NCBI GenBank assembly: GCA_945870155.1
Contig: CAMBSB010000002.1
Coordinates: 1 to 64,000, forward strand
Length of the DNA: 64,000 bases
From: Paludibacter jiangxiensis
Lineage (GTDB): Bacteria > Bacteroidota > Bacteroidia > Bacteroidales > Paludibacteraceae
Direction of reading: 5' to 3'
The translations under genes were made by a program, and so were the position numbers. The notes below the pieces were generated by a model. It was not told where the DNA came from. It searched no databases and saw only the letters and a list, made by a program, of their open reading frames with translations. Numbering within the stretch: position 1 is the stretch's first letter; each line of letters begins with the position of its first letter. Shown here piece after piece: positions 1 through 64,000 of the stretch.

Positions 1-75
1 CTGAAGATCTTTGAAAACAAAGAGGAAATACAAGCTCTCATTTCATTCTTAAACTCAAAAAAACAGGAGGAATAA
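1..75 (+). CDS. 3' end of an ORF truncated by the window start
   Basis: Frame 1 open from base 1 (LKIFENKEEIQALISFLNSKKQEE) to TAA 73-75, just before the next ATG at 78. Confidence 0.55.
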   Translation: MKIFENKEEIQALISFLNSKKQEE

Positions 76-77
76 AT

Positions 78-488
78 ATGAAATCGAGAGGACTTCGGAA
101 CAATAATCCATTGAATATCCGGCACAATGCCGATAATTTTAAAGGAGAAATCAAAGGTAGAGACAAGAGTTTTAAAACTTTCTTGTCAATGCCTTACGGC
201 TACAGAGCAGCCTTTGTAACGCTTGCAACCTATCTTTCGAGAGGATGGAACACAATTGAAACGATAATATCGAAGTGGGCACCACCTGCCGAAAACGACA
301 CAGAAAGCTATATTTCCAGCGTTGAAAGGTGGTCGGGCATTCCAAGAAACAAACAACTGACCGCCATTGATGGCTCTGATTACATTCTGATTGTTGCGGC
401 AATGAGTTTTATTGAAAACGGACAAAACGCTGACATTTCAGCAGTACAGGCAGGATTCAATCTTCAAACTAAAATCAAGATCCAATGA
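78..488 (+). CDS. Prophage structural/lysozyme-like protein (P5/P60-like, RNNNPLNIR motif)
   Basis: Translation MKSRGLRNNNPLNIRHN...; RGxRNNNPxNIR motif is typical of phage-derived proteins in Bacteroidetes; stop overlaps next start (ATGA). Confidence 0.7.
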   Translation: MKSRGLRNNNPLNIRHNADNFKGEIKGRDKSFKTFLSMPYGYRAAFVTLATYLSRGWNTIETIISKWAPPAENDTESYISSVERWSGIPRNKQLTAIDGSDYILIVAAMSFIENGQNADISAVQAGFNLQTKIKIQ

Positions 489-862
489 AAAAGATATTTT
501 TTTTCGCAGCTATAGCAACGATGTTGTATTCCTGCAAATCGGTAAAATACATTCCAGTAGAAACAAAAATTGAATACCGGGATAATTTCGTCAAAGACTC
601 AATTTTCCGTTACGATTCAGTTTTTGTCAAAGACAAAGGCGATACGCTAATTCTGGAAAGATACAGGTATCTGTATAAAAACAAGATTGTCAAAGATTCA
701 ATCTTTATCAATGATACAATTCGCGTTCCGTATCCGGTGGAAGTGATCAAACAAGTAAAAGCCCCATTGACAGGCTGGCAAAATTTCCAAATCTGGTGCG
801 GTCGTATTTCTCTATTTGTTTTGTTGCTTATTGGCATTTATGTTGTGTGGAAATTGAAATAG
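485..862 (+). CDS. Lipoprotein-like prophage-associated protein with C-terminal TM segment
   Basis: Signal/lipobox-like N-terminus MKKIFFFAAIATMLYSC; C-terminal hydrophobic helix; 4-bp overlap with upstream phage gene. Confidence 0.6.
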   Translation: MKKIFFFAAIATMLYSCKSVKYIPVETKIEYRDNFVKDSIFRYDSVFVKDKGDTLILERYRYLYKNKIVKDSIFINDTIRVPYPVEVIKQVKAPLTGWQNFQIWCGRISLFVLLLIGIYVVWKLK

Positions 863-887
863 CTCTGATATTATACGTCTATCAATG

Positions 888-916
888 AAATCCCGCTCGA
901 AAAAGCGGGATTTTTT
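888..916 (+). terminator. Rho-independent terminator
   Basis: AAATCCCGCT-cgaaaa-AGCGGGATTT followed by T-run. Confidence 0.85.
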
Positions 917-920
917 GTTG

Positions 921-967
921 TATAACAGTTTTGGCAATAACAGTTGTTTATTGCCAAAACTGTTATA
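921..967. repeat. 20-bp perfect inverted repeat with 7-nt loop
   Basis: TATAACAGTTTTGGCAATAA cagttgt TTATTGCCAAAACTGTTATA. Confidence 0.9.
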
Positions 968-993
968 AATAATTTGAATTTTCAGTAGATATT

Positions 994-1092
994 TATACCC
1001 AAAAAGGTATAATTAAATATTGAATTGAAAATTTATACCCGGTATGATATAAAACAAAAAATAAATACTATATTTGCACCCGAAAGGGTATA
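994..1092 (+). promoter_or_regulatory. Putative HipB operator array overlapping promoter
   Basis: TATACC-N6-GGTATA at 994-1011, TATACC-N6-GATATA at 1034-1051, TGCACC-N6-GGTATA at 1075-1092; -7-like TATATTTG at 1069-1076. Confidence 0.7.
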
Positions 1093-1114
1093 AATAACAA
1101 AAAATAATCAACTT

Positions 1115-1321
1115 ATGACATTAAGTGAGTTCGTAAAGCAAAAAAGAAACAGCGCCAAGCTAACACAACCGGAGTTGGCAGAAAAGGCAGGTGTTGGACT
1201 CAGGTTTCTGCGAGATTTGGAACAAGGCAAATCAACATTGCGCATGGACAAGGTAAATCAGGTAATCCGATTATTTGGTTTTGAACTTGGACCGCAAAGA
1301 AACTCTGAAAACAACCTATAA
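1115..1321 (+). CDS. HipB-like XRE antitoxin
   Basis: HTH: LTQPELAEKAGVGLRFLRDLEQGKSTLRMDKVNQVIRLFGFEL; followed by HipA-N and HipA genes. Confidence 0.85.
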   Translation: MTLSEFVKQKRNSAKLTQPELAEKAGVGLRFLRDLEQGKSTLRMDKVNQVIRLFGFELGPQRNSENNL

Positions 1322-1331
1322 TTGAACAATT

Positions 1332-1661
1332 ATGAGAAAAGCAGAAATCAAGTTTAACGACCATACTGCCGGCTGGCTTAGCCAGGATGAAGACGGCTTT
1401 CATTTTATATACGATAAGAACTATTTATCGAACGATAAACCTGTAGCTATCAGTTTGACATTGCCTTTACAAGAAAATACTTACGATAGTCCAATCCTTT
1501 TCCCCTTTTTTGATGGACTTATTCCTGAAGGCTGGCTACTGGATATTGTTGAGAAAAACTGGAAACTCGATACAAGAGACCGAATGGGACTACTATTGAC
1601 TTGCTGCAAAGATTGCATTGGTGCAGTGAGTGTTATTCCGGTTGAAGGTTCAGATTTATAA
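1332..1661 (+). CDS. HipA N-terminal-domain protein (HipS-like)
   Basis: AGWLSQDEDGFHFIYDKNYL...PVAISLTLPL...FPFFDGLIPEGWLLDI, HipA N1 (couple_hipA) signature. Confidence 0.85.
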   Translation: MRKAEIKFNDHTAGWLSQDEDGFHFIYDKNYLSNDKPVAISLTLPLQENTYDSPILFPFFDGLIPEGWLLDIVEKNWKLDTRDRMGLLLTCCKDCIGAVSVIPVEGSDL

Positions 1662-1676
1662 ATTAATTTTCACACA

Positions 1677-2618
1677 ATGAATTGCTTATATTGCTATCAA
1701 CCATTATCAGAGAATGATGTCGATTTTCATGCTTCATGTAGTAAGAAAATCTTTGGAACAGTAATACGTCCCGAACTGCCTTATGACGAAAGTCAGATGA
1801 ATGAACTGGCATTAAGTGTCGTACAAAGTCAAATGACTGTTACCGGAGTACAGCCCAAATTATCATTGAACCTTGCAGCCGGAGAACGGAAATCAGACCC
1901 AAAACGCTTTACCATTGTTGGGCTTTGGGGTAATTATATTTTGAAACCACCGACCACCAACTATCCACAAATGCCAGAAGTGGAAGATTTGACTATGCAC
2001 TTAGCAAAAATAGTCAGGATAAATATCGTTCCACATAGCCTGATACGTTTAAAATCAGGACAATTAGCCTATATCACGAAACGTATTGACAGGGATAGCA
2101 AACAAAAACTGCACATGGAAGATATGTGTCAACTAACTGAACGATTGACTGAGCATAAATACCATGCTTCATATGAACAAATCGGGAAAGCAATATTGAA
2201 ATACTCTGGTAGTCCGGGACTAGATGTAGTAAACTTCTGTGAAATAGTTTTATTTTCATTTCTTACCGGAAATGCAGATATGCATTTGAAGAATTTCTCT
2301 GTAATTTATGATCCGGCAACTGGTCCTGTTCTTTCACCTGCTTACGATATGCTTTGTACAGCCTTAGTAAATCCGGCTGATGACGAAGATTTAGCACTCA
2401 CGTTGAATGGAAAAAAGAAACGAATCAATCGCAACGATTTTGAAATGGCTTTTTCTACTTTGAAGTTAGATGAAAAGCAACAAGCAAACTTGTTTTCAAA
2501 AATGGGAAAAGCCAGAAATAAATGGATTGAATTCGTTCAGATAAGTTTTTTAAGCAAAGACTTTAAAGACAAATATATTCAAATAATTAATGAACGATTT
2601 GAAAGAATAGCAAAATAA
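1677..2618 (+). CDS. HipA-like kinase toxin (HipT-like)
   Basis: Gly-loop TVTGVQPKLSLN, catalytic GNADMHLKNFS, LSPAYDML; N-terminal CxxC...HxxC. Confidence 0.88.
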   Translation: MNCLYCYQPLSENDVDFHASCSKKIFGTVIRPELPYDESQMNELALSVVQSQMTVTGVQPKLSLNLAAGERKSDPKRFTIVGLWGNYILKPPTTNYPQMPEVEDLTMHLAKIVRINIVPHSLIRLKSGQLAYITKRIDRDSKQKLHMEDMCQLTERLTEHKYHASYEQIGKAILKYSGSPGLDVVNFCEIVLFSFLTGNADMHLKNFSVIYDPATGPVLSPAYDMLCTALVNPADDEDLALTLNGKKKRINRNDFEMAFSTLKLDEKQQANLFSKMGKARNKWIEFVQISFLSKDFKDKYIQIINERFERIAK

Positions 2619-2710
2619 ACTATATTTGCGAAGTAACTATTTTTGCATATCAAATTTCAATTAAATATAACTATACCAATAATTTATATTTTACTAATGA
2701 AATTCTTTTA

Positions 2711-2730
2711 TTCGTACCACATTTGTACCA
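2711..2730. repeat. Paired direct repeat, putative integrase arm-type sites at element end
   Basis: GTACCA at 2714 and 2725 (11-bp spacing) in ttcGTACCAcatttGTACCA. Confidence 0.45.
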
Positions 2731-2822
2731 TAGCACTTAAAAGCCCCATTTATAAAGGGTTTTTGTTTTAGAAGAAGTAAAATAAAAGACCCATAAATCC
2801 CCTGAAGGGGACTTAAATATGA

Positions 2823-2860
2823 ACCGCCCCATCTGAAGAAATTCTGATGGGGCAGTTTTT
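2823..2860. terminator. Rho-independent terminator
   Basis: GCCCCATC-N12-GATGGGGC then T-rich run. Confidence 0.8.
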
Positions 2861-2983
2861 GGTTTCAATGAATAAGTTTTTTTGGCAATAAGTGTCGTTT
2901 AATGCCTAAGATGTATAGAATTAAAAGTTTGTGTTTCAGAAGCTTCAAATTATAAAAGTATAATCAGATTAATTCAACTTTTT

Positions 2984-4315
2984 TTATTCATTTTTTATTT
3001 CTTCTTCAGGTTTATACCAACTAATCTTTTTTGATACAAACATAATGACAGCTAGAATTACAAACAATCCTATGCTACCAATTAATAATGCAATATCTTC
3101 GAGTTGCAGAATTACATATAAAAACGTGTAAAGTAGGGTTAAAAAGCCGGATAATATGGCTGTTTGCATTTTGTTTTTAAATATACTATGTGCATAAATT
3201 GAGATTAAACTTAAAGTGGCAATACTTGCAATTAAATAGGCCCACGCAAAATTCAATTGTTCTGAAATTGACAATAACAAGCTGTAAAACAAGATTAAAG
3301 CTATCCCAACAAATAAATACTGAACAGGATGTATGCGCTTTTTTGTAATCACTTCTACAAAAAAGAAAACAACAAAAGTTAGAACAATAAACATGAGTGC
3401 ATACTTTGCTGAACGCATATTCTGCTGATAATGATCTACAGTATCTACTAAGCTTACCCCAAAACTTGAATCCTGCAAGGTGTCAATATTTTCATCGAGC
3501 CAGGTTTCAGGAATAGGTCTGTTAAAATGAAGTATATTCCATTTTGCACTAAATCCATTTTTGTCAATTCTATGTTCAGGGCTGAAACTTCCAATAAAAC
3601 CAGGCGATTTCCAAGCACCATTTATGTCAACCTGAGTAGTTTTACCTACAGGAATAAAATTCATGTTGCTACTTCCATTCAGATTCAGCATACAATTAAA
3701 ATCTAAATTTTTGCCTGATTGAAATAATTCCATGTTTATGGGTGATATTATTAACCCACGCCCCATTACATCTTGCTTGTTCCCTCCTGCTTCTGCTGTA
3801 TAATGCTGATTATTAAGTTCAAAGTCAATATTATTAGTTATTCCTCTTAAGTCCGAAATGCCAATTCTAATTGTTGCTTCGTCCCATTTAATAGTTGTAA
3901 AGTTTATTTTCGAGAAGTCAATTTTTGGGAATTTACCTGTCATACTTATATTGCTCTTGTAAAGTATTGATTTATAAATGCCATAATGTCTCTCTTCTGG
4001 AAAAAGCTTTACATTAAATTTTAATGTTTCAGGAAAGATATTCAAAGTGTGATTTTCGGTTACATTAACTTTTTTCTCGTCCTCATAAGTGTAGGTATAA
4101 GGTATAGTTAAAACCGGCCCCATTAACATTTGACTATTACTCCATTTCTCGTTTATTTTTAATATAGTTTCATCACTACGCGTTTCCCTTTCTCTTATCA
4201 AATCCTGAATTATCGCACTTGGAATTAACATTAACAGACTGAGAATACCTATAACAATAGCTTTTAAAGTGATAGATTGGCTGATTTTTTCTGCCTTTTT
4301 TGAAATTGTTTCCAT
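2984..4315 (-). CDS. creD: Inner membrane protein CreD
   Basis: Translation METISKKAEKISQSITLKAIVIGILSLLMLIPSAIIQDLIRERETR...; CreD family. Confidence 0.9.
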   Translation of the reverse strand: METISKKAEKISQSITLKAIVIGILSLLMLIPSAIIQDLIRERETRSDETILKINEKWSNSQMLMGPVLTIPYTYTYEDEKKVNVTENHTLNIFPETLKFNVKLFPEERHYGIYKSILYKSNISMTGKFPKIDFSKINFTTIKWDEATIRIGISDLRGITNNIDFELNNQHYTAEAGGNKQDVMGRGLIISPINMELFQSGKNLDFNCMLNLNGSSNMNFIPVGKTTQVDINGAWKSPGFIGSFSPEHRIDKNGFSAKWNILHFNRPIPETWLDENIDTLQDSSFGVSLVDTVDHYQQNMRSAKYALMFIVLTFVVFFFVEVITKKRIHPVQYLFVGIALILFYSLLLSISEQLNFAWAYLIASIATLSLISIYAHSIFKNKMQTAILSGFLTLLYTFLYVILQLEDIALLIGSIGLFVILAVIMFVSKKISWYKPEEEIKNE

Positions 4316-4389
4316 AAATTTTTGTTGTTTTAATTTGTTATTTATAATTTAAAAGTACTTTGTATTGCAAAGCATATTGATAAAAAAAA

Positions 4390-4680
4390 TTATTTGAGAA
4401 ACTCTTCAAGTGCATTCAAGTGCTCCTGAAAACTATTTCGGCCTAATTCGGTAATATTATATTGTGTATTTGGTTTACGACCAATAAATTGTTTTACAGA
4501 TTGAATATAAGCTATATTTTCCAATGCTTTTAAATGGCTCGCCAAATTTCCGTCAGTTAAATCCAATAGCTCTTTCAGCCTATTGAAATCAACCGAATCG
4601 TTCACCATCAGCACTGACATAATGCCTAATCTGATGCGACTTTCAAAGGATTTATTGAGTTTTGATATAATGTTTTTCAT
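4390..4680 (-). CDS. Winged-helix transcriptional regulator
   Basis: RIRLGIMSVLMVNDSVDFNRLKELLDLTDGNLASHLKALE wHTH; adjacent to creD. Confidence 0.8.
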   Translation of the reverse strand: MKNIISKLNKSFESRIRLGIMSVLMVNDSVDFNRLKELLDLTDGNLASHLKALENIAYIQSVKQFIGRKPNTQYNITELGRNSFQEHLNALEEFLK

Positions 4681-4713
4681 TGATTTAAAAGCTTGAATAT
4701 GAGTAGTAAAATA

Positions 4714-5319
4714 CTATTTTTTGAAATCGTATTTTAAATACATCACCGATCCGTATATTATGTGGCAAAGTCCGAAGCCAATGGTCCAAAACAAAATTCC
4801 TTTGAATAAGAAAATTGCAGCTAATAAACCAAGAATAATTTCGGTAATACCAAGATAATGAATTTCGGGGTAGGTAAATTTTGAAACATTCACCAGAGCC
4901 AATCCATAAAAAATTAATGTTGACGAAGCCACCATTTCAATATTACCACGCAGGAGAAATACGAGTGAAAACACTCCACCTGTAAGTAATGGCAAGCCCA
5001 GGTGATAAAGGGTTTTCCATGTAGTTTTGTTATTCAATTTTTGATTGTTTTTGCGCGCTTTTTTCCACGAAAAATAAATGCCAAAGCTTATCGAAAGTGC
5101 TAAAACTATCAGGGCATCGGCTAACAAAATTAGCATTTCGCTAAAACGAATGTAATTTGTAGCAGCAGGATCTTTTAGTAAATAAAACCAGGCAAAAGCT
5201 GCACCAAAAATGGCTGTAATTCCGGCTAAAACACCTGACAACCCACTTAATGACAGAAATTTGGTTGATTTTTCCATCATTTCACGTATAGCTTTTAAAT
5301 CATCTAATTGCTTTTCCAT
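4714..5319 (-). CDS. Multi-pass membrane protein of unknown function
   Basis: Several hydrophobic segments; likely start at internal ATG 5319 (MEKQLDDLKAI). Confidence 0.65.
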   Translation of the reverse strand: MEKQLDDLKAIREMMEKSTKFLSLSGLSGVLAGITAIFGAAFAWFYLLKDPAATNYIRFSEMLILLADALIVLALSISFGIYFSWKKARKNNQKLNNKTTWKTLYHLGLPLLTGGVFSLVFLLRGNIEMVASSTLIFYGLALVNVSKFTYPEIHYLGITEIILGLLAAIFLFKGILFWTIGFGLCHIIYGSVMYLKYDFKK

Positions 5320-5510
5320 ATTCAAATTAAAATATAAAAGTACTTTGAGATGCAAAGCTAATTGAAATAATTTAAATGTACAAGAATTTTACAAAGATTA
5401 ACGCCTTGGTTCGGTATTTTTAGTTTCAAAATTGGCACAAAAAAAACAGAAGTTCAATATGCATAAAAGCAAATCAAACTTCTGTTATCTTAAAAATTCA
5501 AAACATCTGT

Positions 5511-7460
5511 TTATCTTGATGCTCTGCTTATTTTCATTTTACAGCTTGTATCCACTACCAACGGAACTGATTCTACATAAACACTACTTGTATCCAAACC
5601 ATACGCATTGGCATCGGAAATACCAATTTGTTTAATCATATTGTAGAAACTCAATGAAAAACGTTCCCAAAAACGCGTTACCTGATTCTGGTTAAATACC
5701 CTGTGAATAATTATAAATCTAAAATCTCCGGGTATTTCGTTATTTCGCAACGAAGGATAATTACTCCTTATATCAAACTCCTTATTTAGTACAAGTTCAT
5801 CAATAATCTGGCGAAAATACACATTGATAAGTGGTTGAATTTTAAAACCTAAGCGTAAATTAACTCTAAAAAGCACATTGGGCACTAACTCTTCGAAAGT
5901 ATATTCAAAAGTATTCGGTTCATCAACCCTATCTAGATGCAGAATCCAATAATAATCGGCTCGTTTGGGTTGCTTATTGATGATAGAATACATGATTTTA
6001 CTTTCAATATCAGTTTTGTAATTGGCTTTACTTAAATAAACTAGGTTAGTTGCATATTTAGGTACTGTTAAATCTTCCTTTAATTCGGCAATAACTTTAA
6101 AGAATGGTTGAATTTTTACAAACTGCATGTATTTGTTTTTAATTTTCCGGGCATTGAACCACACAAGCATAACAAACCCAATTCCGCCAGCAATCAAAAT
6201 TGTTACCCAACCTCCATGAATAAATTTAAACATATTGGCGGTAAAAAACGATAATTCTATCGTTAAATATATGAAAATAAATGGAATAATAAAATATGTT
6301 TTAACATTTTTAGTTTTCAGGTAAAAAGCCAACAATAATGTTGTCATCAACATAGTGATAGTAATCGACAATCCATAAGCGGCTTCCATATTGCTCGAAC
6401 TTTGGAAAAACAACACCATTATTACACAAAACACAAAAAGAAAAGAATTTACAAATGGAACATACATTTGACCTTTAAACTTAGTAGGATATTTAATTAA
6501 TTGCCTTGGCCAGAAATTAAGACTCATGGCTTCGCTAAAAATAGTATATGAACCACTTATCAATGCCTGACTTGCAATAATGGCAGCTGCGGTAGCCAAT
6601 GCTACACCAAAAATCAGGAAACCTGCCGGCATCATGGCATAAAATGGATTTGTAGATTCAGTAAGTGTATTCAAATTGTTTAACACCCACGCTCCTTGTC
6701 CTAAATAATTCAGAACCAATGTAGTCTTAACAAAAATCCAACTTATACGTATGTTCTTTATTCCGCAATGTCCCAAATCCGAATATAAAGCTTCGGCACC
6801 GGTTGTACAAAGAAATACCGCTCCTAAAATCAGGAACCAATTAGGGTAATTGTATAAAAGCAGTACGGCATAGTATGGATTAAATGCTTTCAGAATAGGT
6901 AGAAATTCGAAAATATGTATCATTCCAAATGCACCTAACATACTAAACCACAAAAACATAATAGGCCCAAACGATTTACCAATTATATTAGTGCCAAATT
7001 GTTGAATGAAAAATAATACAGTAATAATAATAATGCTAATGGGTACAATTGGGGTTTGAGGATAAATTCCTTTCAAACCCTCAATAGCCGAAACTACTGT
7101 AATTGCCGGTGTGATTATTCCATCGGCAATTAAGGTACTAGCACCTAAAATTGCGACAAGATACAGCCATTTCTTTTTATTACGCCGAATAAGCGCATAC
7201 AAAGCTAAAATTCCACCTTCACCTTTGTTATCTGCACGAAGTGTAACCAAAACATATTTAAATGTGGTTTGTAAAGTTAAAGTCCAGATAATACATGAAA
7301 CAGCACCAATAATATATTCTTGTGTTACATGAGGATTTGCGCCCAAAATGGCTTTCATCACATATAAAGGCGATGTACCTATATCACCGTAAACTATTCC
7401 CAATGTTACTATAGCACCGATTAAACTAAAAGTATTGTGGTGTTTATTTTGACTTTTCAT
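5511..7460 (-). CDS. kup: KUP-type potassium transporter
   Basis: GIVYGDIGTSPLYVMKAI, GALYSDLGHCG-like region, length 649 aa. Confidence 0.95.
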   Translation of the reverse strand: MKSQNKHHNTFSLIGAIVTLGIVYGDIGTSPLYVMKAILGANPHVTQEYIIGAVSCIIWTLTLQTTFKYVLVTLRADNKGEGGILALYALIRRNKKKWLYLVAILGASTLIADGIITPAITVVSAIEGLKGIYPQTPIVPISIIIITVLFFIQQFGTNIIGKSFGPIMFLWFSMLGAFGMIHIFEFLPILKAFNPYYAVLLLYNYPNWFLILGAVFLCTTGAEALYSDLGHCGIKNIRISWIFVKTTLVLNYLGQGAWVLNNLNTLTESTNPFYAMMPAGFLIFGVALATAAAIIASQALISGSYTIFSEAMSLNFWPRQLIKYPTKFKGQMYVPFVNSFLFVFCVIMVLFFQSSSNMEAAYGLSITITMLMTTLLLAFYLKTKNVKTYFIIPFIFIYLTIELSFFTANMFKFIHGGWVTILIAGGIGFVMLVWFNARKIKNKYMQFVKIQPFFKVIAELKEDLTVPKYATNLVYLSKANYKTDIESKIMYSIINKQPKRADYYWILHLDRVDEPNTFEYTFEELVPNVLFRVNLRLGFKIQPLINVYFRQIIDELVLNKEFDIRSNYPSLRNNEIPGDFRFIIIHRVFNQNQVTRFWERFSLSFYNMIKQIGISDANAYGLDTSSVYVESVPLVVDTSCKMKISRASR

Positions 7461-7807
7461 GTTGAATAAAAATTTGAATTTACTAGAAATTATTCAAAAT
7501 AAAACTGTTTATTACAATTTAAATATTGTAAAATTTTATATCTTGTTGAAAATTAAGCTCTAAAATAATATTTAAATGAGAAGAAAGTATTTACAATTCC
7601 TGTAATTTATCTCTGATAAACAGTAGTGTGATTTTTATTAGAAAAGTAGTTGAGGTTAAGTGCGAAGTTGATTGAATTTTTTCAATTATAATAAATAGAA
7701 CTTGCTTGTTAAAACAAGTTCAGATATACTTATGTGCGTTTTTTTAATTTAATTTTAAAACATGTTGGAGATGGAATAAAACAAAATAGAACAGTAATTT
7801 TGAAGAA

Positions 7808-9229
7808 TTAAATTCCAAATCCAAACACAGCTATTTGATTGTAAATTGCACTAAATAAACCTATTAGCATAATACCCATTGTACAAATAACCAAACTTAA
7901 TTTTAATGGAAAATCACTTTTAATAAGTTCAATCGGAGTTTCACTTTTAGTCAGGAACATAGCTTTGATAACCAGCAAATAATAATACAAGGAAATAATA
8001 GTATTAAGCAGAGCAATAAATACAAGAACATAAAAACCCTGATCAATAGCAGCTGCGAATACAAAAAACTTACTAAAAAATCCTGCAAAAGGCGGAATAC
8101 CAGCCAATGAAAATAGTGCTAACATCATAACAAAGCTCAGACGAGGATTTGTTTGGTATAAACCATTGTAATCGTCCAGTGCAACTTTCCCAGTACGCTC
8201 TTCTATTACCGACAAAACTCCAAATGCGGCTAAATTTGAAAATACATACACCAAAACATAATACACCAACGAAGTCATACCAATAGCTGTTCCGCTGATA
8301 ATTGCTAAAATAATATATCCAGCTTGCGAAATGGATGAGAATGCCAAAAATCGTTTAAGATTTTTCTGACGAATTGCAAAAATATTGGCTATGGTAATGC
8401 TAATAACAGCCAATCCCCAAAGAATTGGTTGCCATTGATCAATTAAATTTCCAAAAACTTTGACCAACAAAGTAAATAAAACAAAAACAGCCGATCCTTT
8501 TGAAATAACTGAAAGATAAGATGTTATATTAGTTTGAGCACCTTCGTAAACATCGGGAGTCCACAAATGGAAAGGCACCAATGATATTTTAAAAAATAAT
8601 CCTACAGCAAAAAACACGAATGCCATAATCTGTAAAGGAGTACCGGTAATTAATGTTGCCAAATCGCTAAAGTAAACTGTACCAGTAGAACCATAAATCA
8701 ATGATATTCCAAAAACTGAGATACTCGAAGCAAAAACAGCAGAAAGAATATATTTCGCACCAGCCTCAGCTGCATTGTTTTTGTATTTGTCGAAAGCAAC
8801 CAAAGCAGCCATAGGAATGGAAGCTGTTTCTAAACCAATAAAAAACAACAAGAAATTACCTGATGAAATCATTAAGTACATTCCCAGCAATGTTGAAAAA
8901 ATAAGGAAATAAAATTCACCTCGTTTTATTTTATTTTCTTCATTGTTTAAGAATTTATGGGCTTGTAACAAAACTATTAGCGTACCTACATTCAGAATAG
9001 TTTTAATGTAGGTTTGCATTGGATGGTATTGAAACATACCTCCTGCTACTTCAAAAGCATCACGAGGCACGCAATTTAAAATAATATGTACCGCAAATAA
9101 AACGAAAGCTATTGGTTGAAAATACTTAATAAGATTTTTTGAAGCAAATATGTCGAAAATTAAAAGAAAAATCATTACACCAATCAGCGATAATTCTTCC
9201 CGCATTTGCAAAAAACTACTGTAATCCAT
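7808..9229 (-). CDS. nuoN: NADH-quinone oxidoreductase subunit N
   Basis: Antiporter-like membrane subunit, last gene of nuo cluster. Confidence 0.93.
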
Positions 9230-9330
9230 ATTGTTATATTTTGAAAACCACCGTACAATGGCGGTTTCGTGTGAATTTTGTATTTTTATTAAAATCTTTC
9301 ATCCCATTTTAAAAGGATATCAATCACATT

Positions 9331-10812
9331 CTATTTAATTAATTGACTGAGAATAGGAGCAACACTTTCGCCAATCATACTCGAAATCCAGAATGGAGCT
9401 GATCCCATGGCAAAAATTGCAATTATTAAAACGCTTACTGAAAGTCGTTCGTACCAGACAGCATCAGTTAATTCTTCGTGATGTTTATCATAAATAGGGC
9501 CAAAAATTATTTTACCCACGACTCTTAAAATATAAACAGCTGTAATTACTATAGATGAAACAGCTGTTATGGTTAGTACACGATGAAAAATATCGCTATG
9601 TTGGAAAGCTCCTACGAAAATTGTCATTTCAGCAACAAAACCACTTAAACTGGGTAAACCCAATGAAGCCATACCGGCAATAACATAACTTACTCCTAAA
9701 AATGGCAATACTTTCATTAAGCCACCCATCAATCTAATATCGCGTGTATGCGTGCGTCCGTAAATCATTCCAATTAATGCAAAGAAAAGTGCTGTCATCA
9801 AACCATGCGAAAGCATTTGAAGTATAGCTCCTGTAGTAGCCGTTTCGTTCATCATTAAAATGGCAAATAAAACCAATCCACAATGACTAACTGAAGAATA
9901 AGCATTTATATACTTTAAATCGGTTTGGTGAATTGCACCAAAAGCACCATAAACAACACTTATACCTGTTAGAATCAAGAATATCCAAGCCATTTCGTGA
10001 GCAGCTTCTGGCATTAAAAACATAGCAACTCTAAAACAACCATATCCTCCTAACTTCATTAACACTCCGGCATGTAACATAGATACAGCAGTTGGAGCCG
10101 AAGCATGACCATCGGGCGACCAGGTATGAAATGGAAATAACGCTCCTAAAACTCCGAATCCCATAAATGTTAATGGAAAGAAATAATACTGCATTTCAAC
10201 CGGAATATGTAGTTTAGCAATTTCGAGAAAATTCATGGTAGTAGCACCTGAACCAAAATAGATACCTAAAATTCCAACCAACAATAAGGCCGAGCCACCC
10301 ATCAACATCAAAGTCAACTTCATAGCCGAATATTCCTTGCGTCCTGTTCCCCAAATTCCTATTAGTAAATACATAGGAATCAAAGCAATCTCGTAATACA
10401 TGAACATGGTAAACAAGTCGGTGGTTATAAAAAATCCGTAAACACCTATCGATAATAAGCTGAACCACAAAAAGAATTCTTTAGGGAGTGGATCAATTTT
10501 CCATGAAGCAAAAACACCTGTAAATACTATTATGGATGATAAAATCAACATGGCAACAGAAATACCATCAACACCTACCGAGTAATGAATATTAAATGGT
10601 GCATACCAAACCGTATCTGCCATAAAAAGCATTTCGGCTGTATTTCCGGCAGCACGTTCTGTCAGATACATATAGGTAACAATACCAGACATAATCATCA
10701 ATAAAGATGCACCTAAAGTCATGACTATCAGGTATTGCTTGCGATTATTTGAAATAAATAATCCCAAAATCATGAATATGGGAATGAGAACGAATAATGA
10801 TAAAAAGTTCAT
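9331..10812 (-). CDS. nuoM: NADH-quinone oxidoreductase subunit M
   Basis: NuoM motifs (YYEIALIPMYLLIGIWG, FPFHTWSPDGHASAPTAVSMLHAGVLMKLGGYG). Confidence 0.95.
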   Translation of the reverse strand: MNFLSLFVLIPIFMILGLFISNNRKQYLIVMTLGASLLMIMSGIVTYMYLTERAAGNTAEMLFMADTVWYAPFNIHYSVGVDGISVAMLILSSIIVFTGVFASWKIDPLPKEFFLWFSLLSIGVYGFFITTDLFTMFMYYEIALIPMYLLIGIWGTGRKEYSAMKLTLMLMGGSALLLVGILGIYFGSGATTMNFLEIAKLHIPVEMQYYFFPLTFMGFGVLGALFPFHTWSPDGHASAPTAVSMLHAGVLMKLGGYGCFRVAMFLMPEAAHEMAWIFLILTGISVVYGAFGAIHQTDLKYINAYSSVSHCGLVLFAILMMNETATTGAILQMLSHGLMTALFFALIGMIYGRTHTRDIRLMGGLMKVLPFLGVSYVIAGMASLGLPSLSGFVAEMTIFVGAFQHSDIFHRVLTITAVSSIVITAVYILRVVGKIIFGPIYDKHHEELTDAVWYERLSVSVLIIAIFAMGSAPFWISSMIGESVAPILSQLIK

Positions 10813-10900
10813 ATTGTAATAATTTATACTACCCCTAACCCCTAATGGGGAAAAAGATAAGTTTATATTTTTTTTCTAAGTATTCCCCTTTAGGGCTTAT

Positions 10901-12838
10901 TTAAAAAATGAATAACAAAACTGCAATTAATAAAGTCCCAAAAAGAAAAACATAAGCATATTGCTGTAACTGACCCGATTGGAAGCCTTTTATGCGCAAT
11001 GAAACCCATTGTGTTGTATTGGCAAATCCATCCATGGTTGCATCTATCACATGTCTGTCGAACCAAGCAATTGGACGCGAAATATTATTGAATACAATAT
11101 TTTTGGTAATAAACATATATACTTCATCGATATAAAATCGATTGCTTGCTCCTTTATATAATCCTGAAAATATTTTAGCCAGTTTATCTGGAGTTGTGCT
11201 TTGTTTGCGATACATCATGGTAGCTATCAAAATTGAAATACTTGCTACAACTACACTCACAATAGCTACAGTCAGATTGATATGGATATGATAATCAGCT
11301 CCGGTACTGCTTACAAATTCTCCAAATGGAATAAATCCTGCAACACAAGTTACTGCTGCAAGAAAAATCAAAGGAAACGCCATAGCAAAAGGTGATTCGT
11401 GCGGTGTATGTCCGGCTCCATGATCATCGTGTCCGTGTGATGAGGCTTTGATAGTATAATCCTTGCCCCAAAATATGCTGTAATATAAACGGAACATATA
11501 AAATGCTGTTAATGCTGCTACGAAAGTCATTAACCCACCAATAAATGGGCTGAACTCGTAACTTGCAGAAAGAATTTCGTCCTTACTGAAAAATCCTGAA
11601 AATGGAGGAATACCGGCAATCGCCAAACATGCAATTAAAAATGTCCAGTTAGTTATAGGCAAATATTTACGAAGTCCACCCATATCTTTAATTTCGTTAC
11701 TATGAACGGCATGAATAACAGAACCTGCACCTAAGAATAACAATGCCTTGAACATAGCATGAGTAAACAAATGGAACATGGAAGCCATATAACCTGTACC
11801 TTCATGTCCTTCATATCCCGAAACTCCCAAAGCTACCATCATAAAAGCTATTTGCGAAATAGTAGAAAAAGCCAGCACACGTTTTATGTCTGTTTGAACA
11901 CAAGCTATAACCGCAGCAAAAAGGGCAGTAAATGCACCCACGTAAGCTATTCCATGGAGTACTTCGGGTGTCTGGAAATAATATACCGGAAAAAATCGAG
12001 CCACCAAAAATACACCGGCAACTACCATGGTTGCAGCGTGTATCAATGCAGAAACAGGTGTTGGACCTTCCATAGCATCGGGTAACCAAATTTGCAATGG
12101 AAACATAGCCGATTTACCTGCACCACCAATAAAAATTCCTGCCATTGCCCAACTTAATACCGAAAATCCCATGAATGTGATACCGGTAGTTCCGGCAAAA
12201 ACTGTTGTGTGTTCTGCTGTTAAAATGGTGAAATCAAATGTTTTAGTGTAGAACGAAAGTATAAGAATTCCTATAAGAAAGAACAAATCGGCAAATCGAG
12301 TTACAATAAAAGCTTTTTTTGCAGCTGCAACTGCTGATGGTTTTGTATAATAAAAACCTATTAAAAGGAAAGACGATACACCTACCAATTCCCAAAAAAT
12401 ATACATCTGAAAAATATTGGTAGCTACTACCAGTCCCAACATGGAAAAAGTAAACAACGATAGGAAAGCATAATAACGTTGAAAACCTTTCTCACCGTCC
12501 ATATAACTTAAACTATAAATGTTCACCATAAAAGAAATGGTAGAAATTACCACCAGCATCATTACGGAAATGGGGTCGAGCAAAATGCCTAAATTGATGT
12601 GCAAAGCATCGGTAAACCTGAGCCATTCCATATCGTAAACTATCACCTTTTCATAGACGCCGGCAACTTTATGCAGCGTAAAATACTCAAAAGCAGTATA
12701 ATAGGATAAAGCGGTAATAATTCCCAAAACTATAGTTCCAATTGTACCGGCTACTTTTGGTTTCCATTTAGAGTCAACCAGTCCCAAAACTATGAAACTG
12801 AGAAGTGGAAGTACTAAAATCAATAATGTATATTGCAT
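10901..12838 (-). CDS. nuoL: NADH-quinone oxidoreductase subunit L
   Basis: FWELVGVSSFLLIGFYY, WLPDAMEGPTPVSALIHAATMVVAGVFL. Confidence 0.96.
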   Translation of the reverse strand: MQYTLLILVLPLLSFIVLGLVDSKWKPKVAGTIGTIVLGIITALSYYTAFEYFTLHKVAGVYEKVIVYDMEWLRFTDALHINLGILLDPISVMMLVVISTISFMVNIYSLSYMDGEKGFQRYYAFLSLFTFSMLGLVVATNIFQMYIFWELVGVSSFLLIGFYYTKPSAVAAAKKAFIVTRFADLFFLIGILILSFYTKTFDFTILTAEHTTVFAGTTGITFMGFSVLSWAMAGIFIGGAGKSAMFPLQIWLPDAMEGPTPVSALIHAATMVVAGVFLVARFFPVYYFQTPEVLHGIAYVGAFTALFAAVIACVQTDIKRVLAFSTISQIAFMMVALGVSGYEGHEGTGYMASMFHLFTHAMFKALLFLGAGSVIHAVHSNEIKDMGGLRKYLPITNWTFLIACLAIAGIPPFSGFFSKDEILSASYEFSPFIGGLMTFVAALTAFYMFRLYYSIFWGKDYTIKASSHGHDDHGAGHTPHESPFAMAFPLIFLAAVTCVAGFIPFGEFVSSTGADYHIHINLTVAIVSVVVASISILIATMMYRKQSTTPDKLAKIFSGLYKGASNRFYIDEVYMFITKNIVFNNISRPIAWFDRHVIDATMDGFANTTQWVSLRIKGFQSGQLQQYAYVFLFGTLLIAVLLFIF

Positions 12839-12881
12839 ATTATCTAATTGTCAATTGTAAATGTTTTAATTGTCAATGTAA

Positions 12882-13223
12882 TTATTCTTTCATTTGGTCT
12901 AAGTTACCAACTTCAACACTGTTCAAATTGCGATAGATGTTAATGATTATTGCAATTGCAACAGCTGTTTCACATGCTGCAATAGCAATAGTGAAAAGTG
13001 TAAAATAAAAACCTTCAAGTCGTTCGGGATATAAATAACGATTGAAAGTAACGAAATTAATATCAGCAGCATTGAGCATTAGTTCAATCGATATCAATAT
13101 CATTAATAAACTTTTACGGGTAAGAAACCCATAAACGCCTGCAAAAAACATGATTAAACTAATTCCTAAATAAGCTTCCATAGGAATTGATCCGGAGAAA
13201 AAATTTGAAAATAATTCAGACAT
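12882..13223 (-). CDS. nuoK: NADH-quinone oxidoreductase subunit K
   Basis: SIELMLNAADINFVTF...AIAACETAVAIAI. Confidence 0.95.
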   Translation of the reverse strand: MSELFSNFFSGSIPMEAYLGISLIMFFAGVYGFLTRKSLLMILISIELMLNAADINFVTFNRYLYPERLEGFYFTLFTIAIAACETAVAIAIIINIYRNLNSVEVGNLDQMKE

Positions 13224-13316
13224 AAATTTTAAAATTACCCCAAAGTCCTAAATGGGATTTTGAGTTAGTTATAATTCATTTAAAACCTAAAAACATACAC
13301 TTTAAAGAGCTGTGAT

Positions 13317-13829
13317 TTACCTTCTTCGTGCAACCATGATAGCACCTACTATACAAGCTAACAATAAGATACTAATCATTTCGAAAGGCAATAAATACTG
13401 ATATTTATCTGTTCCCATCATAATATGCCCTAATTTCTGAGGTGTAAGTTCTTCCATTAAGGGAAGTTGGATAACTTTTTTTACATTCCAGTAAATTATA
13501 TGTCCACAAAAAGCTAAACCTGCAACTGAAGTAACCAAAGCCACTAACCTACGAATTGGTAACTCAGATTTTACATTTTCACCCGGTCGGTTTGTGAGTA
13601 AAATTGCAAAAATAAAAATCACCATAATTCCACCTGCATATACTGCAATTTGTACTGCAAATAAATAGCTGAAACCCAATAAAAGATACAATCCCGCAGT
13701 ACCTAAAAGTACAAATAACAAATAAGTTGCCGAACGAATAATTTGCTTTGATGTAACTGCCAAAATTGAGAAAACAGTAATTATTACTGCTAAAACGTAA
13801 AATATAATTTGTTCTGCCATAGACCCCAA
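13317..13829 (-). CDS. nuoJ: NADH-quinone oxidoreductase subunit J
   Basis: SATYLLFVLLGTAGLYLLLGFSYLFAVQIAVYAGGIMVIFIFAI. Confidence 0.95.
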   Translation of the reverse strand: MGSMAEQIIFYVLAVIITVFSILAVTSKQIIRSATYLLFVLLGTAGLYLLLGFSYLFAVQIAVYAGGIMVIFIFAILLTNRPGENVKSELPIRRLVALVTSVAGLAFCGHIIYWNVKKVIQLPLMEELTPQKLGHIMMGTDKYQYLLPFEMISILLLACIVGAIMVARRR

Positions 13830-13920
13830 ACCCCTTCTAAAGAGGATGTAGATTAGTTTATAATTGACCCTAAACCCAAAAGGGAAAAGAGTTGTTTGGT
13901 TTATTTATGTTTTTCTTTAA

Positions 13921-14010
13921 TCAAAATCAAATCTTAAAATCTTCAAACCCTCAAATTTTCAAACCCTCAAATCTTCAATCCCGATAGCTATCGGGACAAA
14001 TCTTCAAACC
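13921..14010. repeat. Tandem simple repeats and 18-bp palindrome in nuoJ-nuoI gap
   Basis: Repeated (A)TCTTCAAACCCTCAAAT-like units; palindrome TCCCGATAGCTATCGGGA at 13979-13996. Confidence 0.8.
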
Positions 14011-14015
14011 CATTT

Positions 14016-14513
14016 TTATTCCCCTTTAGGGGCAAGGGTTTCTTTCTTCTTCTCTCTCAGTTTTGATCCTTCTTTATTTAATGTCTGTATTAATTTACTT
14101 CTTGTAAATACGGCATTTTCAAAAGTATTATTGAACTTTATAGCATCCGAAGGACAAGTGATAACGCATAAATTGCAAAATGTACACATGCCTAAATCCC
14201 ATGAATATTTACTTAGGATCTTTTTCTTTTTGCCTTCAGCGGTTTCTATCATTTCAGAAGTAATGTTAATTGTTCCATTCGGACAATTCAACTGACATAT
14301 TCCACATGAAGTACAGGCATGTTCGTTGTTTTCGTCATGCGGCATCACCAATTCTGCTCTGAAACGGTCTGAAATTACCAAAGTATCTCTGTTTTCAGGA
14401 TATTGCTGTGTAACTTTTTTAGTCCACAATTCTTTCCATGTTACCGACATTCCACCCATAAGTGATCTGATTCCGGTAAATAATCCTGAAAAATATTCTG
14501 TTATTGAACTCAT
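14016..14513 (-). CDS. nuoI: NADH-quinone oxidoreductase subunit I (2x 4Fe-4S)
   Basis: CTSCGICQLNCPNGTI and CTFCNLCVITCPSDAI. Confidence 0.95.
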   Translation of the reverse strand: MSSITEYFSGLFTGIRSLMGGMSVTWKELWTKKVTQQYPENRDTLVISDRFRAELVMPHDENNEHACTSCGICQLNCPNGTINITSEMIETAEGKKKKILSKYSWDLGMCTFCNLCVITCPSDAIKFNNTFENAVFTRSKLIQTLNKEGSKLREKKKETLAPKGE

Positions 14514-14579
14514 TTTTTTATTTACAATTTAGATATTTACAATGTACAATTGAATTTAAATCAATTGTAATTCAATGAA

Positions 14580-15698
14580 TTAGATTATTCCAAATAAATC
14601 TTTCAAGGTTAATCCAGTGAGAACCAGTATAACCATTACAACAATATTTACCAGATTTATCGGCAATAAATATTTCCATTCAAGATTTAACAATTGGTCG
14701 ATACGTAAACGAGGAAAAGACCAACGTACCCATAAACTTAGGAAAATCAATACTGCTGTTTTAGCAAAAAACCATACATAAGAAGGAATAAAATCCATTA
14801 TTCCGTTAAATGCATCCCAGCCCTGAACCTGAATGGGTAAAAATCCACCTAAAAATACGGTAGTTGCAATGGATGCAATGATAAACATATTCAGATATTC
14901 GGCTAAGTAATAGAAACCAAATTGTAGACCGGAATATTCAGTATGATAACCGGCAGTTAACTCCGATTCTGCTTCAGGTAAGTCGAATGGACCACGATTT
15001 GTTTCGGCATGTCCTGATATTAAATAGATTACAAATGCAATAATAGAAGAAATATGACCATTAAAAATATTCCAGCAATATCGTTGACCTTCAATTAATT
15101 CTGAAAATTGCATTGTTCCTGCAAGTACAACTATGGTCATTAAAGCAAATCCGGCTGAAAGTTCGTAACTTACAAACTGAGCTCCACTTCGCATAGCTCC
15201 AATCATTGAATATTTATTGTTACTGGACCATCCTGCCAATAATACGCCAATAATACCAACCGATGAAACAGCTGTTACATATAAAACTCCAATATTAAAG
15301 TCAACAGCCAAAAGTCCTTTACCAAATGGAATTGCGCCAAATGTTGCCATGGAAGCCACAATCATAAAAAATGGTGCTGCAAAAAACAGAAATCTGTCGG
15401 AACGAGTGATCTTTACAATTTCTTTCAACAGAATTTTAATCATATCGGCCAAACTCTGTAACAATCCCCATTTACCAACGCGATTAGGACCATAACGTGC
15501 CTGAAAAAATGCAGTTATTTTGCGCTCAGCATAAATTAGTATTAAAGCTATTACCGCGTAAGCTGTTAACAAGGCTACAATTACCAAAGCAAATTCAATA
15601 AATAACACCCAAAATTCAGGCATTGAAGATCTTAATGTTGTATCCAGCCAAGTAGTGAGGTTTGATATTTCTAAAGGATGAGAATAATTTAGCAACAT
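14580..15698 (-). CDS. nuoH: NADH-quinone oxidoreductase subunit H
   Basis: [47 protein letters not shown] track extends to 15746, likely start 15698. Confidence 0.95.
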
Positions 15699-15812
15699 AA
15701 TTTTAAATATTTTAGTAAACGTGTATACAGGTAAACGAGTATACAAGTGAATGAACGAAAAGAATTTTAGGCGAATTGTGTACTCGTTTCCTAGTCTCCA
15801 TATTTCCTATCA

Positions 15813-17441
15813 TCATCTGTCAATATCCGGTATCACATAATCCATTGAACCACCTATACCTATAAAGTCGGATATTTTTTCGTTTTTACAAATCAATGGC
15901 ATAGCCGAAACAAGAGCCATTGAAGGAGAACGGAATTTTAAACGATAAGGGAATCTTTCACCTCTACTTTCGATAAATACGCCAAATTCACCTCTACAAG
16001 CTTCAATACGCGAATAATATTCTCCTTCGGGGAGTTTAATAATAGCTTTAGTTTTAGCACAAATTTCACCTTCGGGAATATTGTCAATCAATTGCTCAAT
16101 AATATGAAGTGATTCCTCTATTTCATCCAAACGGTTTAAATATCGGGCATATGAGTCGCCTTCGGTGCGGATAATTTCTTTAAATTCAACTTGATTATAA
16201 AGTGCGTAAGGAATATGTTTACGTATATCGCACGACCATCCCGAAGCTCTACCTGCCGGTCCTGTTACGGCATAAGATATGGCATCTTCCTTCGATAGAT
16301 TTCCAATTTTCACCATGCGTCCTAAGGCTATCACATTGTGTGAGAAGAATCTATCATATTCTCTTAACTTTGAGCGCATGTAAATAACGAAATCTTTTAC
16401 ATCTTTTTGAAATTGATTGTAAATATCAAACATGACTCCACCAACTACATTTTGATTGATAATTAATCGACCACCACAAGTTTTATCAAAAATATCCAAT
16501 ATAATTTCACGCTCACGCATACCATATATAAATGCCGTAGTTGCTCCCAAATCATTGGTTTGACAAGCCCATGCCAGACAATGCGAATCAATTCGATTCA
16601 ACTCATCCATAATGGTACGTATATACTGTGCTCTTTCGGGTACTTCAATTTCGGCAGCTTTTTCCACACACATACATAAACCATGGCGATTTATGTTGGC
16701 CGAAAGATAATCAAGGCGGTCGGTGAAGTGAAGTATTTGTGGGTAAGTTAGATTTTCGCTTAATTTTTCTATTCCACGGTGAATGTATCCACTGTGAACA
16801 TCAATTTTTTTTACAATTTCTCCATCCAAAGCTGTGCGAAAATGCATTACACCATGCGTTGATGGATGTTGTGGTCCAATATTGATAATATATGGATCGT
16901 CTTCAAAAACATTCACTGTTTCTTCAACCAAACCATCGGGAGTTTCCATAATGCGAGGTGCTGTATCCACCATTTCGACACTCTCGAACGAAAGTGGATT
17001 TAATTCAGGATTTGCATCATAATCTTTTCTTAAAGGATATCCAACCCAATCGGCGTTTAAAAAGAATTTACGCATATCCGGGTTATTTATAAACCTAATA
17101 CCCAATAAAGCATATACTTCCCTTTCGTTGAAATGTGCAGTTTCGAAAATATCTGTAATAGAGTAAAGTAATGGATTTTCACGGTCGGAAGTTCCTGTTT
17201 TCAACACCAATTCTTTGGATAAGTCGGTGGATGAACATAACAAATAATTTACTCCAAGTTCTTCGCCTCTGTCAACGCCTATTAATTTTACAAGAAAATC
17301 AAAAGGAAGTTCTGCATTATCACGCAGTGTCTTTACCAATAAATGTAATTGTTGCCAAGCTACAGTAACCGTAAGTTTTTGCTTTTGCTCAATAACTGCA
17401 TCAGGTACAGTGTTAAGTATTAGCTCTTTAATTTTTTCCAT
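15813..17441 (-). CDS. nuoCD: NADH-quinone oxidoreductase fused subunit C/D
   Basis: N-terminal NuoC and C-terminal NuoD (IGPQHPSTHGVMHFRTALDGE) in one ORF; stop is TGA followed by TGA TAG. Confidence 0.95.
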   Translation of the reverse strand: MEKIKELILNTVPDAVIEQKQKLTVTVAWQQLHLLVKTLRDNAELPFDFLVKLIGVDRGEELGVNYLLCSSTDLSKELVLKTGTSDRENPLLYSITDIFETAHFNEREVYALLGIRFINNPDMRKFFLNADWVGYPLRKDYDANPELNPLSFESVEMVDTAPRIMETPDGLVEETVNVFEDDPYIINIGPQHPSTHGVMHFRTALDGEIVKKIDVHSGYIHRGIEKLSENLTYPQILHFTDRLDYLSANINRHGLCMCVEKAAEIEVPERAQYIRTIMDELNRIDSHCLAWACQTNDLGATTAFIYGMREREIILDIFDKTCGGRLIINQNVVGGVMFDIYNQFQKDVKDFVIYMRSKLREYDRFFSHNVIALGRMVKIGNLSKEDAISYAVTGPAGRASGWSCDIRKHIPYALYNQVEFKEIIRTEGDSYARYLNRLDEIEESLHIIEQLIDNIPEGEICAKTKAIIKLPEGEYYSRIEACRGEFGVFIESRGERFPYRLKFRSPSMALVSAMPLICKNEKISDFIGIGGSMDYVIPDIDR

Positions 17442-17519
17442 TTTAATTCTTTTATTACATTTACAAATAACTTGAAAACATTCAATTGTAAATTGTAAAT
17501 GTTTAAATTGTAAATGATA

Positions 17520-18083
17520 TTATCTTTGTTTATTTCCCAAAAACTGTTCTACCTTTATTTTACGCTGCAATTGCATAAGTCCATAAAATAAAGATTCCGG
17601 GCGTGGTGGACAGCCTGGAACATAAACATCTACCGGAATAATCAAATCAACACCATTTACTACATGATATGAATTCACAAAAGGACCTCCCGAAATAGCA
17701 CAAGCACCCATGGCTAATACATATTTTGGTTCGGCCATTTGGTCATAAACTCGTTTTATCAGAGGAGCCATTTTATGCACCATTGTTCCTGCAACTATCA
17801 TTAAATCAGCTTGTCGCGGACTATTGCGGGTTACTTCCATTCCAAAGCGTGCAATATCATGGTGTGCTGCTGCAGTCGACATAAATTCAATACCACAACA
17901 ACTTGTTGCATATATCAAGGGCCAAATAGAATTGGAACGACCCCAGTTAATCATATCATCCAATTTACTTAAAACTACATTAACACCATTGGCTTCAAGT
18001 TCCTTAATGTAATTTTCAAGATACTCATTATCATTAAATTCCTCAGTTGGAATTCCTTTTATATCGATATTTTTTAATTCCAT
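17520..18083 (-). CDS. nuoB: NADH-quinone oxidoreductase subunit B
   Basis: [33 protein letters not shown]...CPPRPE. Confidence 0.96.
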
Positions 18084-18427
18084 TTTAATACATTTTTTCT
18101 CCAGGCATAAGCAAGACCTAAACCAAGAATCACTACAAAAAATAAAATACTATATAAACCCTGATAACCTAAATCGCGCACTACAGTGGCCCATGGAAAT
18201 AGAAATATTGCTTCTACATCAAACATAAGATATAGAATAGCATATAAATAATAACCCGATTTAAATTGTAACCACGAAGTACCGTGTGTTGGAATACCAC
18301 ATTCGTATGGTTCGCCTTTTTGAAGGTTGAATGATCTGGGGGCCAGAAGTAAAGCAATGCCAAGACCGGCAATTACTAATATTATACCTGCTAAAAATAC
18401 TACAAAAAATAAAGATAAATTTGTCAT
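18074..18427 (-). CDS. nuoA: NADH-quinone oxidoreductase subunit A
   Basis: [42 protein letters not shown]. Confidence 0.95.
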
Positions 18428-18647
18428 ATTTCATTAATATTTTTTTACACAAAAGAATCAAAGACTCGCTTTTTGACATTTTGATATTTATTCAATCAAT
18501 TTGATATCAAAATAATCTACAAAATATATTTTCTACTAACAATCACACTTTGCATTTTCTCAAAAAACGGTGCAAAGGAAATACAAAAAATTTATATACA
18601 TATCAGTATGCAACATAATTTATTGTTTTTAAGTATTGTTAAAAATT

Positions 18648-18688
18648 GAAAAGCGCAATAATAACTTAATATTATTGCGCTTTTTTTA
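18648..18688. terminator. Bidirectional terminator downstream of lepA
   Basis: GCGCAATAATA-acttaa-TATTATTGCGC flanked by A-run/T-run. Confidence 0.85.
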
Positions 18689-20473
18689 GTCTAATTTAAG
18701 CACTTCTAAAAAAGCTTTTTGTGGAACTTCAACATTACCAATTTGTTTCATCCGTTTCTTACCTTTTTTTTGCTTCTCAAGTAGTTTTCTTTTTCTACTT
18801 ATATCACCACCATAACATTTTGCAGTAACATCTTTACGTACAGCTTTAATTGTTTCGCGCGAAATGATTTTTGCCCCGATTGCAGCCTGAACTGCAATAT
18901 CAAATTGCTGACGAGGAATAAGTTCTTTTAGTTTTTCGCACATACGGCGGCCTAAATTTACAGCATTGTCCACGTGAATCAAACACGAGAGTGCATCCAC
19001 CGGTTCGCCGTTTAACAAAATATCCAAACGTATTAATTTTGAAGGTCTGAATCCGTTGGTATGATAATCGAATGATGCATAACCTTTTGAAATACTTTTT
19101 AGTCTGTCATAAAAGTCGAATACAATTTCACCCAAAGGTAAATCGTAAATCAATTCCATGCGATTGCCTGAAATATAATTTTGTTTAATCAATTCGCCAC
19201 GTTTACCCAAACAAAGCGTCATTATTTGACCAATATAATCCGTACGGGTGATAATTGATGCTCGTATATAAGGTTCTTCTATGCGGTCGATGGCCATAAT
19301 ATCGGGCAATCCTGATGGATTATGCACTTCAATTAAGTCGCCTTTGTTGGTATACACATTATACGAAACATTTGGTACTGTGGTAATTACGTTCATATCG
19401 AACTCTCTGTCCAACCGTTCCTGAATAATTTCCATGTGAAGCATTCCCAAGAAACCGCATCGGAATCCAAATCCTAATGCTACTGATGACTCAGCTTCAA
19501 ATGTCAACGAAGCATCATTGAGTTGAAGTTTTTCAATGGACGAACGTAAATCTTCAAAATCTTCGGTATCAATAGGATAAACACCGGCAAAAACCATGGG
19601 CTTAACCTCTTGAAAACCAGCAATAGAATTAAGACAGGGGCGTTTAACGTGTGTAATTGTGTCTCCTACTTTTACTTCTTTGGAAGTTTTAATACCGGAA
19701 ATAATATAACCTACATTACCGGCACTCAGTGATTTTGTTGGTGACATTTCCAATTTCAAAATACCAATTTCCTCTGCATAATACTCTTTTTCGCTATTTA
19801 CAAATTTAACAAAGTCTCCTTTGTTAATTGTTCCATTTTCAATTTTAAAATAGGCAATAATTCCACGAAATGAGTTAAAAACCGAATCGAAAATCAAACA
19901 TTGCAATGGAGCTTCGGGGTCACCTTTAGGAGAAGGTACTCTACTTACTATCGCCTCTAAAATATCATCAACTCCCAAACCTGTTTTGCCACTTGCACGT
20001 AAAATATCGGTAGCTTTGCAGCCCAGCAAGTCCACTATTTGATCTTCAACTTCTTCGGGCATAGCATTGTCCATGTCCATTTTATTCATGATAGGGATAA
20101 TTTCCAAATCATGTTCCAATGCCATATATAAATTTGAAATAGTTTGAGCTTGTATACCTTGAGTAGCATCAACTATCAATAATGCACCTTCGCAAGCAGC
20201 AATAGAACGTGAAACTTCATAAGAAAAATCAACGTGTCCGGGAGTGTCAATTAAATTGAAAATGTATTCTTCACCATTATGTTTATAAGTCATTTGAATA
20301 GCATGACTTTTTATAGTAATGCCACGCTCACGCTCCAAATCCATATTGTCCAACACCTGAGCCTGCATTTCTTTACCGGCTACCGTGTTAGTATATTCTA
20401 ATAATCTATCGGCCAAAGTACTTTTACCATGATCGATATGTGCAATAATGCAAAAATTGCGGATATTATTCAT
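18686..20473 (-). CDS. lepA: Elongation factor 4 (LepA)
   Basis: [46 protein letters not shown]-terminus. Confidence 0.97.
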
Positions 20474-20726
20474 TCGTAATTTTTCTGTTTTATTTTAGTG
20501 TGCAAAAGTACAAAAAAAATGATGAATAAAAAAGGGGTTTTTTAAGTTGTACAAATCATGAAAAAATGAATCTTCCAAAAAAAATGCTTTTTATATGAAA
20601 AGTAAAGATGATGATATAAATGCAAGTAAAATATTGTTTTACATTAGTTTAGCAGAATCAGTTAAAAGAAGAAGATAAAAAAAACGGGATGCAATGAAAA
20701 AAATATCAATAATTTCGCTTTGTTTA

Positions 20727-20757
20727 TTTGCAAGTTCAAAAAAACGATGTATCTTTG
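20727..20757 (+). promoter_or_regulatory. Promoter of left tRNA-Phe
   Basis: TTTG-N19-TATCTTTG matches Bacteroidetes -33/-7 consensus. Confidence 0.7.
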
Positions 20758-20773
20758 CACCCGCTAACAGAGA

Positions 20774-20846
20774 GGTACCATAGCTCAGTTGGTAGAGCAA
20801 AGGACTGAAAATCCTTGTGTCCCCGGTTCGATTCCTGGTGGTACCA
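20774..20846 (+). tRNA. tRNA-Phe (GAA), left copy
   Basis: 73-nt cloverleaf: GGTACCA/TGGTACC acceptor, TAGCTCAGTTGGTAGAGCA D-arm, anticodon loop with GAA, GGTTCGATTCC T-arm; CCA not encoded. Confidence 0.97.
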
Positions 20847-20851
20847 CAGAT

Positions 20852-20890
20852 AAAGCACTTTAGATCAATGATTTAAGGTGCTTTTCTTTT
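20852..20890 (+). terminator. Element-borne terminator downstream of left tRNA-Phe
   Basis: AAAGCACTT...AAGGTGCTTTT then T-rich run. Confidence 0.7.
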
Positions 20891-20948
20891 TATCCTACCC
20901 CTGCAAAATTACCTAATCTTTGACGATTTTAGTGTTGATTTATGTCCA

Positions 20949-20969
20949 ATGTAAACCAGGATGTAAACC
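20949..20969 (+). repeat. Left integrase arm-type direct repeats
   Basis: ATGTAAACC at 20949 and 20961, 12-bp start-to-start. Confidence 0.7.
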
Positions 20970-20979
20970 AAAAAACAAC

Positions 20980-22179
20980 ATGAATGCAACAGTTAATGTG
21001 CTATGTTACAAGTCAAAGACTTTAGCCAACGGTGAAAATCCACTAATGATTTCAGTATGTAAGGACGGAAAAAGGTCTTACAAAAGTTTAGGAATATCCA
21101 TAAATCCAGTATTTTGGGACTTCTCAAAGAATCAACCTAAACGGAATTGCCCCAATAAAGAACAGATTGAACAGTTAATTTCAGAGAAGAAAAAAGCTTT
21201 TTCGCAAACTATTTTAGAGCTAAACACCACTGAAAAAGATTACACCTCAGATTCGCTAATTGACAAGGTCAACAAACCTTTTAAACTTCAAACAGTTGGG
21301 CAAGTATTTCTGGCCCAAATTCAGCAGTTTGAAGCCACAAAACGCAAAGGTTATGCATTATCCTGCAAGCAGGTTTACAACTCTCTAATCAAATTTAATG
21401 GTCACTTAAACCTATATTTTTCTGATATAGATGTTTCATGGTTACGCAAATATGAAATTTGGTTACGTTCAGAAGGTATTGCAGAAAATACCATTGGCAT
21501 TAGATTTAGAACACTCCGAATGATGTATAATGTCGCTATAACAGAGAAATTTGTCAATCCTGAATGTTACCCTTTCCACTCGTATAAAGTCTCTAAATTG
21601 CACGAAGAAACAGCCAAAAGAGCACTGACAAAATCCGATATTCAAAAAGTAATAGATTATCATTCAAGCAAATCACACGTTCAACTTGCTATTGATATTT
21701 TTACATTTACTTATTTTATGGGTGGTATTAATTTCGTTGATATAGCTCTTCTGACAAAAGCAAATATAATCGAAAATCAACTTGCTTATTACCGTAAGAA
21801 AACTGGCAAGCTCATAAAGCTGCCAATTCAGCCAAAAGCAATTGATTTAATCTGCAAGTATCAAAATGCCAATAGTGAGTATTTATTTCCGATATTATTT
21901 AGTTACCATACAACAGAGCAACAAATCGCCAATCGAATTCATAAAGTAATAACCAAAGTCAATACTCAGTTGAAAAAACTAGGTAAAGAATTAAAAATTC
22001 AAATAGACATAACCACCTATGTTGCCCGGCACTCATTTGCCACTGTTTTAAAGCGCTCAGGCGTTTCCACTTCCATAATAAGTGAATCACTGGGGCATAG
22101 TTCCGAAAAGGTCACGAGGATTTATCTGGATAGCTTTGAGAACAGCCAAATCAGCGAAGCGATGATGAATCTACTCTAA
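20980..22179 (+). CDS. Tyrosine recombinase/integrase
   Basis: N-terminal Arm-DNA-binding MNATVNVLCYKSKTLANGENPLMISVCKDGKRSYKSLGISINP; C-terminal ARHSFATVLKRSGVSTSIISESLGHSSEKVTRIYLDSF; start taken as ATG 20980. Confidence 0.93.
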   Translation: MNATVNVLCYKSKTLANGENPLMISVCKDGKRSYKSLGISINPVFWDFSKNQPKRNCPNKEQIEQLISEKKKAFSQTILELNTTEKDYTSDSLIDKVNKPFKLQTVGQVFLAQIQQFEATKRKGYALSCKQVYNSLIKFNGHLNLYFSDIDVSWLRKYEIWLRSEGIAENTIGIRFRTLRMMYNVAITEKFVNPECYPFHSYKVSKLHEETAKRALTKSDIQKVIDYHSSKSHVQLAIDIFTFTYFMGGINFVDIALLTKANIIENQLAYYRKKTGKLIKLPIQPKAIDLICKYQNANSEYLFPILFSYHTTEQQIANRIHKVITKVNTQLKKLGKELKIQIDITTYVARHSFATVLKRSGVSTSIISESLGHSSEKVTRIYLDSFENSQISEAMMNLL

Positions 22180-22708
22180 AAATCTACATGATATATGAAA
22201 ATGCAAGGTCAAGGACTTTGCATTTTTTATTTAGTGCGGTAGATAGAATAATTCTAAGTTCAAATGCGATAATTCGAATAATGCTGACAAATCAGTTTAT
22301 ATATCTTTGATATTCAGTTGCATGGAAATTATTTTTAATATATGGCTTAAGAAATACACAAATTACTTGTATATTCCAAATATATTATATAACTTTGCAT
22401 AAATTTATAAATAAATATATTAAAATATACACAAAGCGTACTTTATGCCTGATTTATTTAGACCAACTAATTTATGAGTTTCCCTGAAACTACTTCACAC
22501 AGCATTGCCTCCCTAATCTCTTTCATGCAGAACAATATTCTGGACCTGCTTCAACTCAATGAATATCTGAGTTGATTTTAATCACAAATACCTTATTGTC
22601 AATTGATTCACCACCAATTATTTTGTGGCTGAGTCTTTATTTTGCGTAACTATATTAGCTCGTTACTTTTATAACTAGCACGTTATCAACAATATAAACT
22701 ACATTTAT

Positions 22709-23125
22709 ATGAAGAAATTTAATGAAGCAGCTGAAACCGCCAGCACAAAACAAAAAATTAGCGGTTATTTACAAACTCATAAATCAACTCAAATGAACGT
22801 ATTTGAAAAAACAGAAGCCGATGTTAGATGACGGCTTGAATTAGAAGACAAAATTAACGAGCTAGATAAAATTAGCTCACAGTACGAAACTATTTTAAAG
22901 AACATGGAGGATTTGAAGGAAGTACTTTTTGAGAAGCAAAAACGCCCCGAAGATACTATCCTGACTAACAGGCAGTTTCTGGAACTAATGGGAATTTCCT
23001 CACGAACAGGACAAACATGACGTGATAACAATCTTATAAGTTTTAGCCAAATTGGCAATTGTTTATATTACAGATTATCAGATGTTCTTGAGTTTTTAAG
23101 CAACTATTTTCATGAACGAAAATAG
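22709..23125 (+). CDS. Helix-turn-helix (excisionase-like) protein interrupted by two in-frame TGA codons
   Basis: Continuous frame ATG 22709 to TAG 23123-23125 except TGA at 22829-22831 and 23018-23020; ...LTNRQFLELMGISSRTGQT(TGA)RDNNLISFSQIGNCLYYRLSDVLEFLSNYF. Confidence 0.7.
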
Positions 23126-23156
23126 ATCAATCAATCAACCAACTAATTAAAATACA

Positions 23157-25439
23157 ATGTATAACGAAGAAAAAAACGTTTCAATTTTCAGGAACTACAC
23201 AAATTGAATTCAAGACAAGTGCCTATTAGAAGTACTAACCGACATTAAAGATGGAAAATATAGCACTGATGTTCAATCAATTAGAAATATGATTTTTTTA
23301 GGCGATACAAATTATGCCGACACACTAAAAAAGAAACTTCAGGCATTTACACCGTCTGGCACTTTCAATAATGGTCGAAAAGCAGAATTGCTAAGTACTT
23401 ACAGCGGTTTTATAGTACTCGACATTGACAAATTAAGCGATGACCAATTATACAGTGCAAAAAAAGCAGTTCAGGACTGCCAACACACCTATTCCGTATT
23501 TATAAGCCCCAGCGGAAACGGACTCAAAGTAATAGTTCCGGTAAACAGTATGGTACAGCAGCACAAACAAGCGTATCAACAAGTTTCCAGCCATTATGAA
23601 TCACTTACAGATTTACAGATTGACCAATCAGGCAAGGACGTTTCACGCCTTTGCTTCGTGTCGTATGACCATGAATGTTATATCAATACAGATGCAGTTC
23701 CTTTTCATTTCAATGCTGATATCATGCAAATCAACCAATTACTTGTTATTAATTTTAAAAATGCCAATATGCTAAACACCGTTTCAAATATCAACGATGA
23801 ACAACAAATCTTTCAAAAGTGCATAGAATTCACCGAAAATAAACAAACTTATGCAGAGGGGAACCGTAACAATTTTATTCACCTACTTGCCTGTAACTGC
23901 AATAGGGCTGGTTTAATCCATGAATCGACAGAAAAATTTATCCTACAGTCATTCGACCTGAACCAACAGGAAACTATATGTGCAATTGATAGCGCATATA
24001 ACAATAATAGGCATGAGTTTGGAAATGTTGAATACTTTGCAAATGTTGCAACCCTTGTAAATGAAACTGAGACTCAATTTTCAAACAATATTGATGAATC
24101 CACTGAGGACGGCACAAATGATACTCCTTATTTGCCTGATGATATATTCGACCAACTACCTTCAATTTTAAAAGATGGCTGCAAAGTGTTTTCTAATCGG
24201 AGAGAAAGAGATGTATTCTTATCGTCAGCACTACCAATTTTAGGTGGTTGTATGCCTAACATAATTAGTTTATACAGCGGTAAAGAGTATTTTGCAAATC
24301 TTTATACATTTATTATCGCTGCTGCCGCAAGTGGAAAAGGTTCATTGTATTGGGCAAAAGTTTTAGGCAGTAAGTATCATAAAATCTTACTTGATGACAG
24401 CAATGTTAAGAAAAAGGAATTCGAGCAGAAAATGGAAATATATAAAAACCTGCAATTCAACAACAAAGGAAAGTCCTCTGAAATGGAATTGCCACAAGAA
24501 CCAAATTATAAAATTTTATATATTCCGGCTAATATCAGTAGTGCAAGGGTTATTCAACACCTCAAGGAAGGAAATGAACGAGGTATTTTCTGTGAAACAG
24601 AAGCTGATTCAATGGGTAATACTTTAAAGCAAGATTGGGGCGGTTATTCGGATTTACTTCGTAAAGCCTTTCACCACGAGCCAATATCTTATAGTAGAAA
24701 AACCAATAAGGAATTTGTTGAAATAGACAACCCCTGCTTATCAGTTGCGTTATCAGGGACACCCGGACAAGTTGAAAACCTTATCAAATCGTCGGAAGAT
24801 GGATTGTTCAGTCGATTTATTTTTTATTCGTTTAAATCAAACCAAAACTGAATTGAAGTTAGTGAAACCAGCAACGGCGTAAATCTTTCGGAGCATTTTG
24901 ATATATTGTCGAGCAAAGTGCTTGATTTTATTGAGTTTCTGAATACGAATAATAAAATTGCATTTAAATTAACAGGAGAGCAATGGAAGAAACTGAATGA
25001 TTTTGGTGAAAACAGTTTGATTACATTAACGAACCTATTCAGTGAAGACCTTGCAAGTACTTCCAAACGGCTAGGGATTATTTTAATGCGGATATGCATG
25101 GTGCTGACTGCTTTAAAGTATTTTGATCGAGCTGAACTGAACAATGAATTTATATGTGCTGATGAAGATTTCGAAATTGCTTTAAAACTTGTCAAAGTGT
25201 ATGAGCAACACTCTATTAACATGTTCAAGAAACTACCAAAATCGACAACCAGAGTAGATAAAACGTTGAAAAAATTATATGATTTATTACCAGAGACTTT
25301 TCAGCGTAAAGAAGCTATTCAAATAGCTAATGACAAACTGATGATAAAACAACGGTCAGCCGATGATTATCTTTCCAAATACCTGGCTTTAAAAATGCTT
25401 GATAGTCCACGATCAGGATATTACACAAAAATAAAATAA
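23157..25439 (+). CDS. BT4734-like / DUF3987 replication-associated protein interrupted by two in-frame TGA codons
   Basis: One frame from ATG 23157 to TAA 25437-25439 except TGA at 23205-23207 and 24849-24851; VFISPSGNGLKVIVPV (BT4734-like) and AAAASGKGSLYWAKVLG...LSVALSGTPGQVENLI (DUF3987-like). Confidence 0.75.
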
Positions 25440-25616
25440 TGATATTGAGAATTGCGAGGGTTGCAAAATCTGCAATCTTCGCAATTTATTTCTATTATAT
25501 CTAAAACAACACCTACCCACGCAGGTTTAAACCGAATAGGTAAAGCGGTCTTCGTCATTCCGCCACTTTGTTCACAAAAACATAGCCCCAAGGGTAAAAC
25601 AAGCAGCCTGAAAAAA

Positions 25617-25650
25617 ATCTCCACACCTCGTTTACACTTCGGGTAGTATT
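25617..25650 (+). repeat. Direct repeat copy 1
   Basis: ATCTCCACACCTCGTTTACACTTCGGGTAGTATT; copy 2 at 26593-26625 lacks one A. Confidence 0.9.
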
Positions 25651-26592
25651 TTTTCGTCTGCCCTTGTGGCTACCGCTTCCACACTCATTCATGCGCTCCA
25701 GTAGGTGCTCTTCATGGCGTGTTAGCTTGTTTTGTTCACTACGTTCTGTCATTCCTCAGTCATGGTTGCACCTGCCCCCTAAACCCCAATAAGGTATTCG
25801 CTAAAGCTCATAATATTTTTAGTAGGGGTCAGCCACCATTTAGAGTTTTGCTCGCCTGCAGTCACTCATGCTGTTACAGTTTGTCACATTTTTTGCAACT
25901 CACTTTTCTTGTTGGCTAATTGCCGTATTCGTTCAGTCTTTTCGTTCATTTTATTTCACTACACTACTTCACTCACACCGCAACGCCAACCCCACGCAAG
26001 AGCTGTCATTCATTCACTCATTCCGTTCCATTTCGCTACAATCACTTTCAGGGGTCTATGTTTTTTCCCACGCTAATATCCTTGTGGTTGCAGCATTGTT
26101 CCGTTTCACTCCACAAAGCTTCACCACCGCACACATAAACCACTTATCGTTCTTTTCGCTACAATCCACTACATTCACTCATTACTTCCAGCCCTTGCTT
26201 TTCCAACGCTAACGTTCGAGCAAAAAAATGCGCCAAACTGGCTGCCAGCAGCACCCTGCCACAGCACTTCGTGCTATCCGTGTCCGGGGCATTCGCTCCA
26301 CTCGCAGCGGCTCGCCCACAACGCACAGGCTTCATACTTCATTCCGTTTCTCTTCATTTCGCTTTTAAGCCTTGCTATCAACGCTAGCTCAAGGCTGTTT
26401 TTACCAAGAAAATTCGGTTTAATCCTGCTTCTCCCACGCCAACCCCCGACCACCCACCCCTAATATAAATGCAGTTGATATTTAACATAATACAAAATAC
26501 AAGTGATTGACAGATCGACAAAAAAAATGTTCACAAAGATAACAGCAATAAAATAAGTCAGTAAAGGTCAAGCCCTACGGGTTTTTGCCACA

Positions 26593-26625
26593 ATCTCCAC
26601 ACCTCGTTTCACTTCGGGTAGTATT
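26593..26625 (+). repeat. Direct repeat copy 2
   Basis: ATCTCCACACCTCGTTTCACTTCGGGTAGTATT. Confidence 0.9.
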
Positions 26626-26783
26626 CTGCCAAAAAACCTTGACAGCCTTAACGCTTCATTTCATTTCGCTTTTTATTGCAGTAAGAGGGTGTTTACATTT
26701 TCTTTTCCCCTTTTTGCTTTTTCGCGAAGAATTAGCATTTGCTGGATTTGACAATGTATAATCACCCTTTATTCTATTGACTT

Positions 26784-27203
26784 ATGTGTACCTTTTATTT
26801 GAAGTCTTTCAATCCAAAAGACGAAATCTCAAAACCCCACTTCTTTATCCAAAACAAAGGGAATAACAGCGGAAAACCCCTTTTATCTTCCTGTCCGAAT
26901 TGCTTTACAATCCAATTCAACAATAACGATGACAAAGAGCTGGTGTACTGGTTACTTTTCTGTTTGTGGCAGTCTAACACATTTTATCAGTATTTGCGTG
27001 GTTCAGTTATTCCCTTTATCGTTCTGCGGGATATAAAATCATGTATTCAGGATGGTTTAGATAAATCGTTTAAAAGCCCGGAACAGTTTCAAAAAATGGT
27101 TTCTTCGTTTCAGTCCATTAATAAAGTCGAAAACCAGCTCAAACAAAATTTACAGGCAATCCAAAAAGCAAAAAAACTCATTCTTTACAGCTTCATGCAG
27201 TGA
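26784..27203 (+). CDS. DUF6943-like mobile-element protein
   Basis: KPLLSSCPNCFTIQF...ELVYWLLFCLWQSNTFYQYLRGSVIPFIVLRDIK, family recognised by eye. Confidence 0.6.
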   Translation: MCTFYLKSFNPKDEISKPHFFIQNKGNNSGKPLLSSCPNCFTIQFNNNDDKELVYWLLFCLWQSNTFYQYLRGSVIPFIVLRDIKSCIQDGLDKSFKSPEQFQKMVSSFQSINKVENQLKQNLQAIQKAKKLILYSFMQ

Positions 27204-27371
27204 ATAAGTCTACCATATCCCTAGCATAAAAGCCATATAAGCGCACCAGTTAAGGATTTGATGCAATACTCCATTTAATCGCAAGAGTTGCTTAAAATTA
27301 ATTTAAATAAGTTACGTGGTTATAAAAAGATAATGCATATCTTTGAGGGTTGGAAATGGTGAGAGTGACTT

Positions 27372-27593
27372 TCAAATATCTTTGAAAAAGTCGCTCAAAG
27401 TTATTCCGAAATAATCACAAATTGCAGATAAAGTACTGACAGTTATATTGCTTCTCCCGGATTCTATACGAGCAATATGTATTTCAGTATCAATGAAAAA
27501 GCTATCTTGCGATATGCCTTTTTCTATTCTCAACTGCTTTACTCTATTAGCAATTTTCGAAATGAGGATAGTATTTTTTCTTTGCTTGCCCAT
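27372..27593 (-). CDS. XRE-family regulator
   Basis: IANRVKQLRIEKGISQDSFFIDTEIHIARIESGRSNITVSTLSAICDYFGITLSDFF. Confidence 0.88.
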   Translation of the reverse strand: MGKQRKNTILISKIANRVKQLRIEKGISQDSFFIDTEIHIARIESGRSNITVSTLSAICDYFGITLSDFFKDI

Positions 27594-27629
27594 TAACGAG
27601 CAAAATTCGTATTTTATTAAATAAATACC

Positions 27630-27670
27630 ACTGACATATTTGTCAGTACGAAGTATTATTTTTACTTTTG
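27630..27670 (+). promoter_or_regulatory. XRE operator overlapping cargo promoter
   Basis: Perfect inverted repeat ACTGACA-TATT-TGTCAGT (27630-27647) overlapping TTTG (27639-27642), N20, TACTTTTG (27663-27670). Confidence 0.75.
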
Positions 27671-27739
27671 CATTTCACTTTTTTTGTTTAGAGTGTGTTT
27701 TGTATTATAACCACTGTACTTATCTTAAAAGCTCTACTT

Positions 27740-28324
27740 ATGCAAATTATCAAGTTTCCTTTTGTTTCTATTTTATGCTGTTTATTTCTATTTGCCTTCC
27801 AATCAACAGCCAGTAGCAGTTCTAATCTTGACCTTGTTAGCTTAAAAAACCAAGGCTATCAAATTTTCAACAAAGACAACTTTGTCATTAAATGTAATTC
27901 AAAGTTGAAAATTAATTCCGAAGCATTAAGATTAGCTAAAGAGAATGGTATTAATTTTATTTTATCTTCTTATATTGGTTCTGAAAACGATAATTCTGAG
28001 AGTTCTGGTGTTATTTATAATATCCAGATTTCTGATATTTCCTCTCAATATAAGAATATTCAAATTGGCAAACATAATGCTATTACTTTAAATTATCTCG
28101 ATAGTTATTGCTCAAGCCTCAAAGCGAATAATATGAGTTTCAGTAGACCTAGTTTTAACGGTTTAAATGCTGTTGAGTATTATTTTTTGCAAAATGGAGT
28201 ACTACCTACCAAGTCTATTATTTTTATTAAAGACAAAAAAGCATATATGTTGCAGGTCGGTACAAGAAAAAATCTTTCTAAAAAATATACAGATTTTAAA
28301 AACTCATTCAAATTTATTAAATAA
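27740..28324 (+). CDS. Secreted protein of unknown function
   Basis: Signal peptide MQIIKFPFVSILCCLFLFAFQSTASSSS; ORF track start 27695, ATG 27740 preferred. Confidence 0.65.
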   Translation: MQIIKFPFVSILCCLFLFAFQSTASSSSNLDLVSLKNQGYQIFNKDNFVIKCNSKLKINSEALRLAKENGINFILSSYIGSENDNSESSGVIYNIQISDISSQYKNIQIGKHNAITLNYLDSYCSSLKANNMSFSRPSFNGLNAVEYYFLQNGVLPTKSIIFIKDKKAYMLQVGTRKNLSKKYTDFKNSFKFIK

Positions 28325-28330
28325 TCAATT

Positions 28331-28552
28331 ATGGGAAATACAGGTAAAATTATTACAATTGTCATTATTGTGTTTGTTGGTGTATTTGCGTTAGCACTTA
28401 TGCAGAAAGCTGGCGGTGGTGGTATGGGATTTTTCGGTTTATTCGGAGTTGCTATATTCTTCGTTATTAAATCTATTTTTAAAAAAGACAAGCCAAAAGA
28501 AAACGATTCAATTGTAAAAAAAGACAATGATGAGATTAAGCTTGAAAAATAG
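28331..28552 (+). CDS. Small glycine-rich membrane protein
   Basis: Two hydrophobic segments around KAGGGGMGFFGLFG; stop abuts next start. Confidence 0.6.
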   Translation: MGNTGKIITIVIIVFVGVFALALMQKAGGGGMGFFGLFGVAIFFVIKSIFKKDKPKENDSIVKKDNDEIKLEK

Positions 28553-29089
28553 ATGATTAAGCCTGACTACTATAATATTCTACGTGTAAGTCGAGAAGCG
28601 TCAAAAGAAGATATCAAGAAAGCTTACCGTAAACTAGCCATTGAGGTACACCCGGATAAAAATAAAAGTTCTGATGCTCACGAGAGATTTGTCGAAATCA
28701 ATGAAGCATACTTACTTCTAAGCGATGATGAGGCCAGAGCTAAATACGACAATGAGTTTTTTTCTAATCTTCAATATGAGGACCTTTTCAATTCTAGTGT
28801 TAAAGATGTATTTGTGGACAACGATTTGAATGATTGGTCAAAGAAGGCAAAGATGCAAGCAGAGCGTTACGCAAAGATGACGTTTGAAAACTTTTTCAAT
28901 TTAGTTGCTGGAGTAGCAAAAGAAACAGGTTTTCAATTTGGCAACGTGATTATCTATATGATATCTGGCATTTCACTTTTAAGTGGGATTGGATTCTTAA
29001 TTCGTTCGAACATTGTACTTGGTGTGATATTTCTAACTTTGGGTATTGGTGGTCAATTTCTGGCAAATAACAGATGGGAAAAGCATTAA
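28553..29089 (+). CDS. Membrane-anchored J-domain protein
   Basis: [34 protein letters not shown] with HPD motif; C-terminal hydrophobic hairpin. Confidence 0.88.
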
Positions 29090-29121
29090 TAGTACATTTT
29101 AAATACTTAAATAATAAACAT

Positions 29122-29592
29122 ATGAGTAAATTTCTATTGATAATTACAACTTCTTTATTACTATTTTCGTGTGGGAATAAACAAGTCCCTCTGGATAAAA
29201 GAATTACTTCCGAGTATACTTTTGATTGGGTTTATGGGGCTGATTATATGGCAATGTATAAAGAAATGAAAGAACAAAAGTATCAAAAAGAAAAGAATTA
29301 TTCTTCTGATATATCTATTAAAACAATTGGTAAAATTATTATTTCTAAAAATGAAATATTAGTGCAAAGTGATGATGAACAATTGAAGAAATTTATTGAG
29401 CAATACGGCAAACTTAAAGTTTTAAACGTTGAGGAAGAGCAACCCTCTAGCATGAAAAAATATGGTATAATTTATCACAAATACAAAACCGATAAATGCG
29501 AAGTCTCTGTATCGATTAAATCCAATATTGTTAACAATATAACTTTTAATTTTTCTGCTTCAGAAATTCTTACATTTTACAAAATAAAATAG
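29122..29592 (+). CDS. Lipoprotein of unknown function
   Basis: MSKFLLIITTSLLLFSCGNK lipobox; start inside the 29074 ORF. Confidence 0.65.
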   Translation: MSKFLLIITTSLLLFSCGNKQVPLDKRITSEYTFDWVYGADYMAMYKEMKEQKYQKEKNYSSDISIKTIGKIIISKNEILVQSDDEQLKKFIEQYGKLKVLNVEEEQPSSMKKYGIIYHKYKTDKCEVSVSIKSNIVNNITFNFSASEILTFYKIK

Positions 29593-29650
29593 GTATTTTG
29601 ATTTATATGTTGTCATTAATTATTGTTTTACTTTTTTATTATATTAAATT

Positions 29651-30022
29651 ATGAATAAATTCACTTTCTTACTTATCGCCTCTTTTCTTTCCATTTTCGT
29701 TTCAGCTCAATCATTTAGCGAAAAAGTCTTTCAGTGCGAATATAATGGCAGCAAATCAAGTCCTCCTAATTTGTTTATTCATTTTGATTATCCAAATAGT
29801 AATTTGACAATTAAAGGTAGTGATGAAGGATCTACTTTAAAATTAAAAAAATACAAAGAAGTAATTCGTGACAGCAAAAAAACTGTTTATGTATATACCT
29901 CTGTTGATCCTCATGGAACTGAAATTTTAGTTGGTATCTATGATTACGCTAGTATTAATACGAAGCTAGTTTATTTTAAATATCCAAATGGTGACGAAGT
30001 TAATTATTGGATGTGTAAATAA
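29651..30022 (+). CDS. Secreted protein of unknown function
   Basis: Signal peptide MNKFTFLLIASFLSIFVSAQS. Confidence 0.6.
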   Translation: MNKFTFLLIASFLSIFVSAQSFSEKVFQCEYNGSKSSPPNLFIHFDYPNSNLTIKGSDEGSTLKLKKYKEVIRDSKKTVYVYTSVDPHGTEILVGIYDYASINTKLVYFKYPNGDEVNYWMCK

Positions 30023-30091
30023 TTTCTTTTTTATCTTTTATCACTACGGTTTTCTTATTGATTTTTAATTCACAATAGTTATTTATGTATT

Positions 30092-30274
30092 ATGAAAAAG
30101 TTCACTATCAGCTCTTTGATTGTTATTGTTTTCAGTATGACTTCTTGCTATGTTACCAAGCAGAGCTATCAGCCCGTTAATCAAAGAAGTGCTTCCTCTT
30201 ACTCTGAAAAAGAAAAAATGGATTATCTTAACGAATATGGTATTATTGAATATCGTAAGAAATTTGGTTATTAA
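30092..30274 (+). CDS. Small lipoprotein
   Basis: MKKFTISSLIVIVFSMTSCYV lipobox. Confidence 0.5.
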   Translation: MKKFTISSLIVIVFSMTSCYVTKQSYQPVNQRSASSYSEKEKMDYLNEYGIIEYRKKFGY

Positions 30275-30404
30275 AATATCAATATTCTGAAAGCAAAAAA
30301 AAATGTTTATGTTTTATGCATTTATTAATATTGAAATTAGATTAATTTCAATTTAACGCTTCCGTTTTTAAATTATTTATTTACTATTATAATGTATTGA
30401 TATT

Positions 30405-30926
30405 ATGAAAAGAGAATTGCTTTTATACATTGCCATAATAGTTTGCAATTTCACTTTTAGCCAATTTAATCCTAAATTAGATGCTAAAAATGGATTTCAA
30501 ACTTTTAAATTTGGTGATTTAATGTCAATTTACAATGGAAAAATTAATCATGAGTTTGACAATTACTACAAATACACGTATTCGTATCCAAACTCATTGT
30601 TCAATGAAAAGTGGGATAATTTAATTTTGCAATTTTTCAATAATAAACTTGGTTATATTCAAATACTATACAATTCTAACAATGAATACATATATAATTC
30701 AATTTTAAGAAACTTAGAGACATTATTTGGCGAATCACGTAAATATTACTATGGTGAGATTGCAATAAATAATGAGCTATATAGGAACCAATGGGAAGGT
30801 AAAGTTGTTAGCCTAGCAATGATTATGTATAATGATAAGAAAGCTGATACTAACGGCGGCTATTATATCACTATAATTATACGCAATAAACAAATTATAG
30901 AAGATGCTTTAAATAGTCAATTTTAA
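30405..30926 (+). CDS. Secreted protein of unknown function
   Basis: Signal peptide MKRELLLYIAIIVCNFTFSQ. Confidence 0.6.
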   Translation: MKRELLLYIAIIVCNFTFSQFNPKLDAKNGFQTFKFGDLMSIYNGKINHEFDNYYKYTYSYPNSLFNEKWDNLILQFFNNKLGYIQILYNSNNEYIYNSILRNLETLFGESRKYYYGEIAINNELYRNQWEGKVVSLAMIMYNDKKADTNGGYYITIIIRNKQIIEDALNSQF

Positions 30927-30936
30927 ATTTATCAAT

Positions 30937-31131
30937 ATGAGTATTAGACAACTGAATTCTTCTGAAAAATCAGATTTTGATGAAATAATTCAAAAAGGAT
31001 GTTTTGTAACATTCAATACTGAATTAAATGTTTATATATTTCGCTATAACGAGAAGGAAACTAATTTTGGAGGCACATATAATCCAAGATGGATTATGGA
31101 TAATATTATTGAAACATTAAACATTAAATAG
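30937..31131 (+). CDS. Small protein of unknown function
   Basis: 64-aa ORF closely following 30926 gene. Confidence 0.4.
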   Translation: MSIRQLNSSEKSDFDEIIQKGCFVTFNTELNVYIFRYNEKETNFGGTYNPRWIMDNIIETLNIK

Positions 31132-31155
31132 ATTTGAGTTTTCATTTCAACAAAA

Positions 31156-31190
31156 AAGGGTGTCCCAAAACGGAACACCCTTCATTTTTT
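31156..31190. terminator. Bidirectional terminator between convergent genes
   Basis: AAGGGTGT-cccaaaacgga-ACACCCTT with A/T runs on both sides. Confidence 0.85.
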
Positions 31191-31203
31191 AATCAACCAA
31201 TTA

Positions 31204-32010
31204 TTAAAAAACGTTGTGAATTTTTAAAGCATTACCAGTATTAAGCTGATAATAATTTGCACCTACTTTTTGATAAAACTCTACACCAATCGAATTCAAC
31301 ACAGTTACGTCAGCTGTCAGCGTTGGACTTCCCGGAAGTGTACTTGTCAATGTGATTGCACCAGGGATAGTTGAATTCAAATCCATATAATCAGAATACG
31401 CTACGTTGGAGAGTTCATTTACTGTTGAATCTAATGGCTCATAAATGCCCGTAGTGGCGTTATAAGCGAAGTCTGAAACCACAGACACTGCATTTATCAA
31501 ACGGAAATGTGTTGCTCCTGTTGGAGCTTTAATAGCTTCTCACGGCTTAAATTCTGCCATTTCTACCGTTGCACTATCACGCTCAACACTATTTGTCAAA
31601 GTAAATGGAGTGTAAAATACACTATCAAAACTAATGTTTTTATTGAAGTTCAAACCTAACAGATATTTGCTTTGTGTTGATATCAAAATTGCACGATAAC
31701 CACGAGCTTCAGATTGATCTTCCAAGTTGATTTTCTTCATTATTCCAGTCAAACGACCAGTCAATTGAGGGTCACTCATTTGTTTCATAAGCATATTCAA
31801 TCCCACACGTACAGAACGCCCAGCATTAGCACAACCACCAAACTCATTCATATTCTCACGAGTACGCTGAAAAGCAGCGTCATTCTTAATCTGCTCACCT
31901 GTTGCACCACCTTTTAATCCGGCAAAGTTGCCAGTTAAACCTTTAATTTTAAAATGGCGGATATCTCCGATAGTTCCACCGTACTTAATTGCACCTAATT
32001 GTCTTGCCAT
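31204..32010 (-). CDS. Conserved Bacteroidetes mobile-element protein interrupted by one in-frame TGA
   Basis: ORFs 32010-31540 and 31539-31204 are in the same frame across TGA at 31542-31540: ...MAEFKP(TGA)EAIKAPTGATHFRLINAVSVVSDF... Confidence 0.7.
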
Positions 32011-32162
32011 AAATTTTATGTATTATTTTAATTATGAATATAGACAAAGATATAAAATTAACGCCAATTACACAAGTCGAAAAGTAGCGCAAATAACTGA
32101 ATTAGAATGTAGTAGAAGTGATAATATCTTTGAAATGTAGTTGGATATATCAGAATATTTTG

Positions 32163-32196
32163 TATCTTTGCATTGTACAAAAGGAATGCCTTTTGT
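32163..32196 (+). promoter_or_regulatory. Orphan promoter -7 element followed by 5' hairpin
   Basis: TATCTTTG at 32163-32170, then ACAAAAGG-AATG-CCTTTTGT at 32177-32196; no ORF downstream before the tRNA. Confidence 0.45.
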
Positions 32197-32237
32197 TTAG
32201 AAAACTCAATTTATTAACAAATCTTGTTTTACTACGG

Positions 32238-32258
32238 ATGTAAACCAATATGTAAACC
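32238..32258 (+). repeat. Right integrase arm-type direct repeats
   Basis: ATGTAAACC at 32238 and 32250, 12-bp start-to-start, same orientation as left pair. Confidence 0.7.
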
Positions 32259-32346
32259 GGATAAGATTATTGTTAGAGTAGGATAAAAATAGCTAATCAT
32301 TAAAGTGCTCATATAGAGCAATATGGTATCACCCGCTAAGCCGAAA

Positions 32347-32419
32347 GGTACCATAGCTCAGTTGGTAGAGCAAAGGACTGAAAATCCTTGTGTCCCCGGT
32401 TCGATTCCTGGTGGTACCA
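32347..32419 (+). tRNA. tRNA-Phe (GAA), right copy
   Basis: Identical 73 nt to 20774-20846. Confidence 0.95.
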
Positions 32420-32424
32420 CGCAG

Positions 32425-32466
32425 AAAAACGCTAATAATCTTATAAATAGATTGTTAGCGTTTTTT
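32425..32466 (+). terminator. Terminator downstream of right tRNA-Phe
   Basis: AAAAACGCTAA...TTAGCGTTTTTT. Confidence 0.8.
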
Positions 32467-32476
32467 CTTTAACCAC

Positions 32477-32497
32477 TTGTCCCGTATTTGTCCCGTA
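32477..32497. repeat. Arm-type-like direct repeats of a second element
   Basis: TTGTCCCGTA at 32477 and 32488, 11-bp start-to-start. Confidence 0.5.
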
Positions 32498-32503
32498 AAT
32501 CGG

Positions 32504-33240
32504 TCATTCAGATATTAATACTATGCTTATATCTAAATCAATAAAATAAAGAATACCATTCTCACCCCTTAACACATTCTGAGGTTTAGCATCTGATAGC
32601 TCAAATATTCCATTAGTATATCCGGTTAAACCAAAATTTACCCCCTTGCCTAAAACAGTTTTAATAAATCCTCTTTTATTTAACTCAGTTTCAATTAATA
32701 TTTGTGGTGCGTATTCGTAATTTGGAATGTAAGGCTGTTTCATTACAGCGCATGTCTGTCCGGTATTGTTTTTTGTAAAACCAATAATTTTGTATGAAAC
32801 TTCCGGGAACAATAAATTGTGAGTAAGGATTCTATCAAAGAAGTAATTTAAATCTCTGGTATATTCAAACTCAGTAACATCCTCGTTCAGAAAGAAAAAG
32901 TTATTTACCTTTATCACATTTCTACCATCTTTCGATAAATAAACCGTGTTTTCAGTTCCATTATTTATACTTTCACCATCGGTTAGTTTTGAAAGCTCAT
33001 CAATCCATACGCCATTACTTATAGCTATTTGTGCAAGTTGTCGAAGTCCTTCGTGCTTAATCCAACGTTTATCAAGGCTTTACGTTGTTGCTGAACTACT
33101 TGTTCCCTTGTAGATGTAGGCTGACTCTGTGATTGTTTTAGCGACTCCATTGCTACCTGAGATTGCTCCCAATGATATATAGATGGATTCGTTGCCCATT
33201 GTTCGTCGGTTAACCATGTTGGTTTTTGTTGGTTTTTCAT
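32504..33240 (-). pseudogene. Remnant of phage polyvalent protein with kinase-like domain
   Basis: GTENTVYLSKDGRNVIKVNN...DAKPQNVLRGENGILYFIDLDI; upstream part in another frame (33240-33025), no proper start for the kinase part. Confidence 0.6.
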
Positions 33241-33475
33241 TTGAATGAACTCGTTTTAGGAATTTATCATCTTTAGATGATTTCTTTTCTACAAAGTTAG
33301 AATTATTTAATATTTCTGCAATGATTTTTTTCACACCCCTCTACGGAATTATGAACCAGCACAATAATATGAAAATCAATCAAGTATCTCCAATATGTAT
33401 GTAGTTTTTGTCGCAAATATATACTGTTTTTGCGACAAAATCAATTCAATCTTTAAAGCGATCTTTTTAAAAAAA

Positions 33476-34462
33476 TCAGACTTTTATCAATTGTTTTAAC
33501 CGCCCCTGATAGCACTGCCAATAATTTTGTTTTATTTTGTCGTTTAGATAAGAGGCTGCAATAAGCTTTTCAACTTCTGCTGATTTTGAAACCATTAGTT
33601 CCATACTGTTCTTTAATATCTTTTTGCTTATGCCGGCAATCTCAGCTAATTTGGCAAATTGCGCACTGATTTTTCCTTGTGCTACATTTTTGGGCAATAG
33701 TCCATCTTCGAGTGCAAAATCTTTGTCTTCAATGTGAATTCGACTGTTTAAAAGGTCGTAAGCGGGACTTAATCGATAGTCACCCATTGGTGTCTCAAGT
33801 ATCGAAAAGTTTTTAAAATTCGCATCACCATTCGAAAACAAATAGTTGAAAATAAGCAACTTTAAAAGTTTTGGTGCTTCTATTTTATAAGTTGGCAAAT
33901 GCGTTTGCATGAGTTGAAATAGATCCAAATAATTCCCCAAATACTTGTAATGTTCTCCGTGCGTTTGTGGTGTACGACCGGCCAGAGATGCAAAATCGTC
34001 TTGAGCACGTTTTATCCCGTCTTCATTTACATCAAAGCGCTTCGTGATATAGGCCGGAGCACCGTTTTTAAAAAAAATCAATGCGTTCTCGGCTGTTTCT
34101 ATTCCATACACTAGGCGGGCAATTTGCATGGTTAAATGTTCGTTAGCAGGCATTTGATCCGGATTTTTACCCGCACCCGGAATCGGTTTCAGTATATAAG
34201 TACCTCGTTCCCCTTCTTCAATCAATCGTAACTTATTTTTTTCGAGTAAAACCGAGAATTTTTCCTGTACTCCCGAAATCGACATGCATTTTCTGTTTTG
34301 TTCAAAAAGCTCATCCGTTTCAGCATTAGATGCAGGTGAATCGTAGGGCAATACATATTGCACCGCCTTGCCGTTAAAAACCCTTTTTAAGCATGTACGA
34401 CTATACCCGCTAAAGCCTTCGGCTAATGTGCCTGGACAATATTTTATTTCAGGTAAACTCAT
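33476..34462 (-). CDS. HipA-like kinase toxin (HipT-like), second module
   Basis: Gly-loop SISGVQEKFSVLL, catalytic NGDANFKNFSI, LSPAYDLL. Confidence 0.88.
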   Translation of the reverse strand: MSLPEIKYCPGTLAEGFSGYSRTCLKRVFNGKAVQYVLPYDSPASNAETDELFEQNRKCMSISGVQEKFSVLLEKNKLRLIEEGERGTYILKPIPGAGKNPDQMPANEHLTMQIARLVYGIETAENALIFFKNGAPAYITKRFDVNEDGIKRAQDDFASLAGRTPQTHGEHYKYLGNYLDLFQLMQTHLPTYKIEAPKLLKLLIFNYLFSNGDANFKNFSILETPMGDYRLSPAYDLLNSRIHIEDKDFALEDGLLPKNVAQGKISAQFAKLAEIAGISKKILKNSMELMVSKSAEVEKLIAASYLNDKIKQNYWQCYQGRLKQLIKV

Positions 34463-34788
34463 TCTTTTTCAATTTTTGTTATCCGTACTGCACCAATGCT
34501 GTCAAACTTTGCAGTGGTCATTAGTAAACCAAAATAATCATCCGTATCAATCCGATTCAATTTGCACACCACCTGCTTATTGGAGCCTTCGGGTAGCATG
34601 TTATAAAAAAACGGAAATAAGTATTGCGAATGAAACGGCTGTTCATTTTTGGGCAAAGTAAGGCTGATAGCTGGTTTAGCGTTGTCAGCTAACCATGCAT
34701 TCATATAGCAAAATGTAAATGAGCCATCATCGTGTTGGGTCAATACGCCGGCTTCCTGGTCTTTGAATAGTACTTGAGCTTCTCTCAT
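34459..34788 (-). CDS. HipA N-terminal-domain protein (HipS-like), second module
   Basis: AGVLTQHDDGSFTFCYMNAWLAD...PAISLTLPK...FPFFYNMLPEG; 4-bp overlaps with both neighbours. Confidence 0.87.
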   Translation of the reverse strand: MREAQVLFKDQEAGVLTQHDDGSFTFCYMNAWLADNAKPAISLTLPKNEQPFHSQYLFPFFYNMLPEGSNKQVVCKLNRIDTDDYFGLLMTTAKFDSIGAVRITKIEKE

Positions 34789-35003
34789 TTGTTAGGAGCG
34801 ATGTTTTTTATTGTCAGGCTTACTTCCATCCCAAGTACATCGGCTATTTTTTGTAAGGTAAGCAATGTAGGATTTCCTTTTCCGCTTTCAAATTGCTTCA
34901 AGGTGCGTAATCCCACGCCCGATAATTCGGCTACCGTTTCTTGTGTTACTTGCAACACTTCCCTGCGCGCCTTTATTGTTTTTATTAATTCTGCATAGTG
35001 CAT
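34785..35003 (-). CDS. HipB-like XRE antitoxin, second module
   Basis: VTQETVAELSGVGLRTLKQFESGKGNPTLLTLQKIADVLGMEV; ATG at 35003 preferred over TTG at 35033. Confidence 0.87.
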   Translation of the reverse strand: MHYAELIKTIKARREVLQVTQETVAELSGVGLRTLKQFESGKGNPTLLTLQKIADVLGMEVSLTIKNIAPNK

Positions 35004-35009
35004 TATATG

Positions 35010-35062
35010 GCTCTTTTTGGTGCAAATATACAATACTTTTCTAAATATACAATAAAAAGAGC
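35010..35062 (-). promoter_or_regulatory. Promoter/operator of second hip module
   Basis: GCTCTTTTT (35010-35018) / AAAAAGAGC (35054-35062) perfect inverted repeat enclosing minus-strand TATATTTG -7 and a duplicated TATTGTATATTT. Confidence 0.55.
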
Positions 35063-35257
35063 AATAAATAGCACTTTATTGTGATAATGATAGTTTCAGC
35101 TTGTAATTATCTCACTTTTCCTTTATTTAGGGGCTGCTGAAAAACTGTTAATATTCTGACAATATGCTATATAACTCTTTTAATGAAGGTTTACATGCAA
35201 TCATTTTTGCATATTTTATTTAAAAACGATGCACTCAAAATATGAAATCTTAATAGT

Positions 35258-35436
35258 AAACCACAAAAGTACACAAAAGAATATTACTAATATTTGATAT
35301 ATTTTTTTTTGTGTTCTTAATGATAACATATATATATATATATTGCTAAATATGAAACAATTAAGTTCACAAAAGAATAAATCCTAATGGTTTTATGTAT
35401 AAACTTTTGTGATTCTTTTGTGTCCTTTTGTGGTTT
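35258..35436. repeat. MITE-like element with 25-bp terminal inverted repeats
   Basis: AAACCACAAAAGTACACAAAAGAAT (35258-35282) vs reverse complement of 35412-35436, 24/25 identical. Confidence 0.7.
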
Positions 35437-35482
35437 TAATATCTTTAAATTAGCATTTCAGCAGACTATTTAACCATTATTT

Positions 35483-36283
35483 TTAACGAACAATACTTTT
35501 CGGGAAAATTATCTTATCGACACACCAAAAATCCCATTGAAAAAGCAGATTCATCTCACCAGCTCCCAAAAAGTGGAGTGACTCTGCTGAGCCTTCAACT
35601 TTACCCACAAAGTCACAATCGAACTGAACCACTGCTTTTTCTGTGTCAAATACCAATTCTTTAATTGTAAAATCATTCAGGTGAAATGTACTGAAAGCCT
35701 GACGAAAATGATTATGCCATTCAGCTTTCTCTGCTTCGCCAGACATAAAAGTTGTATAATAATCACTTTCTTTATTTAAATAAGAACTTACAAAATTATA
35801 TGAATGCTCTCGGATATCGTGTTCATGATTGGGGTGAAACTCTTCGTAAGTGTAGTGCGATATCATACCCGGAATTTGTATATCATCTTTCTCTTCCAGA
35901 AATAATTCTTCGGTAATAAACCGATACAATTCCCTGTTATCAACTTCACAAATTGTATCTAATGAAACGCTTTTATTAGCCATCAGCTCCATTAATCTGT
36001 TTAATTCTTCGGTAATTTCGGCATCGGTCAACTCTTCTACCTTGCGAAAGGGTGGTTGTTCCAGAAAATCGTACAATTTAATGACATTAGCTGATTTAAA
36101 AGCATTCTCGAAAGCCATAATATGATCCAAAAACTGACTTTCGATTTCGAGTGGTAAATCGTTATCATTATTTATGTTACCAAAATATGCGCCATGCTCT
36201 TCGGTAAGCTGTTTTTTCTTTTCTTCGTTCTCAATCCGTATCCGATCAAGTTTGTCTTTGGGTGTTTCTTTGTTCTTTTTCAT
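35483..36283 (-). CDS. Acidic protein of unknown function in R-M locus
   Basis: 266-aa ORF, same orientation as hsdR. Confidence 0.65.
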   Translation of the reverse strand: MKKNKETPKDKLDRIRIENEEKKKQLTEEHGAYFGNINNDNDLPLEIESQFLDHIMAFENAFKSANVIKLYDFLEQPPFRKVEELTDAEITEELNRLMELMANKSVSLDTICEVDNRELYRFITEELFLEEKDDIQIPGMISHYTYEEFHPNHEHDIREHSYNFVSSYLNKESDYYTTFMSGEAEKAEWHNHFRQAFSTFHLNDFTIKELVFDTEKAVVQFDCDFVGKVEGSAESLHFLGAGEMNLLFQWDFWCVDKIIFPKSIVR

Positions 36284-36310
36284 ACATTTATAATTTATTT
36301 GATATTCATC

Positions 36311-36652
36311 TTAAATCATTGGTTTTAAGTCGAATTTCGAAACTATATATTGCAATTTTTCCACCAAAAGGTTTATCCAGAGAAAATATTCAGGCGATTT
36401 TAATGTGCAAAACCCAATTTCGCCGTAATGCTCAAAACTTTTACGGTGTATAACCACAAAATGAGCCTTTTCATAAAACTTCAACATAATATCTTCGAAC
36501 GACATTTCAACTTTTTGTCGGGCAAAGCTAATATTACAGTCTAAAATATCAACCCACCATCTTTCATGTAAAGCGTATGCATCATTGAGTATCATCACTT
36601 TTTCAGACAAGGTTAAATGACGTATGTTGTAAAAAATATCGTTTTCTATCAT
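36311..36652 (-). CDS. Small protein of unknown function in R-M locus
   Basis: 113-aa ORF, same orientation. Confidence 0.6.
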   Translation of the reverse strand: MIENDIFYNIRHLTLSEKVMILNDAYALHERWWVDILDCNISFARQKVEMSFEDIMLKFYEKAHFVVIHRKSFEHYGEIGFCTLKSPEYFLWINLLVEKLQYIVSKFDLKPMI

Positions 36653-36752
36653 CTTTATTTTTCAATTCCAATTCCAGCACCAAATTCTGCCAACAAAGTA
36701 TCATCTTCGTTGGAAAATAACTTTTTGTATTTCAGCTATTTAGCGACAGTTC

Positions 36753-39700
36753 TCACGCATATGCCCTACTTCCACCACTCTGTGCAATGGTCAAAAAATG
36801 GTCGTACACTCTATCGCATTTGTTACTGTAAATTTCTCTATCGTAGCTTTTAGGGAGTGTTTCATCCAAAACTTTTTTAATTGCAAATTGAACTTGCATG
36901 CGGGTTTGGGTATCTTTAAACCAGTCGGTAATGAGTACAGTTGGTCTATCATCCTTTAATTTATGCAATAAACTTTTAGCAGCCAGTTTTACTTTTTGCT
37001 CTTCGTCTTTGGTCAGGTTTTCTTTTTTTATGAGGTCGAAGATTTCCAGTTCGGCATCGGTCAGTCCTTCCTTTGCAGCACGCATTTCTTCTTCACGCAT
37101 TTTATCCACAAAGTCCATTAAATCGTCGAAGAAATTTTCGTTGGTTGCATTGCCAGAGTTGTAACGGTCGATTATTTCCTGCAACTTCTGCGCAAAGCTG
37201 ATCCGAGTTACATTTCGCTCCATCATCAGTTGTAATTTACTTGAAATAAATGCCCTGAGGTCAGCAATTTCAATATTTTTATGTGGAGCTGTTTTGTATT
37301 CTTCTTTTAATTTCTCAATATCCAGTTTACTAAGGTCAATTTGCTTCCAAGGTTTAATGGTAAATGCATTTCCTTCGGCAGCAATATTCTCAATCAGCGG
37401 TTTATTACTGATTTGTTCTTCTACTGCTTGTGCCACTATGCTTTCGTCCAGCAATTGACTGATACGCCTTTTAGCGCTATCCAAGTCGGCTCTATCCGCT
37501 TTTCCATCCATCACTTCGCGCAAATAATGAATAATGGCAGCCAATAGAAAGTCCTTGCGGCGACCTAATATTTCTGGTTTACAGGCTTCGTACAATGCCT
37601 CAATGGTGTTGTCGTACACCACAAACTGTTTTTTGTGTTCGTCGTTTGCCACAATGGTATCGGCAAAGTCATCGAACAATCCCAACTTGTTGAAAAGTAT
37701 CTTTGAATCACTGATTTCTGTCAGATTTACGCCTATGGTTGCACACCAAAGATTGCATTCGTTTATGGCATCGGCAAGTAACACATAGAGTTGATCCTTT
37801 TCTTGTACCGGCACATCTTCACCCGAAGAACCACCAAAAGTGCCACCACCATAGGAAGCAAATGCTTTTTTGAGGTTACGGAAAACATTGTAGTAGTCAA
37901 CAATTAAACCGTTTTTCTTTGGTTTGTTATTTATCAGAAAGTCTGTCACCCTGTTTGCACGTGTTATGGTCTGCATTAGGGTATGGTCTTTCATAGGCTT
38001 GTCGATATACAAAGTTGAAACAGTTGGTGCATCAAAACCCGTAAGCCACATACTGCATACAAAAACAAGTCGTAATGGGTCATCTGGTTTCTTGAATTTG
38101 TATTCTAGGTCGTAACCATTTTCGTCGGGAGTGAGCATCCGTTTTCGGTGCGATTTTATATCTAAATTTTGTTTTTCAAATTTTTCATCCTCGCCCGCTT
38201 CTTCACTTACAATCACCGCCATTTCGGTTTTTCGCATCCAATCCAGCAAACGTTTTTGTTCCTCTTTTTCTCGACTATCATTTAGCGAGTTCAGTTGTGT
38301 TTGCAATTTTCGTTTTTCTTCTTCCCACAATCGTTTTACCTTATCGTACATTTTTACGGCTGTGAATTTATCAATGGCAATTACCATTCCTTTGCCCAGA
38401 TAACCTCGGCGAGGGAAATGATACACAATATCGTGAGCAATAATATCTAAACGATCGTCTCGTTTTAAAACGCTCATTTCTGTAGCAAAATCTTTTTCCA
38501 ATCTGATTTGATCGGCTTCAGTCAAATTTTCATCGCTAACAATATCAGCCAAATCATCATCAATATCATCATTCTGAAGCAATACAGAAGGAACACGCTT
38601 GTGATAGAAGAGCGGTACAGTAGCCTCATCTTCAATACTTTGTTTAAAGTTATATTCCGATACATTTTCGCCAAACCATTCGTGCGTTAGCTTTTTACTT
38701 CCCAATAATGGTGTCCCTGTAAATGCCATGTATTGTGCATTGGGTAAGCCGGTACGCATATTTTCCGCCAAATCTTTGTATTGTGTACGGTGGGCTTCGT
38801 CAATAATCACAATAATATCGTTGCGGGTTGACAATATTGGATATGCCTGACCTTTTGGGTAACGAAATTTTTGTATTAGTGTAAATATATAGCGGGTATT
38901 GGTTTGAAGCAATCCACGCAAGTCTTCACCGTTGGCCGGTCGGCATTTGGTGTCTTTGTTGAATGCACCTGCACCCAAAAAGTTCCGGTAAATCTGACCA
39001 TCCAAATCATCGCGATCGGTAACAATCAGAAATGTGTAGTTACCTGTGAATTTGCGGAATACTTTTCGGGCAAAAAATATCATACTATAACTCTTGCCGC
39101 TACCTTGTGTATGCCAGAAAACACCTAATTTGCCTTTGTTCGCGCTGTCGGTTCCTTCGGTATCGTGCTTCAGGCGAAGTGCGAAATTGTCAATGGCATT
39201 GTTTACACCTAAAAACTGGTGATTTTTGGCTGCAATTTTGGCTATATCGTTGTAGAAAAGAATAAAATTTTCTACATAATCCAATAGTTTCCGTTTGTCG
39301 CAAAGACCCAAAACGGCATAATCCAAACTAACACCGTACTGTTGAATTCGTTTTTTATCCGGCACTTGTTCTTCGTTGTTTGGACGTAACCAATTGAAAA
39401 AGTGACCATAACCTGCATTAAAACTACCTACTTTTGTCTCGAATCCATTACTCAGCATACATAAGGCATTGTAATGAAACAAGAGTGGAATATCGCGGCG
39501 GTAATTGGTGAGGTTATCGTCGTAGGCATTACGAACAGCAATGTTACTATTTTTGAGTTCGATAAAAATTAAAGGAAGACCGTTCAGAAAAACAATCAGG
39601 TCAGGTCGGCGACGGATAAACTGTCCTTGTATCCAGAGTTGTGAAACAACTAAGTAATCATTTTTGGATGGCTCATTAAAGTCAACGACTTTAACGTTTA

Positions 39701-40028
39701 CAGTTTCTTTTCGTCCGTTAGTGTTGTTTATTTCAAGTTGAATGCCATTCTTGATTAAGCCTGCAATTTCTTTATTGGCTTCAAATTCCAATTTATCCAG
39801 GCGGGTCTGACAAAGTTGTTCAAAAGCCTCATCTATGGCCGATTCGGGAAGTCCTTTGTTTAATTCAATCAGCTTCCGACGGAGTAATGGCTTTATGACC
39901 ACATCCGTTTCTGTCAAACGACCCGTACTGTCTTTATCAATGCAATTGATATGGCGGTAATCGAGGTTGTGCGTGAACACCTCTATAATTGCCTTTTCTA
40001 TTTGATCTTCCGATATGTAATTTGCCAT
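36753..40028 (-). CDS. hsdR: Type I restriction endonuclease subunit R
   Basis: GVFWHTQGSGKSYSMIFFARK (Walker A), IIDEAHRTQ, FTGTPL; 1091 aa. Confidence 0.95.
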   Translation of the reverse strand: MANYISEDQIEKAIIEVFTHNLDYRHINCIDKDSTGRLTETDVVIKPLLRRKLIELNKGLPESAIDEAFEQLCQTRLDKLEFEANKEIAGLIKNGIQLEINNTNGRKETVNVKVVDFNEPSKNDYLVVSQLWIQGQFIRRRPDLIVFLNGLPLIFIELKNSNIAVRNAYDDNLTNYRRDIPLLFHYNALCMLSNGFETKVGSFNAGYGHFFNWLRPNNEEQVPDKKRIQQYGVSLDYAVLGLCDKRKLLDYVENFILFYNDIAKIAAKNHQFLGVNNAIDNFALRLKHDTEGTDSANKGKLGVFWHTQGSGKSYSMIFFARKVFRKFTGNYTFLIVTDRDDLDGQIYRNFLGAGAFNKDTKCRPANGEDLRGLLQTNTRYIFTLIQKFRYPKGQAYPILSTRNDIIVIIDEAHRTQYKDLAENMRTGLPNAQYMAFTGTPLLGSKKLTHEWFGENVSEYNFKQSIEDEATVPLFYHKRVPSVLLQNDDIDDDLADIVSDENLTEADQIRLEKDFATEMSVLKRDDRLDIIAHDIVYHFPRRGYLGKGMVIAIDKFTAVKMYDKVKRLWEEEKRKLQTQLNSLNDSREKEEQKRLLDWMRKTEMAVIVSEEAGEDEKFEKQNLDIKSHRKRMLTPDENGYDLEYKFKKPDDPLRLVFVCSMWLTGFDAPTVSTLYIDKPMKDHTLMQTITRANRVTDFLINNKPKKNGLIVDYYNVFRNLKKAFASYGGGTFGGSSGEDVPVQEKDQLYVLLADAINECNLWCATIGVNLTEISDSKILFNKLGLFDDFADTIVANDEHKKQFVVYDNTIEALYEACKPEILGRRKDFLLAAIIHYLREVMDGKADRADLDSAKRRISQLLDESIVAQAVEEQISNKPLIENIAAEGNAFTIKPWKQIDLSKLDIEKLKEEYKTAPHKNIEIADLRAFISSKLQLMMERNVTRISFAQKLQEIIDRYNSGNATNENFFDDLMDFVDKMREEEMRAAKEGLTDAELEIFDLIKKENLTKDEEQKVKLAAKSLLHKLKDDRPTVLITDWFKDTQTRMQVQFAIKKVLDETLPKSYDREIYSNKCDRVYDHFLTIAQSGGSRAYA

Positions 40029-40097
40029 ATTTGAGAATTGATTTAGAATTTATCACCTAGTTTATCACCTAATTTACCCCGTAACTATTTATTCGCT

Positions 40098-40560
40098 AAT
40101 ATACACCAATAACCTGTTTTGTCAGATCCAATACGTTCAATCATCTTATCTTGCTTTAGCCTACGAATTTGTTTTTCAACAGCACTAACACTTAATCCTA
40201 TGCTATTTGCAATTTCGGTTTCGTAATGTTTTTATTGTCAATTATATGATTGATAATTTGAGTCGACGTTTATCCCCTAGTATTTTAGTTTCTTCCATCA
40301 TTTCTTCCATGTTTCTTCCATATTTTCTTCCATGTTTTCTAATTTCTACATTAAAAAATGATTTTCTAATGCCCAATTTTAGGCTTTACCACCATTTATA
40401 CCGCCACTTTTACCGCCATTTCTTCCACAGTATTACCACAGTTTCTACCTTGTTTTCTGCCATGTTTTCTGATTTTACGTTTATAAGAGATAGTCCAATG
40501 CACACTTTTATGCTTTTACCGCCAGTTATACCGTCATTTTCTCCACAGTCTTTACCACAG
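40098..40560 (-). pseudogene. Decayed winged-helix/linker modules
   Basis: Minus-strand fragment VSAVEKQIRRLKQDKMIERIGSDKTGYWCILANK plus EEN/EEMMEE- and VEK-like linker remnants. Confidence 0.5.
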
Positions 40561-40577
40561 TTTTCTCCACAGTATAA

Positions 40578-40805
40578 CTATTCTGTTTTATCAGGAACAA
40601 TTACCCATTGCCCACCTTTATCTCCACCTATTCGGTTTAAAACGCCTGCTTTTTTTAATTTATCTAGTTGATATTCAACTCTCCGTTGACTCAATCCGCT
40701 ATACTTCATCATCTCATTTATGGTAATCTTAGCATTAGCAGATATCGCTGCAATTAAACTTTCAGTTGAATTTTTCTCCACAGTTTTCTCCACAGTTTTC
40801 TCCAC
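40578..40805 (-). CDS. Detached winged-helix module (GTG start)
   Basis: VEKTVEKTVEKNSTE...RRVEYQLDKLKKAGVLNRIGGDKGGQWVIVPDKTE; near-duplicate of the C-terminus of the upstream gene, offset by frame. Confidence 0.55.
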   Translation of the reverse strand: MEKTVEKTVEKNSTESLIAAISANAKITINEMMKYSGLSQRRVEYQLDKLKKAGVLNRIGGDKGGQWVIVPDKTE

Positions 40806-40807
40806 AG
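40772..40807 (-). repeat. 3 x 12-bp tandem repeat
   Basis: TTTTCTCCACAG x3 exact. Confidence 0.9.
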
Positions 40808-40812
40808 TTTAA

Positions 40813-42465
40813 TTATTCAGTTTTATCAGGAACAATGACCCATTGCCCACCTTTTGTAGATCCTGAACGTTGAATTTTACCTTCCAATTTTAGTTTATTT
40901 AATTGATATTCAATTACTCCACGACTTTTGTTTGTAAGCTTTTCAATTTCAGACGCTGTTATACTTGGATTTTGTTCAATAATTTTTAACATCTTTTCTT
41001 CCAGCATTTCTTCCATGTTTTCTTCCAGCATTTCTTCCATCATCTTTAATTTTGACGTACCTGAAACAACCTTCCACTGCCCACCTTTATCAGGCCCTAC
41101 ATGTATTAATTTATTTTCATTTTGCAGCCTATTTATCTGTTTTTCAATAGCTCTGGTAGAAATTCCAATAATCTCAGCAAGCTCTGAAATCGTAATAAAA
41201 TTATTTATTTCAATCAGTTTTAGTATTTTCTCCGAACTTTTCTCCGAACTTTTCTCCGAACCTTTCTCCGAACTTTTTTGTACAGTTTCTTCGGTTGGTT
41301 TTGTTGTTTCGTCCTCCACCACTACCGGTCGTTTAAAAATAATGGTAAACAATCCTTCTTTTTGGTAAATGGGAGCGGGCAAATGGTTGGTGAGCATCAT
41401 TTCTTCCATACGAAGAATGCCTGAACCTACTTTTTCGACCAAATGCATTCGTTGAAAAAGACTAAATATCAATGGATTGCGCGATACGCTTTTGTGTCCA
41501 AATTCTTTGCCAACCGAAGCCAGCAAGCCGCCCGGATTCGAAATTTCTACTCGGTCGTCGAACAACTCAATGGTGGTTACAGCACCTTTTTCATAATAAT
41601 CGCGATGTGAAAGTGCATTGACAATGGCTTCTTTAAATACGGTTTCGGGTATTTCCCACACTTCTTTTCGCGGACCACCACCTTGACCTTCAATGTCGTA
41701 GCCTACATTCAGTTTTCCGCGTAACCATTCTCGGGCATTGGTGTATTGCACAAACAATGGACCCGTATATGTTTTGTCATCCGAAATATAGCGCTTGTTC
41801 ACACCTCTAAATGCCACACAGCGGGTAATAGCCTGTTCGTAAAATTGTTCGGGTTGCGAGCAAAAAAACAAAACTCCACCACGTTTAAACTGTCCGTCGG
41901 ATGTAAATAATTGAAGGTTTTTACGAATTTGGCTATCGGTAACAGCGGGCGAAAAACCGGCTTCGACCCTGAAATTAATAAAATTATCACGGTCGATTTG
42001 CGAGTCAACATCAAAGTCTCTACAGGTAGCTTCGTCAAAATAGAGCTTTTCGGATTCCTGAAAGAAATCACGCATCTGCTCTGCGGTTTTGAGTTTCTGA
42101 CTGTTTGGTCCAACCCGCACATAAATTGAACCGGAACAGACATAAGGTTTATTTATCCCTGTAGGGACTTCAATCACTGCAATGTCAAATCCATCCACAT
42201 TAACCACTTCGAATGAGCAATTTAATTGGGGAGAAATTTCAGATATTGAATTTTGTATGGCAGAGCGTTTGGCATTATCAATACTTACACCTTTCAGGTT
42301 GTTGTTATCGTCAACACCTATCAGCAATATGCCTCCTGTAGCATTGGCAAATGCACATACTTCTTCGCTCAGTTCCTTTACTTTAGAAGGAACCGATACC
42401 TTGAATTCCGCATTGTAGCCTTCGCCCGAAGCAACTAACAGTTTTATGTCATCGGCTGTTACCAT
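40813..42465 (-). CDS. AlbA_2 / HATPase_c_4 protein with tandem C-terminal winged-helix modules
   Basis: AEFKVSVPSKVKELSEEVCAFANATGGILLIGVDDNN; FKEAIVNALSHRDY; two wHTH modules ending GGQWKVVSG and GGQWVIVPDKTE. Confidence 0.85.
   Translation of the reverse strand: MVTADDIKLLVASGEGYNAEFKVSVPSKVKELSEEVCAFANATGGILLIGVDDNNNLKGVSIDNAKRSAIQNSISEISPQLNCSFEVVNVDGFDIAVIEVPTGINKPYVCSGSIYVRVGPNSQKLKTAEQMRDFFQESEKLYFDEATCRDFDVDSQIDRDNFINFRVEAGFSPAVTDSQIRKNLQLFTSDGQFKRGGVLFFCSQPEQFYEQAITRCVAFRGVNKRYISDDKTYTGPLFVQYTNAREWLRGKLNVGYDIEGQGGGPRKEVWEIPETVFKEAIVNALSHRDYYEKGAVTTIELFDDRVEISNPGGLLASVGKEFGHKSVSRNPLIFSLFQRMHLVEKVGSGILRMEEMMLTNHLPAPIYQKEGLFTIIFKRPVVVEDETTKPTEETVQKSSEKGSEKSSEKSSEKILKLIEINNFITISELAEIIGISTRAIEKQINRLQNENKLIHVGPDKGGQWKVVSGTSKLKMMEEMLEENMEEMLEEKMLKIIEQNPSITASEIEKLTNKSRGVIEYQLNKLKLEGKIQRSGSTKGGQWVIVPDKTE
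40994..41041 (-). repeat. 2 x 24-bp tandem repeat
   Basis: TTTTCTTCCAGCATTTCTTCCATG/C twice. Confidence 0.9.
41226..41273 (-). repeat. 4 x 12-bp tandem repeat
   Basis: TTTTCTCCGAAC x4 (one mismatch). Confidence 0.9.
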
Positions 42466-42482
42466 TTTTTTTCTGCTTTTTT

Positions 42483-43715
42483 TTATTTCACCTCCAATTT
42501 TCCACTTATCAACCGTGGCAACAAACGGTCACGGATTTGACGAAGTTGGGTGTTTTGCTGCTGAAGTGTTTCCTTTTGATCTATTATTGGCTCAACAATT
42601 TTATTGAATTTTAATATTAAACTATCAGTTGGCTTAAATAGAGAGAAACCTGTCATTAGATTTGCATTGGCTTGCGGTTGTGCAGCTCCACTTGCAACTG
42701 CTTGAATGAACTCTTTATAGTTATCAGACTCTGCAATTATTCCAATATAGTAGCTCATATTTGAATCTATTGATTTAAGTCTGACTAAGTAAGAAGCAAA
42801 AACTGATTTGGGGTGATATTTATTAATTCGTTTAGCATAGCCAACAGTTGCACCAGTTCGGGCTACAACAATATCTCCATTATTTAATAAGTATTTATCT
42901 TCATCTTTTTCAGAAATAGCACAATGTGGTACATCATCCCAATTAATATCTCCATTTGCAACATCTGTAATACGCAATAACTTTGGTCCAATATTTTCAT
43001 TTGTTGCACTTGCAGTAAAACCATATTGAGTTCTTACTAATTCACTTAATTTTTTCACTTCCCATCCTTTCGGCATCCCCTTCACAAACTTCGCCTCTTT
43101 ATGCCCAGGAAACCGCATGCGCACAAACCATTCTTTGTAAAGCTCACGGGCAGTTTCTTCCAATAATTTAATCCGTTGATTATTGACTTCAATTAAGTCG
43201 TCGTAAGCGGAAAGTATGGAGGCTATGCGGTGTTGAAGTTTGATATCTGTCTCTGGTAAACTAATTTTACGTAAGTCTTTTATTGGAAGCTGTGGTTGTG
43301 CTGTGCCACTTGAAAATAATTGAATTTGCTCTTGAATGTAATTTGATTTAATTAGGTAGTACAAGAAGATATTATTGTATTCATCTTTATCAGGTCTTAG
43401 AATAACCATACCTGAGTTTATTCGAATATGATCGTAATTGATTGCATCAACAAATACTGCAATATTGCCTACTGTTCCTCTTGTAGTTAAAACTAAATCG
43501 CCTCTTTTAAGTTTTCCTTTTCTGAGTTTCTCATCTTTGGGTTTTGAAATGAAACTACATTTTGAGAAATCAAATCCTTCTTTAGTTACGTTTCCTGTAT
43601 TTAGAAACAAACAATATCCTGATTCAAAGAATTCTGATTGATTCGGGTAATTTATACCTCTGTCACCATCAATTATCTGAATTGAAGTTTTATAAATTCT
43701 TTTTGTTCCTATCAT
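42483..43715 (-). CDS. hsdS: Type I restriction specificity subunit S
   Basis: Two target-recognition halves with conserved repeats (LQHRIASILSAYDDLIEVNNQRIKLLEE; QIRDRLLPRLISGKLEV). Confidence 0.93.
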   Translation of the reverse strand: MIGTKRIYKTSIQIIDGDRGINYPNQSEFFESGYCLFLNTGNVTKEGFDFSKCSFISKPKDEKLRKGKLKRGDLVLTTRGTVGNIAVFVDAINYDHIRINSGMVILRPDKDEYNNIFLYYLIKSNYIQEQIQLFSSGTAQPQLPIKDLRKISLPETDIKLQHRIASILSAYDDLIEVNNQRIKLLEETARELYKEWFVRMRFPGHKEAKFVKGMPKGWEVKKLSELVRTQYGFTASATNENIGPKLLRITDVANGDINWDDVPHCAISEKDEDKYLLNNGDIVVARTGATVGYAKRINKYHPKSVFASYLVRLKSIDSNMSYYIGIIAESDNYKEFIQAVASGAAQPQANANLMTGFSLFKPTDSLILKFNKIVEPIIDQKETLQQQNTQLRQIRDRLLPRLISGKLEVK

Positions 43716-43716
43716 C

Positions 43717-45537
43717 TCAAAATAACGATTTAATGTTATTCTCGATAACGGCTCCTATAGAAATAGACGTTTTATGAAGATCAAAAAGTTTCTCATGTCT
43801 CTCTTTCATTTCCGTCAAAAACTCTTCTTCTGTCAATCCATCTTCTTCAATTACCACACCCACATAGCGTCCGGGGTTCATGCTCCAGTCCTGTTCTTCA
43901 ATTTCGGCAAGGGTGGCCGCTTTACACAGTCCGGTTACATCTTCGTACACGCCTGCAGGGAAACGCTCGTTAAGCCATGCTATTTGCGCTTCGAAATAGT
44001 GTTGTTTTGCCAGCAGTGCTTTGTACGCATTTTCGGCTTCTTCCACCTGTTTTTCCCAGCGTTTCAGCTCTTTATCCAGTTCGGGTTTTTCGGCTTTCAG
44101 TTTCTCCAACACCTTTTGTTGGTCAAACGCCTGATTGGAAAAGTCAATGGCTTGTGCTTCGTATTTTGCCAAAAGTGCAGTCAATCGGTCGGTTTCGCCA
44201 CGGTACAGGCGTACAATGGTGGCCATGTTTTGAATTTGTTCTTCGGTAAATTCGCGGTGCGCACGGTCTATCTGTCGAAATATGTTTCGGGCATCGATAA
44301 ACAACACTTTTGGTTCGGTACCGGCTTTGCTTTTGTCGAAAAACCACAAAGTGGCAGGCAAGGTAACGGTATAAAACATGTTTTTAGGCAAGGTAAGCAT
44401 ACAGTCAATTACTCCACTTCGTACCAGATTTTGGCGAATATCGGCTTCGCTGTTGCGGGCATCACTGGCAGAATTAGCCATAACCAAAGCAGCCTTTCCG
44501 GTAGATTTCAACGAAGTAGCAAACAGGTTTATCCACAGGTAATTGGCATTGGGTACCGTGTTGGGATTGTCTTTTTTCTTACCCGTGTTTTTGGTTTTGT
44601 TCTGCGGTATGCCGTATTCGTTGAATCGCTTTTGGTCTTTTACCTTATCCAGATTTACTTCATCTACGTTGAAAGGCGGATTAGCCATTACATAATCGAA
44701 ATTGCCATAACTATTGTATGGGTCATCATAATAACTATTGGCAGGTTTTATCTCACCACGCAAGCCATTTACGGCAATGTTCATACGTGCCAGTTTTACG
44801 GTTTCCGGTGTGCGTTCTGCTCCATAAACCATCAAATCTTTGGTGTCGTTGTCGTGTAATTCTTCCCGTCGTCTGTCCACAAAATATGAACTTTGCACAA
44901 ACATACCACCACTACCACAAGCCGGGTCGAAAATAGTTCCCTGATAAGGCTCAATAATTTCAACCATCAGTTTTACCACGCTGGTAGGCGTAAAGAATTC
45001 CCCACCACCCTGACCTTCGGCCAGTGCAAACTCACTCAGGAAGTATTCATAAACTTTCCCAAACACATCACCTGTGGCATCTTCGGGTATATCGGCAAAA
45101 ATTTTCAGTAGCGATTTTGGCAATGTGCGGTCATCGTCCGAATAAAGTTTGAAATACTCATCCTTTGGTAAACTGTCGGCCAGTTCCGGTTTGTATTTCT
45201 CAATCTCTTCCATGGCGTGTTTTATCGCTTTAGCAATATCCTGTTCTTCGGGCAATGCCAGCAGGTGTTCGTAGCGAGCCTTTTCAGGTAGATAAAATCC
45301 ACATTTGGCAATGGCAATTTCGGTTTCCGTTTGTTGCATGCGACCATCTTTCTGAGCTTTTAATTCGGCTTTTATTTCGGGCACTATGCGATTGAAACGC
45401 AAGGACGCAAAACGTAAAAAAATTAATCCCAAAATAGGTGTTGCATACTCACTGGCTTTCAGCCCACTATCCACTCTTAACTTATCAGCAGCTTGCCAAA
45501 GTTTATTTTCTAAATCCTTTAATTGTTCGGAAGTCAT
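43717..45537 (-). CDS. hsdM: Type I restriction methyltransferase subunit M
   Basis: GQGGGEFFTPTSVVKLMVEII, DPACGSGGMF, MANPPFN. Confidence 0.96.
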   Translation of the reverse strand: MTSEQLKDLENKLWQAADKLRVDSGLKASEYATPILGLIFLRFASLRFNRIVPEIKAELKAQKDGRMQQTETEIAIAKCGFYLPEKARYEHLLALPEEQDIAKAIKHAMEEIEKYKPELADSLPKDEYFKLYSDDDRTLPKSLLKIFADIPEDATGDVFGKVYEYFLSEFALAEGQGGGEFFTPTSVVKLMVEIIEPYQGTIFDPACGSGGMFVQSSYFVDRRREELHDNDTKDLMVYGAERTPETVKLARMNIAVNGLRGEIKPANSYYDDPYNSYGNFDYVMANPPFNVDEVNLDKVKDQKRFNEYGIPQNKTKNTGKKKDNPNTVPNANYLWINLFATSLKSTGKAALVMANSASDARNSEADIRQNLVRSGVIDCMLTLPKNMFYTVTLPATLWFFDKSKAGTEPKVLFIDARNIFRQIDRAHREFTEEQIQNMATIVRLYRGETDRLTALLAKYEAQAIDFSNQAFDQQKVLEKLKAEKPELDKELKRWEKQVEEAENAYKALLAKQHYFEAQIAWLNERFPAGVYEDVTGLCKAATLAEIEEQDWSMNPGRYVGVVIEEDGLTEEEFLTEMKERHEKLFDLHKTSISIGAVIENNIKSLF

Positions 45538-45551
45538 TCTATTTTTATTTT

Positions 45552-45815
45552 TTATTTTTTAGCTATTATATCTACAAATTTCTTAATCTCTTTCACCATT
45601 TTGGTGATAATTCTATTCCGGTATTCAGGTTGAATAAGGTTGAATAAGGTGAATGTGCCATTATGCATGAAGTTGGAAAAGTATACACCTTCATCATCTG
45701 TGAGTTCAAAATGCTTCCAAAAAATTGACGCTTCACTTATTTGATAATCTTCTTTTCCAGAACAAAATTCCAAGATTTTCATCTTATTGTTAGCAATATC
45801 CAGTGTTGGTAACAT
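45552..45815 (-). CDS. Small protein of unknown function upstream of hsdM
   Basis: 87-aa ORF; contains GGTTGAATAA direct repeat. Confidence 0.5.
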   Translation of the reverse strand: MLPTLDIANNKMKILEFCSGKEDYQISEASIFWKHFELTDDEGVYFSNFMHNGTFTLFNLIQPEYRNRIITKMVKEIKKFVDIIAKK

Positions 45816-46189
45816 ATAATTGCGTATTTATTGGTGGCTATTAATTAGATAATTTTTTCAAACCCCAAAACTACAAAAAAACTTTCACATTTCATTTAAT
45901 TTATCAAATTTATTTTAAGTTTTAAAATAGTATCTTCTTGAGTTTGACCTGTTGTTAAATAAATTATTAAAAAAACACTATTCAACAAAAAAATTCAATG
46001 CATAATAAATGAACAGAAATTATGATTGAAATTTATCAAAGACATTATTTAATAAGAAAAACATGTGTAAAATAAAAAACTTTAGAACAAAATCATATTC
46101 TTATATAGTAAGTTGCAATCTAGCAGTTTTATTTAATTATCAAATTTCAAGAGCCTTAACATGCATTAAATAAGGCAATTATTAAGAAC

Positions 46190-46228
46190 AAAAAACCCCG
46201 AAAGCCATTTTGACCTTCGGGGTTTTTT
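46190..46228. terminator. Strong terminator
   Basis: AAAAAACCCCGAA...TTCGGGGTTTTTT, 13-bp stem. Confidence 0.9.
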
Positions 46229-46248
46229 AATTAATTTATTCTGACTAA

Positions 46249-47091
46249 TTAATACATAATTTTTTGAGTCATGTTATTAACACGTACTACATACATTCCT
46301 CTTGTTAAGTTGTTTAATCCAACTTTACCATTTTCAATTACTGACGTTTGAATTTTACTACCTAATGCAGAATAAATTTCAACAGTAGAACCATTAGCTA
46401 CATTATTAAGCAATAAGTTTTTACCTGATACAACAGCGGTGAATTGATTAACGCTTGGATTGTTAAAACCTGTACTACTATCTAACCCAAAGTATACTTC
46501 ATCCCATAATACTGAGGCTGCGGTATAAACTCTTAATTGAAATGACAATTGAGTAGCACCTACAATCGGATTAAAAGAATAACTATATGTTTCCCATACA
46601 CCACTTCTATTATCAATTAAATATCCATTACTTCCGTTACCGGGTACTGATGGTGTTGCATTTCCTCCAGGTCCTTTTAATCCTAATGAGTCCGCTAATG
46701 ACATAGCTGGATATACTGCAGTTGTAGCTCCTATTGGGCTTGTCATCCAATTAGTCCAGATTCTAGCATCTGTTCCATCGCCAGCAATAGCTTTATATTT
46801 AAATGATACTTTATATTTCTTTGAAACATCAAAACCTCCAGCTGGTGCAGGTACATTTTGAGTTATCCAGTAAGTAGCTGTAGCAGCAACCAGTAAAGAG
46901 CTACCCGTACCTGAAGGAGTAAGTGTACTTTGTGTTAAGGTAGCTGTTGTTTTTTCAAAAGTCCAACCTGTTGGAACACCACCAGACCAAGTTTCAAAAC
47001 CTGGATTTACTAATAGATTCGTTTGCGCATTTACAAAAGCAACACAAACAACTAAAGATAATAATAGAGTAATTTTTCTCATTTTGTTCAA
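46249..47091 (-). CDS. Secreted protein with CBM-like domain and T9SS type A C-terminal sorting domain
   Basis: Signal peptide, NLLVNPGFETWSGGVPTGW; C-terminal NGSTVEIYSALGSKIQTSVIENGKVGLNNLTRGMYVVRV. Confidence 0.8.
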   Translation of the reverse strand: MNKMRKITLLLSLVVCVAFVNAQTNLLVNPGFETWSGGVPTGWTFEKTTATLTQSTLTPSGTGSSLLVAATATYWITQNVPAPAGGFDVSKKYKVSFKYKAIAGDGTDARIWTNWMTSPIGATTAVYPAMSLADSLGLKGPGGNATPSVPGNGSNGYLIDNRSGVWETYSYSFNPIVGATQLSFQLRVYTAASVLWDEVYFGLDSSTGFNNPSVNQFTAVVSGKNLLLNNVANGSTVEIYSALGSKIQTSVIENGKVGLNNLTRGMYVVRVNNMTQKIMY

Positions 47092-47343
47092 TTTTTAAAT
47101 GAATAATTATATTTGTTTTATTGAACAAAGATAATGCATATTTATTACAAAAACAATACATTTAATTTGAATATTTTATTCAATTAGCTATTCTAACAAA
47201 AAATCTACCAACTCATTATTATTGAAACAATTACAATATCCAAAATTCAGCTATTGTATTTAGATTGTTGAAAACTTATGTTATATAATCTCAACATAGC
47301 AGAAAATAATCGTATCTTTGCGCTAATTTTAAAATTGTAATGG

Positions 47344-48996
47344 ATGTTAGATTCTCTTGAACCCGAATATATCTTTGAAACAAGTTGGGAAGTTTGCAAT
47401 ATGGTTGGTGGTATTTACACCGTTTTGTCAACCCGTGCTGCTACCCTGCAAGAACAATATAAAGACAAACTTATTTTTATTGGTCCGGATGTATGGAAAG
47501 ACCGTCATAACCCTTATTTTGTTGAAGATACTAAATCTTTTGAAGATTGGAAAAACTACACTCAACACGAATATCATTTAAGAATAAGAGTTGGACGTTG
47601 GACAATTCCAGGTAATCCTTTGGCAGTTTTGGTTGATTTCATGCCGCTAATGAATCGAAAAAACGAGATATATGCTCATGTTTGGGATCAGGTTGAGGTT
47701 AATTCAATGCCTGCTTATGGCGATTATGATGAGTCATCTATGTTTGGCTATGCCACCGGAATGATAATGGAAAGTTACTATCGCTACTTCAAACTACAAG
47801 CTAACCAGCAAGTTATAGCGCATTTCAATGAATGGATGACAACTTTTGGGGCATTTTACATACAGGAGAATTTACCTGCTGTGGCAACCGTTTTCACAAC
47901 TCATGCCACTTCTATAGGACGATCTATAGCCGGGAATCATAAACCATTATACGATTATTTGCAAGAATATAACGGAGATCAAATGGCTTATGAGCTCAAC
48001 ATGGTATCCAAACATTCAACCGAAAAAAAAGCGGCTCAACTAGTTGATTGTTTTACAACAGTAAGTGAAATTACAGGTGTGGAATGCGAACAATTACTGG
48101 AACGTAAACCTGATATAATTACACCTAATGGTTTCGAAGATGATTTTGTGCCAAAAGGAAAAAATTTTACTACTCAAAGAAAAGACGCACGAAATTCATT
48201 GCGCCATGTGGCCGAAACTTTGCTTGGTTACGAACTGAACGAGAATGCTTTATTTATCAGCACAGCAGGACGTTACGAATATAAAAATAAAGGTATTGAT
48301 ACTTTTATCGAATCGTTAAAACTATTGTACGATTTTAATGATATGACCAGACAGGTTGTGGCTTTTATTATGGTTCCGGCTTGGGTACAAACGCATAGAC
48401 CCGACTTAGCCAATAGTCTAAAAAATCCTGACTCTAAACTTTATTCATACAATAGAATAACAACCCACGAATTACATGATTATTATAACGACAATGTAAT
48501 GAGTGCTTTACATTGGTTTCATATCAGAAATCAGATTAACGAAAGAGTTAAAGTAATTTTTGTTCCTTCTTATTTGAATGGAGCTGATGGGATTTTCAAT
48601 AAAAGTTATTATGAACTTCTTATAGGTATGGACTTAACCGTATTTCCATCATATTATGAACCATGGGGTTATACACCGCTCGAAAGTGTAGCATTTTCAG
48701 TACCAACCATTACAACAGATTTAGCAGGCTTTGGGCAATGGGTATCAAAACTGCCTCAAGACTTAAAAAATGGAGTTGGTGTAATACATCGTTCCGATTA
48801 TAATGGTCATGAAGTTGCTCAAAATATTGCTAAAATGATATGTGAATTTTCACTTTGTACTGAAAATGAAGTGAAAAACATACGAAAAAAAGCATCAATT
48901 ATTGCTGAAAAAGCACTTTGGAAACATTTTATCACCTTCTATCATCAAGCTTATCATCAGGCTTTAAAGGCTAAAAATGAAAGAATCACACTTTAA
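47344..48996 (+). CDS. Glycogen(starch) synthase, GT3-like
   Basis: EYIFETSWEVCNMVGGIYTVLSTRA; FPSYYEPWGYTPLESVAFSVPTITTDLAGFG. Confidence 0.88.
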   Translation: MLDSLEPEYIFETSWEVCNMVGGIYTVLSTRAATLQEQYKDKLIFIGPDVWKDRHNPYFVEDTKSFEDWKNYTQHEYHLRIRVGRWTIPGNPLAVLVDFMPLMNRKNEIYAHVWDQVEVNSMPAYGDYDESSMFGYATGMIMESYYRYFKLQANQQVIAHFNEWMTTFGAFYIQENLPAVATVFTTHATSIGRSIAGNHKPLYDYLQEYNGDQMAYELNMVSKHSTEKKAAQLVDCFTTVSEITGVECEQLLERKPDIITPNGFEDDFVPKGKNFTTQRKDARNSLRHVAETLLGYELNENALFISTAGRYEYKNKGIDTFIESLKLLYDFNDMTRQVVAFIMVPAWVQTHRPDLANSLKNPDSKLYSYNRITTHELHDYYNDNVMSALHWFHIRNQINERVKVIFVPSYLNGADGIFNKSYYELLIGMDLTVFPSYYEPWGYTPLESVAFSVPTITTDLAGFGQWVSKLPQDLKNGVGVIHRSDYNGHEVAQNIAKMICEFSLCTENEVKNIRKKASIIAEKALWKHFITFYHQAYHQALKAKNERITL

Positions 48997-49268
48997 TTAA
49001 AGTCTAAGTATCATTTTGTATGTATTTAAACTCAAACACTTGCAAATCGCAAACGTTTGTTATTTTAAATGATGTTTTTCAACATCATCTATTCGATATG
49101 TAGTTCAATTGTATTATTTTTGCACTTTAAAAGATTCTTTTAATATTAAAGTTTTAGTATCCAACATAATATATTAGTTTTTGTAGATTAAAATTCAATA
49201 ACAGATCAAACATTGTCTGTCTAATTTTTTTTAATCTATTATTTTACTTATTAAAAAGACATAAGCAA

Positions 49269-51833
49269 ATGAGAATTAAAGTTAACAATGTAAATGAACC
49301 TATCTGGAAAGAAGTAAATGTTAAAACCAATTTACCGGAAAGTTTAAAAAAATTGGAGGAAATCGCTCAAAATCTTTGGTGGGTTTGGAATAGCGAAGCA
49401 AAAAATTTATTCAGAAAAATCGATGCTGAAGCTTGGATTGAAGCACATTCTAATCCTATTCACCTATTGAATTTACTAAGTTATGAAAAGCTCGTTTCAT
49501 TAGGAAATGATGCTGTATTCGTAAAAAAACTTGATGCAATATACGATAATTTCAAATCGTATATGAGCGTACCCTATAATACTCAAAAACCTTCTGTAGC
49601 CTATTTCAGTATGGAATATGGATTAACTGAAGTTTTGAAAATTTATTCTGGTGGTTTAGGAGTTTTAGCTGGTGATTATTTAAAGGAAGCAAGCGATTGC
49701 GCTGTTAATCTTACTGCTATAGGTTTTCTTTATCGTTACGGTTATTTTACCCAGTCTTTATCTGTTGATGGACAACAAGTTCCACTTTACGAAGCTCAAA
49801 ACTTCAATAATTTACCAATAAAACAGGTTAAAGATTCAAATGAACAACCATTAATAATTGAAGTTCCTTTTCCTGATCGAATTATTTATGCTTATTTGTG
49901 GAAAGTTTCAGTGGGTCGAATTTCATTATATCTACTTGATACTGATAACGATATGAACAGTGAATTTGATCGTCCGATTACACATCAACTATATGGTGGT
50001 GATTGGGAAAATCGAATGAAGCAAGAATTCTTATTGGGTATTGGTGGTATTTTAGCTTTGAAAAAATTAGGCATCGAAAAGCAAGTTTATCATTGCAACG
50101 AAGGACATGCAGCCTTAATTAATGCACAAAGATTAGCCGATTTAATTGCCGAAAAAGGTTTAACTTTCAATCAAGCTTTGGAAGTTGTACGTGCAAGTTC
50201 GCTTTACACCGTACACACACCTGTTCCTGCAGGACATGATAGCTTTACAGAAGAACTTTTCGGAAAATATATGAGCGATTTTCCTGCAAAACTACAACTT
50301 TCGTGGGACGATTTCATTGATATTGGTCGTGAACGTCCGGGCGATAAAGACGAAAAATTCAGCATGAGTACTTTTGCTTGTAATACTTGTCAGGAAGTTA
50401 ATGGTGTGAGCTGGTTACACGGTAAAGTTTCGCAAGAAATGTTCAATCCTATTTGGAGAGGTTATTTCCCTGAAGAACTACATGTTAGCTATGTTACTAA
50501 TGGTGTTCATCTACCTACATGGACAGCTTCGGAATGGAAAGCTGTGTACGAAAAATACTTCACCAAAGATTTTTATGCCGATCAATCGAACATGAAAATT
50601 TGGCAAAAAGTGTATGATATTCCTGATAAAGAAATTTGGGATACGCGTATGCACATGAAAAATCGTTTGGTAGAATTTATCAGAGATCAATTCCGCGAAA
50701 ATTGGTTGAAAAATCAAGGTGATCCATCACGCATAGTATCAATTTTGGAATCAATCAACCCAAATGCATTGATTATAGGTTTTGGACGTCGTTTTGCAAC
50801 CTACAAACGTGCGCATTTACTATTTACCGATTTAGAACGCCTGGAACGAATAGTGAATGATCCTGCACGTCCCGTACAGTTTTTGTTTACAGGAAAAGCG
50901 CACCCTGCCGATGGTGGTGGACAAGGATTAATTAAACGTATTGTTGAAATTTCAAGAATGCCTCAATTTATCGGAAAAGTAATTTTCCTTGAGAACTACG
51001 ATATGCGTTTAGCCAAGAGATTGGTTTCGGGTGTTGATATTTGGTTAAACACACCAACCCGACCACTCGAAGCCTCAGGTACTTCAGGTGAAAAAGCACA
51101 AATGAATGGTGTCCTTAACTTCTCTGTATTAGATGGTTGGTGGCTCGAAGGTTATGTAAAAGGTGGCGGTTGGGCATTAACTGAAAAACGTACCTACGAA
51201 AATCAGGAACATCAGGATCAATTAGATGCTGCAACTATTTACAGTATGCTCGAAAATGAGATTGTTCCTTTGTATTTTGCAAAAAACACCAAAGGATATT
51301 CTCCTGAGTGGGTTCAATTTATTAAAAACTCAATAGCGAAAATCACTCCAAGGTACACTACCAAAAGAATGATAGATGACTATATTGAAAAATTCTATAC
51401 AAAGCTTGCTACACGTTCTGCTCTTTTAAAAGATAATAATTATGCAAAGGCCAAAGACATTGTAGCCTGGAAAGAAAAAATATCACAGGCTTGGAACGAA
51501 ATACAAGTGGTAAGTGTGGATATCCCTGAAAAATTACTTCTCAACCCCCAAGTTGGCGAAGATTATAATTTGAATGTGGTACTTGATGTGAATGGATTGA
51601 ATGAAAAAGGCATTGGTATAGAACTGGTTATAACTAAATATGGTAAAAACAACAAAGAATTATTGAGCGATGTTGAAGAACTTAAATTAGTAAAAACTGA
51701 AGGTTCAAAACTCTTTTTCAATATTGATTATCAAATGAATAATGCCGGAACCTTTAAATATAGTTTTCGTATGTTCCCTAAAAACGAAGATCTACCACAT
51801 CGACAAGATTTCTGCTTTGTGCGTTGGATTTAG
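49269..51833 (+). CDS. glgP: Alpha-glucan phosphorylase
   Basis: [78 protein letters not shown]. Confidence 0.93.
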
Positions 51834-51901
51834 AAAGAAAAAAAAGAGACTGAAAAAAAATCAGTCTCTTTTTTTATATTTTACAAATTAAAATCTGAAA
51901 A

Positions 51902-52003
51902 ACAAATTATCTTGGTTCTTGAATCTTTTGTCTTTTTTCTTTGATCTTTGTTCTTTGTTCTTGAATCTTGGTTCTTTGTTCTTTGCTCTTTGCTCTTATT
52001 CTA
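51902..52003. repeat. Simple 'keyword' repeat in intergenic gap
   Basis: Repeated TCTTTGTTCTT / GTTCTTGAATCTTGGTTC words. Confidence 0.8.
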
Positions 52004-53461
52004 TTGATTCAAAATCCATTCATGCATAGCAGCTGCAGCTTTTCTACCATCACCCATGGCTAAAATTACTGTTGCACCACCACGTACAATATCACCACCT
52101 GCAAATATCATTGGTATAGCCGATTGCATTGTTGTTTCATCTACAACCACTGTTCCCCATTTTGTAACTTCAAGACCTATAACCGATTGAGGAATTAATG
52201 GATTTGGAGAAACACCCACACTCACCACCACCTCATCAACTTCAACAGTTTCTGTTCTACCAGGAACTTCAATTGGGGAGCGTCTTCCTGAAGCATCAGG
52301 CTCACCTAATTCCATCACTTGTAAAACCATGTGTGTAACTCTACCTTGTTCATTTCCAATAAATTCTATTGGATTCCGCAAAGTCATAAATTCTATACCT
52401 TCTTCCTTGGCGTGTTTTACCTCCTCCAATCTTGCCGGCATTTCTTCTTCCGAACGTCGATAAACTATCATAGCTCTATCAGCACCTAATCGGCGAGCAG
52501 TACGAACGGAATCCATGGCTGTGTTACCACCACCAATAATCGCAACATCTTTTCCAAGCAATACAGGCGTATCAGAATCGGGGCTAGCAGCATCCATTAA
52601 ATTAACACGGGTAAGATATTCATTGGACGACATTACACCTACCAGGTTTTCACCTTTAATATTCATAAATCGCGGCAATCCTGCTCCACTCCCCACAAAT
52701 ACACCCACAAATCCATCTTCTTTTAAATCTTCGATAGTAATAGTTTTACCAATTATACAGTTGTTGATAAACTCAACTCCCATAGAACGAAGATTTTCAA
52801 TTTCAACATCAACAATATTATTTGGTAATCTGAATTCAGGAATACCATATTTTAGAACTCCGCCAATTTCGTGCAAAGCTTCAAAAACAATTACTTTATA
52901 TCCACGTTTTGCCATATCACCTGCAAATGATAAACCTGCAGGGCCGGAACCAACAACAGCTATTTTTAATCCATTCGAAGGTGCAACTTCAGGTATAGAT
53001 ATATTGCCGCTTTCACGTTCAAAATCTGCGGCAAATCTTTCAAGATGACCTATTGCAACAGCTTCTTTTTTCATTTTAACATGAATACATTGCGCTTCAC
53101 ATTGCTTCTCTTGTGGACAAACCCTACCACAAACAGCCGGCAAAGCAGATGTTTCCTTCAATGTTTTAGCGGCACCTAGAAAATCACCTATTTCAATTTG
53201 CTTTACAAATTTTGGAATATAAACACCAACCGGACAGCCGAGCATACAAGTAGGACTTGCACAATCAATACAACGTTTAGCTTCTTGTATAGCCATTTCA
53301 GCAGTTAAACCTAAATTCACCTCTTCCAAGCGGCTATGACTACGATAAGTTGCATCTAACTCAGGCATGTGAACCCTTTTAATGTCGGTACGCTCTTTTG
53401 CTTTCATGGCAGAACGTAAATCAGCACGCCATGTTTGTGATCTTTCTTCGGTAATATCCAT
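52001..53461 (-). CDS. NADPH-dependent glutamate synthase small-subunit-like / NfnB-like
   Basis: CIDCASPTCMLGCPVG, VVGSGPAGLSFAGDMAKRGYKVIVFEA. Confidence 0.88.
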   Translation of the reverse strand: MDITEERSQTWRADLRSAMKAKERTDIKRVHMPELDATYRSHSRLEEVNLGLTAEMAIQEAKRCIDCASPTCMLGCPVGVYIPKFVKQIEIGDFLGAAKTLKETSALPAVCGRVCPQEKQCEAQCIHVKMKKEAVAIGHLERFAADFERESGNISIPEVAPSNGLKIAVVGSGPAGLSFAGDMAKRGYKVIVFEALHEIGGVLKYGIPEFRLPNNIVDVEIENLRSMGVEFINNCIIGKTITIEDLKEDGFVGVFVGSGAGLPRFMNIKGENLVGVMSSNEYLTRVNLMDAASPDSDTPVLLGKDVAIIGGGNTAMDSVRTARRLGADRAMIVYRRSEEEMPARLEEVKHAKEEGIEFMTLRNPIEFIGNEQGRVTHMVLQVMELGEPDASGRRSPIEVPGRTETVEVDEVVVSVGVSPNPLIPQSVIGLEVTKWGTVVVDETTMQSAIPMIFAGGDIVRGGATVILAMGDGRKAAAAMHEWILNQ

Positions 53462-53554
53462 TTTAAAATATATATAAATTTAAAAATCTCAGGATGATTT
53501 TTTTTATTAGTTGTATTAAAAATAATTTAATGAGTTGCAGTAACATTTATTTAT

Positions 53555-54391
53555 TTACTTCACTGCTCCGCTAGCACATTCCATTTTAGCCATATCTTCT
53601 CTTTCAATTTCTTTGTAGCCTCCTAAACGCATCAACATTTCATCAAAATCAACCTCGTGAGCATTAAACTCAGGTCCATCAACACAGACAAATTTTGTTT
53701 TTCCACCTACACTCACACGACAAGCACCACACATACCAGTACCATCAACCATAATAGTATTCAACGAGGCTAAAGTTGGAACTTCGTATTTTTTTGTCAA
53801 TAAACTCACAAACTTCATCATAATTGCAGGCCCAATTGTTACACAAAGATCAACTTTTTCGCGGTTAATAACTTGTTCTACACCATTAGTTACCAAACCT
53901 TTGTTTCCATAAGATCCATCATCTGTCATTACAATTAATTCATCTGAGAATTCTCTCATTTGATCTTCCAAAATGATTAAGTCCTTAGTACGGGCAGCAA
54001 TTACTGAAATAACTTTATTACCGGCTTTTTTTAAAGCAGCAACAATTGGTAACATAGGAGCAGTACCAACACCACCACATGCACAAATAACTGTACCAAA
54101 ATTTTCGATATGCGTGGCTTTGCCCAACGGACCAACTAAGTCAGTAATAAAATCACCTTCATTCAATGCACAAATTTTTGATGAAGAAACACCCATTTTC
54201 TGAATTACCAATGTAATGGTACCTTTTTGTAAATCTGCATCAGCAATAGTCAAAGGAATTCGTTCCCCCTTCTCTCCTACTCTAACCATAACAAAATGAC
54301 CTGCCTTACGCGACTTAGCTATTAATGGAGCTTCCACTTCGAATTTAATAACATTTTCAGAAAAAAATTCTTTGCTTACAATTCTGTTCAT
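53555..54391 (-). CDS. Sulfide/dihydroorotate dehydrogenase-like FAD/NAD-binding protein (NfnA-like)
   Basis: GHFVMVRVGEKGERIPLTIAD, CACGGVGTAPMLPI, GTGMCGACRVSVGG; ORF track extends to 54454. Confidence 0.88.
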   Translation of the reverse strand: MNRIVSKEFFSENVIKFEVEAPLIAKSRKAGHFVMVRVGEKGERIPLTIADADLQKGTITLVIQKMGVSSSKICALNEGDFITDLVGPLGKATHIENFGTVICACGGVGTAPMLPIVAALKKAGNKVISVIAARTKDLIILEDQMREFSDELIVMTDDGSYGNKGLVTNGVEQVINREKVDLCVTIGPAIMMKFVSLLTKKYEVPTLASLNTIMVDGTGMCGACRVSVGGKTKFVCVDGPEFNAHEVDFDEMLMRLGGYKEIEREDMAKMECASGAVK

Positions 54392-55016
54392 TTTTACCAA
54401 TATTAAAAATTGAAGCGCAAAGTTACAAAAAATCAATTGATTATCAAATTCCACTTTACCTAAAATTCAGCTTGATTATTATTCATTTCGGCGAATGAAA
54501 ATGACCCGGATTGAATATCATTCAGAAAAAAAATTAAGAACAAAGACAATTTAGACACTTAAAAATAAACTAAATAGTAATTTAGGAAAAGCTTAAAATA
54601 TTTATATCAAAAAACAAGATATTAATTAACAAATTTCAAAGTATATTTTTACATAATTTTAAATATTTATTTTTAATATAAAACAAAATAATCAGCAAAA
54701 TAGTTAGCACAAATATTAAAATATGTAAATAATATAAGATATATTTAACCATTTATCATTATATAGATAAAATCAATATTATAATAATAAGATATCAAAT
54801 AATATTCATTTTTAAATAAATTGAAATGAAATCTGATATAAAAAAAAACTTTATTGAAAAAAACAAAAATATAATAAAAATACAGATGTAATTTAATATT
54901 TATAAATTATCAGTTATATTATTGATTATCTATGTTTTATAATATTATAAATTATATATGTAATGATATGTAACAAATAAATTCAAAAATAAGTCTAAAT
55001 ATTAAAATAATATTTT

Positions 55017-55024
55017 TATCTTTG
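55017..55024 (+). promoter_or_regulatory. -7 element upstream of OmpA-family gene
   Basis: TATCTTTG; implies a ~175-nt leader. Confidence 0.5.
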
Positions 55025-55207
55025 CATAACTGTAATAGTATTCAAAAAAATAAATTAAGTAATTAAATAATTCAATAATTCAACTCGGCATATTAATAAA
55101 ATAAAAAGATTAAAATTAAATAATCAAAACTAAAACGAATCAAGAAACTAATTAAAATATGTTTTTTAATATATATTAACGTTATTAACAAACAAATATC
55201 TACAAAT

Positions 55208-56518
55208 ATGAAAAAAACAATATTGTTATTTTTTATTTTTTCATCATTAATGGTAATCAATGCACAAAAAAAAGATTACTCACATTGGTCATTAACCTTA
55301 GAGGGTGGTGCTAATATGTTTGATGGCGACATTAATCAGGAGATTATAAGTGTGATACCTACATCATTTGTAAAAGTGAGTTTTGGTGGTTCGTTGCAGT
55401 ATACATTTAATCCTATTTGGGGTTTGGGTGTGGAGTACTATCGTATGCCATATTCGGCAGAACCTGCATCGAAAGCATATTCAATTGATGGTCAAATGAA
55501 TCATATAAACCCATTTGTAGCCATTAATATATTCAATTTGTTTGATGCACGAAGGGCGGATGCAAATAAATGGAATATCTGGGCTACTTTAGGGGGTGGA
55601 TTTGCTTGGTACGATAATGTATTTTATGACAAAGACAAAGCAGAAGTTACTGGTAATTATGGCAGAAGAAATGCACTTATTGTACCTGTTGGAGTGTTGA
55701 TTGAATATAATATGTCAAAATCACTGGCTTTGGGTGCTAAATTATCATACAGATCGCACAATAAGGACAATTTGGAAGGAGTAACTTCTTATAATGGTAA
55801 GATATTTGATTTTGGTGGTGTAACAAACGACTTTATGTCATTAGGAACTATTGCATTGCGTTGGAAATTTAATGCAGTCAAAAAAGATCATGTCAGAAAT
55901 CTTACAATGAACACATATTATCCTACAATAGATAATACAAAATTAGATAACCTTGCAAGCGATGTTGGTAAGTTAAAAACTAAAGTTGATGATATTGATG
56001 ATAAAGTGAACAAGTTGGTTCCTCGTATTGAAAGACTTGAGAAAATGATTGATAATATAGGCTCTGATGCAGATGAAGATGGTGTAATTGATGTGAGAGA
56101 TAAAGAACCTAATACGCCTAAAAATACGATGGTAGATTTCTGGGGAAGAACTTTAGCTCCTGAAAAACTTCCTACAACATTAAATGATTTTGATATTGAC
56201 AATATACCAGCAGTTTATTTTGATTTTGATCAAATAAAACTAGACGATGAAGCTTTAACAACAATTAGAAAAATTGGAGCTAAAATGCAAGCAAGTAATG
56301 ATTTAATAGTTGAGATACGTGGTTATGCTGATAATGTAGGTGATATACCATACAACAACAAATTAAGCCAACGTCGTGCTGATAGAGTAAAACAGGAACT
56401 TACAAAAGTTTGGGGTATTTCAGAAAACAGAATAATTGCTAACGGTAAAGGTAAGATTGGAATTCCAACTACAAGATATAGACCTAACAGACGATGCGAT
56501 TTCTTCTATAGTAGATAA
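55208..56518 (+). CDS. OmpA-family outer membrane protein
   Basis: Beta-barrel N-terminus, DADEDGVIDVRDKEPNTP linker, C-terminal NKLSQRRADRVKQELTKVWGI. Confidence 0.92.
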   Translation: MKKTILLFFIFSSLMVINAQKKDYSHWSLTLEGGANMFDGDINQEIISVIPTSFVKVSFGGSLQYTFNPIWGLGVEYYRMPYSAEPASKAYSIDGQMNHINPFVAINIFNLFDARRADANKWNIWATLGGGFAWYDNVFYDKDKAEVTGNYGRRNALIVPVGVLIEYNMSKSLALGAKLSYRSHNKDNLEGVTSYNGKIFDFGGVTNDFMSLGTIALRWKFNAVKKDHVRNLTMNTYYPTIDNTKLDNLASDVGKLKTKVDDIDDKVNKLVPRIERLEKMIDNIGSDADEDGVIDVRDKEPNTPKNTMVDFWGRTLAPEKLPTTLNDFDIDNIPAVYFDFDQIKLDDEALTTIRKIGAKMQASNDLIVEIRGYADNVGDIPYNNKLSQRRADRVKQELTKVWGISENRIIANGKGKIGIPTTRYRPNRRCDFFYSR

Positions 56519-56538
56519 ATAATAAAAATAAAAATTGA

Positions 56539-56570
56539 AGGTGCTCATAAAAGTGAGCACCTTTTTTTTG
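56539..56570 (+). terminator. Rho-independent terminator
   Basis: AGGTGCTCA-taaaag-TGAGCACCT then T-run. Confidence 0.9.
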
Positions 56571-56659
56571 ATATAATACAATAATTATATAACTTTACCG
56601 CCTTTAAAAATCTACAATAAGGAATATTGAAAATAATTTAACTATAATATAATTCTCAA

Positions 56660-58564
56660 ATGAAGCCAACTATCATAGACTTACTTAACTCGAGTGTAGA
56701 AAAATACGCAAGCAATCCTTTTCTTTGGGAGAAAAAAGAGAATGAATATGTATCTACAAGTTATTTAGAAACTAAACAACAGGCACATATAGTTGCAGCA
56801 GGTTTATTAAAATTAGGTGTAAAAAGAGGAGACAAAATAGCCTTATTATCAGAAGGAAGAAACGCCTGGATAATTGGAGAATTAGGCATATTACATACTG
56901 GTGCAATTAATGTTCCTTTATCTATAAAACTTGAGGAAAGTAATGATTTAACTTTTAGAATTCTTCATTCTGAAGCTAAATATATTTTTGTTTCAGGTGG
57001 GCAATTAAGAAAGGTAAGACAAATTGCAAGCGAATTACCACAATTACAAAAAATCGTTGTTTTTGACGAACAAATTGATTATGAGGGCAATGAAATCACA
57101 TTGAAACAATTAATTGCTTGGGGAAAGGATTATTTACAAAAAAATCCAAACGTTGTAATTGAATGTGCTGCAAAAATTCAAGCGAATGATTTAGCCAATA
57201 TTAGTTATACTTCAGGAACTACAGCCGACCCAAAGGGAATTATGCTTACACATAGAAATTACACCGCTAATGTAGAGCAAGCCTTAACTTTGATGACAAT
57301 ACCACCAACTTACCGCACATTAATTATACTTCCTCTCGACCATTGTTTTGCTCATGTAGCCGGTTTTTATAGCTTTATGGCTTCGGGCGCAAGTGTAGGC
57401 ACAGTACAATCGGGAAAAACCGGACTAGAAACTTTAAAAAACATACCTATCAATATTAAGGAAATAAAACCTGATTTGTTACTCAGCGTTCCTGCATTAG
57501 CCAAAAGTTTCAAAAAGAATATTGAAGGTGGAATCAGAGCAAAAGGACCGGTAATAAATTGGCTGTTTAATAGCGCATTAAATATGTCATATTCATACAA
57601 TAAAGAAGGATTTAACAAGGCCAAAGGTCTGCAAATACTAAAAAAACCATTGCTCTTTTTATTTGATAAAATATTGTTTAAAAAAGTAAGAGAGGGCTTT
57701 GGCGGTCAATTAAAATTTTTTATTGGTGGTGGTGCTTTGCTTGATATTGATTTACAAAGATTTTATTATGCCATAGGAATGCCCATGTTTCAGGGATATG
57801 GTTTAAGCGAAGCAACACCTATTATATCGTCCAATGGCATGAAACGGCATAAATTAGGTTCATCAGGTTATTTGGTAACTCCTATGGAACTTAAAATTTG
57901 TGATAACGATGGAAAAGAATTGCCTAACTACGAAAAAGGTGAGATTGTAATTAAAGGCGAAAACGTAATGGCCGGATATTATAAAAACGATAAATCAACG
58001 CAGGAAACCATAAAAGATGGTTGGCTTTATACAGGAGATATGGGTTATATGGATAACGATGGTTATTTATATGTTGTTGGTCGATTTAAAAGTTTATTGA
58101 TTTCGAGTGATGGCGAAAAATACAGCCCTGAAGGAATAGAAGAATCATTGGCTGATAATTCACATTTTATCGATCAGGTAGTTTTGCATAATAATCAGGA
58201 TGCATATACCACAGCCTTAGTTGTGGTAAATAAAGAAGCTTTGAAACGCTATGTAAATAGAAAAAAACCAACATTAGATTGGAATGAAACTGAAGCTAAA
58301 GAAATAGCTCTCAATAAAATACAAAGAGAAATTAATGAATACCGCAAAGGTGGAAAGTTTGAAGGAATGTTTCCAGAGCGTTGGTTGCCATCAGCTATTG
58401 CTGTAATTGGTGAAGCTTTTACTGAACAAAATGGACTGGTAAATAGTACTATGAAAATAATCAGAGGAAAAGTTACAGAACATTATGCTAACAGAATTGC
58501 AAAACTGTATGAATCGGGTGGAAAAGAAATTATTAATCAGGATAATATTAATGCTTTAAATTAA
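56660..58564 (+). CDS. AMP-dependent long-chain acyl-CoA ligase
   Basis: ISYTSGTTADPKGIMLTHRNY; MFQGYGLSEATP; GWLYTGDMGYMDNDGYLYVVGRFK. Confidence 0.93.
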   Translation: MKPTIIDLLNSSVEKYASNPFLWEKKENEYVSTSYLETKQQAHIVAAGLLKLGVKRGDKIALLSEGRNAWIIGELGILHTGAINVPLSIKLEESNDLTFRILHSEAKYIFVSGGQLRKVRQIASELPQLQKIVVFDEQIDYEGNEITLKQLIAWGKDYLQKNPNVVIECAAKIQANDLANISYTSGTTADPKGIMLTHRNYTANVEQALTLMTIPPTYRTLIILPLDHCFAHVAGFYSFMASGASVGTVQSGKTGLETLKNIPINIKEIKPDLLLSVPALAKSFKKNIEGGIRAKGPVINWLFNSALNMSYSYNKEGFNKAKGLQILKKPLLFLFDKILFKKVREGFGGQLKFFIGGGALLDIDLQRFYYAIGMPMFQGYGLSEATPIISSNGMKRHKLGSSGYLVTPMELKICDNDGKELPNYEKGEIVIKGENVMAGYYKNDKSTQETIKDGWLYTGDMGYMDNDGYLYVVGRFKSLLISSDGEKYSPEGIEESLADNSHFIDQVVLHNNQDAYTTALVVVNKEALKRYVNRKKPTLDWNETEAKEIALNKIQREINEYRKGGKFEGMFPERWLPSAIAVIGEAFTEQNGLVNSTMKIIRGKVTEHYANRIAKLYESGGKEIINQDNINALN

Positions 58565-58683
58565 CAATAAGAATTGATTGTTAAAGAGAAAGCTTACATT
58601 CAAAAATATAAGTTGTACTTGAACATTTAATAATTTTGATTGTTTAAAAGAAGATATTAATTAAACTTTTTAAAATAATATAT

Positions 58684-59220
58684 ATGAAAAAAAATTCATT
58701 ATTAATAATTGTATTTATTTGTATAGCAATTAGTTTGAAATCACAAAGCTCTACAAAACAAGACATTAAATTAGGTTTGATATTCCAAAAAACCCAGAGT
58801 CTTTACCTTGAAAACGGAATAGGTGCTGATTATTCATCCGATTTTTTATTGAATAAACAAATTCATTTAAAAGCTAGTTATCTGTCAAGTAGATTCGGTA
58901 GTGCATTGGGCACAAATGCAATAAAGCAAGATAATATTATTGTTGGTGCTGATTGGAGATTTAGGCAAAATAAAGATTTGCAAATATTAGCCGGATTAAA
59001 TGGAGGTGTTCTATTGGTTGATTATGAGAATAGTGTTTTTGATGTTCTTCCTAAATCAGCTACTTTTCTTTCGATAGAAACCGGTTTGGTTTATAATTTC
59101 AAATTCCCGATATCAATTTCATTAACAGCGGGTTATAATTTAAAAAGTGGAAATGGTATTGATATACCCGGCACTTTGTTTCCGGTTTTTTATAAGTTTG
59201 GTGTATTTTACAAGTTATAA
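58684..59220 (+). CDS. Secreted/outer-membrane barrel-like protein
   Basis: Signal peptide; alternating strands, terminal GVFYKL. Confidence 0.6.
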   Translation: MKKNSLLIIVFICIAISLKSQSSTKQDIKLGLIFQKTQSLYLENGIGADYSSDFLLNKQIHLKASYLSSRFGSALGTNAIKQDNIIVGADWRFRQNKDLQILAGLNGGVLLVDYENSVFDVLPKSATFLSIETGLVYNFKFPISISLTAGYNLKSGNGIDIPGTLFPVFYKFGVFYKL

Positions 59221-59238
59221 ATCTATAAATCAAAATTT

Positions 59239-60189
59239 ATGAATAAGCATATAATATATAGTATTGTTATTTTACTTACAATTACTTTCGTATCATGTAA
59301 TCCAACACCCGAAATTGAAGACTCAATGTTGGACAGTGGAAAAATTTCTTATGCATTACCCGATTCTTTAAATAGAAATCTGGTTTCGAGATACCTGGCT
59401 AATCCAACCAATGTTCAAAAAGAAACTCCGGTAATTATTGCAGCACATGGTTATACAGCTACAACTTTTGAGTGGGAAGAATTAAGAGCCTATGCCGATT
59501 CGGCAAAAACATTTTATGTTTCACAAGTTTTGTTGGGAGGACATGGACGTTCTTACGAAGATTTCAAAAAGGCAAGCTGGCAAGATTGGCAAAGTTCAAT
59601 TATTGAAGAATATATAAAATTAAGCGACTTAGGATTTAAGAAAATATATTTAGCAGGATCTTCAACCGGAGCGCCGCTGATATTGCAAATGTTAAAATCG
59701 GAATTATTCTCAAAACACACAAATCCAAAAGGATTTTTCTTAGTGGATCCTATTGTTGTATCGTCGAATAAAACTTTGACTTTAGTAGGGCTGTTAGGTC
59801 CGGTTTTAGGATATACAACTGTAGAACTTGACAATGGCGAAGTGGGCAAATGGTATGTTTACCGCCCACAGGAAACATTGAAAGAACTAATGAAACTAAT
59901 AGATTTAACCAGACGAGATTTAGAAAAAGGCATCACCGTTTCGGGAAATTTTTATATGAAAGTATATAAAAGCAGCATTGATGAAACTGCCGATCCGGTA
60001 AGTGCTGTAATGATTTACAAAGGGATAAAATACGAACCGTCATTAAACAAAAACATTGATATAGAAATGGTTGATTCAAAGATACATGTATTTACCCGAC
60101 TCAAAGGAAGACCTCAAATTAGCAATAAAGACAACGCGCTCCAACACAAAGCCTTTGCCGAAATGGAAGCAAAGATGAAACAATTGTAG
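59239..60189 (+). CDS. Alpha/beta hydrolase lipoprotein
   Basis: Lipobox TFVSC; IAAHGYTATTFEW, LAGSSTGAPLILQ. Confidence 0.8.
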   Translation: MNKHIIYSIVILLTITFVSCNPTPEIEDSMLDSGKISYALPDSLNRNLVSRYLANPTNVQKETPVIIAAHGYTATTFEWEELRAYADSAKTFYVSQVLLGGHGRSYEDFKKASWQDWQSSIIEEYIKLSDLGFKKIYLAGSSTGAPLILQMLKSELFSKHTNPKGFFLVDPIVVSSNKTLTLVGLLGPVLGYTTVELDNGEVGKWYVYRPQETLKELMKLIDLTRRDLEKGITVSGNFYMKVYKSSIDETADPVSAVMIYKGIKYEPSLNKNIDIEMVDSKIHVFTRLKGRPQISNKDNALQHKAFAEMEAKMKQL

Positions 60190-60218
60190 TAGGGTTTTAG
60201 GATTTGAAGATTAAATAT

Positions 60219-60251
60219 AACTTTTCCAAGGTTTTAAACTTTGGAAAAGTT
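60219..60251. repeat. Palindromic intergenic repeat
   Basis: AACTTTTCCAA ggttttaaact TTGGAAAAGTT. Confidence 0.85.
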
Positions 60252-60255
60252 ATTC

Positions 60256-60320
60256 AATCTAACCAATTAACTAATTAACCAATCAACTAATTAACAAATC
60301 AACCAATTAACCAATCAACT
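60256..60320. repeat. Simple tandem repeat
   Basis: AACCAATTAACTAATTAACCAATCAACTAATT... words. Confidence 0.85.
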
Positions 60321-60797
60321 AACATCAATAAGCTTGCAAATTTTTTCAAGATAAACTGTATCTATTTGATCAAGAACATTATAGCTTTCACTATCAACAT
60401 CTAAAACACCAATTACATTTTGATTTTGATCAAATATTGGCACAACAATTTCAGCTACAGAAAGGGAACTGCAGGCTATGTGTCCGGGAAATTTTTCAAC
60501 ATCGGGTACTAACAATGTCATAGCCTGTTTCCAGGCACTTCCACAAACTCCTTTTCCATATTTTATTCTGGTACAAGCTATTGGTCCCTGAAAAGGTCCC
60601 AATACTAGCTCATCATTATCAACAAGATAAAACCCTACCCAAAACCAGCCAAAAGTTTCACGCAATGCAGCTGCCATATTCGCTAAATTGGCAACTAAGT
60701 TTTTTTCGTTAGCAACTAATGATTTTAATTGAGGGATTAATACCTCATATTTTTCCTCTTTCGATGAATTGTTAGAAATAATTAAGTTTTCAGCCAT
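60315..60797 (-). CDS. msrC: GAF-domain free methionine-(R)-sulfoxide reductase-like
   Basis: WFWVGFYLV..LVLGPFQGPIACTRIKYGKGVCGSAW..HIACSSLSVAEIVVPIF..GVLDVDSE. Confidence 0.85.
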   Translation of the reverse strand: MAENLIISNNSSKEEKYEVLIPQLKSLVANEKNLVANLANMAAALRETFGWFWVGFYLVDNDELVLGPFQGPIACTRIKYGKGVCGSAWKQAMTLLVPDVEKFPGHIACSSLSVAEIVVPIFDQNQNVIGVLDVDSESYNVLDQIDTVYLEKICKLIDVS

Positions 60798-61014
60798 AAT
60801 AAGTAATTTTTCGGCAAAGTTAAAGATTTATATAGTTTTACCAATAAAAAAATTCAAATCTACTTTTTCAAAAAAATGCATTTAACATTAATTTATCGTA
60901 AAACAATAAATAAATTTTGTTATTTGGAAAATTTTAGTTTACTTTGCGCTTATAATTTAATTTTTTCGATAAAATAATTTTCAATTTACAAACTAAATAA
61001 AAAATTTTTTAAAC

Positions 61015-63831
61015 ATGAACAAAGGAATTTTTAAATCTGTAATTTTAAGCTTACTTTTTGCTTTTACAGTAAGTTTATCGGCTCAGCAAGCTCCCCCTGT
61101 TCCAATTGATCCCAAAGTAAGATATGGCAAATTGGAAAATGGTTTAACTTATTATATCAGAAACAATAACTTGCCTAAACAACGTGCCGAGTTTTATATT
61201 GCACAAAATGTAGGTGCTATTTTAGAAAATGACAATCAGAATGGATTAGCACACTTTTTAGAACACATGTGTTTTAATGGTACAAAAAATTTTCCTGACA
61301 AGGGAATAATTAATTATTTCGAAAAAATTGGCGTAAAATTTGGAGCTAATATCAACGCTTACACCTCGTTGGACGAAACAGTCTATAATTTATCGGACGT
61401 ACCAACAACACGCGAAACAATTATCGACAGTGCTTTACTTGTACTACACGATTGGTCAGGATTTGTATCTTTGCTTGATAAAGAAATTGATTCGGAACGT
61501 GGAGTTATACGCGAAGAATGGCGCACGGGTGCTGGTGCCGAACGACGTATGTGGAAAGAATCGAACATTCTAAAATATCCGGGTTCGCAATATGCCAAAC
61601 GTGATGTAATTGGTGATACTGCGGTAATTAATAATTTTACATACAAGACTTTACGTGATTATTACGAAAAATGGTATAGACCTGACCAACAGGCAATTCT
61701 TGTTGTAGGCGATGTTGATGTAGATAAAGTTGAAGCTAAAATTAAAGCTTTGTTTGCTGATATACCAAAAAAAATTAATCCGGCAGAAAGAATTATTTAT
61801 AAAATTGACGACAACACTGAACCAATTATTGCTTTGGTAAAAGATCCGGAAGCAAAAATGACACGCATAGAACTGGAATATAAGCATGATAAAATCCCGG
61901 CAGAATTAAAATTATCGATGAATGGGTACATGATTGGCATTGTAAATTCGCTAATATCTACTATGATGGGTAACCGGTTCGACGAAATTACACAACAAGC
62001 TGATGCACCATTTGTGGGTGGTTATGCATATTATGGCGAATTGGTAAAATCGAAAGATGCATTTCAATTGTTGGCAGTGCCAAAAGAAGGTAATGAAATG
62101 GCCGGATTAAAAGCTTTATTGCTCGAAGGTGAAAAAATCAAAAGATTTGGTTTTACAAATTCAGAACTTGAACGTGCAAAAACTGATTTATTAAAAGGTA
62201 TTGAAAAAGCATATAACGAAAGGAACAATCAGAAAAACAATGACTTAACCCGCGAATATGTTCGACATTTTTTGGATAATGAAGTAATTCCAGGCATTGA
62301 ATGGGAATATCAAACTCTTCAAATGTTATTACCAAAAGTGAATGCTGATATGGTTAATCAGGTTGCAAAATCGTATGTAACTGATAATAACTTAATTGTT
62401 TCATTCATGTCGCCCGACAAAGCTTCGGTAATTATACCTTCTAAACCAGAGATTCTTGCAGCTATTGCTGATGCTAAAAAAGCAGAATTAACTGCAAAAG
62501 CAGAAGAAAACATGAACAGAACATTGATTAGCAAAGCACCGAAAGCAGGAAAAGTAAAGAAAACATCTAAAAATGATGTTTTTGGTACCACTGAATGGAC
62601 ATTAAGCAATGGTGTAAAAGTTGTATTTAAACCAACCACATTCAAGAAAGATGAAATTATGCTTTCTGCATTTAGTCAGGGTGGATTATCAATGATTAAG
62701 GATATAGCAGATTTACCATCGGCTACAATGGCAACCGGCATTGTAAGCAATAATGGATTAGGTGAATATTCACAAATTGAGTTGGGTAAAGTTTTGACCG
62801 GAAAAATTGCCAGTGTTACACCGATAATTGGAAGTTACGAAGAAGGATTTGATGGCAGTTCATCTGTTTCAGATTTTGAAACTATGCTTCAATTGGTTTA
62901 TCTGAATTTCACTGCTCCACGTAAAGACGATAACTCGTTTAAAGCTTTAATGAATATGTATCGTGCAAGCATGGCTAATAGTGCCAGCGACCCACGCAAA
63001 GCATTTGGCGACACAGTGAATATAATGATAAGCAATAAAAATGCCCGTACAGTATTAATGAATCTTCAAACCTTGGATTTAATTGATCAGGATAAGGCTA
63101 TAGCCATTTTCAAACAAAGATTTGCTAATCCGGCTGATTTTACTTTTGTCTTTACTGGAAATATTGACCCTGCCGATGCGAAAACAGCAAAAGCAATTTG
63201 TACCTATTTGGGCGGATTAAAATCTAAAAAAGTAATCGAAAAATATACTGATAACAATGTTCGTAAGCCAAAGGGTGAAGTAAAAAATTATTTTACTAAA
63301 GAAATGAAGATAAATAAAGCTTCGAACCTGATAGTTTATAGTGCATCTCTACCATTCAACATTACAAATCGCACGGCACTAACGGCAATAGGTAGCATAT
63401 TGAATATTAGATATTTGGAAAGTATTCGTGAAAAAGAAGGAGGTTCGTATGGAGTAGGCGTAAGAGGTTCGATGAACAATACGCCTATAGATGAAGCTAC
63501 TATTTTTATGCAATTTGACACTGATCCGGAAAAACAAGCTAAACTTATTGGAATAATCCATGCTGAAGTGAAAGAAATTGTTGCCAATGGTCCGCGTGTT
63601 GATGATCTACAAAAAGTAAAAGAAAATATGTTGAAAAAATTCAATGAAGATTTGGCTGAAAACGCTTGGTGGGAAAATGCAATTTTACGCTACTATCAGG
63701 ATAAATTAAACTTGCTCACTGATTATAAAAAAGCTGTTGAAGCACTTACTCCTGAATTGATTCAAAAAACATTGAAAGATGTAACTGATCAAAAGAATAT
63801 ATTGGAAGTTGTAATGAAACCGGCAAAATAA
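61015..63831 (+). CDS. M16 family zinc peptidase
   Basis: NGLAHFLEHMCFNGTKNFP (HxxEH), duplicated M16 halves. Confidence 0.94.
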   Translation: MNKGIFKSVILSLLFAFTVSLSAQQAPPVPIDPKVRYGKLENGLTYYIRNNNLPKQRAEFYIAQNVGAILENDNQNGLAHFLEHMCFNGTKNFPDKGIINYFEKIGVKFGANINAYTSLDETVYNLSDVPTTRETIIDSALLVLHDWSGFVSLLDKEIDSERGVIREEWRTGAGAERRMWKESNILKYPGSQYAKRDVIGDTAVINNFTYKTLRDYYEKWYRPDQQAILVVGDVDVDKVEAKIKALFADIPKKINPAERIIYKIDDNTEPIIALVKDPEAKMTRIELEYKHDKIPAELKLSMNGYMIGIVNSLISTMMGNRFDEITQQADAPFVGGYAYYGELVKSKDAFQLLAVPKEGNEMAGLKALLLEGEKIKRFGFTNSELERAKTDLLKGIEKAYNERNNQKNNDLTREYVRHFLDNEVIPGIEWEYQTLQMLLPKVNADMVNQVAKSYVTDNNLIVSFMSPDKASVIIPSKPEILAAIADAKKAELTAKAEENMNRTLISKAPKAGKVKKTSKNDVFGTTEWTLSNGVKVVFKPTTFKKDEIMLSAFSQGGLSMIKDIADLPSATMATGIVSNNGLGEYSQIELGKVLTGKIASVTPIIGSYEEGFDGSSSVSDFETMLQLVYLNFTAPRKDDNSFKALMNMYRASMANSASDPRKAFGDTVNIMISNKNARTVLMNLQTLDLIDQDKAIAIFKQRFANPADFTFVFTGNIDPADAKTAKAICTYLGGLKSKKVIEKYTDNNVRKPKGEVKNYFTKEMKINKASNLIVYSASLPFNITNRTALTAIGSILNIRYLESIREKEGGSYGVGVRGSMNNTPIDEATIFMQFDTDPEKQAKLIGIIHAEVKEIVANGPRVDDLQKVKENMLKKFNEDLAENAWWENAILRYYQDKLNLLTDYKKAVEALTPELIQKTLKDVTDQKNILEVVMKPAK

Positions 63832-63850
63832 ATCTATCAATATAGTATAA

Positions 63851-63890
63851 AAAGCGGGACAATTCTTAATTGAGTTGTCCCACTTTTTTT
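63851..63890 (+). terminator. Rho-independent terminator
   Basis: AAAGCGGGACAA...TTGTCCCACTTT then T-run. Confidence 0.85.
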
Positions 63891-64000
63891 TCCTAAAATT
63901 CGGTTCACATTTAGAAATTCTCTATAATCATAGTATGAATAAATAAAAGCAAAAAACAATAATTTTATGATTATCAATAAGTCATACAATAATTAATGGA

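Follow-up and report, generated by a model that had tools for sequence, protein, structure and literature searches.

A Schlafen-type gene with a 12-bp minisatellite and a winged-helix tail in a Paludibacter type I restriction-modification locus, and the apparent exchange of such tails among relatives

The stretch of DNA considered here, hereafter the window, comprises 64,000 nucleotides of contig C2 of a Paludibacter jiangxiensis draft genome (5.8 Mb in 339 contigs), and carries on its minus strand a type I restriction-modification (R-M) system in which hsdM, hsdS and hsdR are all intact. The order on this strand is hsdM (43717-45537, with N6_Mtase and HsdM_N domain matches), hsdS (42483-43715, with a Methylase_S match), a gene referred to as gene X (40813-42465), an open reading frame (ORF) of 75-76 aa, an intergenic stretch of about 550 nt that is rich in repeats, and finally hsdR (36753-40028, with HSDR_N and SWI2_SNF2 matches). 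Gene X encodes 550 amino acids with a Schlafen/AlbA_2 domain (Pfam PF04326, 9.5e-23), a HATPase_c_4 domain (PF13749, 1.2e-19) and two winged helix-turn-helix (wHTH) modules (PF13412, 1.8e-10), and so corresponds to the AlbA_2/ATPase protein that an initial annotation had placed within a type I R-M locus, its position being between hsdS and hsdR. Elsewhere in the window three adjoining minus-strand ORFs (33476-35033), which encode an HTH_3 protein (82 aa), a lone HipA N-terminal Couple_hipA domain (109 aa) and a lone HipA_C domain (328 aa), are arranged as in tripartite HipBST-type toxin-antitoxin systems. Next to the R-M locus, on the plus strand (47344-51833), are glycogen synthase-like and glycogen phosphorylase-like genes, recognised by eye from their translations.

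The body of the gene X protein consists of the AlbA_2 domain at residues 15-125 (42091-42423, minus strand) and the GHKL-type HATPase_c_4 domain at residues 295-375 (41341-41583, minus strand). Within AlbA_2, E15, E20 and D53 are invariant across 46 homologues. The active site of SLFN13 is formed by E205, E210 and D248 (PMC5862951); E15 and E20 have the same spacing as the catalytic pair E205/E210, and the GVDD segment that aligns to SLFN13 contains D53. The sequence and fold matches of the protein include DIP2311 (PDB 3lmm) and Schlafens such as SLFN13 and SLFN14. Among solved structures it is the uncharacterised DIP2311 that best matches the architecture as a whole (E 9e-22), albeit at a low identity of 16-18% and with an entry title that does not mention an array. 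From this resemblance the body of gene X is probably an RNase.

Two in-frame wHTH modules close the protein at its C-terminus, as had been claimed, with module 1 at residues 414-468 (41062-41226) and module 2 at residues 492-546 (40828-40992), both on the minus strand. Their profile scores (HMM E 5e-24 and 9e-22), together with that of module 3 below, are flattering because modules 1-3 of the window supply three of the 19 tails in the profile. Tandem repeats of 12 or 24 bp lie where the initial annotation had located them. Array 1 (41226-41277, minus strand) has the 12-bp unit TTTTCTCCGAAC, as read on the plus strand, and encodes SSEK or GSEK four times (TRF 4.3 copies, 95%), and array 2 (40990-41041, minus strand) is built of 24-bp/12-bp units encoding MEEMLEEN (TRF 2.2 copies of 24 bp, 92%). 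In an AlphaFold model of the protein (mean pLDDT 79) the region of array 1 is disordered over residues 383-401 and then forms a helix (402-420) that carries on into helix 1 of module 1, while array 2 is one long helix (469-498) running into module 2. Array 3 (40772-40810, minus strand), with the unit TTTTCTCCACAG on the plus strand and encoding VEKT three times (TRF 3.2 copies, 100%), is situated past the stop codon of gene X and out of its frame. In every repeat of this array GGAG stands six bases ahead of GTG, such that the array looks like a series of start codons, each with its ribosome-binding site, immediately behind the gene X stop, and coupled translation of the following module through it is conceivable from the sequence. 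Bacteroidota seldom rely upon Shine-Dalgarno sequences.

The DNA downstream of gene X contains two further modules, one intact and one decayed. Module 3 is an orphan wHTH (40578 to 40805 or 40808, minus strand; E 8e-25) which forms the intact 75-76-aa ORF; the shifted frame attributed to it was correct, the near-identity was not, since it shares only 51% amino acid identity with module 2. Modules 2 and 3 do have the common module end that had been described, and match at the DNA level (92%) over an 83-nt block made up of the module end and the array after it, present as a direct repeat pair at 40537-40619 and 40772-40854 (minus strand) whose copies lie 235 bp, or one module, apart; outside this block the two modules are unlike, with the half carrying helices 1-3 being different. 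Beyond module 3 are decayed non-coding 12-bp arrays (40311-40573), partly in the form of a 130-bp duplication, a further decayed array (40288-40340), and a frameshifted wHTH, module 4 (~40088-40231, also delimited as 40091-40219; E 5e-16), whose closest match is locus L018 (62%) and which represents the decayed copy previously suspected at ~40100-40250. Just upstream of hsdR an array remnant encoding LGDK (40047-40076; TRF 2.5 copies, 88%) has no module left, and intact LGDK arrays are found in loci L039 and L048. Modules 3 and 4, the 40311-40573 arrays and the LGDK remnant are on the minus strand, and the decayed intergenic arrays, which the initial annotation had overlooked, differ in their unit type. 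Across the whole 64 kb, exact lag-12 runs of at least 14 nt occur only in the SEKS array (41226-41277) and the VEKT array (40772-40810), and lag-12 identity in the gene X tail and intergenic region lies above that of all 1000 Markov shuffles, such that the arrays of the window are not a product of chance.

Whole genomes and a single scan of 84,980 species supplied the relatives of gene X. Of 95 non-redundant tails, 58 have a tetrapeptide array, defined by lag-4 runs of at least four residues, abutting the wHTH, a figure that is biased as a frequency in that part of the tail set was gathered using array-bearing tails; a clear array is lacking in about a third of the homologues. In the same 95 tails lag-4 identity over the 28 residues ahead of the wHTH is 0.366, against 0.112 after shuffling, runs of at least four residues at lag 7 are found in four tails, and none are found at lags 2, 3, 5, 6, 9 or 10. 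This exclusivity of period 4 is unaffected by the array-biased sampling, of which it is independent. The tetrapeptide itself varies between genes, with SSEK, TTQK, SSVK, LGDK, VEET, GTEK and VGKD among the versions observed. Neighbouring units use the identical codon in 693 of 715 cases (97%), compared with the 43% expected from the codon use of the same genes, and 47 of 67 arrays are codon-perfect. The arrays are thus minisatellites at the level of DNA and not merely conserved peptides. Over 64 units, in three phases, the consensus is GGAGAAAACTAC. Units in different frames can resemble one DNA 12-mer, for instance GGTGAAAAGTTC (SSVK) and GGTGAAAAGTTG (LGEK), and it is suggestive, if only that, that all arrays derive from a single 12-mer read in different frames; an off-phase test of the idea gave a Fisher p of 2e-4 and a median p of 0.14, with units that are not independent.

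Close relatives reveal how the arrays change. Among sets in which body and wHTH are both at least 85% identical, six of the seven array-bearing groups differ in length by whole 12-bp units: by one unit in L011/L014, in L063 versus L065/L110 and in L074 versus L076/L091, by two in L142/L143 (with one further residue outside the array), and by three in L140/L141 and L061/L121, the arrays of L085/L086 being equal in length. These comparisons are between different species, with one genome per species, and most of the loci come from metagenome bins where assembly error is possible in some array lengths. Array-less Flavobacterium pairs have no length difference. The linker can therefore be said to change in length without breaking frame, as had been proposed from the window, with whole 12-bp units being the difference between relatives.

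The number of modules also varies, again in keeping with the original proposal: most homologues have one wHTH, and two in frame are found in the window, in a genome of the same genus (G176), and in L058, L115 and L105. In L058 both modules are nearly identical as DNA, each bordered by SSEK units, which indicates a recent tandem duplication. In G176, module 1 is 91% identical to module 1 of the window and has two SSEK units versus four, module 2 is nearly the same in its C-half and differs in its array and N-half, and directly downstream of this second module lies the part of the 40311-40573 repeat that adjoins the last module of the window. The neighbouring genes in G176 encode a SNF2 helicase and a methylase of Eco57I type and are not hsd genes, and the body of its gene X homologue is interrupted by an IS200-like element. 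At this locus (L049, 5260-6850 on contig C86) the IS200-like transposase (PF01797) that splits the gene is surrounded by scattered short copies of ACGGTGCTCTGCACCTTT, as in REP/RAYT elements. The two-module relatives L115 and L049 have in common a neighbourhood of SNF2 helicase, gene X and a very large downstream ORF, which in L049 is the Eco57I methylase, and this looks like an uncharacterised defence locus. In L010 (contig C63 of G013) three family paralogues adjoin in tandem, with the array units GTEK, VGKD and VGVQ.

Extra modules downstream of the gene occur in the window and in no other homologue locus that was compared, which rules out a silent-cassette reservoir as a general feature of the family. 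Tail duplication, part of the process originally envisaged, is borne out by L058 but is not on its own the main process. The nearest relatives of modules 1-4 of the window differ from module to module, so exchange between genes outweighs copying in place.

Tails can diverge widely on otherwise similar bodies. When the bodies of a pair are 45-85% identical, wHTH identity has a median of 33-45%, and where bodies are at least 85% identical the wHTH falls below 60% in 18 of 41 pairs (in neither case are the pairs independent). Body segments of equal length display no such divergence, in a set chosen to avoid near-duplicates. For instance, body and wHTH identities are 97% and 42% in Belliella (L087/L130), 96-97% and 51-53% in Flavobacterium (L071-073 versus L080/081), 89% and 38% in Algoriphagus (L100/L102), and 91% and 48-51% in Fic proteins (L140/141 versus L142/143). 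In the L100/L102 and L060/L064 swaps conservation resumes past the replaced block. The clearest swap is on two complete Arcobacter plasmids (L166/L174), CP146529.1 from Arcobacter sp. and NZ_CP099557.1 from Aliarcobacter cryaerophilus, where 60-nt windows of the body show 90-100% identity up to about nt 1110. There follow some 200 unlike nucleotides, an LGEK array and helices 1-3 in one versus a TRVK array and helices 1-3 in the other, after which identity is complete from the wing segment GGAKGGHWEILK to the stop codon and still high into hsdR.

The array takes part in these replacements. Across 75 genes the similarity of array units tracks that of the wHTH (partial Spearman 0.44, permutation p 0.002), whereas it bears no such relation to that of the body (partial -0.06, p 0.83); pairs with like bodies and unlike wHTHs have a unit in common in one of 43 cases, and those with like bodies and like wHTHs in 17 of 29. 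Array and wHTH thus move together. Array-less Flavobacterium tails have also diverged, so the array is not needed for divergence, and some tails could be explained by fast diversifying point mutation instead of recombination, an account that does not extend to the Arcobacter block. Within the bacterial family, 78 of 120 genomes contain matches to the array-wHTH profile, and the cassette is borne both by AlbA_2/HATPase_c_4 and by Fic/DOC bodies. Comparison within E. coli found no DNA homologous to an alcanivoracacean member. In a Rhodothermus marinus strain pair the gene is frameshifted in both, with stretches 98% identical, and most plasmid matches in Enterobacteria and Pseudomonas belong to a TrlF-linked subfamily in which the match stops ahead of the tail.

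The reading we favour, with a probability of about 0.6, is that gene X is an accessory Schlafen-type RNase/ATPase defence effector with an exchangeable wHTH specificity module acting as a sensor. The effector body would comprise the AlbA_2 RNase-like and GHKL-type ATPase domains, and the cassette would consist of the 12-bp minisatellite with wHTH helices 1-3, which recombination would insert with the conserved body on one side and a conserved wing (RxGxDKGGxW) on the other. Through slippage or unequal exchange in the array the linker would gain or lose whole tetrapeptides, and a module would sometimes be duplicated, so that the array may serve both as a spacer for the wHTH and as a recombination handle. 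The wHTH would sense a trigger, either foreign DNA or a ligand, a swapped cassette would respond to another trigger, and array length may tune the coupling of sensor to effector. Comparison of relatives establishes the exchange and the stepwise length change as features of the sequences; the sensor role, its trigger, the mechanism of recombination and the effect of array length are what we infer from them. The cassette swaps favour the earlier suggestion that changes in the tail diversify recognition.

An unlikely, though the most durable, alternative is that the arrays are structural linkers, or helical struts, which slip neutrally, the wHTH being an ordinary fast-diverging DNA-binding domain and the exchange non-adaptive background recombination. 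The partly disordered and partly helical character of the modelled arrays, continuous with helix 1 of the wHTH, would suit such a linker, and any 12-bp tandem repeat is expected to change in copy number. Neutral slippage, however, should yield other in-frame periods, whereas period 4 alone occurs, and it accounts neither for a wHTH that diverges far more than equal segments of the body nor for the joint movement of array and wHTH.

A rather improbable alternative is that gene X is a transcriptional regulator, or autoregulator, of the neighbouring R-M or defence operon, with the wHTH binding the operon promoter and changing alongside it. The wHTH is like the DNA-binding domains of MarR/Lrp/AsnC-type proteins and gene X is inside an hsd operon, yet its body is a Schlafen domain with conserved E/E/D rather than a typical ligand-binding regulator, and the adjoining hsdR sequence is unchanged where the Arcobacter wHTH has been swapped. 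The neighbours, moreover, differ widely among relatives. Those immediately adjoining the gene are rich in defence genes, including type I R subunits, SNF2/DrmD- or BrxH-like helicases, PLD-helicases, Eco57I/DrmMI-like methylases and PglZ; BREX-, DISARM- and type IIG-like genes are also among the neighbours, and the Azotobacter homologue lies in the order brxC-X-pglX. Recognisable hsd genes are close to only about 12 of 79 close homologues, which rules out the hsd-specific regulation raised in the initial annotation as a general role. Least probable is a phase-variable contingency locus, one whose 12-bp arrays and out-of-frame module 3 would switch among the members of a population and so alter tail length or module, for despite the near-perfect arrays, the 83-nt repeat flanking module 3 and the unit-wise variation among close species, a 12-bp unit is always in frame and switches no reading frame, recombinational loss of module 3 would be irreversible, and downstream modules are peculiar to this locus among those compared.

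An effector with an exchangeable sensor would have relations among known systems. In at least 1017 taxa, proteins combining a Schlafen RNase, a minimal histidine kinase and a wHTH are described (PMC12839542), in the accessible part of the report, as effectors accessory to BREX and to systems related to it. Gene X has the same three-part architecture and likewise belongs to a DNA-modification defence locus: it possesses the AlbA_2 Glu pair five residues apart with a distal Asp, the GHKL/HATPase_c_4 domain, a C-terminal wHTH and linkage to a defence system. It differs from the BREX-linked effectors of that part of the report in being hosted by a type I R-M operon, and tetrapeptide minisatellites, multiple modules and cassette swapping are not mentioned there.

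As a repeat, the closest precedent is the TAEL sequence of the EcoR124I/II HsdS, also a 12-bp in-frame tetrapeptide repeat of variable number, whose copy number spaces a DNA-recognition domain (PMC3874165). TAEL separates the two recognition domains in the specificity subunit of a methyltransferase, whereas the present array is in gene X and not hsdS, links a wHTH to a Schlafen/ATPase or Fic body and, unlike TAEL, changes its unit sequence with the swapped domain. The replacement of a recognition segment between conserved flanks is similarly reminiscent of target-recognition-domain exchange in HsdS, including domain movement in Helicobacter pylori, as far as the accessible part of that study describes it (PMC3077401). 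Gene X is nonetheless an unrelated protein, the exchanged part is the array with wHTH helices 1-3, and no general silent copies were found. Fic/DOC proteins with a C-terminal wHTH, the catalytic body of which is unrelated to AlbA_2, have the same array-wHTH cassette and the same tail replacement (L140/141 versus L142/143). No tetrapeptide minisatellites in Fic or Schlafen wHTH proteins were found in the literature searched, which is weak evidence given that most subscription papers, and a 2025 preprint on bacterial Schlafens, lay outside its scope. A broader proposal, on which we lean slightly towards doubt, is that bacterial immunity includes, outside hsdS, a dedicated, DNA-level specificity-exchange module in the form of a minisatellite-bounded (12-bp) wHTH cassette that is shuffled among the unrelated Schlafen-ATPase and Fic bodies in more than one phylum, re-targeting conserved effectors with a linker tuned in helical steps.

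If the wHTH is indeed the sensor, bacteria would redirect a conserved immune effector of RNase type through the exchange of a cassette some 200 bp long, akin to the exchange of recognition domains in HsdS. This would also account for the unalignable tails of prokaryotic Schlafen and Fic proteins that are otherwise near-identical. The natural allelic pairs of Arcobacter, Belliella and Algoriphagus differ little outside the presumed sensor, such that trigger specificity would be directly mappable with them.
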